Assembly (NCBI GenBank): GCA_946404585.1
Contig: CAMJEC010000003.1
Coordinates: 1 to 35,821, forward strand
DNA: 35,821 nucleotides
Reading direction: 5' to 3'
DNA from: an uncultured Caryophanales bacterium
GTDB taxonomy: Bacteria; Bacillota_I; Bacilli_A; RFN20; CAG-826
Shown here: in pieces, positions 1 through 35,821 of the stretch
Position numbering within the stretch: the stretch's first letter is position 1
Layout: every line of letters begins with the position of its first letter
Translations under genes and position numbers: made by a program
Notes under the pieces: generated by a model
What the model saw: the letters and a program-made list of their open reading frames with translations, nothing else
Told to the model about the DNA's origin: nothing
The model's database searches: none

Positions 1-429
1 TTAGACATCTTAACAAAGATTTGTGATGGTAAAGGTGAACCTCAAGACTTAGAAGATCTTAAGGAATTAAGTAATGTTATTAGAAATAACTCCTTATGTG
101 CTTTAGGTCAAACTGCCACAAACCCAATTCTCTCCACACTGAAAGCTTTCCCAGAAGAATACGAAGCTCACGTCAAAGATCACAAATGTCCAGCTCACGT
201 TTGTAAGAACATGATGGAATACTACATTCTTCCAAATAAATGTATCGGTTGTGGTCTCTGTATGAGAAACTGCCCAGTCGGCGCTATCGCTCCTGGTACA
301 GAACCTGCTCACTTACCAAATGGTAACGTTAACCCAGGTAAATTCGCCCACGTCATTGATCCTAAAAAGTGTGTCAAGTGTGGTTCATGTTTAAGTGGTT
401 GCCGTATTGGTGCAATCACCAAGAGATAG
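1..429 (+). CDS. NADH-dependent [FeFe] hydrogenase subunit HydB / NuoF-like, C-terminal part (5' truncated by window)
   Basis: Frame 1 is open from base 1 (LDILTKICDGKGEPQDLEDLKELSNVIRNNSLCALGQTATNPILSTLKAF...), then two 4Fe-4S motifs CIGCGLCMRNCPVGAI and CVKCGSCLSGCRIGAI. Stop TAG at 427-429. The track ORF 211-429 is only its tail. Confidence 0.9.
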   Translation, partial: LDILTKICDGKGEPQDLEDLKELSNVIRNNSLCALGQTATNPILSTLKAFPEEYEAHVKDHKCPAHVCKNMMEYYILPNKCIGCGLCMRNCPVGAIAPGTEPAHLPNGNVNPGKFAHVIDPKKCVKCGSCLSGCRIGAITKR

Positions 430-441
430 GAGGAAATAGCC

Positions 442-2205
442 ATGTCATTAGTTAATATCAAAATTAATGGTCAACCTTACCAAGTTGAATCCGGTCTTAC
501 AGTTTTAGAAGCTGCAAGAAAATGTGGTTACGTCGTTCCTTCTCTCTGTGCCTTCAACCATGGCAAATGCTCTTTGGCCTCCTGCCGTGTTTGCTTAGTT
601 GAAGTCGTGGGTGCTCGTGGCTTAGTGGCCTCTTGTGTCTACCCAGTTAACGAAGGTATGGAAATCATTACCAATTCCCAAAAAGCCGTCGAAGCCAGAC
701 GTGCCTCCGTGGAATTAATCCTTTCCAACCACCAAAAGAACTGTTTACAATGCCCAAAACAAGGCAAATGTGAATTATTAGAAGTCGCTAACATCGTTGG
801 TGCTCGTGATCAAAAATTCATGGGTGAACAATCACCAGCTACTGTTGACGAATTAGCCCCAGGCTTAATGAGAAATACCGCTAAATGTATCTTATGTGGT
901 CGTTGTATCGAAAGATGTAAAGAAGCTCATGGTATTTCCATCCTCGGTTTTGAAAACCGTGGTTTCAAAGCCATCGTTGCTCCTGCACAAAATAGAAGTT
1001 TCGCTGAAAGCCCTTGCTTACAATGTGGTCAATGCGTGAACGTCTGTCCAACAGGTGCCTTATACGAAAACGAAGAAATCGCTAAAGTTGACGCAGCCTT
1101 CAAAGCGGGTAAGAAAGTTATCGTTCAAACCGCTCCAGCTGTTAGAGCCGCCATCGCTGAAGAATTCGGTGAACCAATTGGTACAACCGGTACAGGCAAA
1201 ATGGTCGCTGCCTTAAGAAGATTAGGTTTCTACCGTGTCTTTGATACCAACTTTGGTGCTGACTTAACAATCATGGAAGAAGCGCATGAATTAATGGATA
1301 GAATTACCAAAAAGACCGCGCCACTTCCACAAATCACATCCTGTTCCCCAGGTTGGATTAACTACTTAGAATACTTCTATCCAGAAGTCATTCCAAACGT
1401 CTCTTCATGTAAGTCCCCACATATGATGGTGGGTGCTATCGTGAAATCCTACTTTGCCAAAAAGCATGAATTAGATCCAAAGGATATCTTTGTGGTCTCC
1501 GTCATGCCATGTACCGCTAAGAAGTACGAAAGACAAAGAAAAGAAATGCCAAATGATGTCGATGCTGTTTTAACAACACGTGAATTAGCAAAGATGATCA
1601 AACGTGCTGGTATCGTTTGGAACAAATTACCAGATGAAGAATTTGATAACGACTTACTCGGCGAATATAGTGGTGCTGGTGTCATCTTCGGTGTCACCGG
1701 TGGCGTTATGGAAGCCGCTTTAAGAACAGCTTATTTCTGGTTAACTGGTAAAGAATATAAGGAAATTAACTTCACCGCTGTCCGTGGCTTAGAAGGTGTT
1801 AAAGAAGCCGCTTTAAATATCAATGGTACTGAAATCAAAGTCGCCGTTACATCCGGCATGGCTAACGCTAAGAAGCTTTTAGACCAAATTAAAGATGGTA
1901 CTTCTCCATACGCTTTCATCGAAGTCATGTGTTGTCCAGGTGGATGTATCAACGGTGGTGGTCAACCATTCGTTAAACCAATCTTCTTACCAAACGAAGA
2001 TGATGACATCTTAGAAACATACCGCGCTAAACGTGCCAGCGTGTTATATAGTGAAGATGAACGCTTAGTCATTCGTCAATCACACAATAACAAAGACATC
2101 CAAAAACTCTATGCTGATTTCTTGGGTGAACCTGGTAGCGAACTCGCTGAAGAATTACTCCACACTTCCTATAATGCGAAGAGAGAAAAATTTCCAGTAA
2201 AGTAA
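442..2205 (+). CDS. hydA: [FeFe] hydrogenase catalytic subunit (HydA)
   Basis: N-terminal 2Fe-2S domain, 4Fe-4S motifs, and H-cluster motifs TSCSPGW, MPCTAKKYE and EVMCCPGGCINGGGQP. RBS aggagg upstream. Confidence 0.95.
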   Translation: MSLVNIKINGQPYQVESGLTVLEAARKCGYVVPSLCAFNHGKCSLASCRVCLVEVVGARGLVASCVYPVNEGMEIITNSQKAVEARRASVELILSNHQKNCLQCPKQGKCELLEVANIVGARDQKFMGEQSPATVDELAPGLMRNTAKCILCGRCIERCKEAHGISILGFENRGFKAIVAPAQNRSFAESPCLQCGQCVNVCPTGALYENEEIAKVDAAFKAGKKVIVQTAPAVRAAIAEEFGEPIGTTGTGKMVAALRRLGFYRVFDTNFGADLTIMEEAHELMDRITKKTAPLPQITSCSPGWINYLEYFYPEVIPNVSSCKSPHMMVGAIVKSYFAKKHELDPKDIFVVSVMPCTAKKYERQRKEMPNDVDAVLTTRELAKMIKRAGIVWNKLPDEEFDNDLLGEYSGAGVIFGVTGGVMEAALRTAYFWLTGKEYKEINFTAVRGLEGVKEAALNINGTEIKVAVTSGMANAKKLLDQIKDGTSPYAFIEVMCCPGGCINGGGQPFVKPIFLPNEDDDILETYRAKRASVLYSEDERLVIRQSHNNKDIQKLYADFLGEPGSELAEELLHTSYNAKREKFPVK

Positions 2206-2215
2206 ATTAATATTT

Positions 2216-2247
2216 GGGGCGGGTACTTAAATACTCGCCCCTTATTG
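2216..2247 (+). terminator. Probable intrinsic terminator after hydA
   Basis: GGGGCGGGTA (2216-2225) pairs with TACTCGCCCC (2232-2241), followed by a short T-rich stretch. Confidence 0.6.
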
Positions 2248-2269
2248 TCTCTAAAAGAGGAAACAACTT

Positions 2270-3607
2270 ATGAACATCAAATTTTACAATTCCCTTTCTA
2301 ATTCACTAGAAGATTTCAAAACTATCCAAGACAAAAAGGTTAGTATGTATGTCTGTGGACCAACAGTCTATAACTATCCACATATTGGCAATATGAGACC
2401 AGTCGTTGTCTTTGATACTTTGAGACGCTTTTTGACTTATGTTGGCTATGACGTCACTTATGTTAGTAACTACACTGATGTCGATGACAAGATCATCAAA
2501 GCTGCGAAGCAAGAAGGTAAATCAGAAAAGGAATTAACCGATTTCTACATCGGTGAATTTGAAAAGACTGTGAAAGGTATTGGTTCTCAAATTCCTACAA
2601 TTACCCCAAGAGTTACCGAATATATGCCAAAGATTATTGCCTATATTGATAACCTTGTTAAAACCGGTGCCGCTTATGAAAGAGATGGGGATGTTTATTT
2701 CCGCGTTGAAAACATCAAAGATTATGGTGTTTTAAGTGGCATAAATGTAGAAGATTTACGCGTAGGCGCCCGTGTAGAAGAGAATTCACAAAAAGAAAGC
2801 CCATTAGACTTCGCCTTATGGAAAAAGACTGACGAAGGCATCAAATGGGATTCACCATGGGGCAAAGGTAGACCAGGCTGGCACACTGAATGCTGTGTGA
2901 TGATTGATTCCATCTTCCCAGGTGACCATATTGATATCCATGGTGGTGGTTATGACTTAAAATTCCCACACCATGAAAACGAAATTGCTCAAAGTGAAGC
3001 GACACATCATAGTAAGATTGCTCACTTCTGGATGCATAACGCCTTCATTAACTTTGGCAACGAAAAGATGTCCAAGTCTTTAGGCAATGTCGTCTTAGCT
3101 AAAGATATGATTGCCACTTATGGTGGTTTAGTCACACGTTTAGTTATTTTAAACGCTCATTATAGACAAGCAGTTAACTTCACTGATGAAACAGTAAAAG
3201 AAGCCCAACAAGAAGTTTCTAGAATGCAAATGGCTTATAAACAAGCTGCACTTAAATTACAGGCTAACAAAGTTAATTTAGATGAAGGTAAGCCAGAATA
3301 CATTGCTAAGTTCTTAGAAGCCTTAGCCAATGACTTAAATACCGCGAACGCTTTAGCGGAACTTTATAACGTCCTTAAGGATGTCAATCAGCTGATTAGA
3401 AGTAGAGATGCTGATTTAAATCAACTAAATAACTTATTTAAAACACTTACTGATATGTTCTGTGTTTTAGGACTAGACATTAAGTACGTAAAGTTTGATA
3501 ATGATATCTCGCAGTTATACGAGGAATATTTAAAAAGCAAAGAAAACAAAGACTTTGCTAAATCTGATGAGATCAGAAATCTTTTAATTACAAAAGGAGT
3601 CATGTAA
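2270..3607 (+). CDS. cysS: Cysteinyl-tRNA synthetase
   Basis: MYVCGPTVYNYPHIGNMRP, WHTECCVMI and EKMSKSLGN (KMSKS) motifs. Confidence 0.97.
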   Translation: MNIKFYNSLSNSLEDFKTIQDKKVSMYVCGPTVYNYPHIGNMRPVVVFDTLRRFLTYVGYDVTYVSNYTDVDDKIIKAAKQEGKSEKELTDFYIGEFEKTVKGIGSQIPTITPRVTEYMPKIIAYIDNLVKTGAAYERDGDVYFRVENIKDYGVLSGINVEDLRVGARVEENSQKESPLDFALWKKTDEGIKWDSPWGKGRPGWHTECCVMIDSIFPGDHIDIHGGGYDLKFPHHENEIAQSEATHHSKIAHFWMHNAFINFGNEKMSKSLGNVVLAKDMIATYGGLVTRLVILNAHYRQAVNFTDETVKEAQQEVSRMQMAYKQAALKLQANKVNLDEGKPEYIAKFLEALANDLNTANALAELYNVLKDVNQLIRSRDADLNQLNNLFKTLTDMFCVLGLDIKYVKFDNDISQLYEEYLKSKENKDFAKSDEIRNLLITKGVM

Positions 3608-3608
3608 G

Positions 3609-5123
3609 TTGACAAATACAGAAAGCGTTAACACATCATTAATCGAAAAATTACTTGATGCACTTAATATTACTGGTGGAGTTAAAACCGCTAGTAGTGT
3701 CATCATTGCTTTAGGCGCGATTTTAATATGTGGCTTTTTGATGACAAGACTCACTAAATTACTTAAATTACCAAACGTTACTGCTTATATCATTACTGGT
3801 GTTTTAATTGGTCCATCAGTGATTAACCTTATTCCTCAAGAATTTATAACAAGAACTGACTTTGTTAGTGATATCGCTTTAGCCTTTATCGCTTTTACCG
3901 CTGGACAGTTCTTTAAAATAAGCGAACTTAAAAAAGCAGGCTGGAAGGTATTGATTATCACCGTTTTTGAAGCCCTTGCCGCTTTTGTTATTGTCTTCTG
4001 TTTATGCTTCTTTGTTTTCCGCTTAAGCGTTGCTTTCTCATTAGTTTTAGGCGCCCTCAGTAGTGCGACCGCGCCAGCATCAACATTGATGACAATTAAA
4101 CAAACTAAAGCTAAAGGCCATTATGTTAATACATTATTAGAAGTTGTCGCTTTAGATGATGTTGTGACTTTATTGCTCTATAGTGTCGCTATTGCTATTT
4201 GCATTGGCATTTCTAAAGGCTCGGTGGGCTTTATGGAAGTTGGCTGGCCAATTATTGAAAATATCATTTGCTTAGCAATTGGCTTTGTTTTTGGTTTTAT
4301 TTTAAGATTCCTAATTTCTTCAAAGAGAACAACAGATAATCGACTAATTATCGTTTTAGCTGTTTTATTATTATTCTGTGGCATATGTTCATTGTTTGGG
4401 CAAAGTCCATTACTAGGTTGTATGGCTATTGGAATGGTCTACACTAATACCGCCAAGCAAGAAGAAAAATTATTTGCACAAGTTAATTATTTCATTCCAC
4501 CTATTATGCTTGTTTTCTTTGTAAGAAGTGGCATGAATTTCTCATTTAGCGCTTTTACAAGCACAAGTTCAATTGCGGTTGTGCCACTTATCGTCGTAGC
4601 AATAGTTTATTTCTTTGCTCGTATTGCTGGTAAATACGGCGGAGCATATCTTGGTTGCTTGATTACTAGAACCCCTGCGAAAACTAGACATTTCTTAGGC
4701 CTTGCTCTTATTCCTCAAGCCGGTGTTGCTATCGGTTTAGCGGCAATGGGTGCGAGAACTTTCTCTTCTTTTGGCTTAGAAGCCGAAGCAACCGCTTTAA
4801 CTACAATCATCTTAGCATCATCCATCCTTTATGAATTAATTGGTCCAGGATGCGCTAAACTTGGCTTATATCTATCTGGTTCATATGGTAAAGAAAATAT
4901 TGATGAACTAGCACCAGAAAGCGTGGTGCAACACAGAGTGGTTAATGATGAAGGCTCATCTAGAGAAATTGACTTATTAGCCGCCCAAATCAAACACATC
5001 TCAGAGGAAATTCCACCAATTGGTGTTGAAGAAGCAAATGAACAAGCCTTTACTGAGGCTGCAGAAGAATATGAAAATGAAACCTTTAATCGTAATCATA
5101 GAGGTTTCCTTAACCGTAAGTAG
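3609..5123 (+). CDS. CPA2-family cation:proton antiporter (KefB/NapA-like)
   Basis: Multi-TM protein with LPNVTAYIITGVLIGPSVI and ALSSATAPASTL-type motifs. TTG start preceded by aaaggag. Confidence 0.8.
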   Translation: MTNTESVNTSLIEKLLDALNITGGVKTASSVIIALGAILICGFLMTRLTKLLKLPNVTAYIITGVLIGPSVINLIPQEFITRTDFVSDIALAFIAFTAGQFFKISELKKAGWKVLIITVFEALAAFVIVFCLCFFVFRLSVAFSLVLGALSSATAPASTLMTIKQTKAKGHYVNTLLEVVALDDVVTLLLYSVAIAICIGISKGSVGFMEVGWPIIENIICLAIGFVFGFILRFLISSKRTTDNRLIIVLAVLLLFCGICSLFGQSPLLGCMAIGMVYTNTAKQEEKLFAQVNYFIPPIMLVFFVRSGMNFSFSAFTSTSSIAVVPLIVVAIVYFFARIAGKYGGAYLGCLITRTPAKTRHFLGLALIPQAGVAIGLAAMGARTFSSFGLEAEATALTTIILASSILYELIGPGCAKLGLYLSGSYGKENIDELAPESVVQHRVVNDEGSSREIDLLAAQIKHISEEIPPIGVEEANEQAFTEAAEEYENETFNRNHRGFLNRK

Positions 5124-5135
5124 GAGGATTATCTT

Positions 5136-5867
5136 ATGGAAGACTTTATCGCATTAGATCCAATTAGCCAATTAACAAATGGATGGCTAGCGGAATTCAA
5201 CATTTGGACAATCATTATTAGATTAGCGTTAGCCTTTATTATCGGTGCTTCATTCGGTTTTGAAAGAAGTAGAAAGAGACATACCGCTGGCTTTAGAACA
5301 TTTACCTTTGTGGCATTATTCTCCACAATCGCGGCCTTACTTGATGTTTATTTCATGGCCAACTTCAAAGTGGTCTTCCCAGCCGTCACAGCCGCTGTTG
5401 TATTAGGTGGTGCTATTATTTCTGGTAACACCCTTCTTTATTCCTCTAAAAACCAAATTAAAGGTTTAACAACTGCTGTCGCTTTATGGCTTACCGCTAT
5501 TATCGGTGCTTCATTCGGTGCGGGCTTATATACCATCGGTTTAATCGGTGTTGTTCTTGCCTTCATTACATTAAGCGCAATGCCAAGAATTGAAGTTTAT
5601 ATGAAGAATAAGAGCAATCACTTTGAAATTCATTTAGAGCTCAAGAATAGAAACGATTTAGTGAACTTCACTGGTGTTGTTCGTAAACTTGGCTTAAAGA
5701 TTGTTGATATCGAAGCTAACCCAGCCTATAACAATACAGGCCTTGGAGTTTATACCATTTCCATCACAATTAACTCTAAAGAGTTGAAAAAATACAAAAC
5801 TCATACAGAAATTATTGAAGCCTTATCGACTTTGGAATACATTAATTGTATTGAAGAAATCGACTAA
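5136..5867 (+). CDS. MgtC/SapB family membrane protein
   Basis: RLALAFIIGASFGFERSRKRHTAGFRTFTFVALFSTIAALL matches the MgtC signature; C-terminal ACT-like domain. Confidence 0.9.
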   Translation: MEDFIALDPISQLTNGWLAEFNIWTIIIRLALAFIIGASFGFERSRKRHTAGFRTFTFVALFSTIAALLDVYFMANFKVVFPAVTAAVVLGGAIISGNTLLYSSKNQIKGLTTAVALWLTAIIGASFGAGLYTIGLIGVVLAFITLSAMPRIEVYMKNKSNHFEIHLELKNRNDLVNFTGVVRKLGLKIVDIEANPAYNNTGLGVYTISITINSKELKKYKTHTEIIEALSTLEYINCIEEID

Positions 5868-5869
5868 TT

Positions 5870-6595
5870 ATGAATAAGGACATCAATCTAATCTACGGAA
5901 AGAATCCAGTATACGAAGCTCTCAATGCGAAAAAGGCGTTGAAAGTTTTTGTTGTTCCTAGTTTCTCAGATCCAAGAATCACTAATCTCGTTAGAGAATA
6001 TAAGATTCCTGTGGTTACTGTTTCCCCTAATGAAATGGATAAGATGTCTAATAACGGTGTCCATCAAGGAGTCGCCGCTGAACTTAAACCATATCAGACG
6101 GTTTCTTTAGACGAAATCATTCTTAGAGCAAAAAAGAAAGAAAAGAAGATTATCGTCATGCTTGATAATATTGAGGATCCACATAACTTAGGCGCTATTT
6201 TAAGAAGTGCGGATGTCTTTGAAGCATCTGGAGTTATCTTACCTAAGCATAATTCCGTTTCTTTAAATGCCACTGTGGCAAAGACAAGTGCGGGCGCTAT
6301 TAACTATGTGCCAGTCGCAGTTGTAAATAACCTCAATCAAGCAATTAAACAGTTAAAAGAAGAAGGCTACTGGGTTGTTTCTACAGATGGTAGTGCAACG
6401 ATTTCCTATTCTTCTATCAAATATGATTTTCCAGTTGTTGTGGTCATAGGCAGTGAAGGTAAAGGTGTTTCATCTCTTGTTCTAAAGAATTCTGATTATG
6501 TTGTGAAGATTCCTCAATTCGGACATGTCAATTCTTTAAATGCTTCCGTGGCGGCCGGCATATTATTAGCGGAGGTGCATAAAACAAATATCTAA
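5870..6595 (+). CDS. rlmB: 23S rRNA (guanosine-2'-O-)-methyltransferase, TrmH/SpoU family
   Basis: LIYGKNPVYEALNA, LDNIEDPHNLGAILRSADVFEASGVI and IGSEGKGVSSLV; SPOUT knot motif HVNSLNASVAAGILLAE. Confidence 0.95.
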   Translation: MNKDINLIYGKNPVYEALNAKKALKVFVVPSFSDPRITNLVREYKIPVVTVSPNEMDKMSNNGVHQGVAAELKPYQTVSLDEIILRAKKKEKKIIVMLDNIEDPHNLGAILRSADVFEASGVILPKHNSVSLNATVAKTSAGAINYVPVAVVNNLNQAIKQLKEEGYWVVSTDGSATISYSSIKYDFPVVVVIGSEGKGVSSLVLKNSDYVVKIPQFGHVNSLNASVAAGILLAEVHKTNI

Positions 6596-6612
6596 TCGAA
6601 AGGAGATTTGTT

Positions 6613-7236
6613 ATGGCACCCAAAACCTATAACCGCATTCTGGATGAGCACCTACATATCCTAATTACACAAGGCAATCATGAAGCCTATCTGTATTTAG
6701 TAAAACGCTATCGCAAATATTTCAAAGGTTTGACTTGCGAAATGTTAGAGAAATACCCAAATAGTGGTGTTTCTTTTAAAGAACTCATGGCAATTTGCTC
6801 ACAATTATTTCCCCACATCATAAGGAAATATGATCCCCAGCGATTGTCTTCTTTCTTTATCTTTTGGAGAGAAAGTAGCGAGAAAGCAATTGTGGATTAT
6901 TTATTAGAGAATTCTTATCTAGCGAATGCGGCAATGTTTCGTGGATTTGTTTCTTTTGATGAAGAAGCTGATGAAAGAAGATTCGCAGGCGAAAGAATCG
7001 CAGAGTTCAATGAACATCACTATAATGAAAAACGCATTGAAGAATTAAAAAGAATAATCTACGATCATAGAAAAGAATTTAAGCATCAAGAATTTGCGAT
7101 GTTAGCACTGATGTTAGAAGGCTATGATCTTAATGATTTAGAGCATACAGGAATGATGAGTAGGTCCTCATTATATTTAACCTTCAATAACGCTTGTGAC
7201 AAAATCAGAAAATACATCCAAACAGCGAAAAAATAG
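6613..7236 (+). CDS. Divergent sigma-70-like factor, possibly SigH-related
   Basis: AYLYLVKRYRKYFKG and YDPQRLSSFFIFWRESSEKAIVDYL, with GFVSFDEEADE where SigH has a YVSLDKP-type segment; C-terminal helix-turn-helix-like region; sits after rlmB as sigH nearly does in Bacillus. Confidence 0.55.
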   Translation: MAPKTYNRILDEHLHILITQGNHEAYLYLVKRYRKYFKGLTCEMLEKYPNSGVSFKELMAICSQLFPHIIRKYDPQRLSSFFIFWRESSEKAIVDYLLENSYLANAAMFRGFVSFDEEADERRFAGERIAEFNEHHYNEKRIEELKRIIYDHRKEFKHQEFAMLALMLEGYDLNDLEHTGMMSRSSLYLTFNNACDKIRKYIQTAKK

Positions 7237-7302
7237 CGGTTATATGCCTTTCATCACAAAGTGAAAATGGCAATATCGTTATTCATTTTTGCTCTCGCGT
7301 GA

Positions 7303-7316
7303 TATAATCACAACCA
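7303..7316 (+). promoter_or_regulatory. Extended -10 promoter (TGaTATAAT) for the ecf operon; predicted leaderless
   Basis: TGATATAAT at 7300-7308 with 7 nt to the ATG at 7316. Confidence 0.65.
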
Positions 7317-8134
7317 TGAGCAAACTAGAAATCAAAAATTTGAGCTTCTCATATGACGGCAGTAACAAAGTTATTGACGATATATCTTTCAGTGTTGAAA
7401 AGGGTACATTTGTCTCCGTCCTAGGGCATAATGGTTCTGGTAAATCCACATTGGCGAAGTTAATCGTGGGCTTACTTGATAAAGCCGGGGGACAAATCTT
7501 TTTTAATGACGTCGAAATCACCGAAAAGAATCTTAAAGACTTACAAACTAAGACCTCTTTAATTTTCCAAAATCCTGATAACCAATTCATTGGTTCAACA
7601 GTGGAAGATGATATTGCCTTTGGTTTAGAAAATAGATGTTTTCCACACGATCAAATGCAAGCGGAAGTCGAACGCTTCGCTGATAGTGTGAATATGTTGG
7701 ACCATTTAAAGAAAGAGCCTATTAATCTTTCTGGTGGTCAAAAACAAAGAATCGCTTTAGCGGGTGCTTTAATTTTAAGACCAGAAATCTTAATCCTTGA
7801 TGAAGCCACATCAATGCTTGATCCTAAAGGTAAATCCACAGTGAGAAAGGTCATTGACCGTATCCACAAGGAAAACAAAGAACTCACAATTATTTCTATT
7901 ACTCACGATATCGATGAAGCACTTTTAAGCGACAAGGTATTGATTTTGAGCAAAGGTAAACTCGTTAAAGAAGGCAAACCACAAGACATATTGAGAGATG
8001 AATCCGCTTTATTAGAAGTGAAACTCGATATGCCTTTTGTTTACAAAATCGAAAAAGAACTAGAAGAAATTGGCATTAATTCCAATGCGGAAACTATTGA
8101 CCAATTAGTGGAGGATATATGGGCATCCAAGTAA
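7316..8134 (+). CDS. ecfA1: Energy-coupling factor transporter ATPase EcfA1
   Basis: Walker A GHNGSGKST, LSGGQKQR signature, Walker B LILDEATSMLDP. The track start 7289 lies upstream of the likely ATG (MSKLEIKNLSF). Confidence 0.92.
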   Translation: MSKLEIKNLSFSYDGSNKVIDDISFSVEKGTFVSVLGHNGSGKSTLAKLIVGLLDKAGGQIFFNDVEITEKNLKDLQTKTSLIFQNPDNQFIGSTVEDDIAFGLENRCFPHDQMQAEVERFADSVNMLDHLKKEPINLSGGQKQRIALAGALILRPEILILDEATSMLDPKGKSTVRKVIDRIHKENKELTIISITHDIDEALLSDKVLILSKGKLVKEGKPQDILRDESALLEVKLDMPFVYKIEKELEEIGINSNAETIDQLVEDIWASK

Positions 8135-8973
8135 AAAATATCTTCTACACTTACCAAAAGAAAGCCACTAATGCAACCCAAGCTTTAATGGATGTTTCTC
8201 TTGAAATCAAAGACAATGATTTCTTAGCAATTGTTGGTGAAACTGGTTCTGGTAAATCAACATTAGCCCAAATGTTTAATGCCCTTTTAATCCCTGATAA
8301 AGGCGATGTTTTAGTCAATGACTATGTCATTAACTATAAGAATAGAAAGAGCCGTAAATTACGTGGCTTAAGAAAACAAGTTGGTTTAGTTTTCCAATTC
8401 CCTGAATATCAATTATTTGAAGAAACAGTGGAAAAGGATGTGGCTTTTGGTGTTAAAAACTTCGGTGTTAAAGGCGAAGAAGCGCTTAATAGAGCCCATG
8501 AAGCTTTAAAACAAGTTGGCTTAGATGAATCCTACTTCAAAAGAGCGCCTTTTGATTTATCCGGTGGTGAAAAAAGAAAAGTCGCTATCGCGGGTATCTT
8601 AGCAATCGACCCAGATATCTTAATCTTTGATGAACCAACCGCAGGATTTGATCCACAAAGTAGCAAAGACTTAATGAATCTCATTACTGAGTTCCATAAA
8701 AATGGTAAAACCATTATTATCATTACCCATGATATGGACTTAGTTAATACATACACTAAACGAGTGGTGATGTTAGAAAGAGGACAAGTGACTTTTGATG
8801 GCACTCCTAATGAATTATTTGGCTATATCAAAGGCTACGACCGTTTAGATACTCCTTCCGTTATTAAAGTGGCAGAAAAACTAAAAGAGAAGGGCATGGA
8901 TATCGATATCAACGAAATTCACACTAATGAAGACTTAGTTGAAGCGATTAAAAAATGGAGGAATAAAGCATGA
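8119..8973 (+). CDS. ecfA2: Energy-coupling factor transporter ATPase EcfA2
   Basis: GETGSGKST, LSGGEKRKVAIAG, LIFDEPTAGFDP. TGA stop overlaps the ecfT ATG (ATGA). Confidence 0.93.
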   Translation: MGIQVKNIFYTYQKKATNATQALMDVSLEIKDNDFLAIVGETGSGKSTLAQMFNALLIPDKGDVLVNDYVINYKNRKSRKLRGLRKQVGLVFQFPEYQLFEETVEKDVAFGVKNFGVKGEEALNRAHEALKQVGLDESYFKRAPFDLSGGEKRKVAIAGILAIDPDILIFDEPTAGFDPQSSKDLMNLITEFHKNGKTIIIITHDMDLVNTYTKRVVMLERGQVTFDGTPNELFGYIKGYDRLDTPSVIKVAEKLKEKGMDIDINEIHTNEDLVEAIKKWRNKA

Positions 8974-9845
8974 GTAGCATGACTTTTGGCCGTTATTCCT
9001 TCCGCAATACTTTCATCCATAACTTGGATGCGAGAAATAAGATTTTCCTCATGCTTTTATTCATGGTGGGAATCTTCTTCCAATTCAATATGTGGTCAAC
9101 AGCTTTAATTATGAGTGGTGTTTATATCATCATCCTTTTAGCATTGATGCTCATCTCTAGAGTGAGTTTATGGTCACTAATTAAATCACTAGGCGGCTTA
9201 TGGATGTTAGTCATCTTCCTGATGATTATTTATATTTTCGTACCGACGAATAATCCAAAATTACCAGTGGCGTTTACTATTGGTTCGTTAGAAGTTCACT
9301 GGGACGCATTCTGCCAAGCTGGTTATATTGTGATGAGATTAATTTTAATGATTTCATTAACAATGATATTAACTAGCACCACAAAACCAATGGATATGAC
9401 ATATGCTTTTGAATGGTATATGACGCCATTAAAACCAATTCGTTTCCCAGTTCATGAAATAGCCATGACTTTATCAATCGCTTTAAGATTCATTCCAACG
9501 CTATTGGATGAAACTGAAAGAATTATGAAAGCCCAAGCCAGTCGTGGTGTTGATTTTAACCATGGTGGTATCTTTAAACGTTTCGGTGCAATTATTGCCT
9601 TAATCATTCCTTTATTTGTTTCCGCTTTAGAAAGAAGTGAAGAACTCGCTAATGCAATGATTGTTAGAGGATATGATCCAAGAGCAAAACGTACTAGATA
9701 TCGTTTATTAAGGTTCTCTTGGAGAGATATTATTGCTTTCTTATTTATCGGTGGTTTTTTTGCCGGTATTATTGTGATGTTCGTATTTGATAGAAAAAAT
9801 CCAATCGATCTCATTCAGCTTATTTTTAATAAGCCAGGATTCTAA
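8970..9845 (+). CDS. ecfT: Energy-coupling factor transporter transmembrane protein EcfT
   Basis: IHNLDARNKIFLML; coupling-helix motifs KAQASRGVD and AMIVRGYDP. Confidence 0.95.
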   Translation: MSSMTFGRYSFRNTFIHNLDARNKIFLMLLFMVGIFFQFNMWSTALIMSGVYIIILLALMLISRVSLWSLIKSLGGLWMLVIFLMIIYIFVPTNNPKLPVAFTIGSLEVHWDAFCQAGYIVMRLILMISLTMILTSTTKPMDMTYAFEWYMTPLKPIRFPVHEIAMTLSIALRFIPTLLDETERIMKAQASRGVDFNHGGIFKRFGAIIALIIPLFVSALERSEELANAMIVRGYDPRAKRTRYRLLRFSWRDIIAFLFIGGFFAGIIVMFVFDRKNPIDLIQLIFNKPGF

Positions 9846-9847
9846 TT

Positions 9848-10585
9848 ATGAAAGTATTAGGTATTTGTTCATATAAAGGCACTAATTATTATGGCTGGCA
9901 AAAGCAAGTCGGTTTTGTTAGCGTGCAAAGTAAAATTGAAGAATGCTTAAGTAAAGTCTATGACACCACAATTAACATCCAAGGTAGTGGACGTACAGAT
10001 GCAGGTGTCCACGCTTTAAAACAATATTTTCATTATGTTAGTGATAAGGAAAAAGACTTAAAACAATTAACATACGCCTTAAATAAAATGCTTCCAGATG
10101 ATATTAAGATTCTTTCACTTAACCAAGTAGATGATGATTTCCACGCTAGGTATAACGCTACTAAGAAGATTTATGAATACCGTATCCTTCTTACAAATAA
10201 AGATCCTATGTCTTATGACTTAGCCTATATCTATCCAATGGAATTAGATATCGAACTATTTAAAAACGCTCTTCAAAAGTTTGAAGGCACACACAATTAT
10301 CAAGATTTCACCTCTAAAGAAGAAGATGAAGGTGGATTTATTAGAACAATATACAATATTGAAGTCATTAAAGAAGGTGACTTATTAAGAGTCATATTTA
10401 CCGGTAATGGCTTTATGAGATATCAAATTAGAAATATGATTGGTTCAGCGATTAATGTCGCTAATAAAAAGGAACCATTAGAGTTCATTGATAAGCATTT
10501 ACAAGATAACAAAAATAGAGAAATCATCGCTTATAAAGCTCCAGCATCCGGGCTATATTTAGTGGATGTTATCTATAATAATTAG
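9848..10585 (+). CDS. truA: tRNA pseudouridine(38-40) synthase
   Basis: YYGWQKQ, GSGRTDAGVHALKQ, GNGFMRYQIRNMIG. Confidence 0.95.
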   Translation: MKVLGICSYKGTNYYGWQKQVGFVSVQSKIEECLSKVYDTTINIQGSGRTDAGVHALKQYFHYVSDKEKDLKQLTYALNKMLPDDIKILSLNQVDDDFHARYNATKKIYEYRILLTNKDPMSYDLAYIYPMELDIELFKNALQKFEGTHNYQDFTSKEEDEGGFIRTIYNIEVIKEGDLLRVIFTGNGFMRYQIRNMIGSAINVANKKEPLEFIDKHLQDNKNREIIAYKAPASGLYLVDVIYNN

Positions 10586-10599
10586 GAGGGTTTTCTTTT

Positions 10600-12615
10600 A
10601 TGAAAAAACAATTGTTTGCAATCTTAGGAATCATGTTTGCTATTGGCGTTTCTGCTTGTAATAATAGTGAACCAGTTGCTTCTAATAGCGATTCCAAACA
10701 ACAGTCTACTAGTAGTTCTATAGAAAGTAGTGAATCAACTTCTTCATCTATTTCATCACAATCTACTAGTGAATCTTCAATAAGCTCATCGGTTAGTTCT
10801 AACTCTTCAAGCAGCTCATCCAGTAGTGCTTCAAGCAGCTCCTTATCAAGTAGTTCTTCTTCAAGCTCAAGCAACAGTTCTTCAGTGCATGTCCATAATT
10901 ATGGAACATTAAACGAAGGAACTCTTCCATCATACTATTATGATGGCATGAAGCCTCATTATTACTGCATTGAATGTGGACAGTATTTTGACGTTGATAA
11001 GAACCCTACAACTAAAGACGCTTTAAAACTTGAAAAAGCAGGAGATAGAATCGCTCTTTTAATCAACGGTATTGAAAAGGATATTTTTGAAAATCCTGAT
11101 AAAAACGAACAACGAGTTATTTGGAGATTAGATAATCGTGGTCCAGGAAATACTGCTGTTGTCGCTTTAGCTAAGCCAGGTGATACAACTTATAAATATG
11201 GCTTCTTCGCTGGAGAAAACATTAATGAAAATAATACAATCACAATTGATGGCAGAGTTGATTTTGTTTTAGTGGCAACTCCTAATGGTCTTGTATTAAA
11301 CGCTCTTGAACATAATGGCTTAGTGGTCAAAGTTAATTCCGAAGAATATCCACTAAACCCTGTTACCTATCTTGATGGTGTAACTAAGACATATATTTAT
11401 GGCTATCATTACTTTGAAGTCGGTGACAAAATGACTGTTGTTGATAAGGACAACAATATCACTTATGGATATAGCGATATCGCGAGTGATTCCGCTTGGA
11501 ATAAATATGATTTCCATAAAGGTACCAACAACGAGTTTGTCTTTGACAAAGCTGCTAGATTTGGTATTGAATTTGGCCGTGATGGAGTAAATGATATTTC
11601 TGTAACTAAAACATTTGGTCCTTCTACAGGCACTGAATTCGTTGTTACTTTCAACTCAGAAAGAACTAACGAACAATTAACAAAACATTCATATGCCACT
11701 AACACTGAAGCCTATACAGAAGCAACTTGGTACGTGTTGCATGAAGTGGTTATAAACGCTGATGATATTAAAGCCGCTTTAGTGAATGGCTATGATATGT
11801 ATACAGCTACTGTTTCTTTCTCAAGTGGTGAAGAATTCAACCTTAAAGACATTACTAATAACGCAGCTATTACTGGTGATCATTTAGCCTCTTACTATGG
11901 TGAAGATGATTGTTTCACAATCTCAGGCGATTACATCAAAATCTTAAAAAACGGCAGCTACGGTATTTATTATGTTCCAGCCGCTAATGTTATTGCTTTG
12001 ACCACTATGTCAGCGCCAGGTAATGCAAATATCATGGTCGATGGTGCATTTGTTCCGTTAACCAAAGACGCTAATGATAATGTCACTTATACTGGCCATT
12101 TTGATAAGAATACATACGTTGTATTTGCAGATGATAGCTATAACATGATTACACCAACATTAGCGAGTGGTGTTGATCAAACTGCTGTCCATTTGTCTTC
12201 ATTCTTAATTTATTTTGACAAAGCCGGTACATTCAAACTTGATTTGAATTTAAACACTAATGTGTTAAATGTTACCGTCATAGAACTAGATGATCCTGGT
12301 CAACAACAAGGACCTATTACTGGTGCTTATTTAATTGGTTCTGGCGGTATGTCCGCTAGAATGGAAAACAATCCAGATAATCCTGACGAATTAATGAAGA
12401 AAAATGTCCAAATGGTAGCCAGTAGTGGAATGGTTTATGTTTCCATTTATAATTCCACACTAAGCGGCAATATTGAAGGCGTTACTTTATCAGAAGATAG
12501 CGCTAGTGTCGCAACAGCAATGAGCACTTTGTTTTATATCACCGCTGGTGAAGGAACATACGATTTCTATCTCAATAAAAACACTTTGGTATTGAGAATA
12601 GTTAAGGTTTCATAA
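10600..12615 (+). CDS. Lipoprotein with Ser-rich linker, zinc-ribbon-like segment and repeated beta-rich modules
   Basis: Signal peptide MKKQLFAILGIMFAIGVSAC; about 70-residue Ser/Thr linker; HVHNYGTLNEG...HYYCIECGQYFD segment; repeated 'G-Y-x-hydrophobic-N' strands in the C-terminal half. Confidence 0.8.
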   Translation: MKKQLFAILGIMFAIGVSACNNSEPVASNSDSKQQSTSSSIESSESTSSSISSQSTSESSISSSVSSNSSSSSSSSASSSSLSSSSSSSSSNSSSVHVHNYGTLNEGTLPSYYYDGMKPHYYCIECGQYFDVDKNPTTKDALKLEKAGDRIALLINGIEKDIFENPDKNEQRVIWRLDNRGPGNTAVVALAKPGDTTYKYGFFAGENINENNTITIDGRVDFVLVATPNGLVLNALEHNGLVVKVNSEEYPLNPVTYLDGVTKTYIYGYHYFEVGDKMTVVDKDNNITYGYSDIASDSAWNKYDFHKGTNNEFVFDKAARFGIEFGRDGVNDISVTKTFGPSTGTEFVVTFNSERTNEQLTKHSYATNTEAYTEATWYVLHEVVINADDIKAALVNGYDMYTATVSFSSGEEFNLKDITNNAAITGDHLASYYGEDDCFTISGDYIKILKNGSYGIYYVPAANVIALTTMSAPGNANIMVDGAFVPLTKDANDNVTYTGHFDKNTYVVFADDSYNMITPTLASGVDQTAVHLSSFLIYFDKAGTFKLDLNLNTNVLNVTVIELDDPGQQQGPITGAYLIGSGGMSARMENNPDNPDELMKKNVQMVASSGMVYVSIYNSTLSGNIEGVTLSEDSASVATAMSTLFYITAGEGTYDFYLNKNTLVLRIVKVS

Positions 12616-12688
12616 ACATTTATGTTCAATTCTATATGAACATGTGGTAATATTTTTTCGCAAAAAAGCAAAAAAGGAGTTTTAAATC

Positions 12689-13393
12689 ATGGGTAGAGCA
12701 CATGAAGTAAGAGCAAAAGCGATGGCCGCAACCGCTGCAAAAAGAAGCGCACTCTTTATGAGAGCCAGTAAGGAAATCTATATGGCGGCAAAGAATGGTG
12801 TTCCTGACCCTGAAATGAACTTAGCACTCCGTTCTGCAATTGAAAAATGGAGAGGCCAAAACGTTACTAAAGACGTTATTGATAGAGCGATCCAAAAAGC
12901 TAAAGGCGGCGAAGCCGAAAGCTATTCTGAAGGCCGTTATGAAGCCTTTGGTCCAGGTAACTCCCTCTTTATCATTGATACATTAACTGATAACTCAAAC
13001 CGTGCGTTTATCGAAGTTAGAACCGCTATCACCAAAAAGGGTGGCCACTTAGGTTCCACAATCTTCAATTTCACACAAACTGGTTTATTCGTTTTCAACG
13101 GCACCAATAGAGATGAAGTTGAAGAAAACTTAATTCTCTCTGACGTTGATGTCCGTGAAGTCACAGCAGAAGATGGAAAGATCGAAGTCCTTGTTGAACC
13201 AGCAGCCTTCGCTCAAGCTAGAGAAGTTTTAGGTGGTATGGGCATCTCCGAATTCGATGTTGCGGAAATAACCTTCTTAGCCAATGATCCAATTGAGATC
13301 ACTGATCCAGAAGAAAGACGCAAATTTGACGAATTATGCGATATGCTTGATGACTTACAAGACGTCCAAAACGTCTACCACAACGTCAAGTAA
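12689..13393 (+). CDS. yebC: YebC/PmpR (TACO1) family protein
   Basis: MGRAHEVRAKAMAATAAKRSALFMRASKEIYMAAK, then NPDL-type and GGHLGS motifs. Confidence 0.93.
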   Translation: MGRAHEVRAKAMAATAAKRSALFMRASKEIYMAAKNGVPDPEMNLALRSAIEKWRGQNVTKDVIDRAIQKAKGGEAESYSEGRYEAFGPGNSLFIIDTLTDNSNRAFIEVRTAITKKGGHLGSTIFNFTQTGLFVFNGTNRDEVEENLILSDVDVREVTAEDGKIEVLVEPAAFAQAREVLGGMGISEFDVAEITFLANDPIEITDPEERRKFDELCDMLDDLQDVQNVYHNVK

Positions 13394-13417
13394 TTATTAA
13401 CCTATAATTATGCAAAT

Positions 13418-13446
13418 ACCAATCACGAAATGTGGTTGGTTTTTTG
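13418..13446 (+). terminator. Intrinsic terminator after yebC
   Basis: ACCAATCAC / GTGGTTGGT stem followed by TTTTTT. Confidence 0.85.
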
Positions 13447-13499
13447 TTTGAAAAACAACTTTTTTCTAGTCACCAGGAATTATTTTTATAAATAATCAA

Positions 13500-13528
13500 T
13501 TGACATCACACACGTAAACACGTATGAT
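13500..13528 (+). promoter_or_regulatory. Sigma-A promoter for rplM-rpsI
   Basis: TTGACA (13500-13505), 17-bp spacer, TATGAT (13523-13528). Confidence 0.88.
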
Positions 13529-13532
13529 TTTT

Positions 13533-13600
13533 ATCGGCACAAAAGCTAAATTAGCGAAGTCCCCGGTAAGGTCAAAGTTAGTTTGGTAAAGGAGGATTAC
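13533..13600 (+). promoter_or_regulatory. Putative L13-leader-like autoregulatory 5' UTR of rplM
   Basis: TCGG-CACAAAAGCTAAATTAGCGAAGTCCCCGG: outer CGG/CCG pairing around a GCTA-AAT-TAGC hairpin, between the promoter and the rplM RBS. L13 leaders are known in Firmicutes. Confidence 0.5.
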
Positions 13601-13604
13601 AGTT

Positions 13605-14045
13605 ATGCAACGTCAAACTACTATTGCAAAAAATAACGAAATCCAAAGAAAATGGTATGTCGTCGATGCCACTGACAAACCATTAGGAAGATTAGCATCA
13701 CAAGTCGCTCAAGTTTTAACTGGCAAGAATAAGCCAATTTGGACTCCAAATGTTGACTGTGGTGACTATGTTATTATCATCAACGCTGAAAAGGTTGCTC
13801 TTTCTGGCGATAAAGTTAATAACAAAAAATACTACAATGTGTCTGGTTACGCTGGCGGTCTCCGTACTCGTACAGCCGGTACTATGAAAGAAAAGTATCC
13901 AGTAGAAATGCTTGAAAGATGCCTTCACGGTATGCTTCCAAAGGGTCGCTTAGGTCGTCAAATGATCAAGAAACTCTTCGTCTATGCTGGTCCAGAACAC
14001 AAACAAGAAGCTCAAAAACCAGAAGTTCTTGAGCTCAAATACTAG
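13605..14045 (+). CDS. rplM: 50S ribosomal protein L13
   Basis: [39 protein letters not shown]. Confidence 0.97.
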
Positions 14046-14056
14046 GAGGTCTTAAC

Positions 14057-14455
14057 ATGGCAAAGAAAGCTGATCTTCAATATTACGGCACAGGCAAAAG
14101 AAAATCTTCTATCGCTCGTGTTTACATCACTGCTGGTACAGGCAAAGTTGTTGTCAATGGCCACCCAGTGGAAGAATATATGCCTTATGCGACATTAATT
14201 CTCGACTTAAAGCAACCATTAACATTAACAGGCACAGATGGCAAATACGATGTGCGTGCAGAAGTTAAAGGTGGTGGCTTCACAGGCCAAGCTGGCGCTA
14301 TCCGCTTAGGTATCGCTAGAGCCTTATTAGAAGCCGGTTGCGATCGTGCAGTCTTAAAATCTAACGGTATGGTCAAACGTGACTCCCGTAAGAAAGAACG
14401 TAAGAAATACGGTCTCAAAGCTGCTCGTAAAGCTCCACAATTCAGCAAACGTTAA
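14057..14455 (+). CDS. rpsI: 30S ribosomal protein S9
   Basis: [16 protein letters not shown] ... C-terminal RKAPQFSKR. Confidence 0.97.
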
Positions 14456-14480
14456 TCGTTTACTACAAAACAAGAAAAAC

Positions 14481-14506
14481 AGGAAGTCATTTGGCTTCCT
14501 TTTTTC
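14481..14506 (+). terminator. Intrinsic terminator after rpsI
   Basis: AGGAAGTC / GGCTTCCT stem followed by TTTTTT. Confidence 0.85.
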
Positions 14507-14534
14507 GTGCGCGTAAAATCTTATATAAAAAGCA

Positions 14535-14563
14535 TTGATTTTGATAAATCATTGTTGTATATT
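14535..14563 (+). promoter_or_regulatory. tRNA-Ile promoter
   Basis: TTGATT, 17-bp spacer, TATATT. Confidence 0.75.
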
Positions 14564-14587
14564 ATTACCGCTGTCTTTAAGACGCAT

Positions 14588-14664
14588 GGGCCCATAGCTC
14601 AGTTGGTTAGAGCGCGCCCCTGATAAGGGCGAGGTCGGAAGTTCAAGTCTTCTTGGGCCCACCA
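14588..14664 (+). tRNA. tRNA-Ile(GAT)
   Basis: Acceptor GGGCCCA/TGGGCCC, anticodon stem CGCCC-CTGATAA-GGGCG, encoded ACCA. Confidence 0.96.
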
Positions 14665-14675
14665 AATTGATTGTT

Positions 14676-14703
14676 AAGAAGGATGTCAAAGTCCTTCTTT
14701 TAA
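14676..14703 (+). terminator. Intrinsic terminator after tRNA-Ile
   Basis: AAGAAGGAT / GTCCTTCTT with T-rich 3' side. Confidence 0.7.
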
Positions 14704-14841
14704 TTTTTATCATCTCGAAGAGATTTAAATAACTCTTTGCGAAACTATCTAAAAGAAGAACAAAAAAGCGCTTTAAAAGTATTAAAATACTTGTAAGAGA
14801 ATAATATAACCGCTATTCTATATATTGCGTTCACAATTTTA

Positions 14842-14870
14842 TTGCTAAATAAAACGTAGTTTGTTATATT
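14842..14870 (+). promoter_or_regulatory. Promoter of the tRNA-Val/Thr/(Leu) unit
   Basis: TTGCTA, 17-bp spacer, TATATT. Confidence 0.75.
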
Positions 14871-14881
14871 ATTTAGGCGCT

Positions 14882-14956
14882 GGAGACTTAGTTCAGCGGG
14901 AGAACGCTTCCTTCACACGGAAGAGGTCGTAGGTTCGATCCCTACAGTGTCCACCA
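14882..14956 (+). tRNA. tRNA-Val(CAC)
   Basis: Stem/loop CTTCC-TTCACAC-GGAAG gives anticodon CAC; T arm GTAGG-TTCGATC-CCTAC; acceptor GGAGACT/AGTGTCC has a G4.G69 mismatch; encoded CCA. Confidence 0.87.
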
Positions 14957-14961
14957 AATTT

Positions 14962-15037
14962 GCCGTCTTAGCTCAATTGGCAGAGCAACTGATTTGTAAT
15001 CAGTAGGTTGTTGGTTCGATTCCGATAGACGGCACCA
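14962..15037 (+). tRNA. tRNA-Thr(TGT)
   Basis: Acceptor GCCGTCT/AGACGGC, anticodon stem ACTGA-TTTGTAA-TCAGT, encoded CCA. Confidence 0.95.
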
Positions 15038-15050
15038 ACTAAGTATTATC

Positions 15051-15072
15051 GGAGGGACACAATCCCTCCTTT
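15051..15072 (+). terminator. Hairpin between tRNA-Thr and tRNA-Leu (terminator or processing element)
   Basis: GGAGGGA / TCCCTCC stem followed by only TTT. Confidence 0.55.
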
Positions 15073-15081
15073 AATTTATAT

Positions 15082-15166
15082 GCGGCTATGGCGGAACTGG
15101 CAGACGCGCTAGACTTAGGATCTAGTGGGGCAACCCGTACAGGTTCGATTCCTGCTAGCCGCACCA
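15082..15166 (+). tRNA. tRNA-Leu(TAG)
   Basis: Acceptor GCGGCTA/TAGCCGC, anticodon stem CTAGA-CTTAGGA-TCTAG, long variable arm, encoded CCA. Confidence 0.95.
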
Positions 15167-15180
15167 AGTATCAATTTTGT

Positions 15181-15203
15181 AACTACTCAATGCAGTAGTT
15201 TTT
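15181..15203 (+). terminator. Intrinsic terminator after tRNA cluster
   Basis: AACTACT / AGTAGTT stem followed by TTT. Confidence 0.7.
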
Positions 15204-15299
15204 CTATTATTCCTTATATATAAATAATAGGATATGTCTTGATAAATGCTTAAAATATCGTTTTATACAACGATGTAAGAACGATTTTAACGAATATTA

Positions 15300-15328
15300 T
15301 TGAATATCTATGTATAAAAATGTATATT
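15300..15328 (+). promoter_or_regulatory. Promoter of ABC exporter pair
   Basis: TTGAAT, 17-bp spacer, TATATT, followed by GGAGG RBS and ATG at 15350. A second candidate, TTGATA-17-TTTATA, lies at 15239-15267. Confidence 0.7.
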
Positions 15329-15349
15329 ATTGTAGAAGGAGGAAATAAC

Positions 15350-16261
15350 ATGGACCTTATTACAACAAATGAGCTCTGCAAATCATACAACAAAAAGCTC
15401 GTTATAGATCATGTTAATATGCATATTCCAGAAAGTAGCATTTATGGCTTTGTCGGTGAAAATGGCAGTGGCAAAACAACCATTATGCGTCTATTAACCG
15501 GTTTAGCGGAACCAACATCTGGAACATATGAATTATTCGGTCTAAAAAACAATGACCCACGTATTTACGAAAAAAGAAAGAATATATCCGCTATTGTGGA
15601 AAAAACATCTTTGGTACCAACATTTACCGCAAAACAAAACATCCGTTATTTTGAACTTTATACAGGTATCGAATTAACAGAAAAAGAAAGAGATGAATTA
15701 TTAGCAAAAGTTCATCTTCATGATGTTGAGAATAAAAAAGTTAAAAACTTTTCTCTCGGTATGCGTCAAAGATTAGGTATCGCTTTAGCGTTAGTTAGTA
15801 AGCCAAAACTAATGTTCTTAGATGAACCAATGAATGGTTTAGACCCAGAAGGTATTGCCGAATTAAGAGATTTATTGGTTGAATTAAATCAAAAAGATGG
15901 CATTACTGTTCTAATCTCTTCACACATTCTTTCAGAACTTGAAAAGATTGCTACCTGCTATGGCTTTATCTCTCACGGCAAGATTCTTGAAGAAGTTACC
16001 GCACAAGAATTAAAAGGAAGATGCCGTAAATCATTAATGGTGAAAGTTGATAAGCTACAAGAAGCAGAAAAAGCTTTGAAACAACTTAACATTCTTGATT
16101 ACAAAGTCTCACCTAATGGTGAAATTCAAATCTATGATAACGTCAAAATCCAAGACGTTATGGCGTGTTTAGTCAGCGCTGGTGTTAATATTTCGGCTAT
16201 TAATTCTGCTGAGGAATCAGTTGAAGATTACTATTTAAATCTTATTAAGGAGGGCAAATAA
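15350..16261 (+). CDS. ABC transporter ATP-binding protein (lantibiotic/drug-exporter type)
   Basis: GENGSGKTT, FSLGMRQRLGIA, LMFLDEPMNGLDP. RBS ggaggaaataacATG; the track start 15320 is upstream of this ATG. Confidence 0.92.
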   Translation: MDLITTNELCKSYNKKLVIDHVNMHIPESSIYGFVGENGSGKTTIMRLLTGLAEPTSGTYELFGLKNNDPRIYEKRKNISAIVEKTSLVPTFTAKQNIRYFELYTGIELTEKERDELLAKVHLHDVENKKVKNFSLGMRQRLGIALALVSKPKLMFLDEPMNGLDPEGIAELRDLLVELNQKDGITVLISSHILSELEKIATCYGFISHGKILEEVTAQELKGRCRKSLMVKVDKLQEAEKALKQLNILDYKVSPNGEIQIYDNVKIQDVMACLVSAGVNISAINSAEESVEDYYLNLIKEGK

Positions 16262-16262
16262 T

Positions 16263-17222
16263 ATGTCTCGTTTATTAAAAGCCTTCTTCTATAGGATGTC
16301 TAAAGACCTCGCATTTAGAATTACTCTCATTATTGGCTGTGGTATTGCCTTAATACTCTCCGTCATCCTTTTAGTGGCAGATTTAATGATGGATATGGAA
16401 GGCATCAAGCTATTGACTGGACATGGCATGCTAACAATGTCACTAAATCCAGCACAAAACTATGGCATTGCCATTCCAATTAACGTTGCTATATTCGTAG
16501 CTTTAGAATTCACACAAGGCACAATTAGAAACAAAATTATTGCAGGCCATTCAAAGTTTAAAATCTATGCCTCACTTTATATTTCTGGCCTTATTTTAGG
16601 CGCAGCACTCTTATTTGCCTATGTTGGATTCTTAACAATATTCGGCACAATCTTTGGTGGCTTTGATGTCAATGTCGTAACTATATTAGGCACTGGATTT
16701 GGCGCTGCGACTGTAGAATACATTGTTAAGTTTGTCATTCTATCTTTGCTAGCTTATACCACACTCATTAGTTACGCTGTATTTATCGCTACAGTATTTA
16801 GATCATTAGGCCCTTCCATTCCATTAGTGTTCGCTGCTGTCTATGGTCTCTTCTTTATTGCAATGATTGTGAATATCATCGTTGGTATTAATAAAGAATT
16901 CATGGATGGATACGAAGCAGCGTTAGTTATAGCTCAAGAACACGGAGATGCTGATGCGATTGCCGAAGCTGCAAAAGAAGTAGCGGATTTCAAACCAACA
17001 AACGATACTGTGCAAGCCATTGGTAATGTCTTTAAGTGCCTCAATCCTCTATATGGCCTTTCAGTCACAGATAGTGTTATAGTTGGTGAAGGCGAAGATG
17101 TGAAAGCGATTGCAAAGATGGATGACTTCACTTTCTATAGTGGAATTGCTAGCAATTTAGCATATTCTGCAGCATTCTTTTTCGGAGGTGCTTGCTTATT
17201 TAAGAAAAGAGATGTTAAATAA
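16263..17222 (+). CDS. ABC transporter permease paired with the upstream ATPase
   Basis: Multi-TM ABC-2-like protein starting 1 nt after the ATPase stop. Confidence 0.8.
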   Translation: MSRLLKAFFYRMSKDLAFRITLIIGCGIALILSVILLVADLMMDMEGIKLLTGHGMLTMSLNPAQNYGIAIPINVAIFVALEFTQGTIRNKIIAGHSKFKIYASLYISGLILGAALLFAYVGFLTIFGTIFGGFDVNVVTILGTGFGAATVEYIVKFVILSLLAYTTLISYAVFIATVFRSLGPSIPLVFAAVYGLFFIAMIVNIIVGINKEFMDGYEAALVIAQEHGDADAIAEAAKEVADFKPTNDTVQAIGNVFKCLNPLYGLSVTDSVIVGEGEDVKAIAKMDDFTFYSGIASNLAYSAAFFFGGACLFKKRDVK

Positions 17223-17251
17223 TATAGGAAAAAAATTTTTCTTAGCAAAAA

Positions 17252-17440
17252 TTGTCGGCTTAAACGTCTTATATATGAGAGGCGAACAAAAAGCCTCTTC
17301 CCTCAGCGCATTACAAAGATTAACATTTGTTATCTATGCCGACAGATAAAAATGCGCTAAACTAAAATTGTCTATTGTCTCTTTAGCAATAGAGTCTCCC
17401 TTTTTAAAGGTTACTGGTCCCCCGATCGGTAATCTTTTTC
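17252..17440 (+). ncRNA. Candidate orphan structured RNA of unknown family (5' end uncertain)
   Basis: Hairpin GAGGC/GCCTC near 17279-17298; P1 AGCGCATT (17305-17312)/AATGCGCT (17351-17358) enclosing ACAAA/TTTGT (17313-17317/17326-17330) and TATCT/AGATA (17331-17335/17344-17348); hairpin TCTATTG/CAATAGA (17371-17377/17387-17393); terminator 17406-17439. Confidence 0.55.
17406..17439 (+). terminator. Strong intrinsic terminator of the candidate ncRNA
   Basis: AAAGGTTACTGGTC-CCCC-GATCGGTAATCTTT: 14-bp stem with three G-T wobbles, CCCC loop, T-run. Confidence 0.85.
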
Positions 17441-17459
17441 TTTTAGCAGGTTTTCGTTT

Positions 17460-17465
17460 TATAAT
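17460..17465 (+). promoter_or_regulatory. -10 box of the serpin gene
   Basis: TATAAT downstream of the 17406-17439 terminator; -35 weak. Confidence 0.55.
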
Positions 17466-17495
17466 CGTCTTAATAGGTGAGAGGTGAAAAAAAGT

Positions 17496-18782
17496 ATGAA
17501 AAAAATAATGATGGCGATTGCCCCTTTACTCATCTTGACATCATGCGCTAATCAAGCAAGTTTAGCCAAACTAAATGAATTTGCGTTAAATAAACCAAAT
17601 AAAGCTTTTAATACCGTTCAAACTAAAGAACTAAATAAAGGCTATATTGATTCTTTAAAAGAGTTCTCTCTTGATTTCTTCCAACAAGCTAATAGTGGTA
17701 CGGATAAAAATCCAGTATTCTCACCTATGTCTATTGCTACATGTTTCTCTATGGCCTATGACGCCGCAGAAGGAGAAACTAAAAAAGAATTAGGAGAATT
17801 ACTCCATTACGATGAAAAAGCATTCAATCATCTTGATGAAATCAAAAATGCTTTATTAAGATCGGCGATTAATGACGCTAAAAAGAATACTTATCTAAAT
17901 ATTTCTCAATCATTTTGGGCTGATAATAATTCAACGATACATGAGGATTATTTAAAAACGCTTCAAGACTATTATTTCGCTGAAGCTTATCAAGGCGATT
18001 TACCTAACATGTATAACGAAGTGGCAGATTGGATTAACGATAAAACTAAACATTATCTCAACGTCAAAGGTGAAGATTTCCAAGAAATGCTCGCTAGTGC
18101 TATTTATGCACTTTTGAATACTGTTTATCTTAAATCTTCTTGGGTTAATGAATTCAAAGAAGAACTTAACTACAAAGGTGATTTCGCTAATCTTGATGCA
18201 ACTTCCACTAAAGTCACATATATGGAAACAAAATTAGAAGATTCATATTATTTTACTGGAGACGGGTATATGATTTCTTCTCTTCCTTTTGAACATGACT
18301 TAGAGTTTAGAATGCTTTTGCCAAATGTTGATACTGATTACGCTGAAGTATTTAATGATAGAACCGCTTTGGATAATCTCTTATCTCTTTCAACACATGA
18401 ATTTGGCGTACCCGCTAATAATAGTGGCCTTGCCCAATCAGGCACAGTTGAATATACAATTCCACAGTTAAAAGTAAGAAGTAAATTCGATTTAGTTGAG
18501 ATGTTTAGAGATAGAGGCATTGAAACACCATTTAAGCCAGGATATGCTAATTTCCCAAAATTTGATGGTGGATATATCTCAAAAGCTCAACATGAAGCAG
18601 GATTTGAAACAAATAATAAAGGCGCTGAAGGTGCGGCATATACAATCATTGTTGTATCAAAGGCTGGTATTCCAGAAGAACCAGTTAGATTTAAATTAGA
18701 CCGTCCATTCGCTTATGCGGTAACCACTAAAGAAGGAATTCCTGTCTTTATGGGTAAGGCAACAAGCCTTCCTAACGCGTAA
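17496..18782 (+). CDS. Serpin-family protease inhibitor, lipoprotein
   Basis: Lipobox LILTSC; NPVFSPMSIATCFSMAYDAAEGETKKEL; LNTVYLKSSWVNEF; hinge NNKGAEGAAYT; C-terminal DRPFAYAV...PVFMGKATSL. ATG at 17496 fits RBS GAGGTG better than the track GTG at 17484. Confidence 0.93.
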   Translation: MKKIMMAIAPLLILTSCANQASLAKLNEFALNKPNKAFNTVQTKELNKGYIDSLKEFSLDFFQQANSGTDKNPVFSPMSIATCFSMAYDAAEGETKKELGELLHYDEKAFNHLDEIKNALLRSAINDAKKNTYLNISQSFWADNNSTIHEDYLKTLQDYYFAEAYQGDLPNMYNEVADWINDKTKHYLNVKGEDFQEMLASAIYALLNTVYLKSSWVNEFKEELNYKGDFANLDATSTKVTYMETKLEDSYYFTGDGYMISSLPFEHDLEFRMLLPNVDTDYAEVFNDRTALDNLLSLSTHEFGVPANNSGLAQSGTVEYTIPQLKVRSKFDLVEMFRDRGIETPFKPGYANFPKFDGGYISKAQHEAGFETNNKGAEGAAYTIIVVSKAGIPEEPVRFKLDRPFAYAVTTKEGIPVFMGKATSLPNA

Positions 18783-18799
18783 AAACGCATATAATTTCA

Positions 18800-18834
18800 A
18801 GACTATTGAATAAATCTCTCAATAGTCTTTTTTT
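18800..18834 (+). terminator. Intrinsic terminator after serpin
   Basis: AGACTATTGA / TCAATAGTCT perfect 10-bp stem followed by TTTTTTT. Confidence 0.93.
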
Positions 18835-18835
18835 G

Positions 18836-18854
18836 TGGTATAATTTGTTAGATA
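18836..18854 (+). promoter_or_regulatory. Extended -10 promoter (TGgTATAAT); predicted leaderless
   Basis: TGGTATAAT at 18836-18844 with 9 nt to ATG at 18854; no Shine-Dalgarno. Confidence 0.65.
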
Positions 18855-20302
18855 TGCCAAACAAAGAATTAGAGAAAAAAGTTCAAGAACATGAAGAGAT
18901 GGTGAACTCTGGCAAGCCTAGAGATAAGAAAGCAACTCTTAAGTACATACTAAATATTTCCATTGTTCTAATTGCCACCGCTTTAGCAATATTCTTTGCT
19001 ATTAAAGATGACGCTCATGAAATCTGGGATTATTTATCAACCGCTGATGTTAACTATTTATTAATCATTCTTGCCGTTATGGCGGGCTGTGTTTTAGTTA
19101 GAAGCTTTATTCTCTTCTGTTTTGCTCACTTATTTACTAAAAAATACTATTTCCATCAAGCGATCGCTGTTGACCAAATCGGTCAATTCTATAACGCGAT
19201 TACTCCTGGCGCTAGTGGTGGTCAAATCATGCAAGCTTACACCTTTAAGAAACAAGGCGTGCAAGTTTCTAGTGCAGTTTCTATGCTTGCTATGTATTCC
19301 ATTGTTTATCAAGTAGTGTTAATCGTCTTTGGCACGGTCTCATTTATCGTTAAATATGACTTTATCAATTCCCTTGGTTATTTTGAAACTGGTATTAAGA
19401 TTCAAGAGATGCCTCTTAGATTACCAATCTGGCCTTTAACAATTATCGGTTTTATTTTAAACCTCGGTGTTATCGCTATTGTCTTCTTGATGGGCTATTG
19501 GCACGGTTTTCATAATTTTGTTATGGGTCCTGTTGTCACTTTACTGAGTAAAATCAAAATTGTTAAGAATCCTGATCAAACAAGAGAGAACCTCCGTATT
19601 CAAGTGGAAAACTTCAAAATTGAATTCAGACGTTTAAGCACAAACATTCCATTCTTACTTTTAATCATTGCTTGCTTTACGGCTTATATGATTTTGAAAT
19701 TCTCTGTTCCATTTTTTGTTGGTAAGGCTTTAGGCAATCAGTCTTTACAGCCTGATTACAAGCAATTCTGGGACTGCATCTTCTTAAGCAATTATCACCA
19801 AATGATTACTGGTTTAGTTCCTGTTCCAGGTAGTGCGGGTGTTTCTGAAGCTGTTTTCCATAGTTTATTTATGAATCCAAACAATCTGGAGAGTGGCTTC
19901 TTCATGGCTTGCGTTGATGGTATACCAGATAAAGCTAAAACAATTGCGCTTTGCCGTTCATCGTTATTAGTGTGGCGAAGTTCAACATTCGTTATTCCAA
20001 TTCTCATTGGTGGCTTTGTCGCTGCTTTCTATCGTTCTTCACCAAAAAACGAAGCACATATGGGCGATATTCCAAACAGACAAACATTCTACTCCTTACA
20101 AAAGGAAACTTATGTTGAAAGATATGAAGAGGTTGCCTCTTTAGTGGAAACTTCTAAGCTGTCTCGTGAAGCGATATTAGCAAAACTAAAACCAAACAAT
20201 CGTAAAAAGAAGCCTAAGAAAAAGAGTAAAGGCAATGTTCCTGCGGATATTTCACAAAATGAATACGACGATGTGGAATTAGATGATATGGGAGATAATT
20301 AA
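18854..20302 (+). CDS. YbhN/UPF0104 (LPG synthase TM-like) flippase-type membrane protein
   Basis: Multi-TM with DQIGQFYNAITPGASGGQIMQAY and GLVPVPGSAGVSEAVF. The track start at 18806 lies inside the upstream terminator; MPNKELEKK at 18854 is preferred. Confidence 0.87.
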   Translation: MPNKELEKKVQEHEEMVNSGKPRDKKATLKYILNISIVLIATALAIFFAIKDDAHEIWDYLSTADVNYLLIILAVMAGCVLVRSFILFCFAHLFTKKYYFHQAIAVDQIGQFYNAITPGASGGQIMQAYTFKKQGVQVSSAVSMLAMYSIVYQVVLIVFGTVSFIVKYDFINSLGYFETGIKIQEMPLRLPIWPLTIIGFILNLGVIAIVFLMGYWHGFHNFVMGPVVTLLSKIKIVKNPDQTRENLRIQVENFKIEFRRLSTNIPFLLLIIACFTAYMILKFSVPFFVGKALGNQSLQPDYKQFWDCIFLSNYHQMITGLVPVPGSAGVSEAVFHSLFMNPNNLESGFFMACVDGIPDKAKTIALCRSSLLVWRSSTFVIPILIGGFVAAFYRSSPKNEAHMGDIPNRQTFYSLQKETYVERYEEVASLVETSKLSREAILAKLKPNNRKKKPKKKSKGNVPADISQNEYDDVELDDMGDN

Positions 20303-21477
20303 TGCGCATAGCCATTTTTACTGATACATATCCTCCATTTGTTAATGGTGTTTCGACATCCACTTTCAACTTGGCTAATACCCTTGTAGCACACGGTCAT
20401 GAAGTGCTCGTTGTAGCGCCTAGATCAACGGATGGTAAACTAGAACAAATTGGTAATGTCTTATATGTCCCAGGCATTTATTTAAAGAAATTATATGGTT
20501 ATAGATTTACAAATATCTTCGCTAATAAGCCAGTGAAGATTATTAAAAATTTCAAGCCAGATGTTATTCATAATCAAACTGACTTTACCATTGGTGTATT
20601 AGCAAGACGTATCGCTAAGATACTTAGAATACCAATTGTTTATACATATCACACATCTTACGAAGACTATACATATTATGCCGTGCGTGGCTTAATGGAA
20701 CGTTTCGCTAAACGTGTAGTGAGAGTGTATTCCAAAGAACTCGCTAATCGTATGACAGAATTTATCACTCCAAGTGATAAAACCAAAGAATATATGCGTT
20801 CAGTCGGTAGTGATGCCTATATTAACGTCATTCCTACTGGTATTGATTTTTCTATCTTCAAAAGCGATAAGATTGATGTCGAGAGAATGAAGAAGTTCAA
20901 AGAAGAACACGGCATTAAAGAAACCACAAAAGTGTTTTTGCTTTTAGGACGCATCGCTAAAGAAAAGAGTATGGATGTCTCCGTTAGAGACTTTGCCCAT
21001 TATCATCAAAAGCATCCAGAAGTGGATAAGAAGCTTTTAGTTGTCGGCGATGGTCCATATCGCGAAGAATTAGAACTATTATGTGAAGAATTAGGTATTA
21101 GCCATCTTGTCGATTTCATCGGCTTCGTCCCTGCTACTGAAGTGCCATTCTATTATCATCTTGCTGATATTTATACATCCGCTTCAATTACTGAGACTCA
21201 AGGCTTAACATTTATGGAAGCTATGGCGGCGGGTAAAATCGTTTTAGCGAGATTTGATAGTAACTTAACAGGCACTATCATCAACGGTAAGACTGGTTTC
21301 TTCTTTACAGATGATGCTTCCTTCGTTTCACAAGTGGAAAAGATATTATCTTTAAGCAAAGAACAAAAACAAGCCATTATTGATGAAGCTTATCGTATTG
21401 TCGATGTCTATTCTATCGATAAATTTTATAACAACGTAGTGAGGGTTTATAAACGTGCCATCCGCAAATACTGGTAG
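20302..21477 (+). CDS. GT4 family glycosyltransferase (glycolipid-synthase type)
   Basis: MRIAIFTDTYPPFVNGVSTS, IPTGIDFSIF, EANGLTFMEAMA-like motif TETQGLTFMEAMAAGK. Confidence 0.93.
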   Translation: MRIAIFTDTYPPFVNGVSTSTFNLANTLVAHGHEVLVVAPRSTDGKLEQIGNVLYVPGIYLKKLYGYRFTNIFANKPVKIIKNFKPDVIHNQTDFTIGVLARRIAKILRIPIVYTYHTSYEDYTYYAVRGLMERFAKRVVRVYSKELANRMTEFITPSDKTKEYMRSVGSDAYINVIPTGIDFSIFKSDKIDVERMKKFKEEHGIKETTKVFLLLGRIAKEKSMDVSVRDFAHYHQKHPEVDKKLLVVGDGPYREELELLCEELGISHLVDFIGFVPATEVPFYYHLADIYTSASITETQGLTFMEAMAAGKIVLARFDSNLTGTIINGKTGFFFTDDASFVSQVEKILSLSKEQKQAIIDEAYRIVDVYSIDKFYNNVVRVYKRAIRKYW

Positions 21478-22270
21478 TCGTAAAATTAAAGGTATTAAAC
21501 TCTATAAGGATCATGTGACCTTATCCTTTTTTAAAGGTGAGCCATTAAAGATCTCTAAAGAAGCCTTTGTGTCCTCTTATTTATATGCGGGTAAGAATTT
21601 ATCTAGTAAAGAGATTGCTTCTTTAGAAGAAATCACAGCGATGAGCACTCTTCTTAACTACGCTTTACAAATTGTGAGTAAAAAACATCTCAGTGAAAAA
21701 GAGATGCTAGAAAAACTCATGAAAAAGGAAGATAACTATGTCGCTGCTAAAAAAGTTATCACTAAATTAAAAGAAAACGATTTGTTAGATGATAAAGCCT
21801 TTATGCAAGATTTAATCGCTTGGGATAATGAAAGAAACTTCGGACAAAATAAAATCGTTAAGCACCTAAAGGATAAAGGCATTCCTGATACCTTAATTAA
21901 TAAAGTTAATTTCCCTCAAAGTGTTGAGAGAAAGAAAGCTAAAGCCTTACTTGATAAGTTAGATAGAAAATACGCTAAATACGCTTATGAAAGTAAGAAG
22001 AAACATGTTTATCAAGCGTTAGTGAGTCAAGGCTATAATCACGATATCGCTAGAGAAGTCACTAATGATTTAAAAAGAAAAAATGATAAAGTTGAACAAA
22101 GCCTATTAACTAGAGACTATGAAAAGATCAAAAGCCGCTACGAAAAGAAATATGAAGGCTATCAATTAAAACAAAAGATTTATGCCGCTTTAGTTAATAA
22201 AGGTTATAAGTATCAAGAGATTAAAAAAGTATTGGAGGATTTTACATATGAAGATGATAGTGGATTTTAA
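21455..22270 (+). CDS. recX: Regulatory protein RecX
   Basis: LNYALQIVSKKHLSEKEMLEKLMKK, DDKAFMQDLIAWDNERNFGQNKIVKHLKDKGI; helical tandem repeats. GTG start, overlaps upstream gene. Confidence 0.85.
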   Translation: MPSANTGSRKIKGIKLYKDHVTLSFFKGEPLKISKEAFVSSYLYAGKNLSSKEIASLEEITAMSTLLNYALQIVSKKHLSEKEMLEKLMKKEDNYVAAKKVITKLKENDLLDDKAFMQDLIAWDNERNFGQNKIVKHLKDKGIPDTLINKVNFPQSVERKKAKALLDKLDRKYAKYAYESKKKHVYQALVSQGYNHDIAREVTNDLKRKNDKVEQSLLTRDYEKIKSRYEKKYEGYQLKQKIYAALVNKGYKYQEIKKVLEDFTYEDDSGF

Positions 22271-23177
22271 TGATCACGAACACATTGAAGGACAATTCTT
22301 ATTAGGAAATGTCTCAAAAGGTGTGAACACTAATGGTGGAGCATATCTCTCTGTTGAACTTAGAGACGCTAGTGGTCAAATCGTTGCTAAAAAGTGGGAT
22401 GCCACATTAGCGGATGAACAAATATTTATTGTTGGTAACGTTTTAGCGATTACTGGTGAAACAAATAAATATAAAGAACAATTGCAATTAAAGATTCTCA
22501 CCGCCGAATTAGTGCCTCTAGATGAAATAGATGTCGAGAAGTTTGTTAAAGCTCCTCCAGTCGCTAAAGAGGAATTAATTGAAAGATTTAATAAACATGT
22601 CGCTTCTGTGAAGAATGAGGACTGCCGAAAAATCTTACAATATATGATTAAGAAGTTTGGCGATAAGATCTTCTCCTATCCAGCGGCGGTATCTATTCAT
22701 CATGAATATAGCAGTGGTCTTCTCATGCATAGTGTCACTATGGCGGACCATGCCGCTTATCTCGCCCCAATCTATGGCGCGGACCATGATTTAATGATTA
22801 CAGGCTGTTTGTTACACGATTTCGGTAAGATTATCGAACTCGAAGGACCAATCGTTTATAAATATTCTTTAGAAGGTAAATTATTAGGTCATATTAGTAT
22901 CATGTGCGCGGAAATAAGAAAAGCCGCGGATGAACTTAAACTCACTGGTGAAATTCCATTATTACTTGAACATATGGTCTTATCTCATCACGGGCAACAA
23001 GAATTTGGCTCCCCTGTCATGCCATACACTAAAGAAGCCTTATTATTATCCTTAATAGATAATTTAGATAGTAAAATGGTTATCGTAGATAAGGCCCTTC
23101 AGGACGTCGAACCAGGGAACTTCTCTAATAAAGTATTCCCGTTAGATAATAGAGCCTTCTATAAGCCTATTGAGTAA
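22248..23177 (+). CDS. yhaM: 3'-5' exoribonuclease YhaM (OB fold plus HD domain)
   Basis: N-terminal OB-like region; HD motifs HHEYSSGLLMHSV, LLHDFGKI, LLLSLIDNLDSK. Confidence 0.9.
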   Translation: MKMIVDFNDHEHIEGQFLLGNVSKGVNTNGGAYLSVELRDASGQIVAKKWDATLADEQIFIVGNVLAITGETNKYKEQLQLKILTAELVPLDEIDVEKFVKAPPVAKEELIERFNKHVASVKNEDCRKILQYMIKKFGDKIFSYPAAVSIHHEYSSGLLMHSVTMADHAAYLAPIYGADHDLMITGCLLHDFGKIIELEGPIVYKYSLEGKLLGHISIMCAEIRKAADELKLTGEIPLLLEHMVLSHHGQQEFGSPVMPYTKEALLLSLIDNLDSKMVIVDKALQDVEPGNFSNKVFPLDNRAFYKPIE

Positions 23178-23182
23178 AAGAA

Positions 23183-23218
23183 AAAAGGATTGATGATAAA
23201 TAAGTCGTCAATCCTTTT
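23183..23218. terminator. Bidirectional terminator between yhaM and HIT gene
   Basis: AAAGGATTGATGA / TCGTCAATCCTTT convergent hairpin, T-rich on + and A-rich upstream. Confidence 0.85.
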
Positions 23219-23228
23219 AATTTGCCTC

Positions 23229-23639
23229 CTAGAGGTTGTTTTTAATCGTTTCAGCGATGACTGGAAGGTTTAAACCTTCAACATTAGACTTCATTTCTAA
23301 TTCAAAGCCATCATGACCTTCATATCGTGGAATCACATGCACATGGAAGTGCTTGACTGTTTGTCCTGCGGCTTCATAGCAGTTAGTTAAGATATTCACA
23401 CCTTTAGCCCCTAAAAATTGAATACTGATTTGACCAATACGTTGGGCCACATCCATGACTTTATGCATAAGCTTATCTGGTGTGGATAAGAAGGTGTCGT
23501 AGTGTTTCTTTGGAATCACAAGAGCGTGGCCCTTAGTGACTTGAGAAATATCAAGAAACGCTAAAACGTCTTCATCTTCAAATAACTTATAGCAAGGTAT
23601 TTCACCATCAACGATTTTACAAAAAACATCTTTTTCCAT
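23229..23639 (-). CDS. HIT family (histidine triad) hydrolase
   Basis: DVFCKIVDGEIPCYKLFEDEDVLAFLDI; HFHVHVIPRY histidine triad. Confidence 0.95.
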   Translation of the reverse strand: MEKDVFCKIVDGEIPCYKLFEDEDVLAFLDISQVTKGHALVIPKKHYDTFLSTPDKLMHKVMDVAQRIGQISIQFLGAKGVNILTNCYEAAGQTVKHFHVHVIPRYEGHDGFELEMKSNVEGLNLPVIAETIKNNL

Positions 23640-23670
23640 ATATGTTTATCCTCTTAAAACTATGATAGCA

Positions 23671-23696
23671 CAAAAAAGGAGGTCTAAGCCTCCTTA
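23671..23696 (-). terminator. Intrinsic terminator of the PrsA-like lipoprotein operon
   Basis: AAGGAGG-...-CCTCCTT stem followed on - by TTTTTT. Confidence 0.8.
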
Positions 23697-23709
23697 ATTG
23701 TTATTTTGA

Positions 23710-25578
23710 TTAATCGAATAATTCTGGGAATGTTGATTTGAAGTAATCGTAGACTTTTGTGTCATGATACTTGATATCCATCTTTTCGACCCAATGTTTC
23801 TTGGACAATGTTTGATATGTATCATTGCTTGCAACTAATTGGACGATTTCGTTAATGTAGTTTTCAAGTTTGTTCATGGCATCGGTTAATTCATTACCTT
23901 CTAAATCAGCATATGTTGCTTTATTGAGAACTTTACTCTTAATCGCATCTTCCACTAAGACGAGATAGTAGGTGTTATCGCTCTTGAAGAGAATGTCGTT
24001 TTGGACTTTTTCATCAGCGATTCTGCTTGTCTTTCTGAGGAAGTATTGGTTGTTGATCTTACCAACGACGTTGACGAGGTTTTTGCTACCAGCAACTTCG
24101 TTTGTCTTCCATTCGTTAGCGGTTGTGTCGTATGAGTATTCAACACAATCTTCACCGAGTAAGGCGTTAGCAACGTTGATATCGAATAATTGATTCTTGA
24201 TGTTATCTGGTAAATCACTGACACCGACGGATTTCACATACCAACCTGTGGATGTGTAGTCTTTTAATTGAAGCTCACGTGTCTTGATTTCTTGACCAAC
24301 TTTAACTGTGTAAGCACCGCTATTGGTGTATGTGCTTTCGTTTTCAGATAATTTTGGGTTGTTATCAATCTTCTTGAATTCTTCCATCATGTTGCCATAG
24401 TTGGTGCCTTCGAAGTATTTGTAATCAACACCTTGAACAGTGGTTTGTGCTGGGGTGCCAAATGCTTCAACGGATAACTTATAGGCAGGATATGTGTCGA
24501 CTTGGTTGGCTGTATCTCTCATGAACGCACCAATCCAAGCTTCGGAGACAGTCTTGAAGGAATCGAGTGTGATAGCGTCTGCACGATCTTTATTGAAGAT
24601 GTAGTTGTTAACGAATTTCTTCATTAAGTCTTCGGCTTTACCGATGTACTTGCTATCTTCAGTGATGGATAAGACACTGATGTGTCTAGCAGATGTACGG
24701 CCTAATGTGTCGTAGGATTCATCGAGAATGTATTGTTCAACGAGAAGTTGACGATAGATATCTGGGATGAGTTTGTCTTCGACATAGGTCGCATCTTGTG
24801 TCTTTTCTTCCGCTTGGTCTAACGCCGCATTGCTTTGGTAGTTAGCACGGTGGAGGATGAAGTCAGGATTGCCTTCGATGTTTTCAGCTTGATCTTTGAA
24901 GACTTCGTAATCTTCGACGTCAGCTGTTAAGACACCTTCGAAGAGTTCAGCACCTGTTAATGCGCGAACATTGTTTTCAATGTCAGCAGCAAGAGAACGT
25001 AAGTACTTTTCTTCTTTGAAAACGTTTCTTTCGCTGTAGGAACCACCAGAGATGGCGGAATATAATTTTTCAGCGATACGTTTTTCAATGGTTTCCCATT
25101 TTTGATTTAAACGTGCATATTCGGATTCGCTTGGAGTGGCATCATCAGCGACTTCTTTGTTAGCGTCGTCGACACGATGACCAGCTTTGTTCTTGGTCCA
25201 ATAAGCACTGTGAGCTTTAATGAAGTCATCAGCTTTCTTTTTGTCGCCGTTTTTATAAGAATTAACAGCTTCTTTTAAGGTGATTTCTTCACTACCTTCT
25301 TTAGCGGTGACTTTGTTGTAGTTACCAAAGACGCTAATGGAGTATTGATATAACAATTCATTTAAGACATCTTGGGCAAGGTTGCCATCACGATATGCAT
25401 CGTAGATATCTTTGAAATTGTTGTTGTAGATTGTGCCATCATAACCAGTGACTGTGACGACTGGAGAGTTTTTATCATCATAAGCCTTTGGCTTGGCAAT
25501 AATGTCATCACTACATGAGGCGAGAGCGAATGTGCTGAGTAACGCGATTGCGGATACTTTTAAGATATTTTTACGCAT
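23710..25578 (-). CDS. Lipoprotein, possible PrsA/SurA-like chaperone with degenerate PPIase region
   Basis: Signal/lipobox MRKNILKVSAIALLSTFALASC; SurA-N-like helical region; ARHISVLSI resembles the parvulin entry strand. Confidence 0.65.
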   Translation of the reverse strand: MRKNILKVSAIALLSTFALASCSDDIIAKPKAYDDKNSPVVTVTGYDGTIYNNNFKDIYDAYRDGNLAQDVLNELLYQYSISVFGNYNKVTAKEGSEEITLKEAVNSYKNGDKKKADDFIKAHSAYWTKNKAGHRVDDANKEVADDATPSESEYARLNQKWETIEKRIAEKLYSAISGGSYSERNVFKEEKYLRSLAADIENNVRALTGAELFEGVLTADVEDYEVFKDQAENIEGNPDFILHRANYQSNAALDQAEEKTQDATYVEDKLIPDIYRQLLVEQYILDESYDTLGRTSARHISVLSITEDSKYIGKAEDLMKKFVNNYIFNKDRADAITLDSFKTVSEAWIGAFMRDTANQVDTYPAYKLSVEAFGTPAQTTVQGVDYKYFEGTNYGNMMEEFKKIDNNPKLSENESTYTNSGAYTVKVGQEIKTRELQLKDYTSTGWYVKSVGVSDLPDNIKNQLFDINVANALLGEDCVEYSYDTTANEWKTNEVAGSKNLVNVVGKINNQYFLRKTSRIADEKVQNDILFKSDNTYYLVLVEDAIKSKVLNKATYADLEGNELTDAMNKLENYINEIVQLVASNDTYQTLSKKHWVEKMDIKYHDTKVYDYFKSTFPELFD

Positions 25579-27400
25579 AGTAGTAATAATCTCCTTCCTC
25601 AGTGAATTTTAAGTATGTTGGGTCGGTTGTGGCTGTTGGTTCATCAAATAATTTGAAGAAGTCATCAGCGACCTTTTCAGGAACAAGACGTGTTAATGTT
25701 GGGGACATTGCACCAGTAATAGCGTTCTTTGTGGTGTATTCAGCATCACGGTTATATTCTTGGAGTTCTAACATTTCTGTATATGTTCTCCAGTCTTCCG
25801 CTAAACCTTGTTCTTGCTTATAAGCATTGTTTTCTTGTTGAGCTTTGATATAAGCGTCAATTCGATCACCTAAACCTTCAGCAGCATCTTTGAATTCGAT
25901 GGAGACTTGGGTCTTGAGGTAGTTGTATAAACGATAGTCATATGTTTTGTCGAAGGACTTAACATTATTTAAGATATCGTCTGCACGTGTTTTGTAATCA
26001 GAAATTTCAGAGCTTTGGATGTAGTTGACATAGGATCTGGCGTTTGGATTGTAGCCTTCTTCACCTGGTAATTTTGTATCGTAGTATGTGGCGAATTCAG
26101 CGTAATCATACATGGATTCTTCAATGACCATGAAGTGAATACCGAATTGGCTACGAACACCAACGATAACGTTACCTTTTTCATCAACTAAGTAACCTTG
26201 AGCGTTGAATCTTGGTAAGTTTGCATCGTAAACAGTGTTACTAGCGAGATTATCAAATTCATCACTTGGGTTAGCTAATGTGCTGTAGTCAGCTCTCTTA
26301 GCATTCTTGATAACGAAAACGTTATGTAAGTTGAAGTACTTATTCCAAACAATGTTTCTTGGATATAAAGCAGTGGAACCACCGGCTAATTTATTCTTAT
26401 TAGCATCGGTTGTAACTTCAGCGTATTCACCAAGTTTAACGAAAGCTTCGTATGGAACTTCAACGACGTTCGCTGGTAAAGCGTTTTTGACATCATCAGT
26501 GATACCTAAACCGGCTTTGATTGTTGCAGCAGCAGCATCAGCAGCGTTAGCGGCATCATAAAGGTTGTCATAAGCATATAAACCTAAGCGGAATTCGTTG
26601 ACCATTGTTTGACCGATGGAAGAAGCAACGTTTGTAACGATACCAACATCGCCACCTTTATCAGCGGATGTATCTTCACTCTTTAAAGCGGTTTCAGTGA
26701 ATGTCTTTTCACCTTTGGCCAAAGTTTGAACGACATCGTAAAGTTTCTTAGATTGTTCTTCGGAAATTGTACCTTTATAGAACTTTTCATCGGCGTTGCC
26801 AGCTTCATCAACCTTCACTAAGATATGACGGATGTGATATGGCATAGCTGGTTTGACATCTTTTTCAGCGGATGTACCATCAGCTTTGATACCTAAGAAT
26901 TCTTCTTTTAAACCTTCAGCTGTGTATTCGTCAGCGAACCAGGTTTGCATGACAGATTTTTCTTCTTCGTAGATGAAATATTCTTTTAAGCCTTTTTCAT
27001 CTTCGACATTTTTACTTTCGAGGATTGCTTTCCACTCAGTGTCGTAACTGGTACCATTGTTCTTGGCGTTTTTATCAGCTTGTGCTTTTTGTTCTTTGAC
27101 TTGGTTTGTAGCCCATTTTTCAATTTCGTCGTAATTCTTTTCGCCTTTAAAGCCTTTTTCTTTAAATTCATAACGAATTAAGACTTCTAAGATTTTGTCA
27201 TAGAACTTGCTGATACCATTTGTTGTACCGTTGTAGGCATTGTAAACATCGTCAGTTAAAAGAGCGATCTTTTCTTTACTACCGTAAGGAGTAAATGTAG
27301 CGATTGCTTTTTTATCTGAAGTGACGTTGCCACAAGCGGACAAAGCCATAGCAGCAATGAAGCCAGTAACTAGTGTTATTGATAGTTTACTTTTCTTCAT
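25571..27400 (-). CDS. PrsA-like peptidyl-prolyl isomerase lipoprotein (parvulin-type)
   Basis: MKKSKLSITLVTGFIAAMALSAC lipobox; PYHIRHILVKV...GDVGIV parvulin-like motifs. RBS ggagag precedes ATG at 27400; track start 27478 lies upstream of the predicted promoter. Confidence 0.8.
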   Translation of the reverse strand: MKKSKLSITLVTGFIAAMALSACGNVTSDKKAIATFTPYGSKEKIALLTDDVYNAYNGTTNGISKFYDKILEVLIRYEFKEKGFKGEKNYDEIEKWATNQVKEQKAQADKNAKNNGTSYDTEWKAILESKNVEDEKGLKEYFIYEEEKSVMQTWFADEYTAEGLKEEFLGIKADGTSAEKDVKPAMPYHIRHILVKVDEAGNADEKFYKGTISEEQSKKLYDVVQTLAKGEKTFTETALKSEDTSADKGGDVGIVTNVASSIGQTMVNEFRLGLYAYDNLYDAANAADAAAATIKAGLGITDDVKNALPANVVEVPYEAFVKLGEYAEVTTDANKNKLAGGSTALYPRNIVWNKYFNLHNVFVIKNAKRADYSTLANPSDEFDNLASNTVYDANLPRFNAQGYLVDEKGNVIVGVRSQFGIHFMVIEESMYDYAEFATYYDTKLPGEEGYNPNARSYVNYIQSSEISDYKTRADDILNNVKSFDKTYDYRLYNYLKTQVSIEFKDAAEGLGDRIDAYIKAQQENNAYKQEQGLAEDWRTYTEMLELQEYNRDAEYTTKNAITGAMSPTLTRLVPEKVADDFFKLFDEPTATTDPTYLKFTEEGDYYYYA

Positions 27401-27434
27401 TTTTAACTCTCCTTTTTCAAATAACAGCGCGAAT

Positions 27435-27463
27435 ATTATAAATATTCTAATTTTTTTATGCAA
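27435..27463 (-). promoter_or_regulatory. Promoter of the PrsA-like operon
   Basis: On -: TTGCAT, 17-bp spacer, TATAAT. Confidence 0.75.
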
Positions 27464-27466
27464 CAA

Positions 27467-27480
27467 GTTTGTTAACAAAC
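27467..27480. repeat. Perfect 14-bp palindrome, candidate operator
   Basis: GTTTGTTAACAAAC, beginning 4 nt from the -35 box of the minus-strand promoter. Confidence 0.6.
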
Positions 27481-27533
27481 CGCTTCTTATCGTATGAAAA
27501 GCATGCTCTTAAAAACAAAAATTATCGTATCGT

Positions 27534-27562
27534 TTGCTTATATAGTTTCTTATAAGTAGAAT
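27534..27562 (+). promoter_or_regulatory. Promoter of the suf operon
   Basis: TTGCTT, 17-bp spacer, TAGAAT. Confidence 0.72.
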
Positions 27563-27588
27563 ATTTCACGGAATTTGAGGTAAGAGGT

Positions 27589-28407
27589 ATGTCTACTTTA
27601 AAAATAATCAACTTACACGCTAGTGTTGACGGAAAAGAAATACTTAAAGGCGTAAACCTTGAAGTCTCTGAAGGCGAGACAGTAGCGTTACTTGGTCCTA
27701 ACGGACACGGCAAATCGACACTTTTAAGTGTCATCATGGGTCATCCAAGATACGAAGTCACAGAAGGCAGCATTTATTTTGATGATAAAAATGTCTTAGA
27801 GTTATCTGTTGACGAACGTTCTAAACTTGGATTGTTCTTAGGCATGCAATCACCTAGTGAGATTCCAGGTGTCATTAACTCTGACTTTCTAAAGGCCGCA
27901 GTTAATGCCCGCAGAGAAAAACCAATTTCTACATATAATTTTTATAAAGTATTAGACCAAGCCACAAAAGAATTAAAAATGCCATTCGATTTAGCGACTA
28001 GATCATTAAACGAAGGTTTCTCCGGTGGTGAAAAGAAAAGAAATGAAATCCTTCAAATGGAATTATTAAAACCAAAACTCGCGATGCTTGATGAAATCGA
28101 CTCTGGTTTAGACGTTGATGCTATGCAAGTTGTTGCTGATGTCATTAATAAAGAAAAAGCTGAAGGTCATGGTTTCCTTGTGATTTCTCACTATGCTCGT
28201 TTGTTTGACATGATCCACCCAACAAGAGCGGTCGTTATGATTAATGGTCGTATCGTTTTAGATGGTGGTCCAGAAATCTTCAAACGTATTGACCAAACTG
28301 GCTATGAATTCATCAAGACAGAATATGGTGTCAATATTGAAAAAGACGATGTTGAAATGAATAAAGTTTCCATCGGTACATGCGCTGTGAAGGAAAGCAT
28401 TAAGTAA
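27589..28407 (+). CDS. sufC: Fe-S cluster assembly ATPase SufC
   Basis: GPNGHGKSTLL, GFSGGEKKRNEILQM, LAMLDEIDSGLDVDAM. Confidence 0.96.
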   Translation: MSTLKIINLHASVDGKEILKGVNLEVSEGETVALLGPNGHGKSTLLSVIMGHPRYEVTEGSIYFDDKNVLELSVDERSKLGLFLGMQSPSEIPGVINSDFLKAAVNARREKPISTYNFYKVLDQATKELKMPFDLATRSLNEGFSGGEKKRNEILQMELLKPKLAMLDEIDSGLDVDAMQVVADVINKEKAEGHGFLVISHYARLFDMIHPTRAVVMINGRIVLDGGPEIFKRIDQTGYEFIKTEYGVNIEKDDVEMNKVSIGTCAVKESIK

Positions 28408-28408
28408 T

Positions 28409-29206
28409 ATGGAAAGAACTATTATTTCCAACGTCAAAAATACTATCTCCAGTGGTGATTATTTCATCGATGGTGCTTTTCTATCTGGTGAGAAAGTCGA
28501 AATCGAAATAGAGGTTAATTCAATTTGCGATATTCTTTTAGATAATTTAAAAGATATTAAAGATTTAAATATTGTTATTAATCAAGATAGTAATGTTAGA
28601 TTATCATTCATCGCTGAAGATGAAATGAAATCATCAAATATCAATATTACAGTGAAGAATAACGCAACACTTAATGGCTATTTCGCTGATTTTGCAGAGA
28701 AAACACTAGAACATCACTGTAAGGTCAACTTAGTGGAAGAAGGTGCTACATGCACATATAAAGTAGCTTCTTTAGTCGCTGGTGAAGATAAAAAACTAGT
28801 GGATGTTTCTATCGATCATGTTTCACCAAGAACGTATGGTAAATTTGATTGCTATGGAATCTGCAAAGATAAAGGTAAAATTGTCGTCGCTGGTACATCT
28901 CACGTCTTTAAAGGCGCGGTGAAAAGTAAAGCGCAACAAAATTCTAAAATTATGGTCTTTGATGAAAGCAGTGATGCTTCCACAAAACCAGTTTTAAAAA
29001 TTGATGAAAACGATCTTGAAGCCAGCCATGGCTCAGTCGTCGGTAAGATAAATGATGATCACTTATTCTACTTAACTTCACGTGGATTAAGTGAAGAAAC
29101 TGCTAAAGAATTAATTACTTGGGGTTACTTAAACCCAATTCTTGAAGGCTTCAAAGAAGAAGACGTCAAAAATCATATTTCTTCTTTAATTGAAAGGAGA
29201 ATGTAA
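28409..29206 (+). CDS. sufD: Short SufD-like Fe-S assembly protein
   Basis: SufBD beta-helix C-terminal motifs LKIDENDLEASHGSVVGKINDDHLFYLTSRGLSEETAKELITWGYL; only 265 aa. Confidence 0.9.
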   Translation: MERTIISNVKNTISSGDYFIDGAFLSGEKVEIEIEVNSICDILLDNLKDIKDLNIVINQDSNVRLSFIAEDEMKSSNINITVKNNATLNGYFADFAEKTLEHHCKVNLVEEGATCTYKVASLVAGEDKKLVDVSIDHVSPRTYGKFDCYGICKDKGKIVVAGTSHVFKGAVKSKAQQNSKIMVFDESSDASTKPVLKIDENDLEASHGSVVGKINDDHLFYLTSRGLSEETAKELITWGYLNPILEGFKEEDVKNHISSLIERRM

Positions 29207-29207
29207 T

Positions 29208-30437
29208 ATGTACGACGTTTATAAGATTAGAAAAGAGTTCCCAATGTTAACAGGTGATATCAAGATGCAAAATAAGCCTCTTGTTTTCCTTGATAACTGC
29301 TCAACCACATTCAAACCACAATGTGTCATCGATGCAATCACTGAATATTATACAAAGTATAATAGTAATTCTCATCGTGGGGATTATGACTTATCTTATA
29401 AAGTTGACGTCATGATTGAAGATGCACGTAAGGAAGTTGCTACTTTAGTGAACGCTGAACAAAACGAAGTTGTTTTCACTGATGGGGCAACTGGTGCATT
29501 AAATTTAGTGGCCTATGGCTATGGCTTAAAGTTCCTTAAAAAAGGTGATGAAATCGTCATCAGTGTTGCAGAACATGCTTCTAATGTTCTTCCTTGGTTT
29601 AGAATCGCCGAATTAACAGGCGCGGTTATTAAATACGTTGACATCGTTGATGGCAAGATCCTTCCAGAGAACTTAAGAAAAGTCATGAGCAAGAACACTA
29701 AGATTGTTTCTTTAGCCCAAGTCGGTAATGTCTTAGGCTATGTCGCAGATGTGAAAGAATTTGCCAAGATTGCCCATGAATTTGGTGCAATTATGGTCGT
29801 CGATGGCGCTCAATCTGTACCACACTTAAAAGTCGATTTTAAGGACCTTGGTATCGATTTTCTCGCTTTTTCAGCGCATAAAATGTGTGGTCCAACCGGT
29901 GTTGGTGCTCTCGTTGGTAGATATGAACTATTAAACGCTATGGATCCATTTGTTTCTGGTGGTGGTATGAATTCAATCTTTAAAAAAGATGGTACTGTTG
30001 ATTACCGTCTACCTCCATACAAATTTGAAGCGGGTACACTTAATATCGCTGGTATTTTAGGCTTTGGTCGCGCGGTTAAATTTATTAAAGAAATCGGTAT
30101 TGAAAATATTCATAAACACGACGAAGAATTAATCGATTACGCTATCGAAAAGCTTAAAGATTATGAAAATATCATTATCTACAATAAGGATGCAAGAAAC
30201 GGTATCTTAACATTCAATATTAAAGGCGTTTTCCCACAAGATGAATCCACATTACTTAACTATAAAGGTATTGCCATTCGTTCTGGTGAACACTGCGCTA
30301 AATTATTAGATAACTATTTAGATACAAAAGCGACATGTAGAATGTCGATTTACTTATATACGTCAAAAGAAGACATCGATACATTCGTCGATGCAATTAT
30401 TAATGGAGGTGACATTTTAGATGCCTACTTTAACTAA
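29208..30437 (+). CDS. sufS: Cysteine desulfurase SufS
   Basis: VDGAQSVPHLKVDFKDLGIDFLAFSAHKMCGPTGVG (PLP Lys) and RSGEHCAKLL active Cys. ATG at 29208 preferred over 29190. Confidence 0.95.
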   Translation: MYDVYKIRKEFPMLTGDIKMQNKPLVFLDNCSTTFKPQCVIDAITEYYTKYNSNSHRGDYDLSYKVDVMIEDARKEVATLVNAEQNEVVFTDGATGALNLVAYGYGLKFLKKGDEIVISVAEHASNVLPWFRIAELTGAVIKYVDIVDGKILPENLRKVMSKNTKIVSLAQVGNVLGYVADVKEFAKIAHEFGAIMVVDGAQSVPHLKVDFKDLGIDFLAFSAHKMCGPTGVGALVGRYELLNAMDPFVSGGGMNSIFKKDGTVDYRLPPYKFEAGTLNIAGILGFGRAVKFIKEIGIENIHKHDEELIDYAIEKLKDYENIIIYNKDARNGILTFNIKGVFPQDESTLLNYKGIAIRSGEHCAKLLDNYLDTKATCRMSIYLYTSKEDIDTFVDAIINGGDILDAYFN

Positions 30438-30849
30438 CGATATGATGAGATCCATCATCATGGACCATTATTCTGATCCACAAAATAAACACCAACCTCC
30501 TAAGGAAGGCTATGAAAAAGTCCATATGCACTCTGATAACTGCATTGATGATTTAGATATCTTTTTACTCGTAGAAGGTAACATTATCACTGATGCTTGC
30601 TTTGATGGAACAGCTTGCACAATCTCAACATCAAGTACAGATATTATGTGTGATTTATTAAAAGGAAAAGAAATCACTGAAGGCAGAAAGATTATCGATG
30701 CCTTCCATCATATGATGCACGAAGAAGAATTCGATGCAGAATTACTAGATGAAGCAATCGTGTTTATTAACACAAGTAAACAAGCAGCACGAATCAGATG
30801 CGCAACCATCGGTTGGAATGCCGCAGAAGAGATTCTAAAGGATAAGTAA
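30421..30849 (+). CDS. sufU: SufU zinc-dependent sulfurtransferase
   Basis: [11 protein letters not shown]; Cys ligands in [20 protein letters not shown] and RIRCATIGW. Confidence 0.93.
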
Positions 30850-30850
30850 T

Positions 30851-32251
30851 ATGTCAAAAGACGAAGTTAAATTCCAAGAAGATTATAAATACGGTTTCAA
30901 AGACAAAGATACTTCTATTGTTAACACAGGCATTGGTCTTACCGAAGAAGTTGTTAGACAAATATCCAAGTTAAAAGGCGAACCAGAATGGATGCTTGAG
31001 TTCAGGCTCAAAGCTTTTAAAGCATTCCAGGAAATGCCTATGCCAAGTTTTGGTCCAGATTTATCAATGCTCAATTTTGATTCCTATACATACTTTACTC
31101 GTATGGCTAATGGTGAAGCAAAATCATGGGACGATGTTCCTGAAACTGTTAAAAACACTTTCCAAAAATTAGGTATCCCAGAAGCAGAACAAAAATATCT
31201 TGCTGGTGTATCCACTCAATATGAATCCGAAGTTGTTTACCATAACATGCTTAAAGAAGTGGAAGAAAAAGGTGTTATTTTCCTTTCCACAGATATGGGT
31301 TTAAAACTTTATCCTGAAATCTTTAAGAAATATTTTGGTACAGTAGTGCCAATTAGAGATAACAAATTCTCCGCTTTAAATGGTGCTTGCTGGTCAGGTG
31401 GCTCTTTCGTTTATGTACCAAAAGGTGTGCATTTAGAAAAGCCACTACAATCCTATTTCAGAATTAACAATGAAAAGACTGGCCAATTTGAAAGAACATT
31501 AATCATCGTTGATGAAGGCGCAGATGTCCACTACGTGGAAGGTTGTACTGCTCCAGCATATTCTAAAGAATCATTACACTCAGGTGTGGTGGAAATTATT
31601 GTTTTAAAGAACGCTAAATGCCGTTATTCCACAGTGCAAAACTGGAGCACAAATATCGTTAACTTAGTTACTCAAAGAGCCATTTGCTATGAAGGTGCTT
31701 CTATGGACTGGATTGATGGTAACGTTGGTTCAGGCACCAATATGAAATATCCAGCGGTTATCTTAGCTGGGGAAGGCGCTAAAGGTACATGTATCTCTAT
31801 CGCTGTCGCTGGTAAGGGTCAATATCAAGATGCTGGTTCAAGAATGATTCACTTAGCAAGTAATACCTCATCCACAATTATTTCTAAATCAATTGTTAAG
31901 GGTGGTGGTGTTGCTAACTATCGTGGCACCGTTAGACACATGAAAAACGCTAAAAACTGCAGAAGCCATGTTGAATGCGATACTTTAATTCTTGATGAAC
32001 AATCTTATAGTGATACCATTCCAAATAACGAAGTTAAAAATAATACTTCCTATATTGAACATGAAGCCACAGTGAGTAAAATATCTGAGGATCAATTATT
32101 CTATTTGATGTCACGTGGTATTTCTGAAAAAGATGCCACTCAAATGATTATCATGGGATTCATTGAACCATTCAGTAAAGAACTCCCAATGGAGTATGCA
32201 GTTGAATTAAATCAACTTATTAAAATGGATATGGAAGGTAGTGTCGGTTAA
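30851..32251 (+). CDS. sufB: Fe-S cluster assembly scaffold SufB
   Basis: [54 protein letters not shown]. Confidence 0.97.
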
Positions 32252-34122
32252 TGTTTGATTACGATGTAATTGTTGTTGGTGGTGGACATGCAGGCCTAGA
32301 GGCCGCTTTTGCTTGTGCCCACATGAACAAGAAGACATTACTTTTAACCTTAAATAAAGAAATGATTGGCAATATGCCATGCAATCCTTCTATCGGTGGT
32401 TCCGCAAAAGGTATTGTCGTTAGAGAAATCGATGCGTTAGGTGGCATGATGGGTATTGCGGCCGATCATCATTACTTACAATTGAAAATGCTTAATACTG
32501 GTAAAGGCCCTGGCGTTCAATGTCTAAGAGCCCAACAAGATAAGCTTGAATATCCTAAATATTGGCAAGAATTAGTGGCCAAAGAAGATAACCTTACTTT
32601 AGAAGAAGGCATGGTTACCGCTTTAATCTGTGAAAACAATGCAATTCACGGTGTAATTCTCGAAAACGGCGCAAAAGTCCGCTCAAAATGTGTAATTTTA
32701 ACAACTGGTACCTATATGGAAAGTCAGATTTTCCGTGGTCACGATGTTAAAGATGAAGGCCCAGATGGACAAAAGCCATCCTTAGGTCTTTCTCCATTCT
32801 TAAGAAGTATTGGTATTGAAACATTTAGACTTAAAACCGGTACTCCTCCAAGAATCAAAAGAGACTCAATCGACTTTAGTAAAGCTACCCCTCAACCAGG
32901 GACAAATAAGCACTTAGCCTTCTCTTATGAAACAAAGGAATTCATTCCAATTGAAGAGCAAGAACTCTGCTATTTGGTTTACACTACACCAAGAACACAT
33001 GAAATCATTAAAGAACACTTAAAAGATTCTGCTTTATTTAGTGGTTTAGTGACTGGTGTAGGTCCAAGATATTGCCCATCTATTGAATCAAAAATTGTTA
33101 CTTTTGCGGATAAAGAAAGGCACCAATTATTCTTAGAACCAGAATCTAGATATACCGATTCTATTTACTTACAAGGCTTCTCAACATCTATGCCTGTTGA
33201 AGTCCAAGAAGAAATGGTGCGTTCTTTACCAGGTTTTGAAAATGCTGTTTTCCTTAAATACGCATACGCGATTGAATATGACGCTATTAGAACAGAAGAA
33301 TATGGTTCAAATCTTGAAATCAAGAAATGGCCAGGTTTATTCATCGGTGGCCAAATCTGTGGCACATCTGGTTATGAAGAAGCCGCTGCTCTTGGTTTAA
33401 TGGCGGGTATTAACGCTTGCCTTAAAATCGATGGTAAGGAACCATTAGTGCTCCGCCGTGATCAAGCCTATATCGGTGTCATGATTGATGACTTAGTTAC
33501 TAAAGGTACAGAAGAACCATACCGTTTAATGTCATCACGCGCGGAATTCCGCTTAATCTTAAGACACGATAACGCTGATATGAGATTAACCGAAATCGGT
33601 CATGATATTGGCTTAATTAAAGAAGAGAGATATTCTCACTACATTAACAAAGTTAATAACATTAATAAAGTTATCGAAATTCTTAAATCTATTTATTTAG
33701 GTTCTAGAAAAGATATCAATGAATGGTTAGAAAGCATTAATTCAAATCCACTTCAAGGTGGCATCCAAGCTTTTGAACTATTAAAAAGACCAGAAGTATC
33801 TTATGTTGATTTAGTGAAGTTTGTTCCTGAAATCCAAGATATCGAATTAGATGAATTCGCAATTGAAGAAGTGGAAATCATCGCTAAATATGAAGGCTAT
33901 ATTGTTAAGCAAATTAGAGAAGCTAAAAATATGGCGAAATTAGAAGAAATGAAAATCCCTAGTGATATGGATTTCTTAAATATGGATGGTTTAGCCTTGG
34001 AGGCTAGACAAAAACTAAATAAAGTGAGACCAATTACCATCGGTCAAGCCTCTCGCATATCTGGTGTTAATCCAAGTGATATCAGTGTTTTAATCTTTAA
34101 TGTGAGGAAGATCCATGAATAA
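32251..34122 (+). CDS. mnmG: tRNA uridine-5-carboxymethylaminomethyl modification enzyme MnmG
   Basis: YDVIVVGGGHAGLEAAFA, CNPSIGGSAKG, EYDAIRTEEY, GQICGTSGYEEAAALGLMAGINA. Confidence 0.97.
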   Translation: MFDYDVIVVGGGHAGLEAAFACAHMNKKTLLLTLNKEMIGNMPCNPSIGGSAKGIVVREIDALGGMMGIAADHHYLQLKMLNTGKGPGVQCLRAQQDKLEYPKYWQELVAKEDNLTLEEGMVTALICENNAIHGVILENGAKVRSKCVILTTGTYMESQIFRGHDVKDEGPDGQKPSLGLSPFLRSIGIETFRLKTGTPPRIKRDSIDFSKATPQPGTNKHLAFSYETKEFIPIEEQELCYLVYTTPRTHEIIKEHLKDSALFSGLVTGVGPRYCPSIESKIVTFADKERHQLFLEPESRYTDSIYLQGFSTSMPVEVQEEMVRSLPGFENAVFLKYAYAIEYDAIRTEEYGSNLEIKKWPGLFIGGQICGTSGYEEAAALGLMAGINACLKIDGKEPLVLRRDQAYIGVMIDDLVTKGTEEPYRLMSSRAEFRLILRHDNADMRLTEIGHDIGLIKEERYSHYINKVNNINKVIEILKSIYLGSRKDINEWLESINSNPLQGGIQAFELLKRPEVSYVDLVKFVPEIQDIELDEFAIEEVEIIAKYEGYIVKQIREAKNMAKLEEMKIPSDMDFLNMDGLALEARQKLNKVRPITIGQASRISGVNPSDISVLIFNVRKIHE

Positions 34123-34816
34123 AGAAACATTTGTTAAAGAATTGAATAATCGTGGTATTAACTGCAACGAACAACAATTAGAACTCTTATGGGATTTCAT
34201 GAGACATGTTTTAAAAACAAATGAAAGTTTTAATCTTACTGCGATTAAAGATGAAGAATCATTCGTGGAAAAGATGCTCTTTGATAGTGCGCTTCTTTTA
34301 AGCAATCAAAACTTTGAAGGATTAGATATTTTAGATATCGGTGCTGGGGCTGGTTTCCCAAGTGTTGTCTTATCAATTCTTTCTCCAAAAGCCCATGTTT
34401 TTGCCCTCGATAGCACCGCTAAAAAAGTGAAGTTCATTGAAGACTACGCTAAGGAAAAGAGCTTAGACGTCACTGGAATAGCGGCTCGTGCAGAAGAATT
34501 TGCTAGGGAAAATAGAGATAGATTTATGGTGGTTACTGCTAGAGCGGTTGCCTCTTTAAGAATCCTTATTGAATTAGCGGTTCCTCTCCTTAAAGTTGGT
34601 GGTGTATTTATCGCCATGAAAGGCCCGGGTTTTGAACAAGAAATCGCAGAAGCTCAAGGCGCTTTGAAGAAGCTTAACTGTGAAATTGATTATATCTATG
34701 AAGATCAATTACCAGAATCAAAAGAAAATAGATCATTTATTTATATTAAAAAGATAAAAGAAACACCCAAAAAATACCCACGTTTATATGGGGAAATAAA
34801 AAATAAAGCATTATAG
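34115..34816 (+). CDS. rsmG: 16S rRNA (guanine527-N7)-methyltransferase RsmG
   Basis: NLTAI, DIGAGAGFPSVVLSI, TARAVASLRILIELAVPLLKVGG. Confidence 0.95.
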   Translation: MNKETFVKELNNRGINCNEQQLELLWDFMRHVLKTNESFNLTAIKDEESFVEKMLFDSALLLSNQNFEGLDILDIGAGAGFPSVVLSILSPKAHVFALDSTAKKVKFIEDYAKEKSLDVTGIAARAEEFARENRDRFMVVTARAVASLRILIELAVPLLKVGGVFIAMKGPGFEQEIAEAQGALKKLNCEIDYIYEDQLPESKENRSFIYIKKIKETPKKYPRLYGEIKNKAL

Positions 34817-34840
34817 TATTTTATTTGTTAAATAAGGGTA

Positions 34841-34846
34841 TATAAT
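34841..34846 (+). promoter_or_regulatory. -10 box upstream of FMN riboswitch
   Basis: TATAAT a few nt before the aptamer; -35 weak. Confidence 0.6.
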
Positions 34847-34852
34847 AGTAAT

Positions 34853-34959
34853 CACTTCAGGGCAGCGAAAAGCGACCGGCGGTAAACCCCGCGAGCCTCA
34901 AGAGGAGGCAGGAACTTGTGAAATTCAAGTGGCGACAGTAAAGTCTGGATGAAAGAAGT
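34853..34959 (+). promoter_or_regulatory. FMN riboswitch aptamer
   Basis: CACTTCAGGGCAGCGAAAAGCGACCGGCGGTAAACCCCGCGAGCC...GGCGACAGTAAAGTCTGGATGAAAGAAGT matches the conserved FMN (RFN) core. Confidence 0.96.
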
Positions 34960-34967
34960 ACGTTTTT

Positions 34968-34993
34968 TAGGCCTTGGGAAAGGTCTATTTTTT
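34968..34993 (+). terminator. Riboswitch expression-platform terminator
   Basis: TAGGCCTT-GGGA-AAGGTCTA stem followed by TTTTTT, adjoining ATG 34994. Confidence 0.85.
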
Positions 34994-35755
34994 ATGAAAA
35001 GAAAATTCAGAAATCCTGTTGAGATGGTCACCAGGATTGCCACTCTAGCAATTCTTTCAGCGCTAGGGTTCGTATTAATGGCGTTTCTGCAATTTCCATA
35101 TCCATTTGCACCTTGGCTCAAGATCGAAGTCAGTGAGATTGTCACTGTTTTAGCCTATGCGCTATATGGGTTACCTGGTGGAATAACAGTAGCCATTATC
35201 AAAACACTATTGAATCTTGCGGTTCACGGACCAGTGGGATTAGGCATTGGTGATTTAACAGCCTTCATTACATCATGCATGTATATCTTAGGCTTGTTTG
35301 TCACCAGCAGACTGAGACTATTTAAAAAGGGTGTTGGTTTCCGTTTTATTGCTTATGGCATCATCAGCATCTTCGTTAGCACGATTATGACAGTGCTTAA
35401 CGCCGTTGTCATTACTCCTTCTTATTTGACGGTCTTTGGATCTGATCCTCATTTCTCAACATGTTTTGAGGATGGAGTTATTCAAAACACAGCTGCTTAC
35501 TTGACAGGCAATAAAGATATTACAGTTAATGGCTGGGGATATGTTGGTATTATTAGCGCTATTTATTTACCATTTAATTTTATTAAAGCTACACTTTGTC
35601 TTTTAGGTTACGAAGCGTTATTCAACCAAATTATCTTCTTGTTAATGAAAAGATCCCCATTTTTCCAGAAGTGGTTTGTGGGTGATATTTTCACTAAAAA
35701 AGAAGAGGAAGTTAATCCTGATCTTACTGTAGAAGAAGAAAAACCACAAAAATAG
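34994..35755 (+). CDS. ribU: Riboflavin ECF transporter S component (RibU-like)
   Basis: TM protein ATLAILSALGFVLMAFLQFPYPFAPWLKIEVSEIVTVLAYALYGLPGGI...; directly downstream of FMN riboswitch. Track start 34949 lies inside the aptamer. Confidence 0.93.
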   Translation: MKRKFRNPVEMVTRIATLAILSALGFVLMAFLQFPYPFAPWLKIEVSEIVTVLAYALYGLPGGITVAIIKTLLNLAVHGPVGLGIGDLTAFITSCMYILGLFVTSRLRLFKKGVGFRFIAYGIISIFVSTIMTVLNAVVITPSYLTVFGSDPHFSTCFEDGVIQNTAAYLTGNKDITVNGWGYVGIISAIYLPFNFIKATLCLLGYEALFNQIIFLLMKRSPFFQKWFVGDIFTKKEEEVNPDLTVEEEKPQK

Positions 35756-35771
35756 TGGTTTCAAAGGCACA

Positions 35772-35803
35772 AAAAAACTAGGTCAATCAAGGCCTAGTTT
35801 TTT
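35772..35803 (+). terminator. Intrinsic terminator after ribU-like gene
   Basis: AAAAAACTAGGTC / GGCCTAGTTTTTT stem and T-run. Confidence 0.88.
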
Positions 35804-35821
35804 GTTGTATTTTACTCTTCA

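What the first reader, a model, noticed from the sequence alone, without database searches (positions are those of the whole stretch)
17252..17440. Candidate novel structured noncoding RNA
This 260-bp intergenic region holds nested and sequential helices: GAGGC/GCCTC hairpin; perfect 8-bp AGCGCATT/AATGCGCT helix closing a multibranch loop with two hairpins (ACAAA/TTTGT and TATCT/AGATA); 7-bp TCTATTG/CAATAGA hairpin; and a 14-bp CCCC-loop terminator. The downstream serpin gene has its own TATAAT and RBS after the terminator, which suggests a free-standing RNA. I saw no hallmarks of tmRNA, RNase P RNA, SRP RNA, a T-box or a common riboswitch.
Basis: partly seen in the sequence, partly recalled or inferred. 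Interest (0 to 1): 0.75.

Follow-up and report, generated by a model that had tools for sequence, protein, structure and literature searches.

The report
Stress-regulon small RNA beside serpin gene
Between an ABC-transporter gene and a serpin gene, a gut bacterium known only from metagenome assemblies encodes a previously unlisted ~161-nt small RNA that appears to be switched on by the same alternative (ECF-type) sigma factor as the serpin and a set of surface lipoproteins, and probably shuts off translation of target mRNAs, best of all a sugar transporter, by pairing with their ribosome-binding sites.

Summary
The helices are real, and the region encodes a free-standing small RNA (~17277-17440) with no Rfam match. 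It occurs in 8 of 16 species of the genus, always permease-RNA-serpin, and nowhere else in 225 family genomes. In six species the last 84 nt are 98.8-100% identical where the permease gene is as low as 65.5%. In two more (G004, G006) the RNA has diverged but keeps the layout, with compensatory changes in the terminator.
New finding: RNA and serpin share a promoter type, TTTAGCA-N17-CGTCTTA. That motif marks a regulon: in G011, 14 of the 15 best sites are intergenic and precede genes, 9 of them lipoproteins. The operon of an ECF sigma factor, ECF-D, carries it too.
Inferred function: the only unpaired stretch conserved in all eight, UCUCCCUUUUU, is an anti-Shine-Dalgarno seed. In G011 (1,106 start regions) its best match is a MelB-type sugar transporter upstream of an alpha-galactosidase gene. 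In G004, with a diverged RNA, the same gene is again best of 17 seed-matching start regions. No expression or binding data exist. Kind: C-rich, envelope-stress sRNA (works like LhrC, FoxI/FoxJ); family new.

The parts
17242..17247 (+). -35 element (TTAGCA) of the sRNA promoter
   Evidence: Matches regulon consensus TTTARCA-N17-[CT]GTCT[TA]A; AGCA-N17 spacing kept in the RNA and serpin promoters of G000, G015 and G004
17265..17271 (+). -10 element (CGTCTTA) of the sRNA promoter, ECF type
   Evidence: CGTCTTA in six species, AGTCTTA in G004/G006
17277..17440 (+). Small RNA, predicted transcript about 161-164 nt (start inferred from the -10 element; end from the terminator)
   Evidence: Covariance model hits in 8 genomes of one genus, E 6e-36 to 1.7e-15; no Rfam match
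17277..17299 (+). 5' hairpin GAGAGGC/GCCTCTT
   Evidence: Fold; also in the folds of G011 and G006
17305..17358 (+). Central domain: AGCGCATT/AATGCGCT helix closing two hairpins
   Evidence: Fold; in G015 the helix is AGCGCGCTT/AAGTGCGCT; different fold in G004/G006
17371..17393 (+). Hairpin TCTATTGT/GCAATAGA
   Evidence: Invariant in six species; replaced in G004/G006
17394..17405 (+). Single-stranded seed GUCUCCCUUUUU (UCUCCCUUUUU in all eight species)
   Evidence: Only unpaired stretch conserved in all eight; its 8-mers are perfectly complementary to 7-9 of 1106 translation start regions and 0-1 of 3063 coding controls in G011
17406..17437 (+). Rho-independent terminator, 14-bp stem, CCCC loop, then U-rich tail
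   Evidence: 100% of cells paired in 8 species, 2 pairs with changes on both sides and 4 with pairing-preserving changes on one side
17442..17472 (+). Serpin promoter TTTAGCA-N17-CGTCTTA, same regulon
   Evidence: Only hit of the pattern in the window, 0.01 expected; ATG lies 23 nt after the -10
17496..18782 (+). Serpin lipoprotein gene, co-regulated neighbour (start at ATG 17496)
   Evidence: Pfam PF00079 E 3.2e-56; lipobox LTSC at the N-terminus
15320..17222 (+). Upstream ABC transporter ATPase and permease genes, whose operon also ends at the sRNA terminator
   Evidence: ORFs; ATPase PF00005; permease orthologue precedes the RNA in all 8 genomes

Best explanation
The region encodes a trans-acting small RNA, about 161 nt, made from its own ECF-sigma promoter and ended by its own terminator. 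It is the noncoding arm of an ECF sigma regulon whose coding arm is the neighbouring serpin, other surface lipoproteins, membrane proteins and the sigma operon itself. When the sigma factor is active, the RNA accumulates; its single-stranded seed UCUCCCUUUUU pairs with purine-rich Shine-Dalgarno sequences of target mRNAs and blocks ribosome binding. The best candidate target is the mRNA of a MelB-type sugar symporter upstream of an alpha-galactosidase gene, whose Shine-Dalgarno sequence sits in a hairpin loop exactly complementary to the seed. Shown by sequence: the RNA family, promoter motif, regulon and complementarity. Inferred: expression, which ECF paralogue drives it (ECF-D most likely), base-pairing in the cell, and the sign of regulation.
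For: RNA: 8 genomes, E <= 1.7e-15, one genus only; last 84 nt 98.8-100% identical in six species while permease DNA falls to 65.5%; terminator compensatory changes. Promoter: 29 exact motif hits in 16 genomes against 3 for the reversed pattern; in G011 the 15 best sites score above every reversed-control site, 14 are intergenic and precede genes, 9 of the 14 lipoproteins; ECF genes or their operons carry the motif. All RNA-bearing genomes have ECF sigma factors of this group and seven of eight have ECF-D; six genomes lacking ECF-D (G002, G003, G009, G010, G012, G013) also lack the RNA. Target: rank 1 of 1106 start regions in G011, -22.6 kcal/mol; the same orthologue is rank 1 of 17 seed-matching start regions in G004 with its own diverged RNA, -26.2 against -21.4 for the next; the GGGG in the mRNA that could pair with the terminator loop, and the CCCC loop in the RNA, are both absent in G004/G006.
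Against: No transcript data. Which of several ECF paralogues reads the promoter is not settled: G001 (74% complete) has the RNA but no ECF-D hit. The seed resembles an ordinary anti-Shine-Dalgarno sequence, so many matches are expected; AAGGGAGA before ATG is about as common in species without the RNA, and lipoprotein genes are not enriched among predicted targets. G014 keeps the same transporter leader although the RNA was not found in its 80%-complete assembly. Part of the leader's conservation is explained by its own hairpin. The extended match in G004/G006 would need the terminator stem to open.
Confidence: 0.6

Rival explanations
1. A cis-acting leader (riboswitch or attenuator) in which the terminator controls read-through into the serpin gene.
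For: A strong structured element with a terminator lies directly upstream of the serpin in all eight genomes; 84 nt at 98.8-100% identity is typical of aptamers too.
Against: The serpin has its own regulon promoter after the terminator in all eight, 20-23 nt before ATG where measured. G014 has that promoter and serpin without the RNA upstream. No antiterminator pairing was seen by eye. The conserved unpaired stretch is an anti-Shine-Dalgarno sequence.
Confidence: 0.1
2. A structured 3' end of the ABC-transporter operon: an mRNA 3' UTR and terminator that may be processed into a stable fragment, with no promoter of its own.
For: The permease stop codon is only about 20 nt before the -35; the TGTCGGC at about 17253-17259 could pair with the loop GCCGACA (about 17338-17344) only in a read-through transcript.
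Against: A regulon-type promoter precedes the RNA in all eight genomes with constant spacing where measured. The G015 version has a shortened spacer-loop match and G004/G006 have none.
Confidence: 0.15
3. A small protein-coding gene: a leaderless ORF begins at the RTGAGA of the predicted 5' end (24 codons in G000, 32 in G004).
For: The ORF is open for 24-32 codons in six of eight species.
Against: It is 4 codons in G001 and frame-shifted to 15 in G011; the peptides of the two lineages are unlike; the strongest conservation lies after its stop codon in the window's lineage.
Confidence: 0.04
4. The RNA is real and ECF-driven but acts by binding a protein or by another route, and the complementarity to Shine-Dalgarno sequences is incidental.
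For: 84 nt, including helices, are conserved far beyond what a 12-nt seed needs; anti-Shine-Dalgarno matches are common by chance.
Against: The seed is the only unpaired stretch shared with the diverged G004/G006 RNAs, and the same transporter ranks first in both lineages.
Confidence: 0.25

Closest known systems
LhrC sRNA family of Listeria (PMC4132741)
   Same: Low-GC Bacilli; cell-envelope stress induction; UCCC motifs in a stem-loop, a single-stranded stretch and the terminator, which block translation. Here conserved UCCC lies in the single-stranded seed (8 of 8) and terminator loop (6 of 8).
   Different: LhrC is driven by the two-component system LisRK, is multicopy and targets lapB; this RNA is single-copy in each genome searched, has an ECF-type promoter and a different sequence and fold. 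No match in the Rfam scan.
FoxI and FoxJ of Fusobacterium nucleatum (PMC11005410)
   Same: sRNAs transcribed by an ECF sigma factor as its noncoding arm, with a C-rich seed; FoxJ is ~156 nt.
   Different: Different phylum, cell envelope, sequence and targets (outer-membrane proteins such as FomA).
RsaE/RoxS and FsrA of Staphylococcus and Bacillus
   Same: C-rich (UCCC) seeds that pair with Shine-Dalgarno sequences in Bacilli (discussed in PMC4132741).
   Different: Different regulators, structures and targets; no Rfam match here.
MicA and RybB of Enterobacteria
   Same: Noncoding arm of an ECF (sigma E) envelope response (PMC11005410).
   Different: Proteobacterial, Hfq-dependent (own knowledge), targets outer-membrane protein mRNAs; no sequence relation seen.

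Membership tests
Any Rfam 15 family (incl. 6S, raiA, tmRNA, RNase P, SRP, T-box, riboswitches) | Covariance-model score at or above the gathering score | tested here: not met
   No hit at 17245-17440 with gathering thresholds; only chance matches at E 0.022-6.2
ECF-sigma-dependent sRNA | ECF-type promoter directly upstream, shared with the sigma regulon | tested here: met
   Motif in all 8 RNA promoters and in ECF gene or operon promoters
ECF-sigma-dependent sRNA | Expression lost without the sigma factor | not testable with these tools
   Needs a genetic test or in-vitro transcription
C-rich trans-acting sRNA of low-GC bacteria (LhrC/RsaE-like mode of action) | Conserved single-stranded UCCC-type seed complementary to Shine-Dalgarno sequences | tested here: met
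   UCUCCCUUUUU unpaired in folds of G000, G011 and G006 and conserved in all eight; 8-mer matches to start regions 7-9 against 0-1 in coding controls
C-rich trans-acting sRNA of low-GC bacteria (LhrC/RsaE-like mode of action) | Represses at least one mRNA by base-pairing | not testable with these tools
   Predicted only
LhrC family (RNA family membership) | Sequence and structure homology, LisRK-dependent promoter | tested here: not met
   No Rfam match; ECF-type promoter instead
Riboswitch/attenuator of the serpin gene | Serpin transcription passes through the leader and its terminator | tested here: inconclusive
   Serpin has a separate conserved promoter after the terminator; transcripts not mapped

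The most novel reading that the evidence does not exclude
Some Bacilli run an ECF-sigma surface-stress regulon with a noncoding arm, as Proteobacteria and Fusobacteria do: at least two sRNAs (this one, and a second candidate at G000 contig C68) made from the same promoter type couple serpin and lipoprotein production to translational shut-off of sugar uptake, by pairing a linear seed with a Shine-Dalgarno sequence held in a hairpin loop.
Probability: 0.35. Interest if true: 0.72.

Novelty: new member of a known kind. Interest (0 to 1): 0.58.

Why it matters
It adds an undescribed RNA family and an undescribed ECF regulon in Bacilli known here only from metagenome assemblies. It suggests that an sRNA noncoding arm of an ECF response, known from Proteobacteria and Fusobacteria, also exists in Bacilli, and it links a serpin (protease inhibitor) lipoprotein to a stress response. 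It gives directly testable pairs: promoter with sigma factor, and seed with the transporter leader.

Tried and rejected
Known RNA families: none. The weak homologue in G033 is inside the ATP synthase gamma gene. Weak model hits in other genera (G219, G020): sequences inspected, no seed or terminator layout shared, rejected; the other weak hits (E 0.29-0.96) were not inspected. Leaderless small ORF: broken in G001 and G011. ECF-A as the only driver: absent from G000, G011 and G015, which have the RNA. Lipoprotein mRNAs as a preferred target class: no enrichment. AAGGGAGA before ATG as a signature of RNA-bearing species: not different from other species. Structure counts for the central domain of G004/G006 are unreliable because the alignment there is poor (A7), so covariation is claimed only for the terminator.

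Full report
What is there. No Rfam family matches.

Homologues. A DNA search of 96 related genomes found the region in six species of the genus (the window's own included), always between the same permease and the same serpin lipoprotein. The last 84 nt are 98.8-100% identical across those species, while permease DNA is 65.5-92.6% identical in the four pairs measured and the 5' part of the RNA 64-98.8%. Reading downstream of the permease in more distant species revealed two diverged copies, G004 and G006. A covariance model built from the eight finds these eight in 225 family genomes (E 6e-36 to 1.7e-15); the next hits have E 0.012 or worse, and the two best of them were inspected and rejected. 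Named records containing the core are uncultured Bacillales, Erysipelotrichaceae and Bacilli assemblies, one of them from a ruminant stomach.

Structure. Three elements are shared by all eight: a 5' hairpin starting at RTGAGA, an unpaired stretch UCUCCCUUUUU, and a 14-bp terminator. The terminator differs in sequence between the two lineages and stays fully paired: two pairs changed on both sides and four on one side, 100% of cells paired. The central domain differs between lineages and its alignment is poor, so I make no covariation claim there. In G015 the central helix reads AGCGCGCTT/AAGTGCGCT against AGCGCATT/AATGCGCT.

Promoter. The RNA and the serpin are preceded by the same element, TTTAGCA-N17-CGTCTTA followed by RTGAGAGG. 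The exact pattern has 29 hits in 16 genomes of the genus, against 3 for the reversed pattern. In G011, fetched whole, a scan gives 15 sites scoring at least 16.1 where the best reversed-control site scores 15.6; 14 are intergenic and precede a gene, most of them 19-23 nt before its start codon, and 9 of these 14 genes encode lipoproteins (11% of all genes by a permissive pattern; binomial P 3.5e-6; the count of 9 is by eye). The RNA's own site scores 15.5, so its assignment rests on conservation in eight species rather than on score. ECF sigma genes carry the motif: ECF-A 24 nt before its ATG in six species, and ECF-D or the lipoprotein-ECF-D operon with -10 TGTCTAA. ECF-D has sigma-70 region 2 (PF04542, E 3.8e-11). 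It is found in seven of the eight RNA genomes (not in G001, 74% complete), and also in G005 and G014; six genomes without it lack the RNA.

Mode of action. The conserved unpaired stretch is complementary to Shine-Dalgarno sequences: its 8-mers match 7-9 of 1106 start regions in G011 and 0-1 of 3063 coding controls. Such matches partly reflect ordinary Shine-Dalgarno usage, since AAGGGAGA before ATG is similarly common in species without the RNA. The best duplex in G011 is the leader of a MelB-type symporter (PF13347) upstream of an alpha-galactosidase gene (Melibiase, PF02065). In G000 and five other species the leader reads CATAATTT-AAAAAGGGAGAC-AAATTATG (G011 has one extra base in each arm): a hairpin with the Shine-Dalgarno sequence in the loop and the start codon in the stem; the 12-nt loop is the exact complement of GUCUCCCUUUUU. 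Upstream of it AUCGGGG could pair with CCCCGAU of the terminator loop. In G004, where the RNA has diverged and has no CCCC loop, the leader lacks GGGG but pairs with its own RNA better (-26.2 kcal/mol) than any of 16 other seed-matching start regions (next -21.4). Cofolding gives a gain of 14.0 (G000) and 10.9 kcal/mol (G006) over the separate molecules. The ECF-D operon leader also has a 9-nt match, AAAGGGAGA, in four species and a near match in G015, which would allow feedback; G004/G006 lack it.

Weak points. There is no transcript evidence. The driver among the ECF paralogues is not settled. G014 has the same transporter leader although no RNA was found in its incomplete assembly. Part of the leader's conservation is due to its own hairpin.

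Comparison. It works like LhrC (envelope stress, UCCC motifs in single-stranded and terminator positions; PMC4132741) and like FoxI/FoxJ (ECF-driven noncoding arm; PMC11005410). It is not a member of a known RNA family. A search for papers on ECF-driven sRNA noncoding arms in Gram-positive bacteria returned none in the held library, which is not proof of absence.

Noticed in passing
L111:90-215 (G000 contig C68); also G007 C13:8434-8554, G008 C3:57430-57549, G011 C3:90415-90533, G014 C127:7555-7678, G015 C13:19267-19390: A second intergenic element with the regulon-type promoter (TTTAGCA-N17/18-CGTCTTA) followed by two hairpins (GTGGTTATCGCGGTAAATAACCAC and a CCTCC..GGGAGG terminator) and no ORF: a candidate second ECF-driven sRNA, no Rfam match. 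The motif there lies inside a larger inverted repeat, so it could also be something else.
   Followed up: partly
window 17253-17259 and about 17338-17344: TGTCGGC in the predicted promoter spacer is a perfect complement of GCCGACA in the loop of the TATCT/AGATA hairpin; 5-7 bp kept in six species, absent in G004/G006. Unexplained if the promoter spacer is not transcribed.
   Followed up: partly
G011 C4:20500-24100 (L201); G000 contig C69 (L200): Operon of a lipoprotein, ECF-D and a 295-aa protein with one likely membrane span and no Pfam match (possible anti-sigma factor), with its own regulon promoter.
   Followed up: partly
L209, L294-L306 (transporter leader): Shine-Dalgarno hairpin with the start codon in or beside the stem and paired changes between species (CATAATTT/AAATTATG, CATAATTTT/AAAATTATG, ATAATCT/AGATTAT, GAATAA/TTATTC): a conserved cis element that may regulate the transporter with or without the sRNA.
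   Followed up: partly
window 34849-34964: FMN riboswitch (RF00050, 79.4 bits) upstream of the ORF at 34949-35755.
   Followed up: no
window 14588-15163: Cluster of four tRNA genes between the ribosomal protein S9 gene and the ABC transporter genes.
   Followed up: no
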